This document shows positions 1-64,000 of a stretch of 64,000 nt of DNA, piece by piece. The translations under genes were made by a program, and so were the position numbers. The stretch's first letter is position 1; each line of letters opens with the position of its first letter. Origin of the DNA: Aureliella helgolandensis. GTDB lineage: Bacteria > Planctomycetota > Planctomycetia > Pirellulales > Pirellulaceae. The notes under the pieces are model-generated. The model was not told where the DNA came from, did not search any database, and saw only the letters and a list, made by a program, of their open reading frames with translations. The DNA lies in NCBI RefSeq assembly GCF_007752135.1, contig NZ_CP036298.1, positions 1,240,001-1,304,000 of the forward strand, in the 5' to 3' direction.

Positions 1-268
1 GGTCCAAATACTGCCGGGTTGGACCGGAGGTGATTAAGATATTGGCCATGATTCGCCCACTAATTGGCTACGAACCACGCCTTGTGTTCGGAAGCTAGCC
101 CAATAGAGATCTGGTTTTCAATGCATGCATTCAATGGCATGTGGAATGCCTCACATTGTACTCAGGATAGCCAAGGGATGAAGATGGCTACCCTGGACGC
201 GATCAGGGATTGGTTGGGGAGGCCTGTTTCGCGTAAACACCTGCAATCTTGGACTGCGCGTAAAGGGG
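1..268. other. Noncoding left edge
   Basis: No supportable gene is seen. The open frames here are short and read into the reverse complement of the Gly-rich tail of the neighbouring gene. A short inverted pair (GGTCC near base 2 and GGACC near base 22) could form a weak hairpin. The stretch lies downstream of the minus-strand repeat protein, so it probably holds its 3' untranslated region. Confidence 0.5.
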
Positions 269-3200
269 CTACTTCGAGCCACCGGAAAGGCCCGACAAGA
301 CACCCCCTACGGCTCCACCAAGGCCACTTCCGAGGCCACTTCCGAGGCCTGCCGTGCCTCCACTGAGCCCACCGCCCAGACCGCCACCCAGACCGCCGCC
401 CAGTCCGCCACCCAGTCCGCCACCCAGTCCGCCACCCAACCCGCCACCCAACCCGCCACCCAACCCGCCACCCAACCCGCCGCTCAACCCGCCGCTGAGT
501 CCACCACTGAGGCCGGAGGTGACTCCCCCTAGGCCGCCACTGAGTCCGCCTGTCACTCCCGACAATCCTCCCCCTACATTGGAGAGGCCGGAGCCAAGGG
601 GTAAGGTGCTAGACAGTGTTGATCCCAGTTGAGAAACGCCACCTTCAACCTTGCTGATCAATCGCTGTGGCTGCTGCCCACCTGCTCCTACACCGGATAG
701 TCCGATATTGGAAAGGGCGTTTTGGCTCAGGAGTTGTTCGCTTACTTGTCCTGGCGTTGCATGATTCAGGGTGCTCGTTGCCCGTCCCTTCAGACCGGTG
801 CCGTTACCTGCGGTTTGAAGCAGTGCATGCGCCTGTTCAACAACGGTGTGTGACAATAAAGCCGTTTGGACAACTGCATTGCCTGCCGGGCTGTTGATAA
901 GCTGCATCGCGGTTAGCAGGTCATGGGGAGGCCGCTGCGAAGGGTTCTGCTCGCAGAACTGAGCCCAGCCCGCCAGGCGTTGTACAAAGTTTGTTCCTAG
1001 GCTTTGGTGGATTTTCTGATACTGCCCCAACAGTGTCCTGCCGGCGGTTTCTGTCAAACACCATTGTTGGAGGCCTAGGCTTTTTCCGGTCGAGCCATAA
1101 TAGTCTCCGAAGAAGAACTGGTTGCTGTTCTGATCGACAAAGAGGTGCAACAGTATGTTTTGGATTTGCAATGGCTCAAAGGTTTGGAGATGCAGTGGCT
1201 GCAGTTGGCTCATCTCTGATTGGGGGAAACGGACCGGGGCAAACAGGATGCCACGCCCTTCGAGCATGTGATCCACGTAGCTTGGAATTTCAATCGTTTT
1301 TCCCAAGCTGCGAAAACTGGTTGCAGGGATTAGGATCTCTCTCTTGGAGCTCTGTACTACGCTGCGAACCTGCCCTGTTGGTTTCCAGTAACCTGGCGTT
1401 CTTGCAAATTGGTCGCCTACTGCAATCCACTCGGGGGCTTTCCAGCTCATGCCTTCGGGAGCTTTCCGCAGTACACCGGTGATCCAGGTGAAATCATTCT
1501 GCGCGTGGTCATAGTCCCAATAGCCAGAGACAAACGTGTGGCCTGCAATCTTGGCTGGAAAATTTTCCAATACTTTGGCAGGCGGGTTAAGTGGTGCGAA
1601 GGTGTCTTGCATCGCCTCTGCCGTCATTGGTCTTGCGAAGGCTTCGTGGACTGCTCCACGTAGTTGCGGGGAGACATTGATCGACAACAGACTCGAGGCG
1701 TTGGAGTCGACCAGGTTGCCAGAGTTCTGTGAGGAGGCGTTGATATTTGCGATTCGACCGGTGGGTTGATTGTTTCCCGATCCGCTGAGTCCACCGTTCA
1801 CTGCGACCAGCGGATTGATGTCGGTGTCGCTTCGATTCGCGGAGTCTTGACCGCCAAGGTTGACGTTGGCGATTCGGCCGGTGGGTTGATTGTTTCCCGA
1901 TCCGCTGAGTCCACCGTTCACCGCGACCAGCGGATTGATGTCGGTGTCGCTTCGATTCGCGGAGTCTTGACCGCCAAGATTGACGTTGGCGATTCGACCG
2001 GTGGGTTGATTATTTCCGGACCCGCTGAGTCCACCGTTCACCACGACCAGCGGATTGATGTCGGTGTCGCTTCGATTCGCGGATTCTTGACCGCCAAGAT
2101 TGACGTTGGCGATTTGGCCGGTGGGTTGATTGTTTCCGGACCCGCTGAGTCCACCGTTCATCGCGATCAGCGGATTGATGTCGGTATCGCTTCGATTCGC
2201 GGATTCTTGACCGCCTAGATTGACGTTGGCGACTTGGCCGGTGGGTTGATTGTTTCCGGACCCGCTGAGTCCACCGTTCACCGCGATCAGCGGATTGATG
2301 TCGGTGTCACTTCGATTCGCGGAGTCTTGACCGCCAAGATTGACGTTGGCGATTTGACCGGTGGGTTGATTGTTTCCCGATCCGCTGAGTCCACCGTTTA
2401 CCGCGACCAGCGGATTGATGTCGGTGTCGCTTCGATTCGCGGATTCTTGACCGCCAAGATTGACGTTGGCGATTTGACCGGTGGGTTGATTGTTTCCCGA
2501 TCCGCTGAGTCCACCGTTCACTGCGACCAGCGGATTGATGTCGGTGTCGCTTCGATTCGCGGAGTCTTGACCGCCAAGATTGACGTTGGCGACTTGGCCG
2601 GTGGGTTGATTGTTTCCCGACCCGCTGAGTCCACCGTTCACCGCGATCAGCGGATTGATGTCGGTGTCACTTCGATTCGCGGATTCTTGACCGCCAAGAT
2701 TGACGTTGGCGATTTGGCCGGTGGGTTGATTGTTTCCCGATCCGCTAAGTCCACCGTTCACCGCGACCAGCGGATTGGTCGATTGAGTATATCGATTGGT
2801 CGATGCCTGGAGTCTGGTACCAACGCCTGTGATGTCTTGGACCATTTGGCGAGGCTGAAAGGTATTCGAACTAACGAGAGGAGGAGTTCCTTCCATTGCA
2901 GCTTGCGTATACCGGTTGACAATACCGGTTGGCTGCGAAGTGGAGCGGACGCTTAGAGACGCTGAGGTAGAAGGGCTTGTTTCGGTGTTTGTAGAGGGAG
3001 GAGGTGTGTTGTTCGAGGTGCCGGCGCTGGCTGCTGAGGGAGATGTACCTTGATCCGAGACAGTGGAAGCTATTGGCGAGGAGCCCGGAGGGGTACTGCT
3101 ACTACCGTCGTCATTGGAGGGTTGGAGCGTCTGTGTCGTTCCTCCGCTGTTGCGTTGTGCTAAGGGAGCTCCGGTAAAGGAGTTTGCCGTCGCGGGTGGG

Positions 3201-4399
3201 GCTACCGTTGTTTGCTGCTGCCGTTCGCTGGGGCCATTCGTTGAAGGGGGGCTGCTTGGCGGAATCGATGCAGGCGGATTTGAGCTCACCTCCTCTTCGC
3301 TAGGTTGAGCAAACGATGGTTGTGACCTCACGTTTTGTCCTGGCTCCACTCTGTCATCGGAGGTTTCGCTGAGGCTAGCCGACCGTGTGCTGGCGCCTGG
3401 GGAGAGATCCGCCGACTGGCCGTCGGTGGTCGTTCCGCTACTGGCCGCTTCGGCGGGTTGGTCTGCCTGATCGGTTGAGATCGAGGGGCGAGACTGTCGG
3501 GTGCTTGCGTTGCTGGGAGGATTGGTATTCTCAAGATTGCCTAATGAAGCCGTCTCCCCCTGCGCCGATCTGGACGTTGGGGGAGCACTGGAGCCATTGG
3601 TTTGAACGCTGGGGGGGAGAGTTTGGCTACTCTGCGAAGCTGGCTCCTGAGTCCTTGAGCTCTCGGTGGTCGCTCCTCGTGTCGTTCTCGTTTGGGCGGA
3701 GTTCTGCAATTGCGACTCGTCGGCCCGCTCAGCGGTTGAAGAGGGCTGAGTTTGTGCCGGTTGAGCGGTCGAGTTGTTCGCGGTCGAACTCTTTCGGTCT
3801 GCCGTTGTTTCAACTCTAGTCGTATTGTCGACCGATGCTCCGTTGCCCCCGCTGCTGCCAAGTTCTGGTTCGGAGTTGCCTGCGGTCCCAGAAGGCTGGG
3901 GCGTCGCATCGGTGCTACCAAGATCACTACCACTGGAGCCCTTGCTCGTTGCTGCTTGGCTGGCGCTTTTCTCGGTATGCGCCAATTTCTCGCGGACTTG
4001 TTTTTCGATGGCATCGGTGGTCCAGCCTTGGACGCGCGTGGTTATTTCCCCCTTGGCATCGATCGCCTCCCAGACTTGGACTTTTCCACCAGCGGGAATT
4101 GCCTTCAAGTCGTCAATTTCGCTCAATGGACGGCCATTAATGAGGAGTTCGGCAGTCTCAACCACCTCAAAAGAGCGAACACCGGCGACAGGTTGGAGTG
4201 GGGCTCCAACTTGCGTGGCTATCACTTGTTCTAGCAGTACGGTTTCATTGGCGTAGGAAACGAGCCGTCCCTCGTAGAGTGTTTCCCCTGGCGACAGTGG
4301 CGGGTCGAGCTGTGGAGGCTGCGCGAGCGCTCCGTGTTCCGCCAGAAAAATGATCCCTACAAGTACGAAGCTACTCCACCATCCAATTCGAATATTCAT
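269..4399 (-). CDS. Giant secreted repeat protein with Gly/Leu-rich tail
   Basis: A 1376-residue secreted or surface protein of unknown function. The ATG at 4399 is preferred over the upstream TTG because it directly begins a signal peptide (MNIRIGWWSSF, hydrophobic core, cleavage near ALA-QPP). A small N-terminal domain (about 30-140) is followed by a long Ser/Thr/Gln/Pro/Asn-rich disordered region. Nine nearly identical 40-residue repeats (about 541-882), each with core NGGLSGSGNNQPTG, come next. A globular part contains paired GYW motifs (VSGYW near 955, then PGYW) like the WxxGYW repeats of secreted planctomycete proteins. A further domain of about 150 residues and a tail built of GGLGGG units end the protein. 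It is divergent from a TPR-barrel outer-membrane protein. Repeats and tail suggest an extracellular matrix or adhesin role; this is inference. Confidence is high that it is a gene and low for function. Confidence 0.85.
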   Translation of the reverse strand: MNIRIGWWSSFVLVGIIFLAEHGALAQPPQLDPPLSPGETLYEGRLVSYANETVLLEQVIATQVGAPLQPVAGVRSFEVVETAELLINGRPLSEIDDLKAIPAGGKVQVWEAIDAKGEITTRVQGWTTDAIEKQVREKLAHTEKSASQAATSKGSSGSDLGSTDATPQPSGTAGNSEPELGSSGGNGASVDNTTRVETTADRKSSTANNSTAQPAQTQPSSTAERADESQLQNSAQTRTTRGATTESSRTQEPASQSSQTLPPSVQTNGSSAPPTSRSAQGETASLGNLENTNPPSNASTRQSRPSISTDQADQPAEAASSGTTTDGQSADLSPGASTRSASLSETSDDRVEPGQNVRSQPSFAQPSEEEVSSNPPASIPPSSPPSTNGPSERQQQTTVAPPATANSFTGAPLAQRNSGGTTQTLQPSNDDGSSSTPPGSSPIASTVSDQGTSPSAASAGTSNNTPPPSTNTETSPSTSASLSVRSTSQPTGIVNRYTQAAMEGTPPLVSSNTFQPRQMVQDITGVGTRLQASTNRYTQSTNPLVAVNGGLSGSGNNQPTGQIANVNLGGQESANRSDTDINPLIAVNGGLSGSGNNQPTGQVANVNLGGQDSANRSDTDINPLVAVNGGLSGSGNNQPTGQIANVNLGGQESANRSDTDINPLVAVNGGLSGSGNNQPTGQIANVNLGGQDSANRSDTDINPLIAVNGGLSGSGNNQPTGQVANVNLGGQESANRSDTDINPLIAMNGGLSGSGNNQPTGQIANVNLGGQESANRSDTDINPLVVVNGGLSGSGNNQPTGRIANVNLGGQDSANRSDTDINPLVAVNGGLSGSGNNQPTGRIANVNLGGQDSANRSDTDINPLVAVNGGLSGSGNNQPTGRIANINASSQNSGNLVDSNASSLLSINVSPQLRGAVHEAFARPMTAEAMQDTFAPLNPPAKVLENFPAKIAGHTFVSGYWDYDHAQNDFTWITGVLRKAPEGMSWKAPEWIAVGDQFARTPGYWKPTGQVRSVVQSSKREILIPATSFRSLGKTIEIPSYVDHMLEGRGILFAPVRFPQSEMSQLQPLHLQTFEPLQIQNILLHLFVDQNSNQFFFGDYYGSTGKSLGLQQWCLTETAGRTLLGQYQKIHQSLGTNFVQRLAGWAQFCEQNPSQRPPHDLLTAMQLINSPAGNAVVQTALLSHTVVEQAHALLQTAGNGTGLKGRATSTLNHATPGQVSEQLLSQNALSNIGLSGVGAGGQQPQRLISKVEGGVSQLGSTLSSTLPLGSGLSNVGGGLSGVTGGLSGGLGGVTSGLSGGLSGGLSGGLGGGLGGGLGGGLGGGLGGGLGGGLGGGLGGGLGGGLSGGTAGLGSGLGSGLGGAVGGVLSGLSGGSK
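318..560 (-). repeat. 12-bp coding minisatellite (Gly-Gly-Leu-Gly tail)
   Basis: Degenerate 12-bp units, plus-strand consensus CCGCCACCCAAC, encode GGLG/GGGL blocks at the C-terminus of the repeat protein. Units in the middle are identical, those at the edges have Ser or Thr changes. The pattern points to slippage-driven expansion. Glycine-rich tails of this kind are known from structural and adhesive proteins, but no family is recognised. Confidence 0.8.
1752..2777 (-). repeat. Nine tandem 120-bp coding repeats
   Basis: The same 120-bp unit recurs at 120-base spacing (lines beginning 1741, 1861, 1981, 2101, 2221, 2341, 2461, 2581 and 2701). Copies differ at only a few bases. Most differences give Val/Ile, Gln/Arg or Glu/Asp swaps, so the array stays in frame and looks recently expanded or homogenised by recombination. 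The copy nearest base 1752 encodes a diverged end (NINASSQNSGN). Each unit encodes 40 residues ending in NRSDTDI. Confidence 0.95.
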
Positions 4400-4650
4400 T
4401 GCCCTGCCCCAAGATGAGGGCTGACTGAGCAGACTTGCCCCAGTCTCGCTCCGATAAGTCAACCCAACCGTTACAAGGCTATGTCGCAACTGCCTTGTGA
4501 GGGTGTTGGATTTCTGTTTTTGGTGGTTTCAGGGGGGGAGAGGAACCGATTTCAACAGCAGAACTGCTGCATGCCGTAAAACTGATGCAGGCCGCCCCAT
4601 ACAGTTCCCCATTAGTTTTCTCCAGAATTTGCAGTGGGGTATGGTTCGCA
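4400..4650. promoter_or_regulatory. Divergent intergenic region between repeat protein and TPR-barrel gene
   Basis: These 251 bases separate two divergent start codons and must hold both promoters. No convincing -35/-10 pair was found by eye. An imperfect direct repeat (AACTGCTGCATGCCG at 4562 and AACTGATGCAGGCCG at 4580) may be an operator-like element. The shared control region supports the idea that the two genes are co-regulated. Confidence 0.4.
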
Positions 4651-6513
4651 ATGCGCACCTCTGTATCGATTGTATTGATTGTTCTGTGCGGTGGGGTTAC
4701 CCAGTCCAGTCTGGCCCAGGTTCAGCAAGCTGAGTTTGGAATTCCAGCGGCAGCTACCTTCCTAGTCGCCGGGACGCCTCTCCCGCCACCTCTGGCAGGT
4801 GTGCCACGCAGTGACGGGATTAGTACGGGGGAATCGCAATATGACAATGTCATGCAAGAGTTCGAGCGTGCGGGGATTAGCCGGCCGCTGTTTGAGCCTA
4901 CGCAACCCTCCACACAGCTGTACCGTTCACTCGATGAACTGACAAACTCGAGGTACGCCGAATCGGATGCTCCGGCCTACATTCCCCTTCCGCCAGGGCA
5001 AGTGCCACAACGAGCTGGTCCTCCGCTTTCGCAACTGGAGCAATTGGAGAATCAAGCGGTCCAGGCACTAAAAGCTAAGGACTACCGGAAGGCCGAGCAG
5101 CATTTGTTAGAGATGTTGCAGCTAGAATCCAATCACCGCGGTGCGACGATTGCCTTGGCCTCGCTTTACGTTGAACAGAAGCAAGTCCGTGAAGCGGCTT
5201 TGTTCCTGGGGCAACGGTTAGTTTATTTTGATGGTGATGCACAGGTCGTCATGTTGTATGGCAAGGTCTTGCTTGAATTGGAAGAACCCCAGCGAGCCAT
5301 CTTAGCGTTCCAACATGCACTACGCAGGGATTCCGGATTGGCTGATGGCCACCTGATGTTGGGCATCGCCTACCTGCGGAATCAGCAGCCGCTCACGGCT
5401 CGGGGCGTACTGCAAAACGGTGCCAATTCTTCGACTGAAATGTTTTGGCAACAGCGGCTGGCGTACGCCACCGCCTGGGCTCAACTGGGGCAACTCAGCG
5501 CAGCGGATGGGATTTTCTTAGGGGTACACCAGTCTGCTGCATCGGATGAGATGCGTGAATCGGCTTGGGAGAGCCATCGCGAGCTCCAGCAAGCGTTGAC
5601 CGATCCGACTCGGCTGTACGGACTTTTTAAAGTGGTTCAGCGCTATGACGACAATACCGGTATCGTACCGACGACGAACATTATTGGTGTTTCCACTTTA
5701 AATGTAGAGTCGTTTGGGGCGCTCGAGACGGCCAACGTCAACTACGATTTATGGCGTAGTTATCAATCGACCGTAACGGCAGGCTACAACGGACTCTTCA
5801 CGCAAAACTATCTCGGCCTTGCTTCGGATTTTAACGTGAGTGACCAATCGGGCTTTCTCTCATTCCGCCGCCGCAGTCTGACTCCCTACACTCATCTGCC
5901 CTGCACCCTAGCCTACTTTGTCGATGCTGGTGGCATATTCGCGGGTGGGGTGAACTTCCTGCAACGCTTCGGTAGCAGTACGAGCATCGCAGTTCAAGAC
6001 AGTGACGACACCTCGATCACTGGGCAGTTTCGCTATTCACGAGTCGACTTCGTCAATCAATTGCCCGGGGTGGATGGTTCATCTGTCGATCCCGATTCCT
6101 CGAACTATGAAGCTTCCTTCATTCGGCAGTGGTCTCGCGTTGATGCGGGCCAGGTTTGGCAGTTGGGCTACGGTTACAATCGAAATGTGGCGCAGGGTAG
6201 CGATTTCGACTATCGCGGTCATCGGGCGATCGTGGGGGGATCGCAGCAGTTCGAAGACGAGTCGTTTGCATTCCTGAGTTTGCAGTACAATTTCCGCAAC
6301 TACGACAATCCTCAGACGAGCACTGGAAGCTTTCGGCAGGACCGAGAGTTGCTTGTCAGCGTCAGCTATCTTCGGCCGGCCTTTCAAACGGAAAAGCTCT
6401 ATTGGGTCGCCGAATACGCATACGACTTAAATGAATCCGATATTGAATCGAGCAGCTACGATCGGGACATCTTTGGTCTAGGCCTGCAGTGGAACTTTGG
6501 CGGACTGCCCTGA
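4651..6513 (+). CDS. TPR plus beta-barrel outer-membrane protein (SLAM/PgaA-like architecture)
   Basis: A predicted outer-membrane protein of 620 residues. The ATG at 4651 is chosen because it begins a clear signal peptide (MRTSVSIVLIVLCGG, cleavage near SLAQ-VQQ); the longer frame adds an unlikely leader. After a linker of about 100 residues, about 127-300 form TPR-like helical pairs (DYRKAEQHLLEML, EPQRAILAFQHAL). From about 325 to the end the sequence alternates polar and hydrophobic residues with many Tyr/Phe/Trp and Asp/Asn turns, as in a beta-barrel, and ends in GLGLQWNF followed by GGLP. Order and size match proteins that pair periplasmic TPRs with a barrel, such as SLAM (surface lipoprotein export) or PgaA/BcsC (polysaccharide export). 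Divergent pairing with the giant repeat protein makes that protein a possible client, which is inference. Confidence 0.75.
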   Translation: MRTSVSIVLIVLCGGVTQSSLAQVQQAEFGIPAAATFLVAGTPLPPPLAGVPRSDGISTGESQYDNVMQEFERAGISRPLFEPTQPSTQLYRSLDELTNSRYAESDAPAYIPLPPGQVPQRAGPPLSQLEQLENQAVQALKAKDYRKAEQHLLEMLQLESNHRGATIALASLYVEQKQVREAALFLGQRLVYFDGDAQVVMLYGKVLLELEEPQRAILAFQHALRRDSGLADGHLMLGIAYLRNQQPLTARGVLQNGANSSTEMFWQQRLAYATAWAQLGQLSAADGIFLGVHQSAASDEMRESAWESHRELQQALTDPTRLYGLFKVVQRYDDNTGIVPTTNIIGVSTLNVESFGALETANVNYDLWRSYQSTVTAGYNGLFTQNYLGLASDFNVSDQSGFLSFRRRSLTPYTHLPCTLAYFVDAGGIFAGGVNFLQRFGSSTSIAVQDSDDTSITGQFRYSRVDFVNQLPGVDGSSVDPDSSNYEASFIRQWSRVDAGQVWQLGYGYNRNVAQGSDFDYRGHRAIVGGSQQFEDESFAFLSLQYNFRNYDNPQTSTGSFRQDRELLVSVSYLRPAFQTEKLYWVAEYAYDLNESDIESSSYDRDIFGLGLQWNFGGLP

Positions 6514-6546
6514 GGCTCGCGCGGCGGTTGAGCACTAGGGGAGGCG

Positions 6547-7086
6547 TCACTGCGCAAGGAGAGGCGTTGCGGCGGCGAGAATGGCTTCGGGCTCGGCCAG
6601 TCGACCGGCTCCCAGCTTACGGCAGCTCAGCCAGCCGGAGTTAGGGCCGACAAAGTGCACGCCATCACTGGTCAGCTGGGCCACATTGCGGCGGACGGCG
6701 GGTTGCTCCCACATGGGGCTGCTCATGGCGGGAGCCATCAACACGGGGCAGGTCCGTGCGAGAAAGAGAGTGGCCAACAGGTCATCGGCCAACCCCAACG
6801 CGCAGCTCGCAAGAATGCGGGCCGTTGCAGGCGCCACGATGAACAAATCGGCCGTCTCGGCCAATTCGATATGTGGTCCCAGCGGAAAGCGTGGGTCGTA
6901 GGTATCGCTTACCGGAGGGTGTCCACAAAGTGCCGAAAATGTAGCCGGGCCGACAAAGTGAGCTGCACCGGCTGTCAACACGACATCCACGGTGTGCCCA
7001 CTTTGGACGAGGCGGCTGACCAGCACCGCAGCCTTGTAGGCCGCGATGCCACCACCCACTCCGACGACAATGCGGCGGTTGGTCAT
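6547..7086 (-). CDS. coaC: Phosphopantothenoylcysteine decarboxylase (CoaC, flavoprotein)
   Basis: Decarboxylates 4'-phosphopantothenoylcysteine to 4'-phosphopantetheine in coenzyme A synthesis, using FMN. At 179 residues it is a stand-alone CoaC domain of the HFCD family rather than the bifunctional CoaBC. Visible motifs are the Gly-rich FMN loop (VGGGIAAYK, 10-18), the catalytic His72 in [10 protein letters not shown], the substrate motif 119-126 and the active-site Cys155 in [12 protein letters not shown]. The substrate motif reads PAMSSPMW, whereas the family norm is PxMNxxMW, so the conserved Asn is Ser here. Its ATG overlaps the rpoZ stop (ATGA), so it is translationally coupled as last gene of the yicC-gmk-rpoZ-coaC block. 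CoaB is not in the window. Confidence 0.9.
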
Positions 7087-7343
7087 AGCTCGAGGCTATC
7101 CATGTCCAAGAGGTCCCCTTCGTCATGCAGGTCGGCGACCGCCAATTCGCCAGCAGCGCTGAGGTAGATCTTGTCTTGCAGGATCTCCTGAAGCACCACT
7201 TCCATCTTGTTTTCAGAAGGATTGTCGACGAGTGGCCGACTGCCTCGGTTGATCTGCACCAAACGCTTTTGAATCAACGTCGACAACTTGAAGCGTCCAC
7301 CGACCTTATTGACGATTTCTTCTTCTTTTAGTTCTTCAAGCAT
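7083..7343 (-). CDS. rpoZ: RNA polymerase omega subunit
   Basis: Small (86 residues) omega subunit that helps assemble the beta' subunit into RNA polymerase. The core [16 protein letters not shown] followed by [13 protein letters not shown] is the family signature (conserved helix pair, with a position typical of Rpb6/omega proteins). The acidic C-terminus is variable in the family. It lies 4 bases after gmk and overlaps coaC by 4 bases. The gmk-rpoZ-coaBC order is conserved in many bacteria, which supports the call independently of sequence. Confidence 0.9.
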
Positions 7344-7347
7344 CTAT

Positions 7348-7926
7348 TTACTCCGAGGGAGATTGGTTGTGTAAGGTCTGACAGATCTCGGTCACCGATT
7401 GTTCAACGCTGTGATTGACAATCTCGTATTTGTACTTGGGCAAAGCGGCTAACTCCTCTGTGGCGACCTCCAGTCGCCGGCAGATGGCGGATTCGTCATC
7501 GGTCCCACGTCGACGGAGCCTTTCCGCCAGGGCTTCCATCGATCCAGGATGGATGAAAAAACTGAGCGCTTCAGGGCGTTGCTCCATCACGCTCAAAGCA
7601 CCTTGAACATCGATCTCCAAGATCATCCATTTTCCACTCGCCAGGGCGGCATCCACTGGTCGGGCTAACGTTCCGTACCAGTCCCCCCGGCCAAACACCT
7701 CTTTGCATTCCAGGAATTGTCCAGCTTCACGCATGCGGTGGAATTCCGCATGGGCTACAAAATGGTAGTCACGCCCGTCCGTTTCGCCAACTCGCGGCGA
7801 GCGCGTCGTGGCCGAGATGCTCATTTCTAAGGGCAGCTTGCAGCGGCTCAGGAGCTCGCGAACCACGGTGCTTTTTCCAGCTCCCGAAGGCCCTGATACG
7901 ATAATTAGATGCCCTGCTTTAGCCAC
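7348..7926 (-). CDS. gmk: Guanylate kinase
   Basis: Phosphorylates GMP to GDP with ATP in the cytoplasm. The P-loop GPSGAGKST (12-20), the GMP-binding stretch around TTRSPRVGETDGRDYHF and the lid region RRRGTDDE are all present. The GTG at 7926 is chosen as start because a GGAG sits seven bases upstream and the protein then begins just before the P-loop strand (192 residues, near family length). A TTG/ATG-type start at 7968 would overlap yicC by 38 bases and add a poorly conserved leader. It follows yicC by four bases and precedes rpoZ by four. Confidence 0.93.
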   Translation of the reverse strand: MAKAGHLIIVSGPSGAGKSTVVRELLSRCKLPLEMSISATTRSPRVGETDGRDYHFVAHAEFHRMREAGQFLECKEVFGRGDWYGTLARPVDAALASGKWMILEIDVQGALSVMEQRPEALSFFIHPGSMEALAERLRRRGTDDESAICRRLEVATEELAALPKYKYEIVNHSVEQSVTEICQTLHNQSPSE

Positions 7927-7930
7927 TGGG

Positions 7931-8824
7931 CTACTCCACGTTCTGCACCAATTCGCGCATTTGTTCAATCGTTGTCTTCATGTCGACGACTCGCTGCGCC
8001 ACATCAGCGTCGTTGGCTTTGGAGCCAATCGTATTGGTCTCTCGAAAAAGTTCTTGAATAAGGAAGTCTAGCTTACGTCCCGGGCTTTCAGCGGCACCCA
8101 GCAATTGTTCAAACTGGGAAAAGTGGCTGCGGAGGCGCACAATCTCTTCACGAATATCAGCTTTGTCTGCCATCAACAGCACTTCGCGTACTACATCGCC
8201 TTCCGGCAGGTGCCCATCGATTTCCGCCAGAGCGGCCGTTAATTTCGTGGTCAAACGCGTGCGATACTCTGCCACTACTTGAGGGGCTCGCTCTTCGATG
8301 AGGTTGACGATCGCACGCAAATTCTCCAGTTGCCGTGAGAGCTCCACGCCCATCGACTCCCCCTCGGCGAGCCGCATGGCATTGAGGGAATCTAGTGCTT
8401 GTTGGACCGCTGCCAAGGTGGCCCGGGCCAATTCTTCGGAGGGAGCTTTGCGTTCGCCCTGGCCGCGTGGATCGATCACGGTCCCAGGCAACGCCAGTAG
8501 ATCTCCCCAGGTGACCGTCTGAGCAATGTTCAAACGTTGGCCGATTTCCTGGCACTGGTTCCAATAGCCCTCGATCACGGAAGCCTGTAAGCGATAGTCG
8601 CTCTGCAATGCACCGCCAGTGGCCTGCACATTCAGCTGCAGAGAACCGCGCCGCAACGCACCACGCACTACCGCTTCGATTTGGGGCTCGAGAACTCCCA
8701 GCCCATCACTCGTGCGTAGGCTGAGCTTCAAATGGCGGTTGTTGACCGCGCGGACTTCTACGGCAATATCGGTCGAGCCGCATTGGATGCGCCCCTGTCC
8801 TTGTCCTGTCATGCTGAGTAGCAA
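7931..8824 (-). CDS. yicC: YicC/YloC-family endoribonuclease
   Basis: Member of the YicC/YloC family, recently established as RNA-cleaving enzymes. The TTG at 8824 is chosen because it yields MLLSMTG, which matches the family N-terminus (M-x-x-SMT) exactly; an ATG at 8812 and a TTG at 8848 are alternatives. The N-terminal YicC domain includes EVRAVNNRHLKLSLR. The conserved C-terminal DUF1732 block is visible as GRKLDFLIQELFRETNTIGSKA followed by a helix ending in MKTTIEQMRELVQNVE (given here in parts). About 297 residues, as in other bacteria. The yicC-gmk-rpoZ order is a widely conserved linkage. Confidence 0.9.
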   Translation of the reverse strand: MLLSMTGQGQGRIQCGSTDIAVEVRAVNNRHLKLSLRTSDGLGVLEPQIEAVVRGALRRGSLQLNVQATGGALQSDYRLQASVIEGYWNQCQEIGQRLNIAQTVTWGDLLALPGTVIDPRGQGERKAPSEELARATLAAVQQALDSLNAMRLAEGESMGVELSRQLENLRAIVNLIEERAPQVVAEYRTRLTTKLTAALAEIDGHLPEGDVVREVLLMADKADIREEIVRLRSHFSQFEQLLGAAESPGRKLDFLIQELFRETNTIGSKANDADVAQRVVDMKTTIEQMRELVQNVE

Positions 8825-8903
8825 AGTCGTATCGCCGAAAAAAATCAAGAATGCGCGAAAGGAAAGCCCGAAATCGTGCTGGCAGACCGCCAGTCGTCAG
8901 CCA

Positions 8904-9380
8904 CTAGGGCTGGGCAGGTGTTTCTGGGGCCGCTTCGCCGTCGGCTGGCTGCGATTCGGAGGTGGTGCTCGCTGCAGGGGCCGCCGTTTCAACTTCGGGA
9001 GTTTCCGCTGCAGGTGGTGGCGTACTTCCCGACACTGGAGGAGGCTCAGTTGCACCTCCGGCAGCAGGAGGTGTGCTGCCTAAGTCGGAGCTGTTGATGA
9101 CTTCGGAATCGTTCAATCCGGTGCTCGGTAGCGCACGATCCTTCAGGAAGTAAACGGCTCCAACGCAGAGCGAAATCCAAACAACGGCTACGCCAATCGT
9201 GATGCGTGTGAACAAGTCACCCGCCTTGGTACCAAAAGCGCTTTGGCCCCCTGGGCCACCCAAGGCGCCGGTCAGTCCACCGCCACGACCGCGTTGAACA
9301 AGCACTAGCATGACCAAGAAAAGCGAAGATACGAAGATCGTAATACCAAAAAAGTACTGTGCCAGTGCTGCAAGGAGCAT
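8904..9380 (-). CDS. secG: Preprotein translocase subunit SecG
   Basis: Accessory inner-membrane subunit of the SecYEG channel. Two hydrophobic helices (about 5-28 and 58-78) flank a Gly-rich cytoplasmic loop with the family motif [14 protein letters not shown]...SAFG. At 158 residues it is about twice the minimal size because of a low-complexity C-terminal tail rich in Pro, Ala, Glu, Ser and Thr (from about 95), a common addition in planctomycetes. It lies 72 bases after tpiA and about 80 before yicC; the tpiA-secG linkage is widespread. Window genes yajC and secDF belong to the same export machinery. Confidence 0.92.
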
Positions 9381-9452
9381 GTCCGTTATTCCTAAAGTGA
9401 ACTTGGGTCGATTGAGCTGTTTGAAGTGGGCTCTGCGCGGTGAAGCGTAGAA

Positions 9453-10208
9453 TTAGGTTGCAGCCTTGACGATGGCGGCAAAGCTCTCTGCCTTTAATGC
9501 GGCACCGCCAACCAAAGCACCGTCGATATTGGGTTGGCTGAGCAATTCGGCAGCGTTATCCGGTTTGACACTGCCACCGTATTGAATTCGCAGGGTTTCT
9601 CCGACGGAACTTCCGAAGAGTTCGTTCAGGAGAGTGCGAATCTGGGCGTGAACCGCTTCGGCTTGGGCGGGCGAAGCGGTTTTGCCGGTACCAATAGCCC
9701 ACACCGGCTCATAGGCGATGACCAGCGTGCTGGCTTGTTCGGCGGTTAGACCGGCCAACGAGCCGCGAATTTGGGTGGCGATGACCTGTTCGGTCGTCCC
9801 ACCTTCGCGTTCTTCGAGGGTTTCGCCCACGCACACGATGGGAATCAGCTGGTGGCTGATGGCAGCTAGGAGCTTGGTATTGACGCAGGCATCGGTTTCG
9901 CCGAACAGCTGGCGTCGCTCACTGTGACCGAGAATTACGCAGCGGCAGCCCAGGTCTGTCAGCATGGCTCCGCTGGTTTCACCGGTGAAAGCCCCCTCGG
10001 CAGCATGGTGCATGTTCTGGGCCCCAAGCATTAGGTGGCTGCCCCGCAGTGCGGCGCCCACATCATGCAGGTAAACCGCTGGAGGGCAGACGGCCACGTC
10101 AACTTGGTCACCAGTCGGCAATAAATCCAGCAAACCATGAACCAAGGCGATACTTGTGTCTCGCGACAGGTTCATCTTCCAATTGCCAGCAATAAAGGGC
10201 TTTCTCAA
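9453..10208 (-). CDS. tpiA: Triosephosphate isomerase
   Basis: Interconverts dihydroxyacetone phosphate and glyceraldehyde 3-phosphate in glycolysis. The TTG at 10208 is chosen: it gives MRKPFIAGNWKMN, the canonical N-terminus with catalytic Lys11, a GGAG lies seven bases upstream, and the resulting 251 residues match family length. The longer frame to 10283 adds 25 unrelated residues. The catalytic His is in LGHSERR, the catalytic Glu in AYEPVWAIGTG, and the phosphate loop includes YGGSVKPDN near the C-terminus. It heads the minus-strand housekeeping block. Confidence 0.95.
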   Translation of the reverse strand: MRKPFIAGNWKMNLSRDTSIALVHGLLDLLPTGDQVDVAVCPPAVYLHDVGAALRGSHLMLGAQNMHHAAEGAFTGETSGAMLTDLGCRCVILGHSERRQLFGETDACVNTKLLAAISHQLIPIVCVGETLEEREGGTTEQVIATQIRGSLAGLTAEQASTLVIAYEPVWAIGTGKTASPAQAEAVHAQIRTLLNELFGSSVGETLRIQYGGSVKPDNAAELLSQPNIDGALVGGAALKAESFAAIVKAAT

Positions 10209-10714
10209 AACATGGCTCCAGGTTGGCGGCGGTCGAGCCGCGGAGTTCCTAAAATGTAGAAAACCTCGTAGTGTACTGACCACACCAAAAAACGTCGAGG
10301 CGTTTTGGGGAGGTGGAATGCCAATGTCCGGGTAAAGTTCAACTCCCTAGCCACTGGGGGCTGCCTGTGAGCTGAAATGGGGTGGTTCTACCGGCCTTTG
10401 CCGCAAGAATCGGACCTTTAGGAATTAACTTAGCGACCCAAAGAACCTATTTTCTCAGAATTCGTTGACAGTCGAAATCGCCAGCAACTATATTGCTACT
10501 TGCGGTGAAAGGCGTTGGAGCGTCGAAATGAGCGTGTCCCGACGTTTTTCGGGGACCGATCGAAACTTCAAGATCTGATCCGGCTGGCAATACCCCGATT
10601 CCTAAATCGATGTCCAATGCCAGGCACCACTATTCCATCCACCTTTTCTATACTGCCAAGGCTCTCGACTGCCTCCACCGGTCGCTGGGCGTGCTTGATT
10701 TGAGGTAATGTCGC
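10209..10714. other. 506-bp divergent intergenic region
   Basis: Separates tpiA (minus) from a coiled-coil membrane protein (plus). It holds a near-consensus plus-strand promoter at 10465-10494. The 220 bases between the promoter and the start at 10715 contain only short, unsupported frames, so they are either a long 5' leader or house an unrecognised small RNA. No riboswitch was recognised. Confidence 0.5.
10465..10494 (+). promoter_or_regulatory. Sigma-70-type promoter (TTGACA-N18-TATATT)
   Basis: TTGACA at 10465-10470 is a perfect -35 hexamer and TATATT at 10489-10494 is a near-consensus -10, with an 18-base spacer. Transcription would start near 10501 and run towards the coiled-coil gene at 10715, leaving a leader of roughly 210 bases. 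It is the clearest promoter seen by eye in the window. Confidence 0.6.
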
Positions 10715-11536
10715 ATGACACTGCTGGGAAAAGTTTTCACTGCCATCATCGCCGTTTTGAGCGTCATCTTCTTTGCGCTGGCGGTCGCCGTGAATGCATC
10801 GCACCTGAATCAGAAAGAGATTGCAGATGCTGCGAACAAGCGAGCCACCACCGCTCAAAACAAAAATACGCAGTTGGCCGCTCTACTAGATGAAACCAAG
10901 TCGCTACTGGCGATTGAGCAGATGGCGCGTCGTTCAGCTTTGGCGGCCTTGCAAACTCAATTGGAGCAAGCCAAGACAGAGCTAGAAATGCAGGCGACTA
11001 GCTATGCCGATTTGCTGGCTGCTCACACCGAGTTGGTGCAAACCGAGAAGACAACGCAGCTAGAGCTCAAATCCAAGACCGATGACAACGAGTTGTTGCG
11101 AAAGCAGAATGTCGATGAGACACAGAACAAGAATCAACTGTTCGACCGACTTGTCTCCACCAAGGATCAGTACAATCGCTTGCAAGGCAACTATGAAACG
11201 CTGCTTGCACGACGCGATCAACTGCTCAACGACTTCACCGCAGCCAAGGAAAACCTGGATATCCTAGGAATCAAACCCGATACGCTGCTCGATGGACCAC
11301 CAGCGGTCAACGGCCAAGTTCTGGCGGTGGATACCAGCGGAATGGTTGAGGTTTCCCTGGGACGCGACGATGGCATGCGTGAAGGGTTTACCCTCGACGT
11401 GCATCGCGGTGGCCAGTACCTGGGCAAGTTGAAGGTGCGAACCGTGCGCGACAACAAGTCGGTCGCAGAAATCCTGACTGGCTACCAACGCGGCTATATT
11501 CGCGAAGGGGATCGAGTCGATTCCAAGCTGTACTAA
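10715..11536 (+). CDS. Membrane-anchored coiled-coil protein
   Basis: No named family recognised. The 273-residue product starts with one membrane helix (about 4-27, KVFTAIIAVLSVIFFALAVAV), followed by a long region (about 35-175) rich in Ala, Glu, Gln, Lys and Leu with heptad-like spacing, and ends in a small beta-rich domain (about 190-273) with VLAVDTSGMVEVSLGRDDGMREG, which resembles the beta-barrel ends of envelope coiled-coil proteins such as MreC. The gene sits downstream of a strong promoter and is followed by a hairpin and a 39-residue membrane peptide gene. A structural role in the envelope is inferred from architecture alone. AGGT at 10703 serves as ribosome-binding site. Confidence 0.7.
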   Translation: MTLLGKVFTAIIAVLSVIFFALAVAVNASHLNQKEIADAANKRATTAQNKNTQLAALLDETKSLLAIEQMARRSALAALQTQLEQAKTELEMQATSYADLLAAHTELVQTEKTTQLELKSKTDDNELLRKQNVDETQNKNQLFDRLVSTKDQYNRLQGNYETLLARRDQLLNDFTAAKENLDILGIKPDTLLDGPPAVNGQVLAVDTSGMVEVSLGRDDGMREGFTLDVHRGGQYLGKLKVRTVRDNKSVAEILTGYQRGYIREGDRVDSKLY

Positions 11537-11541
11537 GCCGC

Positions 11542-11563
11542 AACTGTTGTTCCAGCAACAGTT
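11542..11563 (+). terminator. Hairpin just after coiled-coil gene
   Basis: An 8-bp perfect stem (AACTGTTG at 11542-11549 and CAACAGTT at 11556-11563) with a 6-base loop, five bases after the stop codon. No U-run follows, so it is a weak or factor-assisted terminator, or a processing or stability element between this gene and the small gene at 11612. Confidence 0.4.
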
Positions 11564-11611
11564 CACAGTGGACTCCATTCGTTTTGCCAGCATCCTATCG
11601 AGCCAGATCAT

Positions 11612-11731
11612 ATGAGTACCGGAAACCAACCCAAGCATGTTTACAACGTCTACACGGTGATGTTGATTGCCTCAGCTCTCTTCATGCTGGTGGCCTGTGT
11701 GATGATGGGCATGGAGTGGGCGCGAAGCTAA
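11612..11731 (+). CDS. 39-residue single-helix membrane peptide
   Basis: A short open frame from ATG 11612 to TAA 11731. The product begins MSTGNQPKHVYNVYTVML and continues with one strongly hydrophobic segment (about 17-33) ending in EWARS, which fits a small membrane protein with a cytoplasmic polar N-terminus. It lies 75 bases after the coiled-coil gene on the same strand and may be cotranscribed with it. Upstream sequence has only a weak GAG as ribosome-binding site. The clean hydrophilic-helix-charged layout argues for a real gene, but no family is recognised. Confidence 0.55.
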   Translation: MSTGNQPKHVYNVYTVMLIASALFMLVACVMMGMEWARS

Positions 11732-11763
11732 AGCTTGCCCGCCAACCTCATTCGCAAACCACG

Positions 11764-12603
11764 CTAGGCCGTGGTTGAGCGGGTGGCATAGACCATGCTC
11801 AAGCGATCAATTTGGTCCTGCGGTTTGCCCGTGGAGGTCCTAAAGCCGTGGCTCTCCAGCAGGTCCGTGACCGCGGTACCCCCCGCTGGCCCGTCGTGAA
11901 CTTCGACCACAACTTGCTGGATGATCGGCCAATCCGACTCTCGCAAGCCAGCCAGAATGCTTTGTTCAGCTCCCTCGGTGTCGATCTTCAGCAGATCAAT
12001 TCTCTCGACTCCGTACTCGTCGATGATGTTCGCCAATGTCTGCAATTGGCATTCAATCAGCTCGCTGCGCTGATAGTAGCGGCGAATCGATTCTGTGATG
12101 GGGAACCATATCCAGCCAGGAGTCGAACGCACGGCTCTTTTCAGCACAGCTCGACACTGGCTGATCTCTTCCAGGATGAATTCTCGCGACTCTCGGTGGA
12201 ATTCGCGCGCATCGCGCGGATGCATGGTTGAGTTGACGCTGGAAAGCGGGAAGTAGGTGAAGCGGGCCACACCCACTTGTGACGAAAGTCCGCAGTTGAA
12301 GAGCTGAGTGGTTAGATGGTTGTGATGTTGAGAGTTTTGCTTCAGGAGACCGAATGTATCGGGCAAGGGCTCAAAGCAAAATACTCGGGCATCGCCCAAG
12401 CACTCATTCAGCATCAATAGGAAGCAACCAATGTTGGCTCCCACATCGAAGATGCAATCGCCGTTGTTCAATACAATGCCATGCTCGGCGTATAACTTCC
12501 GCTGGAAGATCTCGTCGTCCAGCAGTTTGGCGTTGGCGGTCGAATCACAGACAATCTGCTTTCCGTTGGCAAGTCGGTAAGTGCGCGGTGTCGGTGAAGC
12601 CAT
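11764..12603 (-). CDS. FkbM-family SAM-dependent methyltransferase
   Basis: Predicted O-methyltransferase of the FkbM family, which methylates hydroxyls on sugars, polyketides or other natural products. The SAM-binding motif I is FDVGANIGCF (about 52-61), followed by an acidic strand VFCFEP (about 75-80). A late LLKIDTEGAE motif (about 204-213) is the family hallmark. Between these the protein has an insertion with several Arg and Trp residues (about 135-180). 279 residues from an ATG that is divergent from the sulfatase start, 68 bases away. The substrate cannot be told; carbohydrate is the commonest for stand-alone members. Confidence 0.8.
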   Translation of the reverse strand: MASPTPRTYRLANGKQIVCDSTANAKLLDDEIFQRKLYAEHGIVLNNGDCIFDVGANIGCFLLMLNECLGDARVFCFEPLPDTFGLLKQNSQHHNHLTTQLFNCGLSSQVGVARFTYFPLSSVNSTMHPRDAREFHRESREFILEEISQCRAVLKRAVRSTPGWIWFPITESIRRYYQRSELIECQLQTLANIIDEYGVERIDLLKIDTEGAEQSILAGLRESDWPIIQQVVVEVHDGPAGGTAVTDLLESHGFRTSTGKPQDQIDRLSMVYATRSTTA

Positions 12604-12671
12604 GGTTGTGGGGTTTTAGCGAGAGGAAAGGAAGTTCGTGTAGCTGGAATTGAACGTCGCGCGAGGCTAGG

Positions 12672-14570
12672 ATGGTTCCTTTGAACTATCCAGTGATGAG
12701 GAAATCTAGCGTGACAACCGCAACTCCCAAGCATCGTGAGGGGCAGCCAATATGGCTTGAAGCCTTTGCCGTGACAGGCGTGCAACGCCGTCTGTTGAAG
12801 TCCATTTTGGTTGGACTATTCTATCTAGTTTGTGCGAGCTATGGTCCCGCAGTCGCTAATGCGCAAGCGGCAGAGAACCGACCCAACGTGATCGTCATTC
12901 TGACCGATGATCAAGGTTGGGGAGATTTGAGTTTCCACGGGAACACCAATCTTTCGACACCCAATATCGACCACTTGGCCCAGCAGGGAAGCCGTTTCGA
13001 TCGCTTCTACGTTTGCCCCGTTTGCTCGCCCACCCGCGCAGAATTTCTTACCGGTCGCTACCATCCACGCGGCGGCGTCCATGATACCTCTAAAGGTGGC
13101 GAGCGTTTGGACCTCGACGAACGCACGCTGGCGCAGCATTTTCAAGCAGCTGGCTACCGGACGGCCGCTTTTGGAAAATGGCACAACGGAATGCAGTATC
13201 CCTACCACCCTCGTGGTCGTGGGTTCGATGAATTTTACGGCTACTGCTCGGGACACTGGGGCAACTATTTTTCTCCCATGCTGGAGCACAACGGGGAGCT
13301 GGTACGTGGCGAAGGTTACATCGTGGATGATTTTACCGATCACGCGATCGACTTCATCGAGCAGTCGGCCGACCAGCCCTTCTTCCTCTATCTCCCCATG
13401 CCCACGCCCCATTCGCCCATGCAAGTTCCCGATGCGTTTTGGGAGTCGCACCAGGACCAGACGCTCGAGCGGAAAGGGGCAGAGAAAGACGCCAATGACC
13501 TCAATTTTACGCGGGCCGCGTTGGCCATGGTCGAGTGCATTGACTTGAATGTCGGACGGTTGCTGGACAGAGTCGATCAACTGAAAATCGCGGACAATAC
13601 GATCGTTGTCTTCTTTTGTGACAATGGGCCGAATAATTATCGCTGGAATGGCGGAATGCGTGGACGCAAGGGCTCCACGGATGAAGGCGGTGTCCGATCC
13701 CCCATGTTCATTCGCTGGCCCGAAAAAATTCCTGCAGGAAAGGAAATCCGACAGATCGCCGGTGCCATTGACCTGCTCCCTACACTTACCGACCTCGCTG
13801 AAGTGCCTGTTCAAGGTGGCCACCCGCTCGATGGCGTCAGCCTGAAAGAGAGCCTTTTGCGGGAAGAGGCAGTGCCAGACGATCGGCTCATCTTTTCCCA
13901 TTGGAATCGACGCGTTAGCGTGCGGACGCAACAGTATCGGCTTGACCATCAGGGAAGGCTCTACGACATGCACTCCGACCCCGAGCAAACGGTGGATGTC
14001 GCGACGGAGCATCCTGAATTGACCGAGCGATTGAAGAATGAAGTCAAGCAATGGTCGGGAGAGCTATTGCCAGGCCTGAAAGATGATACCCGGCCCTTCC
14101 CCATCGGGCATCCCGATTTCCCCGTCACGCAATTGCCCGCTCGGGATGGGCAGCCCCATGGCAATGTGATGCGTTCGGCCCGTGCACCCAACTGCTCCTA
14201 TTTTACGAATTGGAACGCGCCCGAGGATTCGATGACTTGGTCGGTGGATGTGCTGAAGGGTGGGCGTTTCGAAGTCGAGATGTACTATGCCTGTCCCCCG
14301 GCCGATGTGGGGGCTGAAATTCAACTCTGCCTGGGCGATGTGTGCATCACCAAGCAAGTAGACGAAGCCAATGATCCACCTGCGACCGGCCTTGAAAATG
14401 ACCGGGCCGATCGTGGATCGGAATCCTTCGTCAAGGAATTTAAGCCGCTGAATCTGGGAGTCCTGGAAATCCCCGCCGGAACCGGTGAGCTCACACTCTC
14501 CGCATCGCACGGTGGAGCCAAGACCAATTTGGAGATGCGGTTGTTCATGTTCCGGCGTGTTGCTGAGTAG
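12672..14570 (+). CDS. Secreted arylsulfatase (formylglycine-type)
   Basis: Hydrolyses sulfate esters, probably of sulfated polysaccharides or glycans, as is typical of planctomycetes. The metal-binding start NVIVILTDDQGWGD (about 72-85) and the sulfatase signature CSPTR (Cys118 to Arg122), whose Cys is converted to formylglycine by a maturation enzyme not in the window, are intact; GKWHNG and CDNGPNNYRW follow. A signal-like hydrophobic segment spans about 43-64, with cleavage near ANAQA. The true start may be internal, for example GTG near 12770, because about 35 residues precede the signal. From about 500 a beta-sandwich-like C-terminal domain (WSVDVLKGGRFEVEMYYAC) may bind carbohydrate. 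Convergent with the MCE gene, 12 bases apart. Confidence 0.9.
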   Translation: MVPLNYPVMRKSSVTTATPKHREGQPIWLEAFAVTGVQRRLLKSILVGLFYLVCASYGPAVANAQAAENRPNVIVILTDDQGWGDLSFHGNTNLSTPNIDHLAQQGSRFDRFYVCPVCSPTRAEFLTGRYHPRGGVHDTSKGGERLDLDERTLAQHFQAAGYRTAAFGKWHNGMQYPYHPRGRGFDEFYGYCSGHWGNYFSPMLEHNGELVRGEGYIVDDFTDHAIDFIEQSADQPFFLYLPMPTPHSPMQVPDAFWESHQDQTLERKGAEKDANDLNFTRAALAMVECIDLNVGRLLDRVDQLKIADNTIVVFFCDNGPNNYRWNGGMRGRKGSTDEGGVRSPMFIRWPEKIPAGKEIRQIAGAIDLLPTLTDLAEVPVQGGHPLDGVSLKESLLREEAVPDDRLIFSHWNRRVSVRTQQYRLDHQGRLYDMHSDPEQTVDVATEHPELTERLKNEVKQWSGELLPGLKDDTRPFPIGHPDFPVTQLPARDGQPHGNVMRSARAPNCSYFTNWNAPEDSMTWSVDVLKGGRFEVEMYYACPPADVGAEIQLCLGDVCITKQVDEANDPPATGLENDRADRGSESFVKEFKPLNLGVLEIPAGTGELTLSASHGGAKTNLEMRLFMFRRVAE

Positions 14571-14582
14571 GCTGGTCCCGTT

Positions 14583-16361
14583 TTAGAGTTTGGCGATATG
14601 CCAGCCCGTGTCGGTGTCAATCAACAATCCGTAAAGTTTACCGGTCGCAGCGGAGATGACCGGTGAACCGGAGAGCTCCGATGGAATGGCAACACCAGGT
14701 GCGATGTCCAGTCCGATTTCTGGATTGACTGCGACGCGCGTACTGTTCAACGCGATGGGTTCGCGGAGTTCTGGATTGACAATCAAGAACACCGCAGCTT
14801 GGTCAAAGGCCGTGGACATGTTGGCACGCGACCAGCGAGACACTGCCAAGCTGTCTGGGATTGCGATCTTGTCGGTCCACGCCTTAGCTCCACTATCCAA
14901 AGGATCAAAATCAAAACTCTCCCCCGCCAATTCGATTTGCACCTCTTTCTGGGATGCAATGGCCTTGGCAATGAAGCTGGCGGGAATTCTTAGCGTTCCG
15001 TCATCGAGTGCAATGGCCCAGCTCTCGATGGTGCGTCGTCGATAGAGTCCTAGAATCGAGTCGCGCCAGCTGGCGACGACCCGGACCGGTTGAGGTCGCT
15101 CCAGTCCTAGTTCTTGGGAGTTGTTCCGATTGACGGCGATGCGAGGCTGCCAGTTCAGCCATTCTTCTTGAGGGGCCGCTTCGAGCATGAAACGATGGCC
15201 TGTGACTACTTGCGACCCAGGTGACTCGGGCGTCGCAAACGCGATACCCCCCCGTATCCAAGAGGAGAGCGATTCCATGGAAACGGTTACTCCGCTGAGT
15301 TTGGCTTCCATCGTAATGCCGCCGATGGCCCACCATTTGGAGTTCTCTCGGACCAGTTCCGCGTATTCGGCCTCGATCGTGACGCTTACCTTGACGGACG
15401 CACCGTCGCTAGCCAATTCGACATTGGAGACTCGCCCCACTTCGAGTCCACGATAGGTCACTGGCGCACTGCGCACGAGCCCAAGGCGGCGAGGGGCGTC
15501 GAGTTCAATTTCGAGCGACCCGTTTTGGCGTGGGAGTGGTGGCGGCTCGGCCAGCCCCACGAACTCGGTTTGCAGCGAGTCGCCGCTCCCCGAGGGTTGC
15601 ATCGCAATGTACCGCCCCCCTAAGAGTGTTTCGATACCTCGGATTTCGGTCAAATCGAGCCGCGGACGTTCAATCCAAAATTGAGTACCCGACTGGGCCA
15701 GATTGCGCGCCGCTTCGGTCAGACGGACTCCAACCCAGACTGCTTCGCCGCTAGCCGACAATTCTACTTCGGTCACTTCGCCGACCGATATACCTCGATA
15801 ACGTACCGGGTTACCGACTTCCAAGCCTTCACCGGCCGGGAATTGAATGCGGAGCTCTGCGGTAGGGCTGTCGGTAAAGGAGAGTGGAGTCTCAAGGCCG
15901 GTGAACTCCGTCTGTCTGGCATTGCCGCTCGGACCAGGGAGGACCCCGATAAACTTGGCTCCCAAGACCGTTTCCAGCCCGCTGATTTGTCCGAGTTGTA
16001 GACGTGGTCGTTGAATCCAAAATTGGCTCCCCGCCACGGCTAAGGACTCATTGCCAGGTGCGATCAGAAGTTTGACTTGGACCCCCTCTAAATGTTCGGT
16101 GAGGTCGATGGAGGTCACTGAACCGACGTCGATACCACGGTAGCGCAGCGTGTCGCCCGGTTTCAATCCATGTCCCTCATCGAAGTGCAAGCGGATCGAG
16201 AGCCCTTGGGATTGGAAACTCTGGACGGTCAAGCCGATTGCCAGTAGTACGCAGATGCCGGTCAACCACCACAGTCGCGTTTGCAAACGGCTACCGGCAA
16301 TACTCTGCGGCGAGCGGAGCGAGGCTTGGGGGATGTCGGAGGGGAAGGCTGGCTCTGTCAT
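14583..16361 (-). CDS. PqiB-like MCE-domain protein with protease-like C-terminus
   Basis: Predicted phospholipid-transport protein of the MCE family (PqiB/YebT/MlaD). One N-terminal membrane helix (about 28-48) anchors it; three MCE domains follow (about 53-145, 165-255 and 275-375), each with a YRGIxVG core and the first two with FWIxRPRL. Where PqiB has a coiled-coil needle, this protein has about 190 residues of other sequence. The last 60 (VAVNPEIGLDIAPGVAIP then SGSPVISAATGKLYGLLID) resemble the end of a trypsin-fold protease (GxSGxP and the following strand). The substrate Ser would be in SELSGSP. 592 residues; its ATG abuts the stop of the PqiA-like gene. Function in lipid transport between membranes is inferred from family. 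Confidence 0.85.
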   Translation of the reverse strand: MTEPAFPSDIPQASLRSPQSIAGSRLQTRLWWLTGICVLLAIGLTVQSFQSQGLSIRLHFDEGHGLKPGDTLRYRGIDVGSVTSIDLTEHLEGVQVKLLIAPGNESLAVAGSQFWIQRPRLQLGQISGLETVLGAKFIGVLPGPSGNARQTEFTGLETPLSFTDSPTAELRIQFPAGEGLEVGNPVRYRGISVGEVTEVELSASGEAVWVGVRLTEAARNLAQSGTQFWIERPRLDLTEIRGIETLLGGRYIAMQPSGSGDSLQTEFVGLAEPPPLPRQNGSLEIELDAPRRLGLVRSAPVTYRGLEVGRVSNVELASDGASVKVSVTIEAEYAELVRENSKWWAIGGITMEAKLSGVTVSMESLSSWIRGGIAFATPESPGSQVVTGHRFMLEAAPQEEWLNWQPRIAVNRNNSQELGLERPQPVRVVASWRDSILGLYRRRTIESWAIALDDGTLRIPASFIAKAIASQKEVQIELAGESFDFDPLDSGAKAWTDKIAIPDSLAVSRWSRANMSTAFDQAAVFLIVNPELREPIALNSTRVAVNPEIGLDIAPGVAIPSELSGSPVISAATGKLYGLLIDTDTGWHIAKL

Positions 16362-16994
16362 TTAGCTAGGTTCATTTCTCTTTCGACCGGAGTCGGTTGC
16401 ATCCCAAATCGCGTGCGGATCAAACAGTATTGAGGCGGTTAAACTCATCACGACGCACAGCACAAAGGCAAAGACGGCTGGCCCCAATTGAAAGGACACA
16501 ATATCTCCCAGTTTCACCAGGGTGACGAGCAGTGCTAGCAGCAGAACATCCATCATGCTCCAGCGCCCCGTCCATTCTACGAGTCGGTAGGTCCAAGCTT
16601 GATGCTGGCGACGCGTCAGGCCCATGTAGCTCAGCTCCAGCAAGGCCAGCAGTTTTACGAGGGGCAGAATGATGGAGAATAGCAGGACCACCAAGCCTAC
16701 GAAAAGGTTGCCATGCCAGATCAGGTCGATCGTCCCGCCGAGCAGGCTGGCAGTATGGTGATGGCCCAGCTTTTCGATTTCCAAAATGGGCAAAAGGATA
16801 GCTGGCAAATAAACAGCGAGCCCACCCAGGGCGGCGGCAAAGCAGCGTGCGGAACTGCGAACACCGCTGCGTCGTCCGGTATCGATCGTCGAGTGGCAGC
16901 GGATGCAAGCCGCCTCTTGCTTCGGATCGAGCGGAGGAATGGCGTGCACCAACCCGCAGCAATGACAGGCTCTCAAGCGATCGGAGACTGGCAT
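16362..16994 (-). CDS. PqiA-like integral membrane protein
   Basis: Inner-membrane partner of MCE proteins in the PqiA family. A zinc-ribbon opens the protein (CHCCG at about 10-14 and CIRCHS at about 31-36), followed by four predicted membrane helices (about 50-70, 90-115, 135-160 and 170-195). At 210 residues it is a single PqiA unit, half of the duplicated E. coli protein of about 417. It begins three bases after the stop of the upstream zinc-ribbon gene and abuts the MCE gene downstream, so the three are probably one transcript. Confidence 0.85.
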   Translation of the reverse strand: MPVSDRLRACHCCGLVHAIPPLDPKQEAACIRCHSTIDTGRRSGVRSSARCFAAALGGLAVYLPAILLPILEIEKLGHHHTASLLGGTIDLIWHGNLFVGLVVLLFSIILPLVKLLALLELSYMGLTRRQHQAWTYRLVEWTGRWSMMDVLLLALLVTLVKLGDIVSFQLGPAVFAFVLCVVMSLTASILFDPHAIWDATDSGRKRNEPS

Positions 16995-16997
16995 GGT

Positions 16998-17822
16998 TTA
17001 TTGCAGCAATTTCGGTATCGCCGGCCCATCCCCTGAGGGCGGCATCGCAGGGCTCGCGGGTGGAGCGGGAGTGGGGCCTGGTGTGGCTGGGGCGACGCGG
17101 GCGGGGGGGGGCGCTGAAGCTGGAGAGCTGCCAGGCATAAAATCACCCAATCCCGCACCCGACAACCAAGCCAGGAAGAGCGTGACCCCAAAATAGAGCA
17201 TGTAGAGTAGCAGCGACGACGCAATCTCAAGCTCGAAGGCGGCAAGTGCGGCGAACGTGCCCAGCGCGACCATCACCGGCACAAAAATGGCCAGGTCGAA
17301 ACTCGTGTTCTCAACCATGCCACCAGTGTTGCCATTGATGTAGCTTGGTAGAAAGCCGTAGATGCCCCAAGTGGCGGCAAACACCACTCCGCAGATCCCG
17401 CACCGAATGAGCAATTCCTTCCCCGTGTATCCTGCTTTTTCATCGTCCCGCAGGAACCAATAGCCGAGGAAGGCGAGTGGGAAAGCGAGGGTGAGTGCGC
17501 CCAGCGGTAGCAAGACTGTTGGCGGCCCACCACTCAATCCAAGCCCCAGGGCTAGCCCCGTGATGACCAGGCTCGAGAGAGCCACGGTCATGATCACCGG
17601 CAGGCTGAGCTTAACCTCCTCGCGCCGAATGGGCTTGAAGATGGATCGCCCCTTGGAATCCTTGGGACCCGCCTCATCGGGCGCATGAATGACGACCTCG
17701 TCGGCCTTCTCCGGGATCTTCAGCTGCTTTTGACAGTTGGGGCACGGACCGGTCTTCCCCGCAAATTTATCGCTTACACTGAACCGCTTCAGGCAGCCAG
17801 GACAAGTAACTGTAATTGCCAT
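16998..17822 (-). CDS. Zinc-ribbon polytopic membrane protein
   Basis: Not a named family. The N-terminal zinc-ribbon has CPGCLKRF (about 9-16) and CPNCQKQL (about 27-34), a layout frequent in planctomycete membrane proteins. Residues about 75-235 contain six or seven hydrophobic helices. The C-terminus is a Pro/Ala-rich tail with repeated PAPP and PASP elements (about 240-270). It is the first gene of the putative PqiA-MCE operon and separates from trmL by a 72-base divergent spacer. Zinc-ribbon plus helices echoes PqiA, so it may be a second membrane partner; this is inference. Confidence 0.7.
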   Translation of the reverse strand: MAITVTCPGCLKRFSVSDKFAGKTGPCPNCQKQLKIPEKADEVVIHAPDEAGPKDSKGRSIFKPIRREEVKLSLPVIMTVALSSLVITGLALGLGLSGGPPTVLLPLGALTLAFPLAFLGYWFLRDDEKAGYTGKELLIRCGICGVVFAATWGIYGFLPSYINGNTGGMVENTSFDLAIFVPVMVALGTFAALAAFELEIASSLLLYMLYFGVTLFLAWLSGAGLGDFMPGSSPASAPPPARVAPATPGPTPAPPASPAMPPSGDGPAIPKLLQ

Positions 17823-17894
17823 AAGATAGTATTGAGTCGAGGAGTATTCGGAATGGCTAAATCTACAACACTGCTTTTATAAAAGAGTTAATCC

Positions 17895-18428
17895 ATGACC
17901 GCCACTGGGAGCGCCGCCGCTTCGCTTGAGTCCCCGCCGCTGCACGTGGTGCTCTATCAGCCCGAAATTCCCCAGAATACTGGTAACATTGGCCGCACTT
18001 GCGTGGCTCTGGGTGCCAAATTATGGATGGTTCGACCCGTTGGGTTTCGTCTCGATTCCTCCCAGTTGAAACGCTCCGGCATGGACTACTGGAACGATCT
18101 CGACTGGGAGTTGGTCGACAATTGGCAGCATCTTCGAGAGCGATTGGCTCTCGACAACGTGTGGCTTGTTACCAAGTACGGGGAGCAGCGTTATTGCGAT
18201 GTTACCTATCAACGTGGTGATATTCTAGTCTTTGGGAACGAATCGAGTGGTTTGCCCGATTCGATCCACGCGGAATTTGCAGATCGTCAAATATGCCTGC
18301 CCATGCCGGGCCCGGTTCGCTGCCTGAACCTTGCCACGACTGCTGGCATTGCGATCTATGAGGCCGCGCGTCAATTGCAGCTGTTCGATCAAGAGTGCGC
18401 TTCTGCGGAGCCCCCGCATGCCTCTTGA
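17895..18428 (+). CDS. trmL: tRNA (cytidine/uridine-34 2'-O)-methyltransferase
   Basis: SPOUT-fold methyltransferase that modifies the wobble nucleotide 34 of leucine tRNAs. The N-terminal strand VVLYQPEIPQNTGNIGRTC (about 19-37) and the C-terminal knot with FGNESSGLP (about 115-123) and CLNLATTAGIAIYEA (about 139-153) are the family motifs; the usual SLNLS appears as CLNLA. 177 residues, family length, with a poorly conserved 14-residue Ala/Ser leader. The last 11 bases overlap the next gene on the same strand. Confidence 0.88.
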   Translation: MTATGSAAASLESPPLHVVLYQPEIPQNTGNIGRTCVALGAKLWMVRPVGFRLDSSQLKRSGMDYWNDLDWELVDNWQHLRERLALDNVWLVTKYGEQRYCDVTYQRGDILVFGNESSGLPDSIHAEFADRQICLPMPGPVRCLNLATTAGIAIYEAARQLQLFDQECASAEPPHAS

Positions 18429-20946
18429 GATCGCAGGGCCGTGGCACCGCGGCGACCGATACGTACGCCAGTGTTGCAGCATCGTTGTCATGCTGAGCTG
18501 CCTGGGGAGTTGTCCACTGCTGGCTGAGGACGCTGAGGATCGAACCCTGCGCGCGATGCAGCAGATGGGGCTAACGACCAGTGCGATTGAGTACGCGCGA
18601 ACTCGCCGGGATTTGGTGGCCACCGATAGCAATCAGCAGGCTAAATGGACGCAGCGCATCATGGAATGCTATGCCCAGGCCGCGGTCCGCGAAGCCGCGC
18701 AAGCGACCGAGTACTGGGCGGACAGCCAAGCCGAGTATCGGAAGTTCGCGCAAGAGTTTCCCTCCAGCCCACGTTTGCCATGGCTGAAGTGGCAGCTGGC
18801 GCGTTGCGATTTTTTGCATGCTCAGTCTGCGCTGGCCTCCTTCCTGGCCGCTCCCGCCAATACCCAGATTCGTGAGGAGGCGTTGGGACTGGTTCGCGCG
18901 GTCGCCCGCCTATTGGAGGAACTGGAGGAAGACATCAAACGCCGCTTGCCACTGGCGGCTAGACAGAATGCGCTGGGGGGCGCGGAAGCCCCGGCCGAAG
19001 AGCTGCACGAGCTTTCCGTCGATGGGGCGCTGCTGCTGTGCGAGGCGCTGCTGATCCGAGCGCGACTCTATGAGGCCAACAGCAGCGATCGCATTGCAGC
19101 GGCCACCATGGTCGATGCTCAGGCGTCAGATGTGCTCTCCCGGACTGAGCAGGATTGGCAATCCCGACAGCCACTGCGCGTCGCCCAAGCGGCCAGCTGG
19201 CTTGACCTTGGCCGCGCTCCTGAAGCCTTGCTGGTACTTGAGGAACTCGCGAGGGAGGCTCCGCTGGAGACAACGCGGACTCGCGCTGCCACACTCGCCA
19301 TTGCCCACCTGAGTACCCATCAGGAGAACAGCCGGGCACAGTCCCTGCTAACGCTTCTGCCAGCTACCGACCCTGAATTCGAGTTGGCGAGTCTGCAGAT
19401 CGAGATTTCTGAGTTGCAGAGTCTGCCCGAAGATCGCCGCGAGGCGGCGATGAGTCAAATACTGGCGCGAGCTAAGCATATCGGTCTCCAGTTCGGTGAC
19501 TATTGGCGAAATCGAGCCGATGCTCTCCTGTTGGGATCGGTTGCAACTACCGAAAACACGCCCGCCAGCTCTACCGCCCTACAGCTCATGGCAGTCGAAG
19601 TGCGCCAATTGCTCGCCGCGGAAAATCTTGCCGATGCACAAGCGAAGCTCGTGCAGTATCGCGATATCGAGTCGGCAGCTGGCAGAGGCGGCAACGCGAT
19701 CAAAATAGCCTCGCAGGCAGCCGCCCTCTATGCCCGCCAGGGGCAATGGGCTCGGGCCGTTCAGGTATTGCAACCTACCACGCAGAAATTTTCCTCCGAG
19801 CCCGCAGCGGCCGAGGCGCATTTGTTGGTCTTGGCCTCGCTGCAACGCTTGCTGCAAGCCTCGCCCGCTGATCCTCAACTGGCCCGCCAATATGAACAGG
19901 GACTGAAGGAGCAACTGGAGCTTTGGCCCGATGCGGAAGCAACGCAAAAGCCACTAGCGTGGAGCGTCTTGTGGTGGGCTGGGCAGCAGCGGCATGCGGA
20001 GCTGCTGCAATTGCTCACCGCTCGCCTAACGCGATCTGCGGATGCTGCTGTTGTGAAGGAAACGCTGTGGCTATGGCTGGAGCAGTTCGGCGTGCTTGCG
20101 CAATCCGAACAACGGCTTGCTGCATTGGATGCGTTGAAAACCGCCTGGGACGGTCCCGTGGATGGATCGAGAGCACCGTCTGCGGCTCACGCCGTGAGCG
20201 AAGTTCGCAATGCGACTTCCGTGAACGTCGAACTGACTCGGTTGTTTGCCTCCGAAATCGCACGACTATCGACTCCCGAAGAACAGCAGCAGCGGCTGCG
20301 CGCATTGGCGAAGTTGTCGGTCGCCGAATTGTCGAGTGACTGGCAACAATTGGCCATTGCTCTCCGATTGCTCGTGGCTGTTCGGAGTCAAACGCTGAAC
20401 ACGGTAGCTCAGATCGCCGACCAGTGGCAGCCGTTGGGATTGCCCGCCGGAATTCGAGTGGTGCTTGCTCCTCCTCTGGTCGACGCGATCGACGAAACTC
20501 CTGCTGAGCAGCACGTAGAATGGGCCCGCCAGCTCAAGTTGGCGGAAGATTGGTCTTCGGAATTGATCCATCATTCCAACACATTGACCCAAGCCATCGG
20601 CCAGCGTTTGGCCGGCTGGTTGCAAGGGCCAAGCAGTTCTTTGGAGGGCTTAACCGAATTGACGGAGCAGGCGCCGCGAGATGCCAATTTGCAGATGCAA
20701 TTGGCGCAGGCTCTGGCAGAATCGGGCGAGGCACGTTGGCAAGACTCGTCGAACATCGCGCGGCGCGTCATTGTTGGAACGCAAGCCGGAAGCCCGCTCA
20801 ACTATGCTGCTCGCTGGAGGTTGATTCGCAATTTGCAAGCGGGTGGGGATGCCGACAAGGCACGGGAAGCAGCCCAGCTCTTGCTCGCCACACAACGGAT
20901 CGATGACCCCGTATGGCAAGCTCGTTTCGAGTCCGCAGCCAAGTAA
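18418..20946 (+). CDS. Large secreted TPR-like helical protein
   Basis: Function not recognised. The ATG at 18418 is preferred: GGAG lies seven bases upstream and the product begins with a signal-type segment (CCSIVVMLSCLGSCPLLA, about 19-36); the longer frame would lie inside trmL. The mature 800-residue protein is almost wholly helical with many Ala, Leu, Glu, Gln, Arg and Trp, and short TPR-like pairs (SWLDLGRAPEALLVLEELAR; QAAALYARQGQWARAVQVL). Planctomycete genomes often carry such proteins as periplasmic scaffolds. It overlaps trmL by 11 bases, so the two are coupled. No catalytic motif seen. Confidence 0.8.
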   Translation: MPLEIAGPWHRGDRYVRQCCSIVVMLSCLGSCPLLAEDAEDRTLRAMQQMGLTTSAIEYARTRRDLVATDSNQQAKWTQRIMECYAQAAVREAAQATEYWADSQAEYRKFAQEFPSSPRLPWLKWQLARCDFLHAQSALASFLAAPANTQIREEALGLVRAVARLLEELEEDIKRRLPLAARQNALGGAEAPAEELHELSVDGALLLCEALLIRARLYEANSSDRIAAATMVDAQASDVLSRTEQDWQSRQPLRVAQAASWLDLGRAPEALLVLEELAREAPLETTRTRAATLAIAHLSTHQENSRAQSLLTLLPATDPEFELASLQIEISELQSLPEDRREAAMSQILARAKHIGLQFGDYWRNRADALLLGSVATTENTPASSTALQLMAVEVRQLLAAENLADAQAKLVQYRDIESAAGRGGNAIKIASQAAALYARQGQWARAVQVLQPTTQKFSSEPAAAEAHLLVLASLQRLLQASPADPQLARQYEQGLKEQLELWPDAEATQKPLAWSVLWWAGQQRHAELLQLLTARLTRSADAAVVKETLWLWLEQFGVLAQSEQRLAALDALKTAWDGPVDGSRAPSAAHAVSEVRNATSVNVELTRLFASEIARLSTPEEQQQRLRALAKLSVAELSSDWQQLAIALRLLVAVRSQTLNTVAQIADQWQPLGLPAGIRVVLAPPLVDAIDETPAEQHVEWARQLKLAEDWSSELIHHSNTLTQAIGQRLAGWLQGPSSSLEGLTELTEQAPRDANLQMQLAQALAESGEARWQDSSNIARRVIVGTQAGSPLNYAARWRLIRNLQAGGDADKAREAAQLLLATQRIDDPVWQARFESAAK

Positions 20947-20990
20947 GCTTAGCCCCCGTAGACGCTTGCTCCAAAGCTTCTCGCGGAATA

Positions 20991-21044
20991 TTGGCAGGAA
21001 GATGTTTGGCAGGAAGATAGATAGCCTTGGTATTTTCCTGCCAA
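20991..21044. terminator. Hairpin between convergent genes, with duplicated left arm
   Basis: TTGGCAGGAA occurs twice (20991-21000 and 21006-21015) as part of a 15-bp direct repeat, and its reverse complement TTCCTGCCAA lies at 21035-21044. Either left arm can pair with the right arm to give a 10-bp stem. Position between the TPR-like gene and cysK, which converge, fits a bidirectional terminator. Confidence 0.55.
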
Positions 21045-21072
21045 CTTTCAGAACTCAAATCTAGGCAAAGCT

Positions 21073-22014
21073 CTAGGTTCCCAGGTCGCCGAACAGAGGG
21101 GTCGACAGGTAGCGCTCGCCCAGACTGCACATGATCGTCACAATCCGCTTCCCCTTGAACTCGGGGCGGGCGGCGACTTGAGCGGCGGCCCACATGTTGG
21201 AACCGCTGCTGATTCCGGCAACGATCCCTTCGTGTTTGGCCAGTCGACGTCCCCACTCAAAGGCGTCCTCGTCTTCGACCGACACGACATCATCGATGAT
21301 CGACATGTCGAGGTTGCCGGGAATGAACCCAGCACCAATGCCTTGAATGCGGTGTTTGCCTGGTTGTCCGCCAGCGATGACCGCGCTGTGCTTGGGCTCA
21401 ACTGCAATCGCTTTGAAGTTTGGGTTCACACTTTTTAGGTAGCGTGCCACGCCGGTCAAAGTACCGCCCGTTCCCACACCAGCGACGATGGCATCGATGT
21501 TGTGCCCACTGTCTTCCCAGATTTCAGGGCCGGTGGTCTGTTCATGAATTGCCGGGTTGGCTGGATTTTCGAACTGCTGTGGCATGAAGCCGTGAGGATC
21601 CTTGTCGACCAATTCCTGCGCCTTGGCGATGGCGCCGTTCATGCCTTCGGCGGCCGGGGTGAGCACGAGGTTGGCTCCCATGGCACGCAGCAGGGCGCGG
21701 CGTTCGACGGACATCGATTCAGGCATCGTGAGCGTCAGTCGGTAGCCTTTGGCTGCACACACGAAGGCCAAGGCAATTCCGGTATTTCCGCTGGTGGGCT
21801 CGACGATGTGGGTGTCTTGATTGATCTTGCCATCGCGTTCCCCCGCTTCGATCATCGCTACGCCGATGCGGTCTTTGACGCTGTTTAAAGGTTGGAAAAA
21901 CTCACATTTGGCAAAGACCGTTGCTCCCCCCTCAGGGATCAGGCGATTAATTTGAATCATCGGGGTATCGCCAATAGCCTGAGGGGTACTAGCGTAGGTC
22001 TTGCCGCGTGCCAT
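21073..22014 (-). CDS. cysK: Cysteine synthase A (O-acetylserine sulfhydrylase)
   Basis: PLP enzyme that makes L-cysteine from O-acetylserine and sulfide. The PLP-binding Lys47 lies in NSVKDR, the substrate loop TSGNTG at 74-79, the cofactor phosphate loop GVGTGGT in the middle, and SSGSN near the C-terminus. 313 residues, family length, from ATG 22014. It stands alone between convergent and unlinked neighbours. A cystathionine beta-synthase-like role is possible within the fold family but the start and loops match CysK best. Confidence 0.93.
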   Translation of the reverse strand: MARGKTYASTPQAIGDTPMIQINRLIPEGGATVFAKCEFFQPLNSVKDRIGVAMIEAGERDGKINQDTHIVEPTSGNTGIALAFVCAAKGYRLTLTMPESMSVERRALLRAMGANLVLTPAAEGMNGAIAKAQELVDKDPHGFMPQQFENPANPAIHEQTTGPEIWEDSGHNIDAIVAGVGTGGTLTGVARYLKSVNPNFKAIAVEPKHSAVIAGGQPGKHRIQGIGAGFIPGNLDMSIIDDVVSVEDEDAFEWGRRLAKHEGIVAGISSGSNMWAAAQVAARPEFKGKRIVTIMCSLGERYLSTPLFGDLGT

Positions 22015-22188
22015 CTTATCTTCCTAACCGAAAACTAGTTCTAAAGTGGTGATGCCATTGCGAAATCGAGAATCTGCAGCGCCGCCCTGTGCATTGTTTT
22101 CAAGGTTGAAACCTAGGCAAGATGGGCTCTGCACGTGTCGCTGGCTGCTATATCATCCGTTATACCATTTGTTGATGGCAATGGCAGT

Positions 22189-23319
22189 TTAGGAAGCTGG
22201 GCCAAAGGCGGCGATTAGCCCGGCAAGCTGGGCTTCCCCATGCAAGCTGGAGAGACTGATTCGCAAGCGAGCTGTCCCCGCGGGGACGGTTGGGGGCCGT
22301 ATGGCAGGAATGCGATAGCCAACCAGCTCCAAACGCTTGGCCAGCGCCAAGGCCGATTTCTCGGAGCCAATGATCACAGGCACAATGGGGCTGTCTCCCA
22401 TCGGTACGTTCCAGCCCGCAGCGGACAGTTGTCGGCGGAGTTGCCGGGAGGCTTCACGCAGTGTTCGCCGCTCGACTTGGGTCTCGCCTAGCAAGCGAAG
22501 CGAGGCCAGGGCCCCGGCAGCAACCGGCGCAGGCATGGCTGTACTAAACAGATAGCTCCGGCAGTGGTTGACCAGATATTCAATGGGGGCTGCCGCCCCG
22601 CACGCATAGCCGCCGATGCTACCGAGGGCCTTGCTAAGGGTCCCCAGCTTCAGCAACACCTGCTCTTCCAGTCTGAGCTCTTCCAGCAGACCACCACCGC
22701 GCGGGCCATAGACCCCCGTCGCATGCGCCTCATCGACCACGAGCCCACAATCGAAACGACGGCACACTTCGGACAAATCTTCCAGTGGTGCCGCGTCGCC
22801 ATCCATGCTGAAAATGGACTCCGTCACCAGCATTACCTTTGCATACTCGTGGCGATGTTGGCTGAGAAAATCTGCGACATATTGCGTTTGAAGGTGCGGA
22901 TAAACCTGCCGGTGAGCACGGCTTAGGCGAATGCCGTCGATCAGGCTGGCGTGGTTGAGTTGATCGCTCAGCACCAGATCGCCGTCGGTTGCAAGGCATG
23001 CGAGCGTCCCCAGATTGCAGCCAAACCCGCTGCTAAAGGTGATGCAGTCCGCTTGGCCTGACAATTTTGCCAATTCCGTTTCGAGCTGAGAATGGAGCGG
23101 GCTGTATCCGCCAATCACGGGGCTAGCACCACTACCCCAGCCCTGCTCTGCCGCTTGTTGGACCGCTGCAATCACGCTGCTATGGCGACGGAATCCTAGA
23201 TAATCGTTGCTGCCAAAATCGATCACGGGCGAAGAAGGCGGTCCGCTACGCGCACGCTTCAGGTTGGCCCGTGCCTGACTCGCAGACTTCTGCTGGAAGA
23301 AGTCGGACCAATTATTCAT
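22189..23319 (-). CDS. bioF: 8-amino-7-oxononanoate synthase
   Basis: PLP enzyme of the alpha-oxoamine synthase family that condenses pimeloyl thioester and alanine in biotin synthesis. FGSNDYLG (35-42), the aspartate-histidine pair in DEAHATGVYG (D196, H199) and the PLP Lys230 in TLSKALGSIGG are in place. 376 residues. 2-amino-3-ketobutyrate CoA ligase (Kbl) is the main alternative; the short length and lack of other biotin genes here leave some doubt. It starts three bases after the HEAT gene stop, so the two are cotranscribed. Confidence 0.85.
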   Translation of the reverse strand: MNNWSDFFQQKSASQARANLKRARSGPPSSPVIDFGSNDYLGFRRHSSVIAAVQQAAEQGWGSGASPVIGGYSPLHSQLETELAKLSGQADCITFSSGFGCNLGTLACLATDGDLVLSDQLNHASLIDGIRLSRAHRQVYPHLQTQYVADFLSQHRHEYAKVMLVTESIFSMDGDAAPLEDLSEVCRRFDCGLVVDEAHATGVYGPRGGGLLEELRLEEQVLLKLGTLSKALGSIGGYACGAAAPIEYLVNHCRSYLFSTAMPAPVAAGALASLRLLGETQVERRTLREASRQLRRQLSAAGWNVPMGDSPIVPVIIGSEKSALALAKRLELVGYRIPAIRPPTVPAGTARLRISLSSLHGEAQLAGLIAAFGPAS

Positions 23320-23322
23320 GGC

Positions 23323-24726
23323 TTAGTTGGTTGGGGCTGCAGGGAAATGAGCCTTTCTCCAATCGGAGATGTATTGGCGACGCAGTTCTGCATTTTCTTC
23401 CGGGAGTGCCAACGAGTAGATGTTGGCCCCATACCGAGCGTCGGCGGTGTAATTGGCGAAGAATGCGTCGGGAGATCCTCCGGACAGCTTCATCGCGGTG
23501 GCCAGTGCCAGGTCGTTCATCTGCACCGTGTAGAACTGCTTTTCGCGGCGGATCGGCACTAGGGGACCGATGCCGGGGGGGCCCACGTCTGAGACGTCGA
23601 TTCCCAAATCACTCGGTAGGTCCAAGGCTTGCATCAAGTTTTCACGGGAGATCCGCACAATGGTGGTCTCATCCTCTAGAAAGGCGGCAACTTGAGGCAC
23701 GTCTGTTTCATCGCCAAAACGTAAAAAGCATTGCAACGCGAGCCGGCAGGTGGGGGGATCCGTATTGGGTTTGAGCTGTTTGCGAGCCACCAGCGTAACT
23801 TCGGGGATGCTGTGTTCCAAACCAACGATCATCGCGCGCCCCGCAAAGGAGTCGTGCGTCTTGGGAATCCACCCCGCCAGCAAGCGTTTGAGGCAAGCAC
23901 CGAATCCCTGTTTGGATAGATAGTGGGTGAGGGTGTACAGCGACAGATTTGTGTAGACGACTTCGCTGATTTCGACCGGGGTTGGTTGATCGACATTTCC
24001 GGCGGCCAGCAGGAGCGCGACGATATCGCCGATGTTGGAGTCCGAGGAGACGCGTTGCCGAAGACTAATTTCCAATGCCGCTTCATTGGCCAGCGTCATG
24101 ACACGCTGCGCTGCGGCCTTGGCGTCTTGCACCTTGAGTAAATTCGCGGTGGGGATTGCGGCATTGCTGCCAGCTTGGGGGACGCGTAGCACGCCTCCGA
24201 GTACCCCTTGCGCCTGAATGGCGAGCATCAGTTCATTTTGTTGCTTCACCGCTTCCAAGAATAGGAGTTTGCTGGTCCGCGAGGTTCCCACGACGCTGCG
24301 GAACACGTCCCAGCCCGGTAATCCGTAGGACTTGCGAGAATCGGCTTCGGTTAAGAACTTCTTGGAGAGCGCAGCGAACGTTTCTCTCTCGAAGCTTGCA
24401 ATGATCTCCGCTGCCCGTCGGCTGCTTTCCAGCGAGCTTTGCTTCCCCATTTTCTGGAGTCGCAAGACGGCGGGTTGGCCAATCTCAAGCAGGTGTTGGC
24501 TGGCTTGTTCTCGCTCATGGAACGCCGGAGAGTCGAGTTGGCCGATCCAGCTCTCGATGGTGTCAGACAGTCGCTCCATCGCGGTCGTATCCGCTTGAGG
24601 GGCAGCACTAGGCCTCTCTTCTGAAAACGCCAACTGGCCCCAAGCGACACTTAGTAGGCAGATCAAGAACCCGCAGAGCATCTGCACGGATGGACGAAGG
24701 GGAGTTGAGGAGGGGGAGCCGACCAT
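23323..24726 (-). CDS. Secreted HEAT-like repeat protein
   Basis: Function unknown. 467 residues with a signal peptide (about 13-35, cleavage near AFSEE). Residues about 48-110 contain a planctomycete-type HEAT segment (LDSPAFHEREQASQHLLEIG then PAVLRLQKM, SLESSRRAAEII), and further helical repeats follow to about 400. The C-terminus (about 410-467) is polar and helical, with GANIYSLALPEENAELRRQY. It immediately precedes bioF but no functional link to biotin is apparent. Confidence 0.75.
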   Translation of the reverse strand: MVGSPSSTPLRPSVQMLCGFLICLLSVAWGQLAFSEERPSAAPQADTTAMERLSDTIESWIGQLDSPAFHEREQASQHLLEIGQPAVLRLQKMGKQSSLESSRRAAEIIASFERETFAALSKKFLTEADSRKSYGLPGWDVFRSVVGTSRTSKLLFLEAVKQQNELMLAIQAQGVLGGVLRVPQAGSNAAIPTANLLKVQDAKAAAQRVMTLANEAALEISLRQRVSSDSNIGDIVALLLAAGNVDQPTPVEISEVVYTNLSLYTLTHYLSKQGFGACLKRLLAGWIPKTHDSFAGRAMIVGLEHSIPEVTLVARKQLKPNTDPPTCRLALQCFLRFGDETDVPQVAAFLEDETTIVRISRENLMQALDLPSDLGIDVSDVGPPGIGPLVPIRREKQFYTVQMNDLALATAMKLSGGSPDAFFANYTADARYGANIYSLALPEENAELRRQYISDWRKAHFPAAPTN

Positions 24727-24961
24727 GCACTCGTTGCCGTAGTAAATTGACTATCCTGAGGACAGGGGATTTGCGTCAAACACGCCAATCCACCCCAGAT
24801 ACTCGATCTTCTATCTTGCTATCGCCGCTCTGAGGCTACATTGCCAAAATAACGAGCTATGGCGTTGAGTCAAGCATTTTCCGATTTCAACCCGGGCTTA
24901 GCTTGGAAAGCCACCTGCCTGGGCCTCACAAACGGATTTGCCTCATGAATGCGCGGACAAA

Positions 24962-24990
24962 CAGGGTGAGCACGCGTGGTGCTCACCCTG
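24962..24990 (-). terminator. Terminator hairpin after secDF
   Basis: A perfect 12-bp stem (CAGGGTGAGCAC at 24962-24973 and its complement at 24979-24990) with a 5-base loop, 15 bases downstream of the secDF stop on the minus strand and followed by TTTGT. Strong stem with a short T-run is consistent with intrinsic termination. Confidence 0.7.
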
Positions 24991-25005
24991 CGGCCGCGAC
25001 GTGCG

Positions 25006-28000
25006 CTAGCGATCGATGGCAGGGCGTTGGGGGCCCTGGCGAGCGGCTTCGCGATTGGAAATCCACAGTAGGACTGGAGCTGCGATGAAAATCGAGCTGT
25101 AGGTACCGACGACGATTCCAATCAGCAATGCAAAGGCAAACGCGTGGATGCCTTCACCACCGAAAATGTAAAGCAGCAAGACGGTGATGATCGTCGTACC
25201 CGAGGTCAGCAATGTCCGGCTCAGCGTTTGATTGACGCTGGTATTGATCATCTCTGAGGTCAACTTGGGACTGCGTCCACGAACTTCGCGAATTCGGTCG
25301 AAGACCACGATCGTATCGTTCAACGAATAACCAATAATCGTTAGGAAGGCTGCGACTTCCGTGAGGCCAATCTTAAAGTCTTCGATCAGCAAGAAGCCCA
25401 GCGGTTTCGCCAACCAATGGCACAAGGCTAGAATTCCAAGGGTGATCATCACGTCGTGGACGAGTGCTACCACGGCCGCCAAGCCGTAGGCCACCTTCTG
25501 GAATCGGAACCAAATGTAACCGACGATAAAGACCAGGCTGAGCAGGATGGCAGCAATCGCTCGCTGTTGCATTTCATCGGCAACTCGCGTTCCAATTTTG
25601 CTTAGCGACAGCCATTTAGGCTGTTGCTTCATTTCTGTTTCCAGATGCTGAGCGATCAGCTGGCCGTTTTCTTGGCTGGTGGGAAGCTTGACAATCCAGG
25701 TCGCGTGTCCGCTGGCATCGTCTGGCAACCAGTCGGCGGGTAGCGGATCCGGGATGACTTCGACCAATGGAACGTTGAGGTTGATTCCCAGTCCCTTGGC
25801 GCCGTCAATCAGGTGTTTGCGAAGTGTAGGGCCGTCGATCTTGGCACCTTTGTCTTCGTCCGATGTGGTTTCGAGGTCATCGATACTACCGCTAAACTCG
25901 AGTCGGAACTCGGTTGTTTCTACGGCTGTAGGCTCAGCGGTAGGCGTCTCTGCTCCTGGTACTGCTGCTGGAGAAGCGGCTTCTCCAGGGGGCTCCACGG
26001 CAGCGGGTGTTTCTGGAACCGTCGATTCGGTTGCTGTGGACGGCTCGGAATCGGTCGCCTCTGCCGATTCGGTCGCTGCAGGCGCGTCGTCGGTTGCGGG
26101 AGCTGTCTCGGCTGCCGGTGCTGCGTCGTCTTGGAACGACACAAAGCGGAACTTGCCAGGCATCAGGGAGCTACTGCTGGCCGGACTAGCGCTCATCGGT
26201 AGGTACTTGACCCGATAGGTTACTAGCTCAGCAGCTTTGCTCTTCGCAAAGCCTTCCATCAACTGCTTGGATAGGAAATCTGGGTTTTCGATGGAGGTTA
26301 CCAGGGAGTAGACGGTATCCGCTGGTTCCTTTTCAACGCGGACCAAGGTCGACTGCACAGGCTTGTCGTCCTCGTCGGTAACCAGGATTTCACGGGTCAT
26401 CGAACGCAATTCTTCCACGCCAACCGGGTTTTCCAGTTGGAACGTTACGCTGGTGCCACCCGTGAAGTCGATGTTGAGGATGTCCTTGCCCCGTAGGATG
26501 GTCGCGGTCAGGCCGACAGCAATCAACAGAATTGAGAGGGCCAAGCAGATCTTTTGATAGCCCACGAAATTGATATCGCGATCGCCTACTAGCGTGCGTT
26601 TGAAGAAGCCCACGCCATCGGACATCGACAGGCTGACGAGCTTGAGCTTCTCTGCGATTTCGAACAGGATGCGAGCGCAGAATGTCGCGGTGAACATACT
26701 CGTCGCAATACCGATAATCAGAGCTACCGCAAAACCGCGCACTTGGTCGGTACCAATCCAGTACAGTACAATCGCGGCAATCAGGGTTGTGACGTTCGAG
26801 TCAATGATCGTCGTAAACGCGCGGTCGAACCCATTGCGGATTGCCATTCGCTGAGCGGCTCCCTTGGACTTCTCCTCGCGGATCCGCTCAAAGATCAGCA
26901 CGTTAGCATCGACCGACATACCGACGGTCAGAACGAGTCCGGCCAGTCCTGGAAGCGTCAGGGGTTGCCCGATGAAGATCATTACTCCGAAGATCAGCAA
27001 GCCGTTGATGATCAGCACGATAGCCGCCACAAGGCCCGCAAATCGGTAGTACAGCAAGATGGTGACGAAGGTGACCAGCACGGCCCAGATCGACGCATTG
27101 GTGCCCTTGCGAATGGTCAGGGCTCCCAGTCCAGCACCCACGCGATTTTCGGAAACCGGTTCGGGGCTGAGGGTGGCAGGAAGGCGTCCGGAACGGAGGA
27201 TGGTTACCAGGAAGTCAACTTCTTCCTTGGTAAAGTTGCCGGTGATTTGCCCGTTGCCACTAATGGTTGAATTGAGGTTGGGAGCGGACAGGACTTTTTT
27301 GTCCATGATAATCGCCATGCGGCGATGGAAGTTGCCGATCGGATTGTTGACGGCGGTCATGGCGGTCATCTTCTGGGCGCCAACAGCGTTGAGGCGGAAG
27401 GAAACCGTGGGCTGACCCGTCTTGTCGTACTCGGTCGCCGCACTTGCCAAGTCGTCGCCAGCCACAACCGCATAGGGTTGTCCCGCAAACTCGTAGGCCA
27501 TCAGGATGTCGACATCCTTGATTCCGTTGGCGTCCATCCAATTTTCAAGGGCGTAGTCGTTTCGCGTATCCAGTTGCGGAACCGACAGGATTTTTCCGGT
27601 GTAGGTATCTCGCAAGATGTCACCGATGACGGCGGTTTTCAATGGGAAAACCCCCTTCTTCATCGTCTCTTCTCGCGACACCGTGTTCCAATGTCCCACG
27701 ACTCGCTCGCCATCCTCGCTCATGACGGCTGCCGAGGGGACGGTGCTGTTGGCTTGTTTGTTGGCCAAAGCGATAATGTCTTGGTGGTCACGCGTGTTGG
27801 CCACAATACGGAATTCAAGTTGTCCCGAATTCTGCAACAGGTCTTTAATCCGTTGCAATTCGAATTCATCGACCATGGGGACGATGATTTCAATCTGCGA
27901 TTCGCCGCTTGGTCGAATGGTGATTTCCTTCGTTCCCGAAGGATTGATTCGATCTGCAAGGGCACTGGCTAGGGCCGCGGCGTTGATTTTCTCGCCATTC

Positions 28001-28338
28001 TCGTCAGCCACAATGTCATACAGCAGGTTGGTACCACCGCTCATATCGATGCCGGTCGGCAGCTTGAAATCGCGCGCCCAACCGAACAGCAATCCGCCGA
28101 AGATCGCAGCCAGCATGACTCCCAAGCGGAAGGAATGCGATTGCATGCGGATTGCAGAGGTGATCAGGTGGCTGATGATGAAGGGCACGACAAAAATGCC
28201 GAGCACGAACATCGCCCCTACGCCATAGGGGGCCCAATCAAACGCCTTTTCTGCCTGGTCCGATACCGTGGGATCCACGGCACCCTGAGCGAACAGCATG
28301 AGGCTTGAGAGGGAGTTGAGAATTAAAGAGCCGTCCAT
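25006..28338 (-). CDS. secDF: Protein-export protein SecD-SecF fusion
   Basis: Uses the proton gradient to pull exported proteins out of SecYEG. At 1110 residues it is SecD and SecF in one chain. The SecD half shows DMSGGTNLLYDIV (about 91-103), a P1 domain, and the helix-4 signature SVDANVLIFERIREE (about 480-494); the SecF half begins near 600 with DFTGGTSVTFQLE and has YSLNDTIVVFDRIREVRG (about 1010-1030), which holds the conserved Asp pair of helix 4. About 12 membrane helices fit the two families. A low-complexity insert of about 75 residues rich in Ala, Pro, Glu and Thr (about 735-810) lies in the SecF periplasmic domain. An extra N-terminal helix precedes SecD. yajC is just upstream in the same operon. 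Confidence 0.95.
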   Translation of the reverse strand: MDGSLILNSLSSLMLFAQGAVDPTVSDQAEKAFDWAPYGVGAMFVLGIFVVPFIISHLITSAIRMQSHSFRLGVMLAAIFGGLLFGWARDFKLPTGIDMSGGTNLLYDIVADENGEKINAAALASALADRINPSGTKEITIRPSGESQIEIIVPMVDEFELQRIKDLLQNSGQLEFRIVANTRDHQDIIALANKQANSTVPSAAVMSEDGERVVGHWNTVSREETMKKGVFPLKTAVIGDILRDTYTGKILSVPQLDTRNDYALENWMDANGIKDVDILMAYEFAGQPYAVVAGDDLASAATEYDKTGQPTVSFRLNAVGAQKMTAMTAVNNPIGNFHRRMAIIMDKKVLSAPNLNSTISGNGQITGNFTKEEVDFLVTILRSGRLPATLSPEPVSENRVGAGLGALTIRKGTNASIWAVLVTFVTILLYYRFAGLVAAIVLIINGLLIFGVMIFIGQPLTLPGLAGLVLTVGMSVDANVLIFERIREEKSKGAAQRMAIRNGFDRAFTTIIDSNVTTLIAAIVLYWIGTDQVRGFAVALIIGIATSMFTATFCARILFEIAEKLKLVSLSMSDGVGFFKRTLVGDRDINFVGYQKICLALSILLIAVGLTATILRGKDILNIDFTGGTSVTFQLENPVGVEELRSMTREILVTDEDDKPVQSTLVRVEKEPADTVYSLVTSIENPDFLSKQLMEGFAKSKAAELVTYRVKYLPMSASPASSSSLMPGKFRFVSFQDDAAPAAETAPATDDAPAATESAEATDSEPSTATESTVPETPAAVEPPGEAASPAAVPGAETPTAEPTAVETTEFRLEFSGSIDDLETTSDEDKGAKIDGPTLRKHLIDGAKGLGINLNVPLVEVIPDPLPADWLPDDASGHATWIVKLPTSQENGQLIAQHLETEMKQQPKWLSLSKIGTRVADEMQQRAIAAILLSLVFIVGYIWFRFQKVAYGLAAVVALVHDVMITLGILALCHWLAKPLGFLLIEDFKIGLTEVAAFLTIIGYSLNDTIVVFDRIREVRGRSPKLTSEMINTSVNQTLSRTLLTSGTTIITVLLLYIFGGEGIHAFAFALLIGIVVGTYSSIFIAAPVLLWISNREAARQGPQRPAIDR

Positions 28339-28379
28339 TGAAAGTCCTTACGGAACCCAAGTTCGCTAGGTGAACTCGA

Positions 28380-28835
28380 TTAACCTTTGTTTTCTGGATT
28401 GATAATTTTGGCGATCGAATCTCGGTTGACTGTCATGCGCGCGCCGGAGTTTTCGTCGATACGGATCGATATCACGCTCTCGCCAGCATTGGCCTGAACC
28501 ACGATTCCATGAATGCCACTTGCAGTGACCACTCGATCGTTTTTCTTCAGTTCCGCCAACGATTTTTGCAGCTGCTTCATCTGTTTCTGTTGCGGTCGTA
28601 TCACGATGAACATGAACAGAATCGCACTCAGCAAGAGCAAATTGAGCGGATTGCTTAGGAACAGCATGATGGGATTCATGTCACCGGCAGCGCCCACCTC
28701 GAGGTCGGCACCCGCCCCCACTACGTCGGCGCCGGAATCTGGCGATACCTTCGTATCTCCTTGACCGATAAGCCAAACATGGTTCGTGAGTAACCACGAA
28801 GAATGAGACCACAACTCTGCTAACCCGTACTTCAT
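28380..28835 (-). CDS. yajC: Sec translocase accessory protein YajC
   Basis: Small membrane subunit that binds SecDF. One membrane helix (about 62-81, LLLLSAILFMFIVIRPQ) is followed by the family core QQKQMKQLQKSLAELKKND, RVVTASGIHGIVV and VISIRIDENSGARMTVNRDSI. A leader of about 55 residues with Trp and Gly residues precedes the helix and is not a family feature; an internal start at Met53 (MNPIMLFL) would give the standard YajC of about 99 residues. 41 bases separate it from secDF, matching the common yajC-secDF order. Confidence 0.9.
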   Translation of the reverse strand: MKYGLAELWSHSSWLLTNHVWLIGQGDTKVSPDSGADVVGAGADLEVGAAGDMNPIMLFLSNPLNLLLLSAILFMFIVIRPQQKQMKQLQKSLAELKKNDRVVTASGIHGIVVQANAGESVISIRIDENSGARMTVNRDSIAKIINPENKG

Positions 28836-29149
28836 GCGCGCTTCAAATTTCCAAGATCGCCAAGGGCAAGAAATGCACCACTAATTCCGGAATGGAATGC
28901 TCCCACTCCACCGGTATCTAGATCAACGCGAAATGATACGAGTCAAGGAAATTTCTCACAAGGCCTATGGATTTCGTGCGTCGCAGAGCTGTGCCGCCAA
29001 CAGACACTTGAGAACCACCTCCAGAGGGGATGCTCTCGCTCGTTTCGGGGTGGTTTAGCCAGCATTTTGTCCACCAAACTTGCTTAACTTTCCCAAGGCA
29101 ATGGAACGACGTGGAATGCGAGCCACGGATCAAGGCTCGCGAAAAATAT
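28836..29149. other. 314-bp intergenic region upstream of yajC
   Basis: Lies between the yajC start and the 3' end of the NPCBM-like gene, both on the minus strand. It must contain the yajC-secDF promoter and the end of the upstream operon. No clear promoter hexamers, strong hairpin or repeat were found by eye. A 86-codon minus frame (28918-29178) overlaps the upstream gene and shows no family features. Confidence 0.4.
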
Positions 29150-30817
29150 TCAATTCCTTTCAGGTTTTTCCGCGACAACTCGCGCGTCCAACCACAGGGC
29201 TTGATCTCCGTACCCTCCGTCTGCCCCTGACTCGACTACCAAGACGATCAACTGTGCCCCCGTGACATCGCAGGCAATGCGAAGCGCATCCTCCTGGCCT
29301 AGCGGGGGAGCAGGATCGGACGGGAGTTGTCGATCAACGATCGGACTGAGTTTTCCCGCGCGGGCTACGATTACTTTGCAACGAACCTCGCCCGTCAACC
29401 GCTTTGCCTGAGGGAGCGGGGCAGCCAGTCGGACTTCGGCTAGAAACGTTCCAGGCTTTCCATCCCAGCGATAGGCAGCTTGCGAGCTGCCGTGCATTGC
29501 CAATCCACGCTCAACTTGGACCGTTTCGCTCCAGATCGTGGGGCGCACGGCAGCCTCTTGCTGAGTGGCCACTCGCTCTCCAGGGGGAATGGAGGACCTG
29601 GCTCCGGTGTCTGTCCGTTCCGTGGATGGGAGGCTGGAGTTTAGCCGCACCAGCAGCGGACGGCCCCACATGTCACGATTGCGTCCCAGGGGCCACTGCA
29701 GCGCATTTTCTTCCAAATGCCGAAAGCTGTCCGGGGGGAGGTCTGCCAAGAAAATCGTTTGGGGAGGGACCGCAGAAATGTATTCAACCACCTGAGGGAA
29801 TTCAGCGAGTGGGTCAAGCGATCTGACCGAAATGCCCGAGAGGAGCTCAAGGTGCACCCCCGCCGCGGTTGCCTTCAAGCTGCGAACTCCTAGCAGGCTG
29901 CCATCGCGCAAGCCGAGTTTGCTGGCATTCGAAAACTCACTGTAGGAGCCTGCCAGAGCCGGGCTGAACACGATCGCTTGGATCGAATTCCAGTCGAATT
30001 CCAGATTTTGGCCGGCGCGTTCCATCTTAAGGGTGCGTAGTGGCAACGCATCGTTGGCATCGTCGGGTCTGGCAAAAGCAATCACCCCAGCCACTTGTCG
30101 ACCATCGCTCAGCCACACTTGATCGAGCTCGCCCTCTGCGGCCTGCATTTCACTCTGCAGCTGAATGCATTGGGATTGCAATGCGGGTGGGTTGAGCAGC
30201 AGTCCACGCAAATTGGGCCAAGGAATGCGTGGCGTTTCGAGCCAATCGCTTTGAATGTCAACTCCGCCCGCTCGAGGCAGGATCTCCCCGCAGAGCCAGC
30301 TTCCCCCTTGGAGCCATGCCGCTTGTGTCCGCCGCGGGCCACGCCAACCTCCCCAACGCACGATCTGCTCCAGTGGCAGGGTGGTCTGAGTCTTGTCGAT
30401 TGCGGGGGATGGGGCGGTATCGCTTGCTTCCGCAGCGACAGGAGGCGTTGGAACTACATCGCCGGAAACGTCGAATCGCCAGCTACCGTCCAGCTCAATG
30501 CTACGCAAGGAAGCTTGGCTGTAGATGGTATTGGCGGTGTGTAGGGTTTGCGCGGTGACCGATAGGCCAGTGGCGAGGTGAATTAGCAGCCCAACGAAGC
30601 CAGCAACGCAGTAACGAGTGCCCCTCGTCGCCGTAGGTGCGTGCGCGTGATTTGTCCTGCTGGCGGCTCGCTGTTCTGTCTCAGAAGCAATGGAATCGCG
30701 GTCCCTACCCACTGTTGCTGTGAGGGATCGCGGCGTCGGTGCGGCAGTGCGCGGGGAGGTAAATCGCGGCAAGATGGAGCTCGGGGAGGTGGTGTATGTC
30801 TGGTGGATCGATTCCAT
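29150..30817 (-). CDS. NPCBM-like secreted or membrane-anchored protein
   Basis: 555 residues, function unknown. A polar Ser/Thr/Arg-rich leader of about 67 residues precedes a hydrophobic helix (about 68-92, YCVAGFVGLLIHLATGLSV), so it is an uncleaved anchor or the true start is later. Middle region (about 100-340) has strand-rich blocks with LDGSWRFDVSG and GGSWLCGEI. The C-terminal half (about 370-550) looks like an NPCBM carbohydrate-binding jelly-roll (WGRPLLVRLNSS; RGLAMHGSSQAAYRWDG; LVVESGADGGYGDQALWLDA), a domain common in planctomycete surface proteins. Last gene of the five-gene minus-strand set, 164 bases after the ricin-like gene. Confidence 0.7.
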   Translation of the reverse strand: MESIHQTYTTSPSSILPRFTSPRTAAPTPRSLTATVGRDRDSIASETEQRAASRTNHAHAPTATRGTRYCVAGFVGLLIHLATGLSVTAQTLHTANTIYSQASLRSIELDGSWRFDVSGDVVPTPPVAAEASDTAPSPAIDKTQTTLPLEQIVRWGGWRGPRRTQAAWLQGGSWLCGEILPRAGGVDIQSDWLETPRIPWPNLRGLLLNPPALQSQCIQLQSEMQAAEGELDQVWLSDGRQVAGVIAFARPDDANDALPLRTLKMERAGQNLEFDWNSIQAIVFSPALAGSYSEFSNASKLGLRDGSLLGVRSLKATAAGVHLELLSGISVRSLDPLAEFPQVVEYISAVPPQTIFLADLPPDSFRHLEENALQWPLGRNRDMWGRPLLVRLNSSLPSTERTDTGARSSIPPGERVATQQEAAVRPTIWSETVQVERGLAMHGSSQAAYRWDGKPGTFLAEVRLAAPLPQAKRLTGEVRCKVIVARAGKLSPIVDRQLPSDPAPPLGQEDALRIACDVTGAQLIVLVVESGADGGYGDQALWLDARVVAEKPERN

Positions 30818-30981
30818 GGTCTTGCCCTTGTTGGGGCCACGCTGCCCTGCCGGAGAGTCGAGAGTCTGGCAGGTCTTGAATGCTGAAGCTCTGGGATGCG
30901 GCCGAGCCTCCCGTGCGGTGCCTGCTGAAGCAATTTCAGCGAGTGGACGGTATGGCTGGTTGGTCGCGGCCGAACCTTGGT

Positions 30982-32151
30982 TTAGAAGCTGCGACGCGGG
31001 GTGGATTGCAATTCTTGGAGCAGTTTCTCGACGGGATCCGCGGCGTCTGCTTCTAACCTCGCCGGATCTAGACGGCGGACTGCTCCGGGATTCTTAGCGC
31101 GGCTCGCTTGCTCAAAAACGTCCAAGCGTCCTGATTCCGGCAGCGCTGAACCGGCTGGCAGCAGAAACCAGCCCAAGCTTTTGGGGACATAGTTCGTGTC
31201 TTCAATGGGATTAGGGCTCTTGCCAGTTCGGTCAATGGCAATCGACTGCAAATGCACCTCATAGGCACTCAGGTCGTAATAGGTGCTGGGAGGAATCGGG
31301 GTTGTGTATTGTTCGCGACTCCAAACTCCACTTGGTGTTCGCACCTCAGTGGTTTCTACCAGGGTGGCGCCTGCGTCGCGCTCTAGCTCCACGACTTGGG
31401 AGCTCCCAGCGGCTATCTGCAAGTCCTGAACCTCCTTGCCCGGTCGGCGATCTGCTAGCAGGATGAGCAAGGCATTGCGATGATTGTTGGCTAGTTCCAG
31501 CACCGCGTCCGGCAGCGGTGTGTTAGGGACCACTTCCTGATGGACGGTTCGCCAGATTGGTTCATAGGTGGCCGCCACAGGCGGCGCGATAGCGAACCAT
31601 TGTTGGGTAGCGGCGACAGCGATGGGCTGGAGTGCGACGCGACCACCGCCCGCTTGGGTAAGGCAGAAACCTGGCTGTGCGACGCTTTCCAGTAAGAATT
31701 GTTGGGCATGTTGGCCGCTCGCAACAGGCCGCCATAGCTGGCGAGCATGCTGGCCGATGGGTTGCAGTTGAATTCGATTTTTGCCCTGTAGGCCGATGGC
31801 CAGGACTTGCCCCCGCTGCTGATACTGGATGCGAACCAGACCGGCGCCCACGGGGGTGACCCACCAATCCGCCTCGCCGGCTGGAGGGGAAGCGAGGCTG
31901 GCCAGTTCCCCACCGGTGCGTCGCGAAAGGTAGCGTGGTTGCTTGCCAGGACCGATCGTTCCAATTTGGACCAATTCTGCATCTGCAACTTGGGGCTTCA
32001 GCTCTGTTCGCTGCGAGAAGATCGAGCTGTAGCGAACGTTCCCCGACGGATCGAAGGCGTTGGCGGGAGGCTGCGCATGGCAAATACCCCAACGACAACT
32101 GGCCAGTAAGAGGAAGCACACAACTGGGGCTCGAGGGCATCGGGTTCGCAT
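30982..32151 (-). CDS. Secreted ricin-type beta-trefoil-like protein
   Basis: 389 residues with a signal peptide (about 8-26, cleavage near CHAQ). Residues about 75-190 show three QxW-like units (RQLWRPV and TQQWFAI visible, with alternating hydrophobics, for example GQVLAIGLQGKNRIQLQPI), the pattern of ricin-type beta-trefoil lectins. A second half (about 195-330) has mixed strands and ends in a helical tail rich in Ala, Leu and Arg. Sugar binding is possible but no invariant ligand-binding Asp is evident. It follows the prenyltransferase-fold gene by 36 bases. Confidence 0.6.
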   Translation of the reverse strand: MRTRCPRAPVVCFLLLASCRWGICHAQPPANAFDPSGNVRYSSIFSQRTELKPQVADAELVQIGTIGPGKQPRYLSRRTGGELASLASPPAGEADWWVTPVGAGLVRIQYQQRGQVLAIGLQGKNRIQLQPIGQHARQLWRPVASGQHAQQFLLESVAQPGFCLTQAGGGRVALQPIAVAATQQWFAIAPPVAATYEPIWRTVHQEVVPNTPLPDAVLELANNHRNALLILLADRRPGKEVQDLQIAAGSSQVVELERDAGATLVETTEVRTPSGVWSREQYTTPIPPSTYYDLSAYEVHLQSIAIDRTGKSPNPIEDTNYVPKSLGWFLLPAGSALPESGRLDVFEQASRAKNPGAVRRLDPARLEADAADPVEKLLQELQSTPRRSF

Positions 32152-32187
32152 CGCACAGCTCTTCCACTAGTGATCGACAGGTTGGAA

Positions 32188-33276
32188 CTACCGCTGGAAT
32201 ATCGGCAGGACGGAGCGTGGCATGTTGAGGATGAGACACGCCATGGCCGTCCCGTATTCTAGACTATTGAAGTCGAACCAGCCTCCGTCGGGATTCTGCA
32301 TACTCAGCAAACTCTTTTTGAGCTGCGCGTACCAGTCCCTCCAGGGTTCCCCACCAATGTGCCAAAAGGCCTGGGCGGAGTAGTAGTGCGAGTAGTAAAA
32401 GAAATTGTTTCGATCTCGACTGCGATTTGTCTCGGCCTGGGATTCCATGTATTCAAATGCGATATCGAGTTCATGACCGGTGTAGATACCCGCACTGTAA
32501 AGAGCCACGATGGCGGCCGCTGTCAACGGAAATCGACTCCCACCGCCCCGCGTCTGGTACATGAATCCTCCATCGGGATTTTGACTGCGGCGGACGTAAT
32601 CGACGGCGCGATCAATGACCTCTTTGGGGACGCCGAATCCAGAGTTTCGGGCTGCACGGAGCGCCATCATCTGGCAGACCGTGACCGATAAATCCGCTTC
32701 CTCGGGTTTGGGGTTGTAGCGCCAGCCCCCGAGATCATTCTGCGTGTTGACGATCAATTGGACTGCCGAGGACAATTTTCGCCGCATCTCTAAATCTGAA
32801 GAGGTGCCATACAGTTCTGCTAAGAAGAGGGTGCCGAATCCATGGTCGTACATGGGGCCATGGCTTGTGCTTTTGGCTGACAAGAAGCCACTGGCTTGTA
32901 CTTTCGACAGCACGTAGTCGCCCGTGCGGCGGAGTGCTTGGCCAGCTTCGCCTATCCCCGGACGCACGCCTCGGCTGAGCCATGCCAATCCGACCAGGGA
33001 GCAGACGCCGACCCATTCACCTTGTTCCGAGGAGAGAAAGGTTCCGTCTGGATTTTGGCGTTGTACCAACACCTCCAGTCCCCGGCGAATCGCCTTGTCC
33101 ACCGATGCATCGTAGAGTGAGTCTGTGTCGGAGCGGGCCGCAAAGTTCTCTGCAAGGCATGGCCGTCGGCTCCAGCAGCCGATGCTGAGATAGGAGGAAG
33201 CAGCCAGCGTGGTTTGCAGCAGTTGGCGTCGGGAAAGGCTGGGGGACAGCGATGCGTTGCCGCGCAATCTATTCAT
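32188..33276 (-). CDS. Secreted terpenoid-toroid (squalene-cyclase-like) repeat protein
   Basis: Start at ATG 33276 is chosen: it begins MNRLRGNASLSPSLSRRQLL, a twin-Arg-type signal, and overlaps the upstream stop by eight bases; the frame continues 125 codons upstream but that part is low-complexity and inside another gene. The mature protein has alpha-alpha toroid repeats (FLSSEQGEW, GGWRYNPKPEEAD, NPDGGFMYQ, NPDGGWFDF) typical of the prenyltransferase and squalene oxidase repeat family. The catalytic DxDD of squalene-hopene cyclases is not seen, so cyclase activity is doubtful. Proteins of this type often accompany DUF4175-like genes in planctomycetes. 362 residues. Confidence 0.8.
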   Translation of the reverse strand: MNRLRGNASLSPSLSRRQLLQTTLAASSYLSIGCWSRRPCLAENFAARSDTDSLYDASVDKAIRRGLEVLVQRQNPDGTFLSSEQGEWVGVCSLVGLAWLSRGVRPGIGEAGQALRRTGDYVLSKVQASGFLSAKSTSHGPMYDHGFGTLFLAELYGTSSDLEMRRKLSSAVQLIVNTQNDLGGWRYNPKPEEADLSVTVCQMMALRAARNSGFGVPKEVIDRAVDYVRRSQNPDGGFMYQTRGGGSRFPLTAAAIVALYSAGIYTGHELDIAFEYMESQAETNRSRDRNNFFYYSHYYSAQAFWHIGGEPWRDWYAQLKKSLLSMQNPDGGWFDFNSLEYGTAMACLILNMPRSVLPIFQR

Positions 33277-34162
33277 GAAGTAACGCTCGAAAGTAAGCTT
33301 CGATTTGTTGACGATGACTTGGCAAGAATTGTTCGACCCTGCGCGATTGCAATTGTTTGCGGACTCGCTCAGGCAATTGTCCCCACACATTCTCTTGAAG
33401 AGCCCGCGGATCGGCGAGTTGAACGTCCCCCGCTGCGGCACGCCCCGTTTCGCCCGGCCGATTTCCAACGCTTGGCTCCGTGTTTGGATCCGTACCGTCG
33501 TCCTGGTCGGCTGAGGCCGTTGAAGAATTGGACGAGGGGGATGTTTGAGGGGGGGCGGACGGGGTGGTTTGGCTTGGCTCCTGGGCTTCTCCAGCGCTGC
33601 TGGTGGACTGTTGAGATTGTTTTTGTCGCTTTTGTGCTGACTTGATTTCATCGATCAGTTCGTCCAGGCGTTGAACGATGTTCTGCTGCAGCAATTGCGT
33701 CTCGCTGGCGGCACTCCCCTGTTTCAGATACTCGGCGGCGATCAACATGCTTTGTCGAACTGCTGCCAAGGGGTTTTCCGCTTGCTCTCCCAAATCCTCA
33801 CCGTCCAGCCCCAAGTCCTCGGGGGTTATTTGAGGGACGGGCGGAGTGGCGGGGGAACTGCCGTCCAACGCGGACTCTTGAGCGGTAGAGGGTTCCGGAT
33901 CGGTCAGCAAATCAAGTAATCCGTCGAGCAACGCATCCTCCTCAATCGTAGCGGGGGTGGCTGCGTTTTTTGGGGGGGCCTGTGCTGAGGAAATTGAGGC
34001 GGGGAGGCAAAGGCAGGTAAACAATGCGAAGCAGGCTAGGGATCGGTGCTGGGGCTTCACTGCGGAGGGCCTTGGATGAATACCTAAAGGCATGGATTGC
34101 ATCCCGAAAGGAGATGGAGAAAATTGATCGCGACCTCGTCGGAGCTTCATGGCATTGAACAC
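33269..34162 (-). CDS. Secreted Ser/Gln-rich helical protein
   Basis: Unknown function, 297 residues. GTG 34162 is preceded by AGGAG seven bases upstream and starts four bases before the end of the upstream gene; ATG 34150 is an alternative. A signal segment (about 40-60, SLACFALFTCLCLPASISS) leads to a region with Asp/Glu-rich motifs (EEDALLDGLLDLL), a helix-forming middle (about 120-175) and a Ser/Gln/Pro-rich linker. It ends in a helical block (WGQLPERVRKQLQSRRVEQF) common at the C-terminus of proteins near DUF4175-like genes. Probably a periplasmic partner of the neighbour. Confidence 0.7.
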   Translation of the reverse strand: MFNAMKLRRGRDQFSPSPFGMQSMPLGIHPRPSAVKPQHRSLACFALFTCLCLPASISSAQAPPKNAATPATIEEDALLDGLLDLLTDPEPSTAQESALDGSSPATPPVPQITPEDLGLDGEDLGEQAENPLAAVRQSMLIAAEYLKQGSAASETQLLQQNIVQRLDELIDEIKSAQKRQKQSQQSTSSAGEAQEPSQTTPSAPPQTSPSSNSSTASADQDDGTDPNTEPSVGNRPGETGRAAAGDVQLADPRALQENVWGQLPERVRKQLQSRRVEQFLPSHRQQIEAYFRALLHE

Positions 34163-34165
34163 GGT

Positions 34166-37100
34166 CTACTCCTGGGCCGGTGTGGTGAGTTGCTCCAGGA
34201 GCAATGTGAGCTGCATTCCAAGCGCGCGTTGTTGGGAGCTCAGTTCGCTAAGGCGTTTTATGCGGCTCAGTTTATCCGAGTTTCGATCTTGTTCTGCCGT
34301 TTGGGCATTGATGTCTTGCTGCAAAGCTCGCAGCAACCTTAGGCTGGCGAGTGGGGGGACCAGCCTGGGGCTGTCGTTTTGCCCCGCATCGTCGGAAGCC
34401 GCATCGCTCGGGGTGGTCTCCGCTGACTGGCTGTCGGCATGCTCGGACAACGCTTCAGCAGCCAAGTTTAATTTACCTAATGCCAATCGCGCCGCTTCCC
34501 AGGCTTCCGGTTGAATGCGATTGCGTTGGGCAGCTGCCACGGCGCGTGCCATGTCCCGCTCGGCTTGTTCCAACGTCCAGTCGAAGGTGGGAAGTTCGGC
34601 TGTTTCACGCCGCACTTCGTGGACTCGCAGACGCACAACTTCCTGCGCGGCTGTCAGCTGCACCAATTCGTCGGGAGTGGGGAGCACTGGCTCTGGATTG
34701 TAGTGGGGTTGGTATTCCTCCAGCTGAGAGGCGATGGGGCGTTGCAATTCCACTAAGGATTGGAGGGTGGTGGCAAGTTGGAAGAACTGCTGCTGCCGCG
34801 CCTCATGATCGAGTCCCAGTGCGCGCTGCTCGATGAGCTCTGCGGTTTGTTGGAGTTGCTGTGCGGCGTTGCGCGCGGCTGCCGCTGCCTCCTCCATGGC
34901 TCCCTCGCTCGCGGACTGTTCGGCGTCTCGCTGTTGATCAAGAACCCGAGATAGATTTTCTTGAGTGGCCGCGTCACCCAGGTCCGCAGCCGCTTGCTGT
35001 CGCTGAGAGGTTGTCGCAGTGATGTCGGCTTGCTGTTGAGCAAGATCCTTGGCTGGAGTGCCAGCAGGGGACTGTTGGAGGGCGTCAGCCAATTGAAGCT
35101 CGCGGCTGGCAAGATTGGCTAGGTCTTGACTCATCTCACGCAGGTCCTGTGCGCGTCCCGCGAGATTCTCCGTGGCCGAAGTCGAGACGTTGGAGCCGAG
35201 CATCCGCAACGCTTCTTGGAGGCTGCGGATGACGGTGTGTTGTGCGTCGAGGGCTGAGGTAAAGCGTTCCTGGTGGATGTGCTGGGCCGCCTCTCGCATT
35301 TGCTGGCTCACTTGGCTTTGCAGTAGCAATTCCGTGGCGCGTTGGAAGCGTTCGAGTTGCGACGCGGAAACACTGTTTGCCGATTGAGCAATCATGCTTC
35401 CGCGCCGTAGCAGTTCATCGATCTGCCTTGCCAGGGCCTGCTGGTCGTTGCTTAGATTCAATCTGCGATCAGCCAATTCGGTGTTGGCTTCGGTCAAGCC
35501 ATCGACGTGTAGAGAGTCGGTAGCATCGCGTGTCATCGTTTGTTGATTAAGAATTCTGGCGAGTTCGCTTTGCAGCTGTTGCAATGCTTTGTCTCGCGTA
35601 AGACGGTCGAGCAATTGCTGGAGTTTTCCCAATGTGTCGAGCTGCGCGGCAGCGGCATGGGCCGCCAGTTGGCCAGTCTCGCGAGCCTCCTCCTGCGACT
35701 TGTCGACGGTGCGCTGGGCTGCTTCGTGGGCCTGCAGGGTTGAGTTGGTTGCCTGCTGCATCGACTCCGCAGCGATCGACTGCAAGGTGCTGCTCAAGTG
35801 TTGCAAATCCCTGGCTAGGGGCGCGTCATCTAGGCGGTTTTGAGTGAGCCGCTGTTGCATCTGAGTCATGGTTTCCAGAATGCTATTGGACGCGCCACTA
35901 AGCTGTTGTGAAAGTGTTTGTTGGAGCTGGAGAATGCTGGACAGCACCTCACGATCGCTCTGTCGAACCTTTGAGGTGGCTTCGATGCGAGAGGCGGTTT
36001 TGCTGACTTGGCTTTGGTTGGTCCGCTGTGCGTCGACCAAATGCTGTGTCTGTTCGACGAGCCGTTCCTGCTGCTGCTGGATGGTCGATAGAAGCTCGGC
36101 GGAAGAGCGGATCTCGAATAATTCTGCTGGGCTCTTCGTGACTTGTCCAAAGGTGTCGGTTGCTTCCAACCAGACTGAAATCTGCTCACCTGGATGCGCA
36201 GCAAAAACGTCTGCAAGCGATACTTGGGTTTCAATCTCCAAATTCAGTAGAGGGGCCTGGTCGGCTAAACTCGGCCGGTCGAGAAGCGTCGTGGTGATGG
36301 GTTCGGTGGCTTCGCTCGACTGAAGTTGGAGCTGGACTTTTACGAGTCCTAGATCGTCCGTGGCGAGCGCCTTGATCGGTAGCGTTGCGTCCACCGCCAA
36401 GAGGTTGAAACCGCTCCCCGGAAACACAATTTCGGGGACTTGGTCGGCGGTGACTTCGATTCCCCAATTCTCGGGCAGCTCGACTTCGAGTCCGTTTGCT
36501 GTGGTGACACGCAGCCGCCAACGCAGCGTGCGGTTCAGCGGAAGCGGCTTTCCCTGCGGATCGCTCAACTGCAATGTGCGTTGGTCTGAAGTGAGTACCG
36601 CGTGCCAACTTGCCGCCGCACGAGTGCTTTCTTGCTGCAACTCGGCCAAGCTACTGAGCGGCTGGACTTCGACGGCAGCGATCTTTTCTGAGAATTCGCC
36701 CCGGAAATGGACTTGGCTTCCCGCTAGAACCTGAATGCGATGCCCCACGATCTCAATGGGGGGCCGCAGGCTGTAGGCAGGAGGTGTCACATCGAAGACT
36801 GGGGAGGTGAGCCGAGGAGCTTCCACCACATCGATGCGGTGCCAGGCCATGGAGTCGTCTTCTCCACCAACCGCGCGAACCTCCACACCTTTGCTCATGG
36901 AGTTGAGATTAGCGACGGCCACTTCACCGGCGATGACCGTCTCGAGCACCTCCTGTCCGGCGGATTGAGTATTGCCAATCTCCCGAACTTGCAAATCGAC
37001 CCGTTGGGGTAAGGGACCCCGATGGTCGATGATCTCCAATTGCACATTGGATCCGATGGCGACAATCCGCGGTGGCGACACCAATTCCAAGGCATCGGCA

Positions 37101-37726
37101 CGAGGCCAGGGATGACTCGCCCAGGGTGTGGAGATCCGCAACAGCGCCAAGCTCGTTTCGCTAGGAATCCAGCACACCAACGCCGCTAGGCATGTGATGA
37201 CGCCGCCCAACAGGCAGAGCATTTGCCACCAAGGTTGTCGGTTTGCGTAGGTTTGCCACGCGGGCACTTCGTACTTTTGCGACCAAGCCTGCAGCGCCGC
37301 TTCTCGAAAAGCCGGACTGCCGAAACGCATGTCATTGGGCTCGAGCTCGGAGAGTTGCAGAGCGGTTACGAGTTTCTGTTGGTAGCGGGGCTGACTTCTT
37401 TCGACGCATTGGGCGACTTCTAGGGAAGTTGGAGCAAATCGCCAAGCGGGCCGCAGCCAAAGGTGGGCGAAGACAATTGCCGAACCCCATAGGATTGCTA
37501 CCACAAGCCAACGCAGGCCCAATTCCTCGCGTTGCAGCAGGATATCTGCGGTGATGAGGCACGTGAGGACCGCTAGCGTGGCTGCCAGCCACAGTCCAGC
37601 GGCTCGCTGACGGCTAAGACGCTGCGCACGATGGGCCATTTGGCCCACGCCTGCCACCAGTTCCTGGCGAATTTCTTGTGTCGACTTACCTTCAGTCCGC
37701 AAAACGGAGGTCTCCCAAGGAGCCAA
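34166..37726 (-). CDS. DUF4175-like giant membrane coiled-coil protein
   Basis: 1186 residues. Likely start TTG 37726 (no other start in frame except a CTG), though ATG 37639 is possible. Two membrane helices lie at about 40-60 and 70-90, a third at about 168-188. Periplasmic beta domains (about 200-520) with PPRIVAIGSNVQLEI and FDVTPPAYSLRPP precede an exceptionally long coiled-coil region (about 560-1150) rich in Gln, Ala, Leu and Glu, with QQ-rich stretches. This matches the DUF4175-type layout found in many gram-negative loci next to MoxR ATPases and VWA proteins; none of these is in the window. It heads the five-gene set. Confidence 0.75.
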   Translation of the reverse strand: MAPWETSVLRTEGKSTQEIRQELVAGVGQMAHRAQRLSRQRAAGLWLAATLAVLTCLITADILLQREELGLRWLVVAILWGSAIVFAHLWLRPAWRFAPTSLEVAQCVERSQPRYQQKLVTALQLSELEPNDMRFGSPAFREAALQAWSQKYEVPAWQTYANRQPWWQMLCLLGGVITCLAALVCWIPSETSLALLRISTPWASHPWPRADALELVSPPRIVAIGSNVQLEIIDHRGPLPQRVDLQVREIGNTQSAGQEVLETVIAGEVAVANLNSMSKGVEVRAVGGEDDSMAWHRIDVVEAPRLTSPVFDVTPPAYSLRPPIEIVGHRIQVLAGSQVHFRGEFSEKIAAVEVQPLSSLAELQQESTRAAASWHAVLTSDQRTLQLSDPQGKPLPLNRTLRWRLRVTTANGLEVELPENWGIEVTADQVPEIVFPGSGFNLLAVDATLPIKALATDDLGLVKVQLQLQSSEATEPITTTLLDRPSLADQAPLLNLEIETQVSLADVFAAHPGEQISVWLEATDTFGQVTKSPAELFEIRSSAELLSTIQQQQERLVEQTQHLVDAQRTNQSQVSKTASRIEATSKVRQSDREVLSSILQLQQTLSQQLSGASNSILETMTQMQQRLTQNRLDDAPLARDLQHLSSTLQSIAAESMQQATNSTLQAHEAAQRTVDKSQEEARETGQLAAHAAAAQLDTLGKLQQLLDRLTRDKALQQLQSELARILNQQTMTRDATDSLHVDGLTEANTELADRRLNLSNDQQALARQIDELLRRGSMIAQSANSVSASQLERFQRATELLLQSQVSQQMREAAQHIHQERFTSALDAQHTVIRSLQEALRMLGSNVSTSATENLAGRAQDLREMSQDLANLASRELQLADALQQSPAGTPAKDLAQQQADITATTSQRQQAAADLGDAATQENLSRVLDQQRDAEQSASEGAMEEAAAAARNAAQQLQQTAELIEQRALGLDHEARQQQFFQLATTLQSLVELQRPIASQLEEYQPHYNPEPVLPTPDELVQLTAAQEVVRLRVHEVRRETAELPTFDWTLEQAERDMARAVAAAQRNRIQPEAWEAARLALGKLNLAAEALSEHADSQSAETTPSDAASDDAGQNDSPRLVPPLASLRLLRALQQDINAQTAEQDRNSDKLSRIKRLSELSSQQRALGMQLTLLLEQLTTPAQE

Positions 37727-37836
37727 GCAGCGCCCACCGAAGACGCGGTACCCACTGCATTCTAATGCTTGCCGCAGAAAAAAGGGACACGTTCAACATT
37801 TGGGCCGAGCAGTTCAACTTGGAATCCGAGCCAGGA

Positions 37837-37858
37837 GTGAGAATTGAGTGAGAATTGA
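37837..37858. repeat. 11-bp perfect tandem duplication
   Basis: GTGAGAATTGA occurs at 37837-37847 and again at 37848-37858 without mismatch or spacer. It lies 110 bases upstream of the DUF4175-like start and could be a slippage product or a paired operator. Confidence 0.8.
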
Positions 37859-37948
37859 AAAGACGGCGTGGGGCATCTACTGTACATCTAGGGCATGGTG
37901 GAGGGAGCGCCGAGCAAACATCCGCCGACCTAAGCTGCCCCCCCCCGA

Positions 37949-37978
37949 AGTCCTAATTGTCATAGTCCTAGTTGTCAT
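37949..37978. repeat. 15-bp tandem duplication
   Basis: AGTCCTAATTGTCAT at 37949-37963 and AGTCCTAGTTGTCAT at 37964-37978 differ at one base. Same 15-base period as four other intergenic duplications in this window. Confidence 0.8.
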
Positions 37979-38118
37979 GGCAGGCTAGCCAGCGTTGCTT
38001 CAGCCGCCAGGGTCTATGGGGAGTTGTTTATGGGGATTGTTTTATGAGGGGTGTCATGTGCAACCTGAATCCAGGTGAATCCCGTCGGCGGGAGGGGGTT
38101 AGCCTCCGCCCCACCTTA

Positions 38119-38148
38119 GGCGTCTTGAAATTTGGCGTCTTGAAACTT
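38119..38148. repeat. 15-bp tandem duplication
   Basis: GGCGTCTTGAAATTT at 38119-38133 and GGCGTCTTGAAACTT at 38134-38148 differ at one base. It is 171 bases from the 37949 duplication. Confidence 0.8.
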
Positions 38149-38454
38149 GCGATCGACTGCATAGTCGACGCATTTACCGGAGCCACTACGGTTGGTAGCG
38201 ATTCCCGCAAAAATTGCAGTGCTGGACGTGGGCGGTGCTTTGTAACTCAACCGGTGCGCGTTATACCCACTGGGGCCTCCACGCGCTTCGTGAACGTCCG
38301 ACTTTATTGAAGTGGAAACTGGACGCTGAGGACGTGTCGCGAAGCGAGACGCGCCTGCACGCCACCTTCGATCGATCTCGCTCCGCGGACGCCGTGTCTG
38401 CTAGCCTGCCTCCCTTAAGAAAAAAGGTTTCTCGACGTTCGAGCTGGTCTCTGT

Positions 38455-40884
38455 ATGGCAGAATGTTTCTCTAACCGAACGCGACTGAGAGTGTTTGCAA
38501 CCTTTGTGTTGTTGGCGCCCCTGATCGTCTATGCCGCAGATCTGGCAGTGAAGAGCAATTCCAACAACGTCATGGATTGGCTCCCCGAGTCCTTCCAGGA
38601 AACTCAGGATCTCAAGTGGTTTGGTGAGCATTTCGGCACTGACGCGATGCTGATGCTAAGCTGGGAGGGGTGTACGCTGGACGACCCTCGGGCACGCGCG
38701 CTGGCGGAGGCCTTGCGACGTCCCTTTATCGATGCGACCGACGAGGAGATTCAGCTCTTTAGCCGCGTCAGTTCGGGAGGAGAGATTGAGGAGCAATTGC
38801 GGGGGCCGCCTCTTGAATTGTCTGCGGGGGCAGCGCGCAAACGGTTAGAGGGTTGGCTATTGGAACCGGGGGGCCCTACAACTTGCTTGGTAGCCACGCT
38901 TGCCGACCAAGGCTGGAGCAGCCGGCATCTGCTGCGCCAGCATGTTGAGGACTGTGCTGGGCAGATTCCAGGACTCGCAGGCGTTAAAATCCATCAGGCA
39001 GGCTCGGTGCTTGATTCGGTGGAAATCGATCGTGCCAGCAATGATCAGTTACTGCCCTTGGCGTTGGTGTCCTTTGGATGCTGTTTCTTGCTGATGTGGT
39101 GGCTGCTGGGGAGTTTGAAGCTGGCGGGCATGGTGTTTGTGTGTGCCCTGTTTTGCCAGCAGCTTTCCTTAGCGATGGTCTATGTCAGTGGTACGCGGAT
39201 GGACAGCGTCCTTCTGATGATTCCAATGTTGATCTTCGTCCTCTCCATTTCCTCTGGGGTGCACATTGCCAACTACTACCGCGAATCGGTGCACGAGGCT
39301 GGGGCGCCGGGAGCGACGTTGCGAGCCATGGAGGATGCTTTGGTGCCGTTTTGGTTGGCGGCCGCGACGACTGCCATGGGGTTGCTCTCGCTGCTTGTTA
39401 GCCAGCTAGCACCCGTTCAGAAATTTGGACGATTCTCGTCCATGGCTGTGCTCTTAGCCAGCGTGGTCCTGTTCTCTCTCTTGCCCGCATTGTTTGAACA
39501 GTTTTCACCACGGATTCGCTCCTCAACGGGGAACCGGAATCGCCGAGGGCCCGATTCTGGGCGATCTTCGATTTGGCCAGCGTTCCTGGGGGGAGTTTCG
39601 CATGCGAAGTACTTGATTTTGCTGGTGAGTCTTGGCATTACGGCACACGCCGCCACGGGAGTCGAAACACTGCGCGCTGGCCTTCAGATCCGCGACATGT
39701 TTGCACCCGATGCCCGTATCCGCCAGGACTACGCTTGGTTGGAGGAGAAAATCGGTCCACTGGTGCCTATTGAATTGGTGGTGCGAATCCCCAAGGATCC
39801 GGCCGGGGAGGTGGAGCAACCGCTGCTCGAGCGTCTGCAGCTGGTTAGCCAAGTCCAGCGCGCTTGCAGGTCAACTGTGGGGATTGATGCCGTGGTGTCG
39901 GCCATCAATTTTTGCCCATCACTAAATGGCATAACAGGACAAGGCACCGCCAATCTCGTTCGCCGTGCTGTGTTCAACAAGCGATCGGAAGAGGCGATGG
40001 AGGGCTTGCGAACTTCGGGAATGCTAGCCGATACGCCCAGCGAGCAACTGTGGCGCGTGAGTGGCAGAGCCTATGCTTCCCAGGAGAATGACTACGCGGC
40101 CATTTTAGAGCAGCTACGGAGGAATGTGCAGCCACTGATCACCGAGGTGACGCAAGCCGGTTTTCCCGGACTGAGCATTCTCTACTGCGGTGGTGTTCCG
40201 CTGGTTCAAAAGGCGCAAGACCAAATGATCCGTGATTTGGGAAACAGCTTTCTGACGGCATTTTTGCTGATTGCTGTGGTCATGGCTTCCTTGATGGTCT
40301 GGATGTCACGAGCCGACTGGTGGGGGCAATCGATTCGCATCGGCCTGTTGACGGTCGTTCGCAACTTTGGTGCTGGGTTGTTGGCAATGGTTCCAAATGT
40401 TATTCCTTGTATATTGGTGTTGGGCACCATGGGGTTGCTTGGCTTGCGGATCGAGATAGGTTCGATGATGACTGCCAGTGTGGCGCTGGGAATCGCCGTC
40501 GATGATACGCTGCACTTCCTCACTTGGTTTCGCCGAGGGCTGCAGAGTGCAAAAGTTAGGAAGGGCCCTGCTGCTCGCCATCACGCGGTACTGCTAGCGC
40601 TCCAGAAATGTGGGGGCGCGATGACCCAAACCAGTATTATCTGCGGGGTTGGGCTGCTGGCCTACGCCATGAGCGACTTTGTACCGATCGCAAGATTTTC
40701 GTGGGTGATGTCCGCCATGTTAGCTTCAGCCTTGCTGGCCGATTTAATCGTTTTACCCGCTCTGCTATTAAGCCCCTTGGGGGCGTTGTTTGAGCCTGTT
40801 CAGGAAGAGCCGTTGCGGCTCGCATTGGTATCCCCCAAAGTTGACGAGACATGCCTGGAAAACTCACCTCCTTCGAAGAGCTGA
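38455..40884 (+). CDS. RND/MmpL-like membrane transporter
   Basis: Predicted exporter of lipids or lipophilic compounds, powered by proton flow. 809 residues with the RND duplication: one helix near 13-28, then a periplasmic domain (to about 200), five helices (about 200-350), a second helix and periplasmic domain (to about 590) and five helices to about 790. Charged residues typical of the proton path occur in the helix with LASDLIV-type and DDTLHFLTWF (SVALGIAVDDTLHF about 675-690) sequences. Shape and size fit the MMPL/sterol-sensing subset better than the three-part AcrB type. The next gene, an acyltransferase, starts 34 bases inside its 3' end, so the two are coupled. Confidence 0.85.
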   Translation: MAECFSNRTRLRVFATFVLLAPLIVYAADLAVKSNSNNVMDWLPESFQETQDLKWFGEHFGTDAMLMLSWEGCTLDDPRARALAEALRRPFIDATDEEIQLFSRVSSGGEIEEQLRGPPLELSAGAARKRLEGWLLEPGGPTTCLVATLADQGWSSRHLLRQHVEDCAGQIPGLAGVKIHQAGSVLDSVEIDRASNDQLLPLALVSFGCCFLLMWWLLGSLKLAGMVFVCALFCQQLSLAMVYVSGTRMDSVLLMIPMLIFVLSISSGVHIANYYRESVHEAGAPGATLRAMEDALVPFWLAAATTAMGLLSLLVSQLAPVQKFGRFSSMAVLLASVVLFSLLPALFEQFSPRIRSSTGNRNRRGPDSGRSSIWPAFLGGVSHAKYLILLVSLGITAHAATGVETLRAGLQIRDMFAPDARIRQDYAWLEEKIGPLVPIELVVRIPKDPAGEVEQPLLERLQLVSQVQRACRSTVGIDAVVSAINFCPSLNGITGQGTANLVRRAVFNKRSEEAMEGLRTSGMLADTPSEQLWRVSGRAYASQENDYAAILEQLRRNVQPLITEVTQAGFPGLSILYCGGVPLVQKAQDQMIRDLGNSFLTAFLLIAVVMASLMVWMSRADWWGQSIRIGLLTVVRNFGAGLLAMVPNVIPCILVLGTMGLLGLRIEIGSMMTASVALGIAVDDTLHFLTWFRRGLQSAKVRKGPAARHHAVLLALQKCGGAMTQTSIICGVGLLAYAMSDFVPIARFSWVMSAMLASALLADLIVLPALLLSPLGALFEPVQEEPLRLALVSPKVDETCLENSPPSKS

Positions 40885-42200
40885 TGTTGTGTCAGCACAC
40901 GACTGGTTTTCCCTGCGAGTTCTTCATTCGCCTTCGGTTTCAAGGGCACCTCTTCCCTGAGCGATTCGAGCAAGCGGTCCTAGATGCCGCCAGTCGGCAT
41001 CCCTTGCTGGCAGCCGGAATCGTCTTTCGGTCCAATCGCCCCTACTGGTCGAGCCACGCTCAACTCCGCAGTTCGGTGGTGTGGTGCGAGGGCGAGGATT
41101 CGAACGCCGCTCGTGCGATGCCAGCACTCGATATCTCGCGCCAAGGTTTTGCAATCTGGGTGCAGCGAGACCAGGGATGCTCCGACGTTTGGTTGCAGAT
41201 GCATCATGCCTGTTGTGATGGTTTGGGAGGCTACCAGTTTGTTCGCGATATCTTGCTCTTGTATGCGCATGGAGCAGCAAGCCTTGCGGACGCGACGCGG
41301 GAGGCGGTCCCCGCCCTGCCCCGGGTCGACGCGAAACTACTTTCTCGCCGCGGTGGTTTCAATATGTCGTCGTGGGAATTTCTGCGAATGTTGCCTCGGC
41401 AGTTGGTCGGAGTGTTGGGAGTCCGAGAGTATTTAAGTCGTCGTCCGCTTCCGTTGTTGCCACACCGGCCGGCAGCACTCGAATCTGTCCGCGATGTCTA
41501 CCCGACAGTCTTATCTAACCAGTTCACTCTCCCCGTTTCTCAACGTCTGGGACGGTTGGCTCATTCCGAGTCTGCAACTTCCAACGAATTGCTGTGTACT
41601 GTACTATTCGCTGCACTTGATGCTTGGCGAACGCGGCGTGGTATACAGCAGGAGCGAGAGTGGTTGCGGATGATGGTGCCGATGAACATGCGTAACCAAC
41701 GCGATGCGGCGATGCCTGCTGCGAATGTCGTCAGCGCCGTGTTCTTGGATCGAAGAGGCGTGGATATCGCGGATACAAAGGGGCTGTTGGCTAGTCTTCA
41801 TCGGCAGATGGAGACAATCAAGAATAACCGACTTGGGTGTACATTCTTGTTCTCATTGGCGGCGCGACGCTACGCGCCAGGCGGAATCCCTCAGGCTCTT
41901 CAAGGCGAACGGTGCCACGCGACCTCGGTGTTTTCCAATGTTGGCCGCGTGCTCACCGACATCGACCTCCCCGAAACGGAGGACGGGTTGCAGTGCGGGG
42001 ATGTGCTGCTCAAGAGCACGGAACTCGTTCCTCCACTCACTCCTCAAACATGCGTGGCATTCGGAGCTACGTGGTTCGCCAACCGTTTGGCAATCACGTT
42101 ACACTATGACCCCAGGCCGATTGACCGCGAGTCGGCGGAAGAGTTAATGCAGGATGTTGTGCGGCGCGTCGTTGTGGCAGCCGAACGTGGTGAGTTTTAA
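40851..42200 (+). CDS. Condensation-fold acyltransferase (PapA/WS-like)
   Basis: Predicted to transfer acyl groups from a thioester to a hydroxyl or amine. 449 residues with the HHxxxDG catalytic motif (HHACCDG, His118-Gly124; His119 is the second His) of condensation-fold enzymes, which include PapA, wax-ester synthase and NRPS condensation domains. A second family feature, the DFGxG-like region, is not clear; MVPMNMRNQRDAAMPAANVVS (about 265-285) matches the structural region of PapA-type proteins. ATG 40851 overlaps the exporter gene by 34 bases. The context with an exporter and glycosyltransferases points to a glycolipid substrate; this is inference. Confidence 0.8.
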   Translation: MPGKLTSFEELMLCQHTTGFPCEFFIRLRFQGHLFPERFEQAVLDAASRHPLLAAGIVFRSNRPYWSSHAQLRSSVVWCEGEDSNAARAMPALDISRQGFAIWVQRDQGCSDVWLQMHHACCDGLGGYQFVRDILLLYAHGAASLADATREAVPALPRVDAKLLSRRGGFNMSSWEFLRMLPRQLVGVLGVREYLSRRPLPLLPHRPAALESVRDVYPTVLSNQFTLPVSQRLGRLAHSESATSNELLCTVLFAALDAWRTRRGIQQEREWLRMMVPMNMRNQRDAAMPAANVVSAVFLDRRGVDIADTKGLLASLHRQMETIKNNRLGCTFLFSLAARRYAPGGIPQALQGERCHATSVFSNVGRVLTDIDLPETEDGLQCGDVLLKSTELVPPLTPQTCVAFGATWFANRLAITLHYDPRPIDRESAEELMQDVVRRVVVAAERGEF

Positions 42201-42233
42201 CGTTAAGATCTTCAACCTTTTTAGGGGTATGTA

Positions 42234-43502
42234 TTGCTCACGCTGGCTTACATTATATTTGGAATTCTGGTCGCCCTGATTGCACTGCAGGGGCTGCTGG
42301 TGGCTGGATTCGTTATCCGACTGCTACGCTTCCGACAACAGCTTATCTCTAACGCGGATGCACCGAAAGCTGCAGTGATTCTGTGTCTACGCGGTGGCGA
42401 TCCCTTCCTTAAGAAATGTATCCAAGGCATTCTGGAACAGGACTACCCCGAGTTTCAAATCCACCTAGTTGTCGACCATCCTAGCGATCCTGCTATGAAG
42501 ATCCTCCGAGAGCTGAACTTGGAGAGTTCGAGCGCAGTCGTGCATCAGCATGTGTTGATCAACCCACTACCAAGCTGCAGTCTGAAATGCAGCAGCGTCG
42601 TTCAGGCGATTGGGACGCTCGACGAAACGATTCAATTTGTTGCTCTCATCGACGCCGATACGGTGCCGCATGCCACCTGGCTGCGGGAGTTGGCGACGGC
42701 CCTTCAGGATGACAAGGTGGGAGCGGCCACCGGAAATCGTTGGTACATGCCAGTACGTACCTCCATGCCGGCCTTAATACGCTACTCGTGGAATGCTGCA
42801 GCAATCGTGCAAATGTACTGGTACAACATTGGGTGGGGAGGAACGCTGGCTATCAAGACTCGCGTTTTTCGAGAAACCGACATCCTCGATAAATGGAGTC
42901 ATGCATTTTGCGAGGATACGATGCTGTTCGCGCAGCTCAAAAAAGCTAGGTTGCGTTTGGCCTTTGTACCATCCTTGATGATGATCAATCGCGAAGACTG
43001 CGACCTCAAGGGCTTTTTCTTCTGGGTGCGACGCCAGTTGTTGACCGCCAGACTCTACCATCCAGCTTGGTTGGGTGTGGCCAGCCACGGTGTTGTGACT
43101 ACGCTTTTTCCGTTGTTGGCATTGGTCTGTGCGCTGGTCTCGATCCTGTCCGGAAACAAGGAAGCGGCTAGCGTGGCCGCTTGGAGCTTTGTGTTCTATC
43201 AAGTGTCCGTAACGCTCATGCTGCCTCCGATGGAGTATGCTGTGCGGCGAATCGTAAGTTCCCGTGGTGAGCCGACGGGTTGGTTAGACCCAGCTGGAGT
43301 GCTCAAGTGGATCGGAAGTGTAGCGCTGACTCAATTTGTCTATGCATTGGCTCTTCGCTCGGCTTGCACTCTGAAGCGGGTAGAGTGGCGTGGGATCGAA
43401 TATCGCATTGGCGGTGCCTGGGAGATTGCCATGGAGAAATACGCTCCCTATCACTCCTCCGTGAAATCCCCAGAGCAAGAGGACTCACCCAACTCTCTCT
43501 GA
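42234..43502 (+). CDS. GT2/GT21-like membrane glycosyltransferase
   Basis: Inverting glycosyltransferase related to ceramide glucosyltransferase and hopanoid HpnI. 422 residues from TTG 42234 with AGGGG seven bases upstream; no in-frame ATG nearby. Residues about 2-30 form a membrane helix, the catalytic domain shows RGGDP (53-57), VVDHPSDPA (79-87), DAD (140-142), TGNRWY (about 165-170) and FCEDTML (catalytic Asp), and the C-terminus has three or four helices (about 285-390). The usual (Q/R)xxRW motif appears as RQLLT, so Arg and Trp are lost. Downstream neighbour on the opposite strand is a paralog. Acceptor and donor sugar are unknown. Confidence 0.8.
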   Translation: MLTLAYIIFGILVALIALQGLLVAGFVIRLLRFRQQLISNADAPKAAVILCLRGGDPFLKKCIQGILEQDYPEFQIHLVVDHPSDPAMKILRELNLESSSAVVHQHVLINPLPSCSLKCSSVVQAIGTLDETIQFVALIDADTVPHATWLRELATALQDDKVGAATGNRWYMPVRTSMPALIRYSWNAAAIVQMYWYNIGWGGTLAIKTRVFRETDILDKWSHAFCEDTMLFAQLKKARLRLAFVPSLMMINREDCDLKGFFFWVRRQLLTARLYHPAWLGVASHGVVTTLFPLLALVCALVSILSGNKEAASVAAWSFVFYQVSVTLMLPPMEYAVRRIVSSRGEPTGWLDPAGVLKWIGSVALTQFVYALALRSACTLKRVEWRGIEYRIGGAWEIAMEKYAPYHSSVKSPEQEDSPNSL

Positions 43503-43525
43503 TGTTGCACTCGCCTCGTTTTGTT

Positions 43526-44785
43526 TTAGCTGGGCGGAGATTGTTGATTCGAAACCTCAGCCCATGGTTGGTAGTTCACCATGCGGATGCGTGACGGCGG
43601 AAGGATTTGATAACTGATTCCGCGCCAACGCACTCGTCGAGCGCAGGAGGCGCTAAGCACTGCGAGCAAGAGAAAGGTTAAGAATATCGGCCACATCAGG
43701 AGGCTGGTTGTTCGCTGCCGCCAGCCGATTGGGGGAAACGATTCCCCACCACGCTCGACAACGCGTGCACTCAGCCGGCGGTGCAGCAGTTCGAGAATCC
43801 CTTGCGCAAATCCAATTTGCGCCAACAAGGCGGCTCCGTCGAGCAGGGCGATCGGTGTGTTGCCATGGTAGGCAGCGCAAACCATGACCCAGAACGTAGC
43901 GACCAACAGGGCATAGGATCCCAGTACGCCTAGTGTGATGTGGGGCCAGTTGGGGTAATAGAGTCGCGTCCAGATAAGCTGCCTTCGCACAAACTGAAAG
44001 CAGCCTGCTACCGAGCACTCGGTTGAGTTCAGGAGGAATACATCGGGATTGCACTGGATTTCCAATCCTTGCGTCGTTGCCGATTCGCGGATTGCAGATT
44101 CCTCCGTGCAGGTGTCGCGCATGCGTTGGTCGAAAAAGGGGGTGTCAAAGACGGCGCGGTGCATCGCCAGTGAGCCGCCCCACACAATCTTCAGGAAATA
44201 CATTGGGATCACGCAGTATGCGTTGTACTGGCATCTGAGGATTCCTCCCCAGGTTGATTGCAGCGGTGCGTACCAGCGATTTCCCGTGACGATCCCAGCG
44301 TCGCCCTCGGCCAGCGGGGCAGCGAGGTCGCGCAGCCAGTTGGCGTGCACCATCGTATCGGCATCGACGAGGCAAGCGATCTCAATCTCGGAATTCAGCT
44401 TGGCAACGCACTGCCGAATGGCACTGGTCTTGAGATAGGCATGCGGGGAGGGGGATTCGAGAAACTCCACATGGACATTGTCCAGTGCATTCTCGTCCCT
44501 CCACGCTTGCACGGCCGCGCGGGCTGGATCGGAAGGGTGGTCGACGATGATGTGGAGTGAGTACCGCGGATAGTTTTGCTGTGCCAAACGCGTCAAGCAC
44601 TCTCGCAATTCCGTATCGCATCCACGCACGCTGAGCACAATGGCCGCTTGGGGCAGGCGGCGGTCTTCGATCACGGGAGCTCTGTAGGATGCAATTGCGC
44701 GCAAGAACCGGGAGGTGCCCCAAAGCTGGGTTAAAATGCTTAGCCCAACTAGCATTGCGAGCCCCAGCGATAATCCGGTTAGCAT
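43526..44785 (-). CDS. GT2/GT21-like membrane glycosyltransferase, paralog
   Basis: 419 residues from ATG 44785, eight bases after the SDR stop; the frame runs further upstream but only inside that gene. N-terminal helix (about 1-25), catalytic motifs RGCDT, VDHPSDPA, DADTMVHANW, TGNRWY, WGGSLA, and C-terminal helices (about 280-400). It shares many blocks with the glycosyltransferase on the plus strand that it faces tail to tail, 23 bases apart, so the two arose by duplication. The (Q/R)xxRW motif reads RQLIW (Arg to Ile). In ceramide glucosyltransferases that Arg is important, so activity or acceptor may differ. Confidence 0.8.
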   Translation of the reverse strand: MLTGLSLGLAMLVGLSILTQLWGTSRFLRAIASYRAPVIEDRRLPQAAIVLSVRGCDTELRECLTRLAQQNYPRYSLHIIVDHPSDPARAAVQAWRDENALDNVHVEFLESPSPHAYLKTSAIRQCVAKLNSEIEIACLVDADTMVHANWLRDLAAPLAEGDAGIVTGNRWYAPLQSTWGGILRCQYNAYCVIPMYFLKIVWGGSLAMHRAVFDTPFFDQRMRDTCTEESAIRESATTQGLEIQCNPDVFLLNSTECSVAGCFQFVRRQLIWTRLYYPNWPHITLGVLGSYALLVATFWVMVCAAYHGNTPIALLDGAALLAQIGFAQGILELLHRRLSARVVERGGESFPPIGWRQRTTSLLMWPIFLTFLLLAVLSASCARRVRWRGISYQILPPSRIRMVNYQPWAEVSNQQSPPS

Positions 44786-44793
44786 TTGCGGTC

Positions 44794-46314
44794 CTATCGC
44801 AGTGCGCCGCATCTGCTGGTGGAATTCGCGGCCGATCGAAAACTGCCTTCTGGCTTTAGTCGAATTTGCAGCGCATCGGCGATCTGAATTTCCAGTTCCT
44901 CGCGTTGGTTTTCGGAGGAGCACTGAAGTACCAAGTGTGGCTGCTCCGATTCCAATGCTGCCGATGTTTGGAGCGATTCGAGAGTCTTGGTATCGGTCTC
45001 GATGCTAGCCTGAGGGCACTGGTAGGAACCTCGCTCGATTGCTACCAATTGCCCCTGTTGGATTGATAATTTCCAATCTCCCCCACCTGGCCCGAGAATG
45101 AACAGGTTGACTCTGAGAGGATGGTACTCAAGCGTTTCGGAAGCTGGAGAAAGTAGTGCTTCCAATTGTTGTTGGATGGAGTTGTACGGCTTGGTTGCGG
45201 GAGGGCGACGCTTACCCCAGCGGTCGGCCTCACCAAATTTCAAGTAGCGGTGCAACATGGCTTCGTCGATGGGCGGGCACGGAATATGACCTGCATGCTT
45301 GCGAAGATTCGTTAGATCGAAACTGGGATCGCATTCTTCATACTCTCTGTACATCCCAATGTTTTCGTGGGCGTTGCGGTCAATTTCGCTGATCGGGCCG
45401 GTCGCTTGCGCCGATGGTCCTTCGAAAATCACGCCGCGCGAGTTGAAGTAGGTATAACCCGCTTCAATCATCTCACGTGGAGTCAACGGAATTTCGGGAG
45501 CTAGATGATACGTTAAACCGTGCGATTCCGGCGTTGTCACCAGATGGGTCATGACTTCAGATACCCAATCAACGGGTATCACATTCCGCTTTTCATCGCC
45601 TGTTAGTTCGGTCCGAACCGGTGTGTCGCGAACTCCATCGGGACCGGGAGGAGTGTTGCGAACCAAAATTGACATGAGCTTGAGGTAGAGATAGAGCCCG
45701 TGATAGGTGCTCGTATATCCGCTGACCGAATCCCCCGAGATTACTGCGGGGCGATAGACGGTAAGCGAATCGAAGCAGGTGGCCTGACGCACTAGCTTCT
45801 CGGCTTCACACTTACTCTTCTCGTAGTCATTGCGAAATTCTTGCCCGACGTCCAATTCGCATTCCTTGACCACGCCGGGACGCAGCCCTGCCACATAGGC
45901 GGTAGAAACATAGTGGAATTGGTTGATGCCAACCTGCTCACACACATCGAGCATGTTCTTCACGCCTCCAATGTTGGAACGGTAGGGCTCGCCGGAGGCT
46001 ACTTCGTGGAATTCAAGTGAGGCCGCGCTATGTAGAGCGGTGTTGCAATTCTCACTTAGCCAATCCCGATCTCGCTCACTGAGCCCCAGGTAGGGGGCGC
46101 AGATGTCTCCCTCGAGCACGACGGGGCGAGGTAGCACTTGGTCCAGTTCCGTTTCCCAAGCCTGTAATATGGCCTCGGTACGATCTTGGCAACTCTCACG
46201 TTGGCTGGGGCGGACCAATAATGCCAAGCGACACTGCTTCAAAAGGAGGTCCCGTAGAAGGTATCTCCCTAGCAAGCCCGTACCACCAGTCAGTAAAATA
46301 TGATTCTGCAACAA
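44794..46314 (-). CDS. Fatty-acyl/thioester reductase-like SDR with SCP2-like tail
   Basis: Predicted NAD(P)H-dependent reductase of the NAD_binding_4 (male-sterility) type, which reduces acyl thioesters to aldehyde or alcohol. 506 residues from TTG 46314, with GGAG six bases upstream. The nucleotide motif TGGTGLLGRYLLR (9-21) and the catalytic Tyr/Lys in the YEKSKCEAEK segment (about 163-172) with VYRPAVISG are present. From about 397 to 495 the tail (RVNLFILGPGGGDWKLSI; GQLVAIERG; QASIETDTKTL) resembles an SCP2 lipid-binding domain. It is first in a minus-strand pair with a glycosyltransferase. Sits 398 bases from a divergent gene. Confidence 0.75.
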   Translation of the reverse strand: MLQNHILLTGGTGLLGRYLLRDLLLKQCRLALLVRPSQRESCQDRTEAILQAWETELDQVLPRPVVLEGDICAPYLGLSERDRDWLSENCNTALHSAASLEFHEVASGEPYRSNIGGVKNMLDVCEQVGINQFHYVSTAYVAGLRPGVVKECELDVGQEFRNDYEKSKCEAEKLVRQATCFDSLTVYRPAVISGDSVSGYTSTYHGLYLYLKLMSILVRNTPPGPDGVRDTPVRTELTGDEKRNVIPVDWVSEVMTHLVTTPESHGLTYHLAPEIPLTPREMIEAGYTYFNSRGVIFEGPSAQATGPISEIDRNAHENIGMYREYEECDPSFDLTNLRKHAGHIPCPPIDEAMLHRYLKFGEADRWGKRRPPATKPYNSIQQQLEALLSPASETLEYHPLRVNLFILGPGGGDWKLSIQQGQLVAIERGSYQCPQASIETDTKTLESLQTSAALESEQPHLVLQCSSENQREELEIQIADALQIRLKPEGSFRSAANSTSRCGALR

Positions 46315-46711
46315 TCGAATCTCCAGGTGGGGGCGGTCTCGTTGGGTATTAGAGGCATTAGTTTACTCCGTTACTTCCCCCACACAATAGGCGTTTTCGG
46401 GGGCAAAATGCCCGTTTGGCAGTATCTGGGGGAATTGGAGTCCTTGGATCTTGGCTAGGACTGTGCCGGGGGAATGGTAAGCCAACCTTTACTAATCATA
46501 ATGGGCCCCACCGCATTGACGTCATGCCCAGGCGGGGCGAGGCCGTATGGCAGCAAGTCGTTAAGCCAATCAGACCTCCGCAAATTGATCGCGTGAGTCC
46601 GTTTACTTCAAAGAGGCGAAGCACCCCATTAAAGATTCAGACGACCAGCCAGCTTGGGAGTATGCAAATGCCTCAGACTATCAACTTCCCGATGCGTCAA
46701 CCTCTGAAGTT
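46315..46711. other. 397-bp divergent intergenic region
   Basis: Carries the promoters of the SDR-glycosyltransferase pair and the ATPase-MscS pair. No convincing hexamer pair was found. Short GC-rich palindromes occur near 46395-46415 (GGGGGCAAAATGCCC). No supportable gene. Confidence 0.4.
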
Positions 46712-47893
46712 GTGCGTTTGGGATTCAATGCATTTGTGAAGAAGCTCTTTTCCGGAAGTAGGGGTTCTTCGGAGAGTGAGGATTCTGCGCAGTTAGAGGT
46801 GCTGCCGCAATCGGAAATCGCCAGCTTGTTGCCCGTTCCGCAATTTGAATTGGCAACCCACAACCTTGCTCGGCTCTTACGCGAGCGATTGGAAACACGC
46901 GGTCCGGCCCATGTAAAGCTGGCAATTGTTGGTCCTGCAGGGAGCTACGCTCAGGAGATCGTCGCAAGATGGGCAGAGCAAGAAGGGCACCAAGTGGTCC
47001 AACCTCCGGAGGTTGAGCGTCTTCTACGGCCTGCCGGAGATAACGACTCGCTGGAACTTGAGAACCCGTCGATGCGATTTTGGGAGTCGATGCCTCAGGT
47101 GTCGAGCGGCGTATTGGTCATCCCTCACCTGGAGCGATTTTTTCTACGACATCATGCTGGCCTGGATCTGTTGAGGCAGTTTACGCAGTGGGTCTGGCAA
47201 GCACCATGTCGCGTGGTGGTGGGGTGTGATAGTTGGGCCTGGGCGTACTTGACTCAGGCGATTCAGATTCATTCCGTCTTTTCTCCGCCAATCGCGATGC
47301 GGGCTTTTGATCCTCACGCCCTGATGGAATGGTTTCAGTTGATTGAATCGCGAGAGCGTCCATTCCTCTACCGGGATAGCGAGGAGGAGCTGTTTCCTCC
47401 CGTCGAAACTGAAGCAGCGGGGGATTCCAATGGCAAAAGATCGGCGGGGCGTCTCACGATCGAACGCAAGACTGAGGAATTGCTAGAGAAGATCGCAGTG
47501 ATCGCGCGGGGGAACCCAGGGGTCGCATGTGCTATTTGGGGGCGGTTGTTATGTACCAAGGCGCAGGAGGCGGAGTGTGAGCAGAGCGCTCGCCACCCAA
47601 TGCCCGTCCGAGTGCGGGCCCTAGCGGATCTGCAACGCCCTATTCTGCCTCCCAAGTCATCAACGCGGGAAGCTATTGTGCTACACACCTTGCTGCTTCA
47701 CCGAGGGCTCCAGCCCGATATCATTTTGCAGCTTGTACCCTTTCCGCCTTCGAAGGCGATCGAGACCCTGGCCTCCTTGGAAGCCGCCCAGCTGATTGAG
47801 TTGCAAGATGGGTTTTGGCGGGTCACCCTGTTGGCCTACCCAGCCGTGCGCTCAGCACTTAAAGCGGATGGCTTGCTCGTCGACGATTTTTAG
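46712..47893 (+). CDS. Degenerate ATPase-like protein with C-terminal winged helix
   Basis: 393 residues, probably from GTG 46712 (GTG 46736 is an alternative). A Ser-rich leader is followed by an alpha/beta region: the strand-loop AIVGPAGSYAQ (71-81) sits where a Walker A loop would be but lacks Gly-Lys-Ser/Thr, and GVLVIPHLERFFLR (about 133-146) resembles a Walker B strand without its acid. RVVVGCDSWAW (about 168-178) is a sensor-like strand. The last 70 residues form a helix-turn-helix/winged helix (LLHRGLQPDIILQLVPFPPSKAIETLASLEAAQLI). It directly precedes an MscS gene by 11 bases. A regulator of the channel is one inference. Confidence 0.65.
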   Translation: MRLGFNAFVKKLFSGSRGSSESEDSAQLEVLPQSEIASLLPVPQFELATHNLARLLRERLETRGPAHVKLAIVGPAGSYAQEIVARWAEQEGHQVVQPPEVERLLRPAGDNDSLELENPSMRFWESMPQVSSGVLVIPHLERFFLRHHAGLDLLRQFTQWVWQAPCRVVVGCDSWAWAYLTQAIQIHSVFSPPIAMRAFDPHALMEWFQLIESRERPFLYRDSEEELFPPVETEAAGDSNGKRSAGRLTIERKTEELLEKIAVIARGNPGVACAIWGRLLCTKAQEAECEQSARHPMPVRVRALADLQRPILPPKSSTREAIVLHTLLLHRGLQPDIILQLVPFPPSKAIETLASLEAAQLIELQDGFWRVTLLAYPAVRSALKADGLLVDDF

Positions 47894-47904
47894 GAAGCCA
47901 GATT

Positions 47905-48735
47905 GTGCCTGAACTACCCAACTCTCCGGAGCAAGTTAGCTCCGTTTTCCGCCAGTTCGATGACGTCGATTTCCTATTGATCCTGGGTATAGCCGTAGCC
48001 AGTTATCTGGCGATCGTAACGTCCAGATGGTGCGCCACGTGGCTTACCGGTAGGCTTCCAACGAGGTTCCGTTTCTACATCCTTCCCTGGATCCCACTGT
48101 TCCGAATCCTCTTCGTGCTGACGGCGATCTCGCAGATTGTGCCATTGGTAATCGAGCCCACCGCATCCAACCTGTTTGCGGTTTTCGGTGCGGCTAGCGT
48201 GGCGATTGGTTTTGCCTTCAAAGATTATGTGAGCAGTCTGATCGCAGGTATCGTGGTCCTGTTCGAGCGACCATACCGCGTCGGGGACTGGGTGAGTATC
48301 GAAGGGCACTATGGAGAGGTGCGTAGCCTAGGCATGAGGACTGTAAACCTGATGACTCCCGACGACACGATGGTAACCATTCCGCATAACAGCATGTGGA
48401 GTTCTGCAATTTTGAACTCCAATGGGGGCAGGCGTGATATGCAGTGTGCCCCCAAGTTCTACGTGTCGCCAACCCACGATGGTGATCACGTCAGGCAAAA
48501 GCTGCTGGATGTCGCATTGACGAGCACCTATCTTCACATCGACCATGTACCAGTAGTGGTGGCCAAGCAACTTCCCTGGGCGACTCAATACACGGTCCGC
48601 GCCTATCCCTTCGAATGCCGCGAGCAATTCGCCTTTATCACCGACTTGACCTTGCGAGGAAACGCAGCTCTTCGCCAGATAGGGATCAAGCTCCTCGTAG
48701 CACCACCTTCGATCACTCAATCCGCCGAACTCTAG
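47905..48735 (+). CDS. Small-conductance mechanosensitive channel (MscS family)
   Basis: Ion channel that opens under membrane tension to release osmolytes. 276 residues from GTG 47905 (AGGA nine bases upstream). Three hydrophobic helices (about 20-40, 58-78 and 84-105) precede the pore-lining helix ASVAIGFAFKDYVSSLIAG (about 95-113) and the beta domain with ERPYRVGDWVSIEG (about 119-132), GRRTVNLMTPDDTMVTIPHNSMW-like sequence and a C-terminal alpha/beta domain. Family length is typical. Cotranscribed with the ATPase-like gene. Confidence 0.92.
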   Translation: MPELPNSPEQVSSVFRQFDDVDFLLILGIAVASYLAIVTSRWCATWLTGRLPTRFRFYILPWIPLFRILFVLTAISQIVPLVIEPTASNLFAVFGAASVAIGFAFKDYVSSLIAGIVVLFERPYRVGDWVSIEGHYGEVRSLGMRTVNLMTPDDTMVTIPHNSMWSSAILNSNGGRRDMQCAPKFYVSPTHDGDHVRQKLLDVALTSTYLHIDHVPVVVAKQLPWATQYTVRAYPFECREQFAFITDLTLRGNAALRQIGIKLLVAPPSITQSAEL

Positions 48736-48835
48736 TGCTTCTAGATGTTGCGTAAATCCGGACAGTTGACGGTGCCGTGTTCAAGCGTAGGCCCGCTACG
48801 TCTGTGTGCAGTCTTAAGCTCAAAGTTTCGTTGTA

Positions 48836-49036
48836 TTAGTACCAGAATGCCATTGCTGCCAGTGCCGCCAGGAGCAGTGCAATGAGCGCGAGCGGATAGG
48901 TGTAGCCTACCAACGCTCCTGCAACTTCGGGGTGCTTCTCTTCGACGGGAGCATCCTCACCGACTGCCCCCGCCCGCAGCGTTTCGGACAGTGTGTCGGT
49001 TTCCAACTCTTTTTCATCTTTTACTTGAGTAGACAT
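48836..49036 (-). CDS. 66-residue tail-anchored membrane protein
   Basis: ATG 49036 with GGAG ten bases upstream; the longer frame is unlikely. An acidic N-terminus (MSTQVKDEKELETDTLSETL) leads into one hydrophobic segment (about 42-62, YTYPLALIALLLAALAAMAF) that ends two residues from the C-terminus. Product would be cytoplasmic with a C-terminal anchor. Convergent with the MscS gene. No family recognised. Confidence 0.6.
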   Translation of the reverse strand: MSTQVKDEKELETDTLSETLRAGAVGEDAPVEEKHPEVAGALVGYTYPLALIALLLAALAAMAFWY

Positions 49037-49430
49037 CTTCGGCTCCTTCTCGCCGTGGTTTGCACGGCAGTTGACATGCAGCGAATTCTGCTGAGGAGAC
49101 TTACCATGCAAGTTGGATGCCAAGCCTCGGCAAGTGGGGGCCAGCGCCTCGATAGGATCCGCTGGATGTCTTCTGGTGGATTGGGAAGCTGTCACTCGCC
49201 CGATTCCCTTTCAGGCTGATCGCTTTTCGAGCAGGTCGCTTTTTCGGCTCCCTCAGCATGCGCCGTAAGTTGCGTTTCAATTGCAATTCGAGGGCGATCG
49301 GGCTGGAAATCGTGTGCTCTTGCGCTTCGGCATGCCCCGTGCTTCAACCCTCATGCTCTGGGCAAATTTGCTAAGCCCCAACTTTAAAGACGAAAGCTAT
49401 GTTTTTGACTCTCTACCAAGAAAGCACGGC

Positions 49431-49820
49431 GTGAGTACTCTTACCCCTCAAATAGAAGCCATCCTGCGGGACTTGACCGATTGGGTGTCCGACAGCTTGG
49501 CTGGCAAGTCGAAACCGACCGACGAACGGATCGACGCGCTGACCGAGTCGTTGGCTACCAATGGTTGGATGCGGCACCAACCTGCACAGGGGACACTGAG
49601 TGACGCCATTGAGAGGCGAGTCCGCGACCAAAGTCGACTGGACGTCATGAATCGCGGGGCAGCACTGCGCGGACTCTTGAACCGGATTCAAGAGTCCTAC
49701 GACCGGTACAGCGACATGCGATCGTCCGTTCCGAATCAACAACTCCCAATCGGTGAACGTCCAGAGAATCAACCTCACCCTCCCGTCACGACATTGGGTG
49801 GCAACTCCGCGAGCCAGTGA
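49431..49820 (+). CDS. Small helical protein of unknown function
   Basis: 129 residues from GTG 49431; a longer frame to 49281 has a different character. Sequence is polar and helical (TPQIEAILRDLTDWVSDSLAG; ALTESLATNGWMRH; DAIERRVRDQSRLDVMNRGA) with a Pro/Asn-rich tail. A weak minus frame overlaps it. It belongs to a run of small proteins with stress-type neighbours. Moderate doubt that it is a gene. Confidence 0.4.
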   Translation: MSTLTPQIEAILRDLTDWVSDSLAGKSKPTDERIDALTESLATNGWMRHQPAQGTLSDAIERRVRDQSRLDVMNRGAALRGLLNRIQESYDRYSDMRSSVPNQQLPIGERPENQPHPPVTTLGGNSASQ

Positions 49821-50013
49821 CCATGCAAAGAGAGCCTGGCACGTTGGACTAAGGATCCACGATGCGAGTTAGATGGATCAGGCTTCGTGAGGTGGTTGCC
49901 AACCGAGTCGGCTCCTTGCGGTGCGACTGGGCGAGTGTTGGAGTCCCCAGCCAGCCAAGTCCATCCCAATGAAGAAAAATAGTTCAATTTCAAATGATCT
50001 TAAGGAGACAGCC

Positions 50014-50502
50014 ATGTCCGCTGAACAGCGCAAGACTTTTATTGACGCGTGCAAGCAATTCGACCAAGCAATGCTGGTCACACACGCGCCCGAGAGCAAT
50101 CTGATCGCACGCCCCATGTTTGTTGCTGGCGTGGAAGACGACGGTGACATCTGGTTCGCAACCGATTCCGACACTCAAAAGGTAGATGAGATCGCCAATC
50201 ACCCCGAGGTGTGTGTGACCATGTCGGGCGGTGGTACCTACCTATCCATCAGTGGTACTGCTGAGGTGGTGGAGGATAGGACGATGGTCGAGGCAATGTG
50301 GAGTGAACCCTGGCGCGTCTGGTTTCCTCAAGGTCCTCAAAGCACTCGCATCGCTCTAATCCGCGTCAACGCACGTTTCGGCGAGTTGTGGTCGAATTCA
50401 GGAGTGAACCGCCTCAAGTACGTCTTTAAGGCGGTGCAGGCCTATGCGAAAGGGACGCGACCGGATCTGGACGAATCGCAGCATTCAAAAGTTAAGCTGT
50501 GA
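50014..50502 (+). CDS. Pyridoxamine 5'-phosphate oxidase-like protein (general stress protein 26 type)
   Basis: 162 residues, split-barrel flavin-binding fold. ATG 50014 has AAGGAG eight bases upstream, which decides against ATG 49972. Core motifs are AMLVTHAPESNLIARPMF (about 20-37), IWFATDSDTQKVDEIANHP (about 47-65) and YLSISGTAEVVED (about 76-88), as in the GSP26 family that binds FMN or related cofactors. Lacks an obvious pyridoxine-specific pocket. Probably a redox-stress protein, inferred from family. Confidence 0.85.
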   Translation: MSAEQRKTFIDACKQFDQAMLVTHAPESNLIARPMFVAGVEDDGDIWFATDSDTQKVDEIANHPEVCVTMSGGGTYLSISGTAEVVEDRTMVEAMWSEPWRVWFPQGPQSTRIALIRVNARFGELWSNSGVNRLKYVFKAVQAYAKGTRPDLDESQHSKVKL

Positions 50503-50610
50503 TCCGGTGGAACGCATTCGGTGGCCGATGCACTTCCCCCTTACTCCGTCTCCTGACAGTCGGCTACGCCGTAGAGGCCGCGGCCTTCAGGACTTCACTG
50601 CCGCCGTTGG

Positions 50611-50886
50611 TTACTTTGGGCGTCGGATGGGAGAGTGAGGAACTTCAATGCGATTGAAGACTCGCGCCACCCCATCAACTTTTGCTGCGATTGTTTGGCC
50701 GATTTGCTTAAGGTAGAACGAATCGGTCGAGCCCTCGAGCACAACGTCGGCACCTTGTGAACGGCAATGGACGCGCGTCAACTGTTGGCGATAGCTGCCT
50801 TGCCGCAGCGCGCGTTCCACACGTAATGCTAGCGAATTCTGTGCTAGTGAATTTTCGGTTGGGGATGGTGAAGTCGTAGGTTCCAT
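50611..50886 (-). CDS. BON-domain protein
   Basis: 91 residues from ATG 50886. Residues about 20-85 form a BON domain: ALRVERALRQGSYRQQLTRV, VVLEGSTDSFYLKQIGQTI and AKVDGVARVFNRIEV give the alpha-beta-beta-alpha-beta order and the conserved Gly of the turn. No signal peptide is visible, so it would be cytoplasmic, unlike OsmY. Convergent with the pyridoxamine oxidase-like gene, in a cluster of stress-type genes. Confidence 0.75.
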   Translation of the reverse strand: MEPTTSPSPTENSLAQNSLALRVERALRQGSYRQQLTRVHCRSQGADVVLEGSTDSFYLKQIGQTIAAKVDGVARVFNRIEVPHSPIRRPK

Positions 50887-51197
50887 GACAAATCCATTCT
50901 CGTGTGTCGACTGAAATGCGGATCGCTAAGGTGGGAAGCGATTCAACGGAAGCTCACTCGAGTACACAATGAGCAAAGATTGTGCCATCCCCGCAGTCCC
51001 TACTTCTTAGGGGAAGCAGTCGTTTGGCATATGATCTGCTATTAGGTGTATACAGCAGGAACAGCTTGCGGTCCGTCGCTTGAGGAACGCCGCCCATGTG
51101 ACGGAGTGCACACTCAGCGCGAGCGTAGTGCACACTGAGTGCTCGCCAGGGGCATTCCTATTAATTCCATTTACGAAAGAAAAGTGTAGGCCATACC
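50887..51197. other. 311-bp intergenic region
   Basis: No coherent gene. A GTGCACAC-containing pair occurs near 51104-51114 and 51129-51139, and CACTCAG/CTGAGTG can form a 7-bp stem with a long loop. Possible operator region for the BON gene (minus) or the Pro-rich frame (plus). Confidence 0.35.
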
Positions 51198-51422
51198 ATG
51201 AATCCGCAATTCGAAAGTTTGGGAGCAACGTCTCCGGGCCCCACCGATCCACCACCTGCGCCGGAGCGGCCCGATTCTTCGCCGGAGATTTCTCCGCCTG
51301 AACGTCCGATTCCTTCATCGCCCCAGCCCGGCGATCCGCCCGGCGGTCCCTCCCCGCTCACCGATCCTCCACCGACTCTGCCCCGCCCGGCGCCTACGAC
51401 CCCAGTAGAGCCGGAGCTCTAG
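51198..51422 (+). CDS. Short proline-rich protein (doubtful)
   Basis: 74 codons from ATG 51198 to TAG. The product is about one-third Pro with repeated PP, PPP and SP motifs (PPAPERPDSSPEISPPERP) and no hydrophobic segment. No ribosome-binding site is evident, and high Pro content can arise from C-rich DNA, so this is uncertain. Confidence 0.3.
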   Translation: MNPQFESLGATSPGPTDPPPAPERPDSSPEISPPERPIPSSPQPGDPPGGPSPLTDPPPTLPRPAPTTPVEPEL

Positions 51423-51472
51423 AGCCAGGTTGAGCCGCCCGGTCAGCGCGCGAGGCCCAACCGGAAAACGTA

Positions 51473-51494
51473 CTCCAACTCCAACTCCAACTCC
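51473..51494. repeat. 6-bp microsatellite (CTCCAA)
   Basis: CTCCAA repeated 3.7 times (51473-51494) without mismatch. Length is short enough to be polymorphic by slippage. Confidence 0.8.
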
Positions 51495-51681
51495 TGCTCG
51501 TGCCTGCGAATTCCCTGAAATCCTTCGTTCAGGGGCTCCCCGGGCTGTTGATTTAATAGCAATTTGATTTTTAACACGGAGGTTGCGTCCCAAACTGCCC
51601 TGTAGCGGCAACTAACTTTCCTTGCTCACGCAGCGGGTTGCTATTTCGACAGCCCGTCCCCCTACGGGCCGAGTACTTGGA

Positions 51682-51700
51682 AGATCGTCTCAGACGATCT
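51682..51700 (-). terminator. Hairpin downstream of caspase-like gene
   Basis: AGATCGTC at 51682-51689 and GACGATCT at 51693-51700 form a perfect 8-bp stem with a 3-base loop, 113 bases past the stop of the minus-strand gene. No T-run. Weak terminator or structural element. Confidence 0.35.
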
Positions 51701-51761
51701 CTCGGTTGTGGATCGCGCATCGCTTGGAGAGCGGCAAGGGCGTCATTGCCGCGCGCTGGTT

Positions 51762-51791
51762 CGAGTCTAACCAATGCGAGTCTAACTAATC
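51762..51791. repeat. 15-bp tandem duplication
   Basis: CGAGTCTAACCAATG at 51762-51776 and CGAGTCTAACTAATC at 51777-51791, two mismatches. The TGGTTCGAGTCTAACCA stretch also resembles a tRNA T-arm, but no acceptor or anticodon arm is present. Confidence 0.75.
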
Positions 51792-51813
51792 GGTCTCTAG
51801 CTTCACTGCGGCA

Positions 51814-53469
51814 TCATTGCACTAGGCTGCCGTACTCGAGCTCGATGACGTGTTGGTAGTGGTCGATGACTTCCGGCGTAGCGACTCGGGCCAAGTTCTC
51901 TTGCAAGAGAACGATTTCCAGGACATTCGTTAAGCGATGCCAGCGGGCTTCCAGGTTTGCTTGGTCGCTGGCGTGTTGTCGCAGCTCTTTCAACTTCTCA
52001 CCGCGACCTTTGATCGCCTTCGATTCGGGAGCCGCGTCGATGAATGCCATGAATTCTTCCGAGCGGTCCCCTGCCAAGGCTGCTTGGGTTGGGCTGAAAG
52101 TAGATTCCAGCAATTCAGGCCATTCCCCCTGGACTGCCGCGGTTAGCCGTGTCTTTAGCCCCTCCAATCGTTGGTATTCCACAGCAACCTTGGACTCACT
52201 GGAGGCCAACTTCGTCTTAGCTTGTTTGCGGTGGCGGCGCACGTTGGCAAGGCTCTCTTGCAGATCGCATTGCAGCTGCTCCGCTAGTTCTCGAATGACC
52301 GTGCGTTGCACTACATTGGCTCGCTCGATAATCTGCTCCAGGGATTCGGTCGCTCCTAGCAGCTCGCTATCCGGCGACCGTTTCGGAGGACTCTTTGTGG
52401 CGGAATTAGCGCCACCCAAAAACATCCGTAGCAAGCCTCCTGTTTCTGCTGGAGCCCGTTCTTTCGAGCCGCTGGACTTCCTCAGCTGGCTGTACTTCCG
52501 CAGGAGAACTTCGCTGGTGGTGATCGGGATGTCGATTGTGCGGCTGTTGAGGAGCACGAATGCGTGAGCTTCTGCAAATTGAACTTTTCCATCCAAATTG
52601 TAATCTGGGGATTCGATTGGATTGCCTAGCCGATCTAGGCCGTTGAGCGCAGCCCAAAAATAGGTGCTGTATTCTTCATAGTCAGCTTCGTTGACTTCTG
52701 GCGTACAGCCCGCCGCACCGCGATCATGGCGCTGAGCGAAGAAGCCGCATCGCGGCCTGAGGTTGAGTCCAGCTTTGCGATCACTGCCGTTGAAAATTGT
52801 ATCTGCAAATCCTCCGGCGTAACATTGTGTCATGATCATAATAATCGGAACGTTGGCGTCGAAACGGTCCAGCCACTGCGAGAACTCCTCAGCGTCAATG
52901 GCTCCTTCATCCCATAGTGCAATTGTCGTGTTGCGGGCATTGGGCGTTGGGGCAGAGCTTAAGTCGTTGTAGTAGTCGTCATAGTAATCGTACTCCTGTA
53001 CCGCTGGCCCTCCGTGTGCTGTCACGTAGACGAACAAGCGATCGCCTGCCCGCAGCGTTCGTCCGAGTTGTCCAAACAGGGATTTGAGTGCCGAGTAAGT
53101 CGCGGGCTGATGGGCGGTACCTAGTTGATGATTGCGGTACTCAAACTGACTGACGGGGCTGCCAAACAAGCGTAGCATCCACTTTTCAGCATCCAGCTCG
53201 GTGGAATGCTCGGGATGGAACTGTAGATCCCGTGCCGAATTCTCGCCGTCGGCAAATAAGAGATGGACCGAAGACGTTGCCGCTGAGTGAGCTGCGATGG
53301 TGGACTTGGCGAAGACCACATTGCGTTCGAGGGAGACTTGATTGCTCGTCGGATCGGGCCCACCTCCCAGGATGACGAATACGTCTTCAGCCCAGCATGA
53401 GGTGCAAATCGTAGTAAGTAGGCTCAGGGCTATCCCAAGCGATGGGAGGTGAAGTGAGAAGTGTTTCAC
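51814..53469 (-). CDS. Secreted caspase-fold (clan CD) protease with EF-hand loop
   Basis: 551 residues from GTG 53469. A signal peptide (about 1-27, cleavage near CWAED) sends it out of the cytoplasm. Strand-loop FVYVTAHGGP (His152) and IIMIMTQCYAGGF (Cys216) are the His and Cys dyad of caspase-like and legumain-like peptidases (clan CD). A 12-residue Ca-binding loop, D289 to E300 (DYNLDGKVQFAE), follows, with D1, N3, D5, G6, V8 and E12 as in EF-hands. From about 370 on the sequence is helical and coiled-coil-like (EQIIERANVVQRTVIRELAEQLQ; NVRRHRKQAKTKLASSE). Clan CD enzymes of bacteria include orthocaspases and C13 proteins. Ca-dependent activation is possible by analogy. Confidence 0.8.
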   Translation of the reverse strand: MKHFSLHLPSLGIALSLLTTICTSCWAEDVFVILGGGPDPTSNQVSLERNVVFAKSTIAAHSAATSSVHLLFADGENSARDLQFHPEHSTELDAEKWMLRLFGSPVSQFEYRNHQLGTAHQPATYSALKSLFGQLGRTLRAGDRLFVYVTAHGGPAVQEYDYYDDYYNDLSSAPTPNARNTTIALWDEGAIDAEEFSQWLDRFDANVPIIMIMTQCYAGGFADTIFNGSDRKAGLNLRPRCGFFAQRHDRGAAGCTPEVNEADYEEYSTYFWAALNGLDRLGNPIESPDYNLDGKVQFAEAHAFVLLNSRTIDIPITTSEVLLRKYSQLRKSSGSKERAPAETGGLLRMFLGGANSATKSPPKRSPDSELLGATESLEQIIERANVVQRTVIRELAEQLQCDLQESLANVRRHRKQAKTKLASSESKVAVEYQRLEGLKTRLTAAVQGEWPELLESTFSPTQAALAGDRSEEFMAFIDAAPESKAIKGRGEKLKELRQHASDQANLEARWHRLTNVLEIVLLQENLARVATPEVIDHYQHVIELEYGSLVQ

Positions 53470-53558
53470 GACATGTCGGCCGGTTAGAGTTTGCAGGCAG
53501 TGGTGTCAGCGGTCGGGGTAGAACGCAGCATCCTCAAGGAATGAGGGGGACGCTGTTA

Positions 53559-53666
53559 AGGACCGTCGGAACAATTGTTGAAGGATAGTCGCCGAACCGC
53601 TCCGCCGGTTTGTTCGGGAACATGCCGATCGAGCGATCTGGCGACACTTATTGTTCCAACGGTCCT
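53559..53666. repeat. 17-bp inverted repeat pair flanking a 74-bp core
   Basis: AGGACCGTCGGAACAAT at 53559-53575 and ATTGTTCCAACGGTCCT at 53650-53666 are reverse complements with one mismatch. Inside, GTCGCC at 53588 faces GGCGAC at 53640, extending the symmetry, and AACCG-CTCCG-CCGGTT may fold at the centre. The block lies between the divergent caspase-like gene and oxyR. Candidates are a MITE-like insertion, a large hairpin RNA or a regulatory cruciform. Confidence 0.65.
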
Positions 53667-53738
53667 AAGCCTCCATTCTGTCTGGACAGACTGCTGAGTC
53701 CACCTATTATAGACAGTCCGTCCTCTAAAGGAATCTAA

Positions 53739-54623
53739 ATGGAACTTGATCAACTGCGATACTTTCTGCGGGTCGCCGAGTTTAGCAATTTCACTCGGGC
53801 TGCCGAATCTCTGATGATTTCGCAGTCTGCTTTGAGTCGTTCGATCCAGCGTTTAGAGGAAGAGCTCGGACAACCCGTATTCGAACGCCAGGCTCGTGCT
53901 TTGAAGCTCACCGATGCTGGGACGCTCCTGCGGCAGCGAGCTCAACAAGTGCTGGCGCTCGCCGACGATATGCTGGCTGAGATTACCGATGATGGACAGA
54001 GTGGGCGGATCCGAGTTGGGGCGATTCCCACCATTGCCCCCTACCTTCTGCCCGATGTGCTCCGCGGATTCTCGACGGAGTTTCCTCAGGCTAGGTTGCT
54101 GGTGCAAGAGCAAACGACCGACGTCCTACTCAAGGGCTGCACTGACGGGGAGATCGACATTGCCATCGTCGCCTTGCCCATTGTCAGCAAGTACCTGAAA
54201 ACCGAAGCGTTGTTGGAGGAGGAGCTGTGGCTTATCCTTCCTCCCGGCCATCCACTGAACGCACGCAAGAATATTCGCGTTAGCGACGTTGAATCGTGCC
54301 CGTTTGTGTTGTTAAACGAAGCTCACTGTCTATCGGATAATATCGTCGCCTTCTGTCGACATCGCGCGATTCAACCGGTTGCCGTGGAACGGACGAGTCA
54401 ATTGGCCACCGTGCAGGAATTGGTTTCGTTGGCACATGGCGTGTCTTTTATTCCCGACATGGCAAAGGTTCGCGATGACTCTTCGCGCCGCGTGTACCGA
54501 CGGATCGCTGGCGTGAAACCCATGCGGACGATCGCGATGGTGTGGAATCCCTACCGCTTTCAAAGCAAGTTGCTGGAAACATTCAAGCAGCATTTGCGAG
54601 GGCTGACGGCGCCGGGCAAGTAG
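53739..54623 (+). CDS. oxyR: OxyR-like hydrogen peroxide sensor (LysR family)
   Basis: 294 residues, LysR-type regulator. N-terminal helix-turn-helix ([22 protein letters not shown], about 2-23, with [17 protein letters not shown]). The regulatory domain has Cys197 and Cys206 in [11 protein letters not shown], with the same spacing (8 residues between) as Cys199 and Cys208 of E. coli OxyR, which form the peroxide-sensing disulfide. That pair makes OxyR the likely function rather than generic LysR. ATG 53739 has AGGA six bases upstream. Divergent from the protease gene; no catalase or peroxiredoxin is nearby, so the targets are elsewhere. Confidence 0.88.
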
Positions 54624-54637
54624 AGGAGGCTTAAGCA

Positions 54638-54705
54638 TTGCGCATCAGCTTGTTGCGCATCAGCTTGTTGCGCACCAGTTTGTTGCGCACCAGTTTGTTG
54701 CGCAC
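54638..54705. repeat. 15-bp tandem repeat, four and a half copies
   Basis: TTGCGCATCAGCTTG twice (54638-54652, 54653-54667), then TTGCGCACCAGTTTG twice (54668-54682, 54683-54697) and TTGCGCAC. The two halves differ at two positions, so two duplication rounds are implied. It lies between the convergent oxyR and esterase genes, ending one base before the esterase stop codon. Confidence 0.9.
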
Positions 54706-54706
54706 T

Positions 54707-55591
54707 CTACTCGGATTGTTTTACCAAGTGAGTTGTAAACCAGTCGACCATTGCTTGCGTTGATTTCTGCGCGTCCTCACCTTCGAAGCCATGCCCGGCT
54801 TCTGGGAATTCGATCAGTTGACTCTTTACTTCTGCCTTTTCAAATGCGGCTTGAATGTTTCGACTATGTTCCACCGGCACCAGCGCGTCCTTAGTGCCTG
54901 CTAGGAGAAGGGTGGGGGGATCGTCGTGCGAAACATGCAGCAGTGGGGAATCTGGTTCCAAGTCCTGCATGGGGAGCTGCAGGGCTGGGAATTTTTCGTA
55001 AGCGGGTAGGCGGTTGGGAGCATCGGTTCCCATGGCTCTTAAATCGGTGGGAGCCACATAGGCCACCACAGCTTGGACTCGATCACTAACGCGTTCCACA
55101 GGATCCGCAGCGCTGGGCTGGCCCTCGTCCGACGCGGTTCCCAGCATTAGCGAGAGATGTCCTCCGGCGCTCAACCCAAACACTCCTATGCGATTGGGGG
55201 CAATGCTGAACTCCTCTGCATGCAATCGGATGTACCGAACGCTGCGCCGAACATCGGAAACTGCTTCCGCGATCGAAAACCGAGGACTGCTGCCATGACG
55301 CACCGCAAACACGGTAAAACCCTGGTCGGTTAGGGGACGTAAACGGACTTGCATCTGCTCAGGCGGCGTCCAGTTGGAATACCAGCCACCACTGACCATG
55401 TACAACACCGCAGCACCATTGGAGTTTTGAGTGGGGGCAAAAACATCGCATGTCATCGCCAGCCCAAGCTTGTGACCGTATACCACGTCAGGGGTGATCT
55501 TCGGATTTTCGGCAAGGGTTCGACCCTCGCAGAAGAGTGGCAGGATGGCGGTCAGCAGCAGGGGGAGTTGTCGGAGTGCAAGCTTTGGCAT
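54707..55591 (-). CDS. Secreted alpha/beta-hydrolase (esterase/BD-FAE-like)
   Basis: 294 residues. ATG 55591 is chosen since it begins a signal peptide (MPKLALRQLPLLLTAILPLF, cleavage near LAENP). The oxyanion motif YMVSGGWYSNW, nucleophile Ser141 in FGLSAGGHLS, and the catalytic His in GHGFEG (about 270) give the alpha/beta-hydrolase order; the acid would be in DALVPVE. The family includes feruloyl and acetyl-xylan-type esterases, so plant or algal polysaccharide is a likely substrate by inference. It is convergent with oxyR and follows DUF1501 by 115 bases. Confidence 0.8.
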   Translation of the reverse strand: MPKLALRQLPLLLTAILPLFCEGRTLAENPKITPDVVYGHKLGLAMTCDVFAPTQNSNGAAVLYMVSGGWYSNWTPPEQMQVRLRPLTDQGFTVFAVRHGSSPRFSIAEAVSDVRRSVRYIRLHAEEFSIAPNRIGVFGLSAGGHLSLMLGTASDEGQPSAADPVERVSDRVQAVVAYVAPTDLRAMGTDAPNRLPAYEKFPALQLPMQDLEPDSPLLHVSHDDPPTLLLAGTKDALVPVEHSRNIQAAFEKAEVKSQLIEFPEAGHGFEGEDAQKSTQAMVDWFTTHLVKQSE

Positions 55592-55706
55592 GTGGGAGGA
55601 CTTTCGGTTTGACGAAGGTGTGCAGGGAGTTGGTGTGCAGGGGGGGGGCGGGCAGGGAGTTGGGGACATCTCGAGCGGCAAATCACTTGGCTGCATGCAG
55701 CAGTGG

Positions 55707-56948
55707 TCACATGAACAAATTCAGGGGATCGTAGCCTTCCCCCACGATAGGGCCTGGGGCGGTTCGGAACCAGGCATCCAGGACGGAGGCATACACTTGC
55801 CGAAAATCGAACTGGTGCTGTAAATCGCCATCGTGCAGATCGACCAGATTCGGGGGATCTCCGGTCACACCCGCCCGCACGCCGCCACCGCACAGAAACA
55901 TGGGGCCCGCCGCACCATGGTCGGTCCCGGCACTCGCATTCTCAGCCACGCGCCGGCCAAATTCGCTAAAGGTCATCACGCAGACTCGGTCTGCATGGGA
56001 ATGAGCGTCGAGATCGCGGATCAAGGCGCTGACCGCATCGCTCCACTCGCGCAGAAGGATTTCATGGGTCGCTGGTTGTTGTGCATGCGTGTCAAAACCA
56101 TCCAACTGTACATAGTAGACTCGTGTCTGGAGCCCAGCATCAATCAACTGTGCGATCACTTGTAATTTTTTACCCAATTCACTCTCGGGGTAGGTCACCT
56201 CGCTGTGATAGCTTTCCGCCGCTTCAGCGACGCGTTGGCTAGCCACCAATGCTGAGGTTGTACTCGCCTGCAGGAAGCTCAGCAAAGCATTGGAATCCGT
56301 TTCCTGCCGTTTTGATGGAATCTGGCTGTCGAGCAATTTGCGCAATGCGTCTCGATTGGCACCTTGAAGTTGAAATTCAGCCAGCTCTCGAACGGTTGGA
56401 ACGCGAACACGTTGGGACACGACCGCAAAGGGTTGTTGCTCACGACCCAAATGCAGCGCGGGGACATCTCCACCAGCGGACTCCTGCAGCGTGTCCAACA
56501 AGCGTCCCAGCCAACCGTCGGGACGCGGTTGGTCCTTGCGGCGGCAGGTGTGCCAAATATCCATCGATTCAAAATGCGAACGATTGGGCTGGTCGTAGCC
56601 CACCCCTTGAATAATCGCCAATTGTCCAGCCTCGTAGAGGTTCCCCATGCCGGACATCGCGGGATGCAATCCAAGGTCGTTACCACATGGAATAACGGAA
56701 GATTTCTCGATCGCCAACTTGGGACGGGCCCGCCGGTACTCTTCGTCTGTATAGGGGATCACGGTGTTTAGACCATCGTTTCCTCCCGATAGTTGAACCA
56801 CCACCAGAATCCGCTCATCGCGAGTATTTCCACGTTGAGCAGCTTCGGCAAAGCAGGCTGGAACCGCAGCGCCAATGCCAACAGCCGTCGCGCCACCCAG
56901 AGAGGACTTCAAGAAGCGACGCCGGGATGAATTGATTGAAATGTGCAT
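55707..56948 (-). CDS. DUF1501 secreted protein
   Basis: 413 residues. Twin-arginine signal SSRRRFLKSSLGGA at the N-terminus. The family core has DERILVVVQLSGGNDGLNTVIPY (about 43-65) and the sulfatase/phosphatase-like alpha/beta fold continues (SHFESMDIWHT; GFDTHAQQ; SEFGRRVAENASAGTDHG). DUF1501 is a common planctomycete and bacteroidete family of unclear activity, usually cotranscribed with DUF1800 as here (3 bases downstream of it). Confidence 0.88.
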   Translation of the reverse strand: MHISINSSRRRFLKSSLGGATAVGIGAAVPACFAEAAQRGNTRDERILVVVQLSGGNDGLNTVIPYTDEEYRRARPKLAIEKSSVIPCGNDLGLHPAMSGMGNLYEAGQLAIIQGVGYDQPNRSHFESMDIWHTCRRKDQPRPDGWLGRLLDTLQESAGGDVPALHLGREQQPFAVVSQRVRVPTVRELAEFQLQGANRDALRKLLDSQIPSKRQETDSNALLSFLQASTTSALVASQRVAEAAESYHSEVTYPESELGKKLQVIAQLIDAGLQTRVYYVQLDGFDTHAQQPATHEILLREWSDAVSALIRDLDAHSHADRVCVMTFSEFGRRVAENASAGTDHGAAGPMFLCGGGVRAGVTGDPPNLVDLHDGDLQHQFDFRQVYASVLDAWFRTAPGPIVGEGYDPLNLFM

Positions 56949-56951
56949 GGT

Positions 56952-58328
56952 TTAACCTAATTGGCATTCCGGTAGGGAGGTGACGGCGTGCAGCAGGGCG
57001 CGAAGCTTCAGTTCTTTCCCTCCCGAGGATCGCTCGTACGATTGTAGCAATTGGTGCTGCGTTGCATCGCTCAAGGGGATAGCCAGCAAGCAGCGGCTCA
57101 AGTATTCGATCGTTTGCCGCGGAGTCCCAATTTGTCGTGCCTCCAGATAGTCGCTGAAGCTCATGCCGGCGAATCGAGTTGAGTCATCCGCTAAAACTTT
57201 GGAGATAAGATTGGCACGTCCCAATAACGTGGAAGAATTAATCCACGTGCGTCCGCCATCCCATCCCTTAACATTGGGTGGGTAGAACAAGCCCTGGCCA
57301 AGTTCCAGCAAGCCGGATGCGAGGGTTTGAGTATTGGTGGTGGCGCTCAGACAACGGAGAGAGCCGAGGATGAGCTCTACTGGAGAGCGGATTTTCCGCC
57401 CCATCGCGTGCTGGGAAAAGAATAGATTGCTGCTCAGGAGTTGCTGCAACACAGGGGCAATTCGCAGCCCCTGTTCTCGAAAGGTGTTCGCTAAGGGTTG
57501 CAGCAACTCATCCGCAGGCGCGGGTTCGTCGCTGATAAAGAAGCGATACCACTTGCGAACGAGAAATAATTCGAGTTGTGGTTGTTCCAAGACAATTTCA
57601 ATTCCGTCTTCGCCATCGAATGCACCGCTTTGTCCCAGGATCGATTTCGTCCCGGAGTCCTGTTGGTACCTGTTTTTGCGGAAACGCTTATTCTTGACCT
57701 CCCACCCGGTAAAGCATCGGGCAAGTTCTTGAATATCGGATTCACTGTAGTTTCCTTCGCCCAGGCAAAAGAGCTCCATCAACTCTCGAGCGAAATTCTC
57801 GTTGGGGTGTGCCTTGCGATTCACCGCGGAATCGAGGTAGATCAGCATGGCTGGATCTTTGGAAATCCGTTGCACCAATTCACTGAATTCTCCGAGCGCG
57901 TGCTCCCGCAAAAATTGATTCTGATTCCACATCATGCGGGCATTTTGTACCTTTTCTGCGCTGGTTGCAAAATGGCCATGCCAAAATAGAGTCATCTTTT
58001 CCAGAAGCTGGTTGGGCGTATACAGAAAGCGATAGACCCAAGCGGCAGACAGTTGCCGCGGATCTCCACCCGCCATGACTGTTTCGGCCAGCAGGTTTGC
58101 AGTTGCCCGGAAGTCGCTCTCTTCGGTGTTCTGCGCCAGCAATTCTTGGACGATGACTACGGGCGGACGCTGCCGTGCGTCAATCAGCACGTTGTGGTCA
58201 GCGCCCAGGCCGGCGCGGCGAAAGAGATGTGCCGCCCTCGCATCATCCCACGGGATTTTCGAGCTCGGTTCGAAAGGGGACCAAGCCCATTCAGGATCAA
58301 TGCGTTGCATGCTCAGGGATTCGCTCAT
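56952..58328 (-). CDS. DUF1800 family protein
   Basis: 458 residues. Family features are HLFRRAGLGADHNVLIDARQR (about 34-54), FWHGHFATSAEKVQNARMM (about 113-131), NRKAHPNENFARELMELFCLG (about 167-187) and NVKGWDGGRTWINSSTLLGRAN (about 355-376). Function unknown; always paired with DUF1501. Its ATG overlaps the stop of the preceding gene by four bases (ATGA), and its own stop lies three bases before DUF1501. No signal peptide visible. Confidence 0.9.
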   Translation of the reverse strand: MSESLSMQRIDPEWAWSPFEPSSKIPWDDARAAHLFRRAGLGADHNVLIDARQRPPVVIVQELLAQNTEESDFRATANLLAETVMAGGDPRQLSAAWVYRFLYTPNQLLEKMTLFWHGHFATSAEKVQNARMMWNQNQFLREHALGEFSELVQRISKDPAMLIYLDSAVNRKAHPNENFARELMELFCLGEGNYSESDIQELARCFTGWEVKNKRFRKNRYQQDSGTKSILGQSGAFDGEDGIEIVLEQPQLELFLVRKWYRFFISDEPAPADELLQPLANTFREQGLRIAPVLQQLLSSNLFFSQHAMGRKIRSPVELILGSLRCLSATTNTQTLASGLLELGQGLFYPPNVKGWDGGRTWINSSTLLGRANLISKVLADDSTRFAGMSFSDYLEARQIGTPRQTIEYLSRCLLAIPLSDATQHQLLQSYERSSGGKELKLRALLHAVTSLPECQLG

Positions 58329-60127
58329 TGGACCTGCTCCACGTTGAACTGGATTTCTGCATCCAGAGTTAGCTGCGCCTCCGACACTTTAAGAGAGACC
58401 TGCGCGTCACGGAGGAAGGTGAGGAGATCGAGCAAGAGTCCAATCTCTCCTTCGGCTGCTTCGCGAGGCTGCCCTTTTTCGAGCATGCTGTTGGCAATTA
58501 ACTGCTGTTTGTTCGCCTGCAAGACCTCGTGCAATGCCCCCGCTTCCAAGATGACTGCAGTGTTCATTGCCGTCTCCTGCGACCGCCGCTCTGCTGAGAG
58601 GTTGGGGGCCAAACCCACCAATTCTCGTGCCAAGGCTGTCGTGCTGGAGAAGATGATCCGCTCGCCAGCAAAGGCTAGCGTCGGTGAGAAATTGAAATTG
58701 ATGGGAGCACGCTGGCTCTCACGCTCCTCGTGCTCCGGTACGTAGGTCGCAGTGATCAATTGAGCCGCGTCTTGGACTTCCATCCCTAGGTCGAGTTGGG
58801 GTTGACCGTTCATGGCCCCTGTAATGTTGAGAAAGCCGATGAAACTCTGAAAGACCCTGCGGAGGGAGGGAGTCGTTTCGGTGGAATCTCGCATGCGAAA
58901 CTGAATCGCAAATGCCGGCAATTGGATTGCTGGTTTGGGAAGAGTGTCGGTGAAGTCTTGGGTGCTGCCCACGATCTGGAGCGAACTTCGAAATGCACCC
59001 AGAATGTCTTCGCCAAAGTCCTTGCCACTGAAAAAAGTGGTCAACTGCGAGTCGGTTTGCGTCAATTGATCGCTCGCCTTGTCGCCCAGTAAGTCTCCAG
59101 CTTGCAGCCACATCTGAGATAGATCGCGGTGAGCGGATAGGGCGAACAGTCTATTCTCTACTTGAAGCAATTCAGGGGCGGAGGCGAGTTCGGGGGCTCC
59201 AAAGGAATATTCGCGAGGCGTTTCCCAAGCCCGATCATGAGGAGTTTCTAACTGCAATTTCATTCCGTTGGAATCTAGCTTTAATCGTCCGGTGACATGG
59301 GGCGTCTGACGCAAGTTGGCGAGGATACCTCCCAAGGCAAGTTCTCCGAAGTAGTTGTCGATCCTTTCGGTGAACAGCTTCTTAGCGACCCCAGCTTCGC
59401 GGATAGCCTGAATATCGAGATAGGCTACGACTGCGTCGGCGTTGTCCGATGGTTCCTTAGCTTGTACCGCCTCGGCAAAAGCCGGGCTGTTCTGCAAGCA
59501 ATTTTCAGTGCCCTCGACATACTGATCGATGATGGCTTTGCCAAGCTCGCGTCGATTGGTTAGCACCAACCAATGGTCGAGCTGCACCAGTTTGAATTCC
59601 TCGTTGAGGTTGTGTACCGGAAACCCGCGGTAGTCGGCTTCTTGGGCGGGAACGCCTCCTGCCTGCAACATTCGAATGGCTAGCACGAAACCCTTCAAAC
59701 GGTCGATCGCATTCTTGTCGGTGGATTGGACCAGCACGGCCAGTCCCCTCTGCTCCCGGTCCACTGCTAAGGTGATGCCTCGGTCCGCAACCGTCGCTAG
59801 AGCTTCGGGCCAAGGACGCCTCATGTTGGCCTCGAAGGCCTGGACACCCATGGTGAGCTTCTGAAAGCCTTCGTTCTGCGTTGCGGCAGCGTAAGCGGGC
59901 ATGGCCGACAGACGCTCGCGGAGTGGGTGGTTCAGGACCAGGTCCAGCGTGGCTCCAATGTGATTGACCTCTGCATAGGCCACGATGGTGGGGGGCAGCA
60001 AGCTGGCGCTGCTGCGCGCTTCCTCGGCCGCTTCGCTGGCAACCAACCAGCCGGGGAGCAACCCGAGCGCTAGGAGTGCAAGAGCGCTGCGGCCGCAATA
60101 AAAACTGTGCATCCGAATTTTCTGCAT
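58325..60127 (-). CDS. Secreted protein upstream of DUF1800/DUF1501
   Basis: About 600 residues from ATG 60127 (60148 also possible; the frame upstream is not convincing). Signal segment (about 10-35, ALALLALGLLPGWLVAS). Two-domain beta-rich body, with similar blocks TIVAYAEVNHIGATLDLVLNHP (about 45-66) and TLAFAGERIIFSSTTAL (about 470-486), and a Glu-rich tail. No family recognised. The four-base overlap with DUF1800 puts all three in one transcript, so it likely shares their role. Confidence 0.65.
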   Translation of the reverse strand: MQKIRMHSFYCGRSALALLALGLLPGWLVASEAAEEARSSASLLPPTIVAYAEVNHIGATLDLVLNHPLRERLSAMPAYAAATQNEGFQKLTMGVQAFEANMRRPWPEALATVADRGITLAVDREQRGLAVLVQSTDKNAIDRLKGFVLAIRMLQAGGVPAQEADYRGFPVHNLNEEFKLVQLDHWLVLTNRRELGKAIIDQYVEGTENCLQNSPAFAEAVQAKEPSDNADAVVAYLDIQAIREAGVAKKLFTERIDNYFGELALGGILANLRQTPHVTGRLKLDSNGMKLQLETPHDRAWETPREYSFGAPELASAPELLQVENRLFALSAHRDLSQMWLQAGDLLGDKASDQLTQTDSQLTTFFSGKDFGEDILGAFRSSLQIVGSTQDFTDTLPKPAIQLPAFAIQFRMRDSTETTPSLRRVFQSFIGFLNITGAMNGQPQLDLGMEVQDAAQLITATYVPEHEERESQRAPINFNFSPTLAFAGERIIFSSTTALARELVGLAPNLSAERRSQETAMNTAVILEAGALHEVLQANKQQLIANSMLEKGQPREAAEGEIGLLLDLLTFLRDAQVSLKVSEAQLTLDAEIQFNVEQVQ

Positions 60128-60332
60128 CGTCAATGGCTGGCCGGTCATGAGGGAGTTGCTCTTGCGGAAGGGGGACGGTTGCAATTCTATACCTATGAGT
60201 CTATTCTCCAGCGGTTGTTGTCGCTTGGTATCAGTCTGTAACAAACTGTCGGAAATGTTCGCGCTTGACCTAACCTGAGCGCTGCTGAGAGGTGGAGATC
60301 GCTCCAGCGCGTCGATTGAAAGCGAATTACGC

Positions 60333-60992
60333 ATGCCGCACCTAGATGATCGATTGAAAGCTGTCGCGCGACAGCTCCGCTCCGAGGTGCACGTCGATAT
60401 TGGTTCCGACCATGGCCATCTCTTAAAGGCCCTCTTGGCGGCCGGACGAATCCGTCGTGGTATCGCCATTGAGAATAAACGCCAGCCCTTCGAAAACTCG
60501 AGGCATACCCTGGCGGGAGTGAATGCGGAAGTGCGTTTCGCGGATGGTTTAGAAGGAGTGCAGCACGGCGAGGCGAATAGTCTCAGTATCTGTGGCATGG
60601 GGGCAGAATCCATTTTAAACATCCTCCAGGCGTTTCCCTCCCGAGTGCCCCCGTTGGTCGTGTTGCAGCCCAATCGTTGCCCTGAAGTGTTACGCGCATG
60701 GGGGCTGCGAAATGGTTTTCATCTGTGCGACGAACAGTTGGTCTACGGACACTGGCCCTACCCCATCCTCCGCTTTGAACAGGCACAAGACGCTCGTGAT
60801 CCTGCCTACGAGGGGCTGGGACGCGAAGCCGCGTTGCTCTGGGGGCCGCATTTAATTCGGCGGTGGGAGCCCGAGTTCGTGGCTCGCCTCCGCGAAGAAA
60901 AACGCTATTGGAGTGACTTCAAACGCTTGGGGCCAGACAACGCCCAGCGGCTGCAGCTCCTCCATCAAATTTTGTCAGGTGTGCAGCAGTGA
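60333..60992 (+). CDS. TrmK-like tRNA (adenine-N1)-methyltransferase
   Basis: 219 residues. SAM-binding motif VDIGSDHGHL (about 20-29) and the later ICGMGAESILNIL (about 82-94), with NRCPEVLRAWGLRNGFHLC (about 109-127), match the TrmK family (COG2384), which methylates A22 of tRNAs. Start at ATG 60333 gives family length. It is divergent from the upstream secreted-protein gene by about 205 bases. The target adenosine is inferred from family only. Confidence 0.8.
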   Translation: MPHLDDRLKAVARQLRSEVHVDIGSDHGHLLKALLAAGRIRRGIAIENKRQPFENSRHTLAGVNAEVRFADGLEGVQHGEANSLSICGMGAESILNILQAFPSRVPPLVVLQPNRCPEVLRAWGLRNGFHLCDEQLVYGHWPYPILRFEQAQDARDPAYEGLGREAALLWGPHLIRRWEPEFVARLREEKRYWSDFKRLGPDNAQRLQLLHQILSGVQQ

Positions 60993-61135
60993 TTTTGCCC
61001 GCTGATGCCTGGGGCGTAGGTGGCCCAAGGCCGTCCGTTGGCTTCCGCATTGCTTTCAACAATTGCGCGTCGACACCCTACTGAGGAAGGTGCGGAGCGG
61101 CATTCAGCGGCTCGCTACGAGACTGCTGTGCATTT

Positions 61136-61585
61136 CTATTCGGTCGAGACGGAAGTGGAAGCAAGATACCGCAACACAATTTCATTGGGAGACGCCATAA
61201 AGCATTCGCGTTCGGGGGCATCTGCAATCCAAATGATGGGACGGAGAGTCGGTTCCGTGCGAAGTTGTGCCGGATCGACAAGCCAGTCAACGTCGACGCG
61301 ATGCTGGAGGTCGGGGAATTCCCAGGTCCATTGTTGACCAGAGCTCGCTATTCCTACTGCGAAATCATCGTCGAGTTCGCTCCAGTTTTTCGGCCAAGAA
61401 TTGTCGTTCGCTCTCATGTGTTCAATGCACATATAAGCTACCGCCTGGGCAGCGTACGCGCTGCGAGTCACTTCGAAATTATGGCGAGTGCGGGCAATGA
61501 CCATTAAGATGGTCCAAACTAATACTGCAGCAAGGGAGACCGACAGCATCAAGGTTTTCAAATTGAATTGTAGGCTGCGCATCAT
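61136..61585 (-). CDS. Small membrane-anchored secreted protein
   Basis: 149 residues from ATG 61585. An N-terminal anchor (MMRSLQFNLKTLMLSVSLAAVLVWTILMVI) is of the type often found in planctomycete small proteins. The rest is a globular alpha/beta segment (NSWPKNWSELDDDFAVGI; VDWLVDPAQLRTEP). Function unknown. A further start at 61663 exists but is less plausible. Followed upstream by an LRR-like gene of the same design, 136 bases away. Confidence 0.65.
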   Translation of the reverse strand: MMRSLQFNLKTLMLSVSLAAVLVWTILMVIARTRHNFEVTRSAYAAQAVAYMCIEHMRANDNSWPKNWSELDDDFAVGIASSGQQWTWEFPDLQHRVDVDWLVDPAQLRTEPTLRPIIWIADAPERECFMASPNEIVLRYLASTSVSTE

Positions 61586-61720
61586 CGTAACCGTGTCCGA
61601 GTAGCGACCCTTGGGGAGGCCAATTGGGTCAATTGCTGTCGTCGCAGGAATGGAAGGGGCCAATCCAAAATGTTCTGAAAGGTGAAGCCCAGATTGTCGT
61701 TATGGCTCAAACATTTGTAT

Positions 61721-62245
61721 TCACCTGAAAGGGCGTTGACCGCGGATTTTGCTCTGCGGTGCAGTCTGTCGCGATTGCACAAGTCGAAGACTGGGGAGGG
61801 ATTGCCGGAGAGCGGCAATTCCGGAATCGGTCACCTTGGTATCGACGAGGTTGAGATTCTGGAGTTTCGGCCAGCTCCTGAGTTCCATCAATCCGGTGTC
61901 GGTCAGAGCTGAGCTCTTGATCGATAAAACTTCAATGTGTGGCATGCCACCGATGTTCTTCAGCCAACCGTCATCAATTCGGGGATCATTCAAGTGCAGA
62001 TAAATCGACCGCCCAGAGAATGTGTCTCCCACCAACTGCCGAAGTAAAAACTGGCCCCGCGGCTCTGTAAAGACTTGGGCATTGACGGTCTTCAACATGG
62101 CGATCTGGTATCGATCCAAGTACCACGGAACGAGAATTGCATTTGCGGCTGCGAGCAATACTGCGACTACCGCAACGCTGATTAGGAACGTGCGAATTCC
62201 AAATTGCAGCCTCCGTGGGCTAGGAGCATTAGAGGGCGATTGCAT
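61721..62245 (-). CDS. Small membrane-anchored leucine-rich-repeat-like protein
   Basis: 174 residues from ATG 62245. N-terminal anchor RLQFGIRTFLISVAVVAVLLAAANAIL, then LRR-like strands (IEVLSIKSSALTDTGLMELRSW; LQNLNLVDTKVTDSGIAALRQS) with the LxLxxTxVTDxGxxxL layout of planctomycete LRRs. Likely a surface or periplasmic interaction module. 62246 onward upstream is a short spacer to the propeller gene. Confidence 0.7.
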   Translation of the reverse strand: MQSPSNAPSPRRLQFGIRTFLISVAVVAVLLAAANAILVPWYLDRYQIAMLKTVNAQVFTEPRGQFLLRQLVGDTFSGRSIYLHLNDPRIDDGWLKNIGGMPHIEVLSIKSSALTDTGLMELRSWPKLQNLNLVDTKVTDSGIAALRQSLPSLRLVQSRQTAPQSKIRGQRPFR

Positions 62246-62360
62246 GGGAGTTCCTCGTCGTGGTTTACCCTTAATGCAAGAACGCGTTCATTCAGCAGGC
62301 TTACGAGACTGGTATTCGCGTCTACGCGGATTCATGACGCGGAAGGTTGTTGCCAGCGTT

Positions 62361-63677
62361 TTATCGATTTTCAAAGCGATAGAGATGGGTCGTGGTTCTT
62401 ACGATTAGAGAATCTCCAATGACCGCCGGAGAGGCGTTGCAGCCACTGGGGAGTGTGTTTTCCGATACGAGTTGCGGAGTATCGCCGAGCGTGTACACGT
62501 AGCCCTTGCCGTCATGATCAAACGCGTAGAGGTGAGTTTTCGTGGCAAGCAGTGATGCGCTGAACTTGCCTCCCAATCGCTCTTTCCAAACAATCTCGCC
62601 GGTCTCCAGGTCGAGTCGCTCTAGGATGCCATCATCGGTGACGTCGAACAAGCGCCCTGCGACCAGTACCGGACTGGGCTTGGCGCCGATGCCCTTGCGT
62701 TGGCTCCACTGGACATGCGTGTCGGTGACATCGCCCTGCCCATCGACTCTAACGCACAACATCTGTGCTTTGCTGAAACCACTGCTGAAGTAAATTCTCT
62801 CGCCATCGAACAGCGGTCTGACGGTGGTCGAATGCTCGTCGTAGCGGACCCGCCAGAACTCTTCACCGGTGTCCGGATTGAGGGCTAGTAGAGTCTTGCT
62901 GGCTGGGCTGATCAGCTGATCGACTCCTCCGACTTGGATGATGATGGGGGTTGAGTAGGCTTTGTAGAAATCTCCGTTGTCGGTGCCATAGTCGATATCT
63001 CGATCGACTTTCCAGATCGTCTGCCCTGTGTGTCGGTCGAGCGCTATGGCGTATTGAAAATCAAAGCCATCCATGTGAAAGATCAATTTGTTTTCATACA
63101 GGATCGGCGAGCTGCCTGGCCCTCGGAAGTGGTTGCAGGGTAAATCGCGTCGTTCCCATATCGTTTCCACTGTATTGCGGTCGAGACAAGCGGTGCCGTA
63201 CGATCCGAAATGGACATACACATGTTGCTCGTCCAAGATGGGAGTTGGAGAAGCGTAGGTGTTCGTCGCGTGGTGATCGGGTTGAGGGGTGTTGTTGTCG
63301 TAGAGCAGTCGATCGTGCTTGATGGCGCCGGTAGCAAAGTCGATGCATAGCACGGAAAGCTGGCTGCCATCCTCCGATGCCGTGGTTAGCCAGACCTCGC
63401 CGTCCGAGGCGACAGGCGAAGACCATCCACGGCCGTGAATGGCAGTTTTCCACACGCAATTGTCTTCCTCGGACCAGTGCGTTGGAAGTTGGGCCAACAA
63501 GGCGAGTCCGTTGGCGGAATTGCCACGGAATTCACGCCAGCTATCTGCCGACGTTAGGTCCGCAGCCTGCCCTTGGGCCTGAAGCGCCAGCAGCGACCAG
63601 GAAGCTGCAAAAGCTAATGTCACCACGGCTTGTGAGGCAGAACGAATATGGGATGGGGGCACTCTAGTGGACATCAT
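62361..63677 (-). CDS. PQQ-like beta-propeller secreted protein
   Basis: 438 residues from ATG 63677 (an adjacent ATG at 63674). Signal peptide about 8-38 (VVTLAFAASWSLLALQAQGQA). Repeated blades with WREFRGNSANGLA, VWKTAIHGRGWSSPVASDGEVWLTTAS, TYASPTPILDEQHVYVHFG, and ETIWERRDLP carry the W-motif of PQQ/BamB-type propellers. About seven blades fit. It probably scaffolds or binds ligands in the periplasm; BamB relationship is by fold only. Confidence 0.8.
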   Translation of the reverse strand: MMSTRVPPSHIRSASQAVVTLAFAASWSLLALQAQGQAADLTSADSWREFRGNSANGLALLAQLPTHWSEEDNCVWKTAIHGRGWSSPVASDGEVWLTTASEDGSQLSVLCIDFATGAIKHDRLLYDNNTPQPDHHATNTYASPTPILDEQHVYVHFGSYGTACLDRNTVETIWERRDLPCNHFRGPGSSPILYENKLIFHMDGFDFQYAIALDRHTGQTIWKVDRDIDYGTDNGDFYKAYSTPIIIQVGGVDQLISPASKTLLALNPDTGEEFWRVRYDEHSTTVRPLFDGERIYFSSGFSKAQMLCVRVDGQGDVTDTHVQWSQRKGIGAKPSPVLVAGRLFDVTDDGILERLDLETGEIVWKERLGGKFSASLLATKTHLYAFDHDGKGYVYTLGDTPQLVSENTLPSGCNASPAVIGDSLIVRTTTHLYRFENR

Positions 63678-64000
63678 GGCATTCAGTAGGTGTTCGAGTG
63701 GAGAGCCGGAGGGGTGTTGCAGGGGCGCCAAGCGTTGCTGCACCCATTCTAAACGAAACAGGGAGAGCCATTGGCGTTGCGCGGGGCGATAATTGCGGGA
63801 AATAACACCGCTAGCCTCATCCTGGCGAGAGTTCAGTGCGGTTCATCCAGCGATTTTAAGAAAGTACTGGATCGCAGGGCAGTCTCCAGGGGCCGGTGTC
63901 CCCGACGCGGTTCGCCCCGAAACTCATCCCCGTGGGCTGGAAGCGGCAGCGGGACGTTGCCGGTTTTAGACCGCAGCCTTCATGAAAGGTTCTCGATTCC
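63678..64000. other. 323-bp right edge without recognised gene
   Basis: Holds the upstream region of the propeller gene. No frame with family features and no convincing promoter hexamers were found. The stretch is GC-rich with GGGGCG and CCCCGA segments and no strong hairpin. Confidence 0.4.

Follow-up and report, generated by a model that had tools for sequence, protein, structure and literature searches.

From the predicted enzymes we infer that five neighbouring genes of Aureliella helgolandensis form a pathway for an acylated glycolipid, presumably an acylated long-chain-alcohol glycoside, which would be assembled on the inner membrane before a pump exports it (probability of about 0.55). 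The genes lie in a window of 64,000 nucleotides, the whole stretch of DNA that was analysed. They code for an RND/MMPL pump, an acyltransferase (AT), two glycosyltransferases (GTa and GTb) and a reductase of the SDR type.

Genetic organization of the locus

All five open reading frames of the original prediction were recovered at the positions given in Table 1, including the tail-to-tail arrangement of the glycosyltransferase genes, the 3' ends of which are 23 nt apart. The overlap of 34 nt between the pump and AT frames was exactly as predicted; it amounts to 4 nt in two related loci (L070 and L170) and to 23 nt in a third (L147). Since GTb and SDR are encoded on the strand opposite to the pump, AT and GTa, the five genes do not form a single operon here. 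A promoter and terminator scan gave no surplus over shuffled sequence. The 465-aa frame of GTb overlaps SDR by 130 nt, and an in-frame ATG immediately past the SDR stop is the more likely start. Genes for sugar-nucleotide synthesis were not found within the five-gene module of the window.

Table 1. Features of the five-gene locus (positions in the window).
Feature	Position	Strand	Remark
RND/MMPL pump gene	38455..40884	+	809 aa
AT (acyltransferase) gene	40851..42200	+	449 aa; overlaps pump gene
HHACCDG motif of AT, residues 118-124	41202..41222	+	from alignment
GTa glycosyltransferase gene	42234..43502	+	membrane GT2/GT21, HpnI-like
GTb glycosyltransferase gene	43526..44923	-	second HpnI-like glycosyltransferase; likelier start 44785
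SDR gene	44794..46314	-	506 aa; thioester-reductase (R-domain) type with C-terminal tail
Predicted SCP2-like C-terminal domain of SDR, approx. residues 398-482	44869..45123	-	predicted structure and tails of relatives

Pump and acyltransferase

The pump scored above the gathering cut-off of the Pfam family MMPL (PF03176; 51.4 bits, cut-off 20.5), which bears out the RND/MmpL-like exporter initially proposed, and below that of the MMPL subfamily TIGR00833 (39.6 bits, cut-off 874.7). It is assigned to the MMPL/HAE3-type RND exporters. Within its GIAVDDTLH motif, residues D683, D684 and H687 are kept in at least 95% of 19 aligned rows, window included.

AT remained below the cut-off of every Pfam or NCBIfam family that it matched, namely WS_DGAT_cat (14.1 bits, cut-off 23.6), Condensation (12.2, cut-off 30.6), PapA5 (38.2, cut-off 396) and acyl_WS_DGAT (38.2, cut-off 309.95), and a PDB search with AT as single sequence gave no match. 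A profile of the AT family was closer to PapA5 (1.8e-11) than to a WSD (1.1e-5). The predicted structure (pLDDT 83.5) displays the fold of condensation domains and CoA-dependent acyltransferases; when it was used for a structure search, condensation domains were obtained throughout the best 50 matches listed, with PapA5 (1q9j) at rank 25 (E 3.1e-18). AzeD, a close relative of AT in the PDB, bears the title "dehydratase". In the HHxxxDG motif, H119 and D123 are invariant in 20 aligned rows, window included, and H118, H119 and D123 in nine rows. No transmembrane-like segment was found in AT. The model fold and the invariant H119 and D123 thus agree with the condensation-fold acyltransferase that had been proposed from the HHACCDG motif, and AT is predicted to be a PapA/WS-DGAT-like enzyme of this fold. 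In the AT tree, the nine rows from such modules, including that of the window, form one clade (support 97/89), which is nested in a clade of 15 rows (96/96) also containing four loci with a polyketide synthase ending in a reductase (PKS-R).

The reductase and its C-terminal tail

The SDR scored above the cut-off of NAD_binding_4 (PF07993; 155.9 bits) and below that of thioester reductase TIGR01746 (122.1 bits, cut-off 213.35). Its catalytic residues are T138, Y164 and K168, and the Ser-Thr, Tyr and Lys positions match in an alignment with MxaA. In both sequence and fold, the best matches were PKS/NRPS R domains, MxaA among them, an R domain being ranked first by Foldseek. By its NAD_binding_4 match, its Thr-Tyr-Lys site and its predicted fold, the SDR core is of the R-domain type, and the acyl-reductase-like SDR of the original prediction is upheld.

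An SCP2-like tail had also been proposed for this protein, together with a structure prediction as a check. The model of the tail, which is mostly confident, shows a strand/helix order resembling that of SCP2. SCP2 was the most frequent Pfam match among 47 aligned SDR tails, window included (five at E<=1, the best at 0.0022), and a separate SCP2 protein adjoins shorter SDRs in distant relatives (e.g. L227). The tail of the SDR in the window, however, did not match SCP2 (PF02036) at E<=1, and a PDB profile search with the 47 tails returned two weak matches, neither of them SCP2. Profile comparison of the tails with four free-standing SCP2-type proteins gave a weak match (E 0.035, probability 1.5%). 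Support from the model and the relatives is indirect, and the tail may be an SCP2-like domain.

Glycosyltransferases

GTa and GTb both matched GT2-type families and GT21 above the Pfam cut-offs. Their best NCBIfam match was HpnI, below the cut-off of 310 bits (65.4 and 71.4 bits, respectively). The GT21/HpnI-like pair originally described was found again. In GTa, residues D81, D140, D142, R267 and Q268 are invariant in 21 rows and the WRG motif is near-invariant. The GTa clade comprises 20 rows (support 98/97), and GTb groups with the second glycosyltransferase of L122 and L125 (100/100), in a tree that includes the rows of L131 and L149/L070 and leaves out the presumed second glycosyltransferase of L153. 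The GTa type is the glycosyltransferase common to most modules found; the second glycosyltransferase of L131 and L147 belongs to a subgroup other than GTb.

The family matches raise the question of hopanoid or sphingolipid glycosylation and export by relatives of HpnI and HpnN. Besides HpnI for both glycosyltransferases, HpnN appeared among the matches of the pump, and the only PDB matches of the latter at E<=0.01 were weak ones to HpnN-type structures. These scores are nevertheless far under the cut-offs, with 52.1 versus 751.85 bits for HpnN and the HpnI values given above. The best cyclase candidate of the host genome passed Pfam cut-offs but reached only 79 of the 431.1 bits of the squalene-hopene cyclase model, and is located elsewhere in the genome, apart from the module. 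The hopanoid link, for which HpnI, HpnN and HpnA models all appear, was set aside on the low scores and the divergent cyclase, and this explanation is considered highly improbable. Of the two lipid types originally suggested, the long-chain alcohol fits the R-domain-like reductase, while nothing in the family matches, folds and gene neighbourhoods covered here favoured a ceramide-like lipid.

Genome context in A. helgolandensis

In the host genome (8.44 Mb), AT and SDR each had one match at E<=0.001 and the GTa type had two, all within the module. As AT, SDR and the GTa-type glycosyltransferases have close homologues only here, the module appears to be more than a chance assembly. A survey of ketoacyl-synthase matches revealed seven of them, in open frames of 415-519 aa, and no modular PKS; a published table for the strain gives zero type I PKS. 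A PKS partner was thus looked for in the host genome without success, and the lipid chain is probably derived from fatty-acid synthase.

Distribution of the gene set in relatives

Families in the neighbourhoods were assigned by profiles, BLASTP clustering having missed pumps and acyltransferases. The conserved synteny of the five families, suggested at the outset as a check, was partly borne out. Three other planctomycetes have pump, AT, SDR and two glycosyltransferases side by side (L131/L066, L147 and L149/L070), in one of them as a single co-directional run (SDR>RND>AT>GTa>GT), but members are often missing elsewhere. Three loci (L170, L182 and L065) have pump, AT, SDR and one glycosyltransferase. 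Locus L125, from Bythopirellula polymerisocia, has pump, SDR, GTb and GTa, and AT was not detected in the 21 kb retrieved. Within the flanking DNA retrieved, no partner stood beside the SDR in 33 of 80 SDR loci, some of which are cut by contig ends (13 of 40 among those with at least 8 kb on each side), so the SDR seems to work also without the gene set. Of three sampled congeners, G023 and G082 lacked any SDR match, and the one in G108 reached 37%; AT was unmatched in G023 and matched only weakly in G082 and G108. The gene set is patchy and not conserved across the genus. In 119 genomes of the family, matches to both AT and SDR were found in 60, to AT only in 12, to SDR only in nine and to neither in 38, and the two lie at most 12 kb apart in 27 of the 60, counts which include PKS-type loci.

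A wax-ester-like function, where SDR makes a fatty alcohol that AT esterifies directly, comparable to fatty acyl reductase with WS/DGAT, and the glycosyltransferases act elsewhere, would be in line with the reductase-like SDR and with the equal NCBIfam scores of AT for PapA5 and acyl_WS_DGAT. It is judged quite unlikely, as the most frequent partner of SDR is a GTa-type glycosyltransferase (42/80 loci) and AT is near it in 9/80 only, the AT profile is nearer to PapA5 than to a WSD, and the AT gene overlaps that of an exporter.

Genes for deoxysugar enzymes, pyruvyl transferases or methyltransferases flank six loci (L064, L066, L090, L122, L124 and L182), and these sugar and methyltransferase genes favour a glycolipid as product. 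Beside L125, L147 and L170 there are genes with no obvious connection (NADH dehydrogenase, porin, pantoate enzyme). The genes for pyruvyl transferase and deoxysugars near some relatives, like the GT2-type enzymes, could also belong to the modification of a surface polysaccharide or of lipid A/LPS, with the glycosyltransferases and AT decorating an envelope glycan and SDR providing an aldehyde or alcohol. This appears unlikely: a polymerase, flippase or ligase is missing from the five genes, the existence of PKS-R versions suggests lipid chains, and lipids are described as the cargo of known MmpL pumps (PMC4183827). The glycolipid module analogous to that of mycobacteria, as originally proposed, is supported in part, by the partly kept neighbourhood and the flanking sugar genes, with the reservation that members are often missing.

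Four loci of the AT sister group encode a PKS with the reductase as final domain, so that the front end may come either as a free reductase or as one fused to a PKS (fused form in L101-L104). In L093 and L095-L099 a class III aminotransferase adjoins related SDR and AT genes; in L225, L227 and L228 its neighbours are SDR and pump. These loci would suit an aminolipid, for which SDR would stop at the aldehyde and the aminotransferase would give an amine, subsequently glycosylated and acylated. No such aminotransferase was detected by profile in the module of the window or in L070, L131 and L147, and an aminolipid is thus very unlikely here.

Comparison with known systems and proposed pathway

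The reductase of the heterocyst glycolipid (hgl) system of cyanobacteria releases an alcohol. That system is described as combining a PKS-made chain, a thioester reductase, a headgroup glycosyltransferase and a transporter (PMC11804610). The planctomycete set shares the reductase type, a glycosyltransferase and a transporter; it differs from the hgl system, with its PKS and ABC exporter, by the RND pump, the extra acyltransferase, the HpnI-type glycosyltransferases and a host genome without modular PKS. The pairing of an HHxxxDG acyltransferase with an MMPL-type RND pump in a glycolipid context resembles PapA/MmpL pairs of mycobacteria (e.g. PapA3/MmpL10 for acyltrehaloses), in which acylation is reported on the cytosolic side and export to depend on the pump (PMC4183827). 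In contrast to these, the five genes include neither PKS nor FAAL, carry a reductase with a putative SCP2-like tail and two HpnI-like glycosyltransferases, and miss the cut-offs of PapA5 and of the MMPL transporter subfamily. A membrane GT2-type glycosyltransferase and an RND pump are shared with the HpnI/HpnN hopanoid system, from which the set is distinguished by its low scores and by a host genome in which a canonical squalene-hopene cyclase was not found. Among solved structures, the SDR core is closest in fold and sequence to PKS/NRPS terminal R domains (e.g. MxaA), from which it differs in being free-standing with a putative SCP2-like C-terminal domain.

On this basis, the acylated glycolipid could be made in four steps. 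Judging from its fold and catalytic residues, SDR would use NAD(P)H to reduce an ACP- or CoA-bound acyl thioester to a long-chain alcohol; the thioester probably comes from the ordinary fatty-acid synthase of the cell, and the chain would be held by the SCP2-like tail. Membrane-bound GTa would then attach a first sugar to the alcohol or to a chain hydroxyl, and GTb a second one. Soluble AT may esterify a hydroxyl of the glycolipid with a further acyl chain, and the RND/MMPL pump would carry the finished lipid out of the inner membrane in the direction of the outer one.

No papers on the planctomycete version of the gene set were found in a literature search mainly at the level of titles and beginnings of abstracts; an hglE-KS-type cluster is mentioned in one Pirellulaceae strain (PMC13190842). 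More tentatively, and with somewhat less than even odds, planctomycetes, chiefly Pirellulales, may possess a modular glycolipid pathway with a core of GTa-type glycosyltransferase, AT and MMPL pump, fed either by a free SCP2-tailed reductase or by a PKS ending in such a reductase, and with the second glycosyltransferase and deoxysugar genes being swapped; it would yield acylated alkyl glycosides forming a new family of outer-membrane lipids. To our knowledge, little is known of planctomycete outer-membrane lipids. If true, a surface glycolipid family would have its genes named in an apparently cultured type strain, the acyltransferase and MMPL logic best known in mycobacteria would also be present in a phylum far from theirs, and one pathway would offer a natural switch of its front end between fatty acid and polyketide.

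Organisation of the gene set

The five genes that the original prediction had joined into a glycolipid synthesis and export module were all found as open reading frames at their expected places, with the frames of the pump and the acyltransferase (AT) overlapping by 34 nt. Scores above the Pfam cut-off assigned the pump to MMPL, the reductase (SDR) to NAD_binding_4 and each of the two glycosyltransferases (GTa, GTb) to GT21 as well as to GT2-type families. The AT stayed under the cut-off for every family that it matched in Pfam and other family models. The likely start of GTb is the ATG at 44785, directly past the SDR stop. Three other genes of the window are included in the table. A further squalene-cyclase-like protein (730 residues) is encoded in the same genome at locus L233 (1362–3554); it scored over Pfam cut-offs and far below the cut-off of the squalene-hopene cyclase model.

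Features of the window and their positions
Feature	Position	Strand	Remark
Squalene-cyclase-like protein	32188–33651		alpha-alpha toroid matches barely above cut-off
Pump	38455–40884	+	MMPL/HAE3-type RND exporter
AT	40851–42200	+	HHACCDG acyltransferase
GTa	42234–43502	+	HpnI-like
GTb	43526–44923	-	HpnI-like
SDR	44794–46314	-	thioester-reductase-like, C-terminal tail
Sigma-54-activator-like protein	46712–47893	opposite to SDR	upstream of SDR; weak match below cut-off
MscS-type channel	47905–48735	opposite to SDR	upstream of SDR, after the preceding gene

Structural models and motifs

The model of SDR (pLDDT 86.6) was closest to R domains of PKS and NRPS (MxaA, E 5.1e-22), with Ser-Thr, Tyr and Lys kept in the alignment with MxaA. 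It also matched carboxylic acid reductases and rice DPW, a fatty acyl reductase. The tail was modelled confidently, except around residues 451–460, as four strands, helix, strand and helix, an order resembling that of SCP2; profile comparisons and the tails of the family gave at best a weak SCP2 match in sequence. At four loci of distant phylum members (L225–L228), a shorter SDR adjoins a free-standing protein some 120 residues long, and a pump of the module kind lies on the same stretch. The free protein is a clear SCP2 in L227 (9055–9417; 53.8 bits vs cut-off 21.3) and of SCP2 type in the three others.

TM-like segments were present in the GTs and none was found in SDR or AT. The GTs keep D81, D140, D142 and the WRG motif, and the pump D683, D684 and H687, a motif by which the proton path of RND pumps is typically recognised. 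AT was modelled as a condensation fold, and its family profile (20 rows) placed 8s6l and PapA5 within the top three PDB sequences. Since 8s6l is labelled phthiocerol dimycocerosyl transferase in one list and 'AzeD dehydratase' in another, this fold is no proof of acyl transfer.

Co-occurrence and synteny

In the single-contig genome (8,439,957 bases; E<=0.001), AT and SDR each gave one match; the two matches of GTa were itself and GTb. Only the pump had further relatives (11 matching pieces, itself included). The Pfam domain of SDR reached 158.2 bits at the module and at most 49.6 elsewhere. Among 119 genomes of the family, many of them assembled in many contigs and with PKS-type relatives counted in, AT was matched in 72 and SDR in 69 (both 60, AT only 12, SDR only 9, neither 38). 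The two lay within 12 kb in 27 of the 60 genomes with both, and within 5 kb in 19. Across the phylum, 47 of the 294 sampled genomes contained a relative of SDR at E<=1e-40, so the reductase is more widespread than the full module.

Conserved synteny, proposed as a check of the module, held in part: the full set is grouped in several relatives, and single members or the whole set are often missing. Loci were obtained by a scan with the SDR alignment and partners by profile search. Of 197 confirmed loci the 80 best were taken, many of which end at contig ends: a GTa-type GT was found in 42, a module-type pump in 16 and a module-type AT in 9; two GTs were present in 8, all three partner families in 5 and no partner in 33. 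Where at least 8 kb was available on both sides (n=40), the numbers were 25, 10 and 4, with none in 13. Pump, AT, SDR and two GTs are grouped in L131/L066, in L147 (GT>SDR>pump>AT>GTa) and, co-directionally, in L149/L070 (SDR>pump>AT>GTa>GT); these paired names, as well as L128/L064 and L121/L061, denote the same contigs. L170, L182 and L065 hold the four families with one GT each. In Bythopirellula polymerisocia (L125), pump, SDR, GTb and GTa were found, and profile search detected no AT in the 21 kb examined. Pump and AT frames also overlap in L147 (23 nt), L070 and L170 (4 nt each), and AT and GTa frames in L070 and L182 (4 nt).

At 25 of the 80 loci (L121–L200; e.g. L164, L173, L185), SDR adjoins a gene of the 3-keto-disaccharide hydrolase family, assigned by Pfam on the L080 member; this gene is mostly divergent, and in most cases a GT lies on the other side.

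Phylogeny and PKS-linked relatives

The window AT forms a clade with eight other module members (97/89), nested in a 15-row clade (96/96) that also contains L101–L104. At these four loci the SDR profile also finds a PKS frame of about 2,600–3,000 residues (Pfam domains in L103: KS, AT, DH, MT, ER, KR and ACP, with an NAD_binding_4 reductase at the C-terminus), and the nearby GTa relative belongs to a separate 4-row GT clade. The GTa clade itself (20 rows, 98/97) is represented in most modules found. The second GTs fall into two groups or more: GTb clusters with those of L122 and L125 (100/100), and L131, L146, L147, L151 and L090 carry a different group (100/99). On this reading, the first sugar step would be constant and the second variable.

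Five PKS-type clusters (L097 analysed by Pfam; L093, L095, L096 and L098 by profile) carry a PPTase, SDRs, a class III aminotransferase, an AMP-ligase and a related acyltransferase, with a Rieske oxygenase in all except L096, where none was detected. They probably represent a different lipid pathway that draws on these reductase and acyltransferase families as well.

Patchiness and predicted product

The gene set is not fixed within the genus, of which three other members were sampled. G023 has neither an AT nor an SDR match, G082 an AT match of 26% with an internal stop and no SDR match, and G108 weak pieces of AT only and an SDR match of 37% beside PKS-type neighbours. The closest relative overall, G016, is of a different genus (AT 45%, SDR 60% identical; separate contigs).

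Sugar and methylation genes flank L064, L066, L090, L122, L124 and L182: across these loci, sugar dehydratases/epimerases, a nucleotidyltransferase, an NDP-hexose 2,3-dehydratase, a DegT aminotransferase, an EryCIII-like GT, a pyruvyl transferase, and C- and other methyltransferases. This usual company of glycolipids or glycosides hints at such a product. In the flanks of L125, L147 and L170 no such genes were found, and the genes there have no evident link to the module. No modular PKS was found in the A. helgolandensis genome, and the table published for the strain is likewise without one (PMC7716919); the acyl chain should therefore be supplied by fatty-acid synthesis.

A literature search, largely limited to journals outside subscription, showed no paper on the gene set among the matches listed. 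Weak points of the glycolipid reading are the AT scores below cut-offs, the patchiness in the genus and the sizeable minority of loci where SDR has no partner. Uneven distribution would be unsurprising for a tailoring pathway, and for this reason the patchiness does not lower the odds of the best reading of these sequences, by which the module most likely serves the synthesis and export of a predicted acylated glycoside of a long-chain alcohol.
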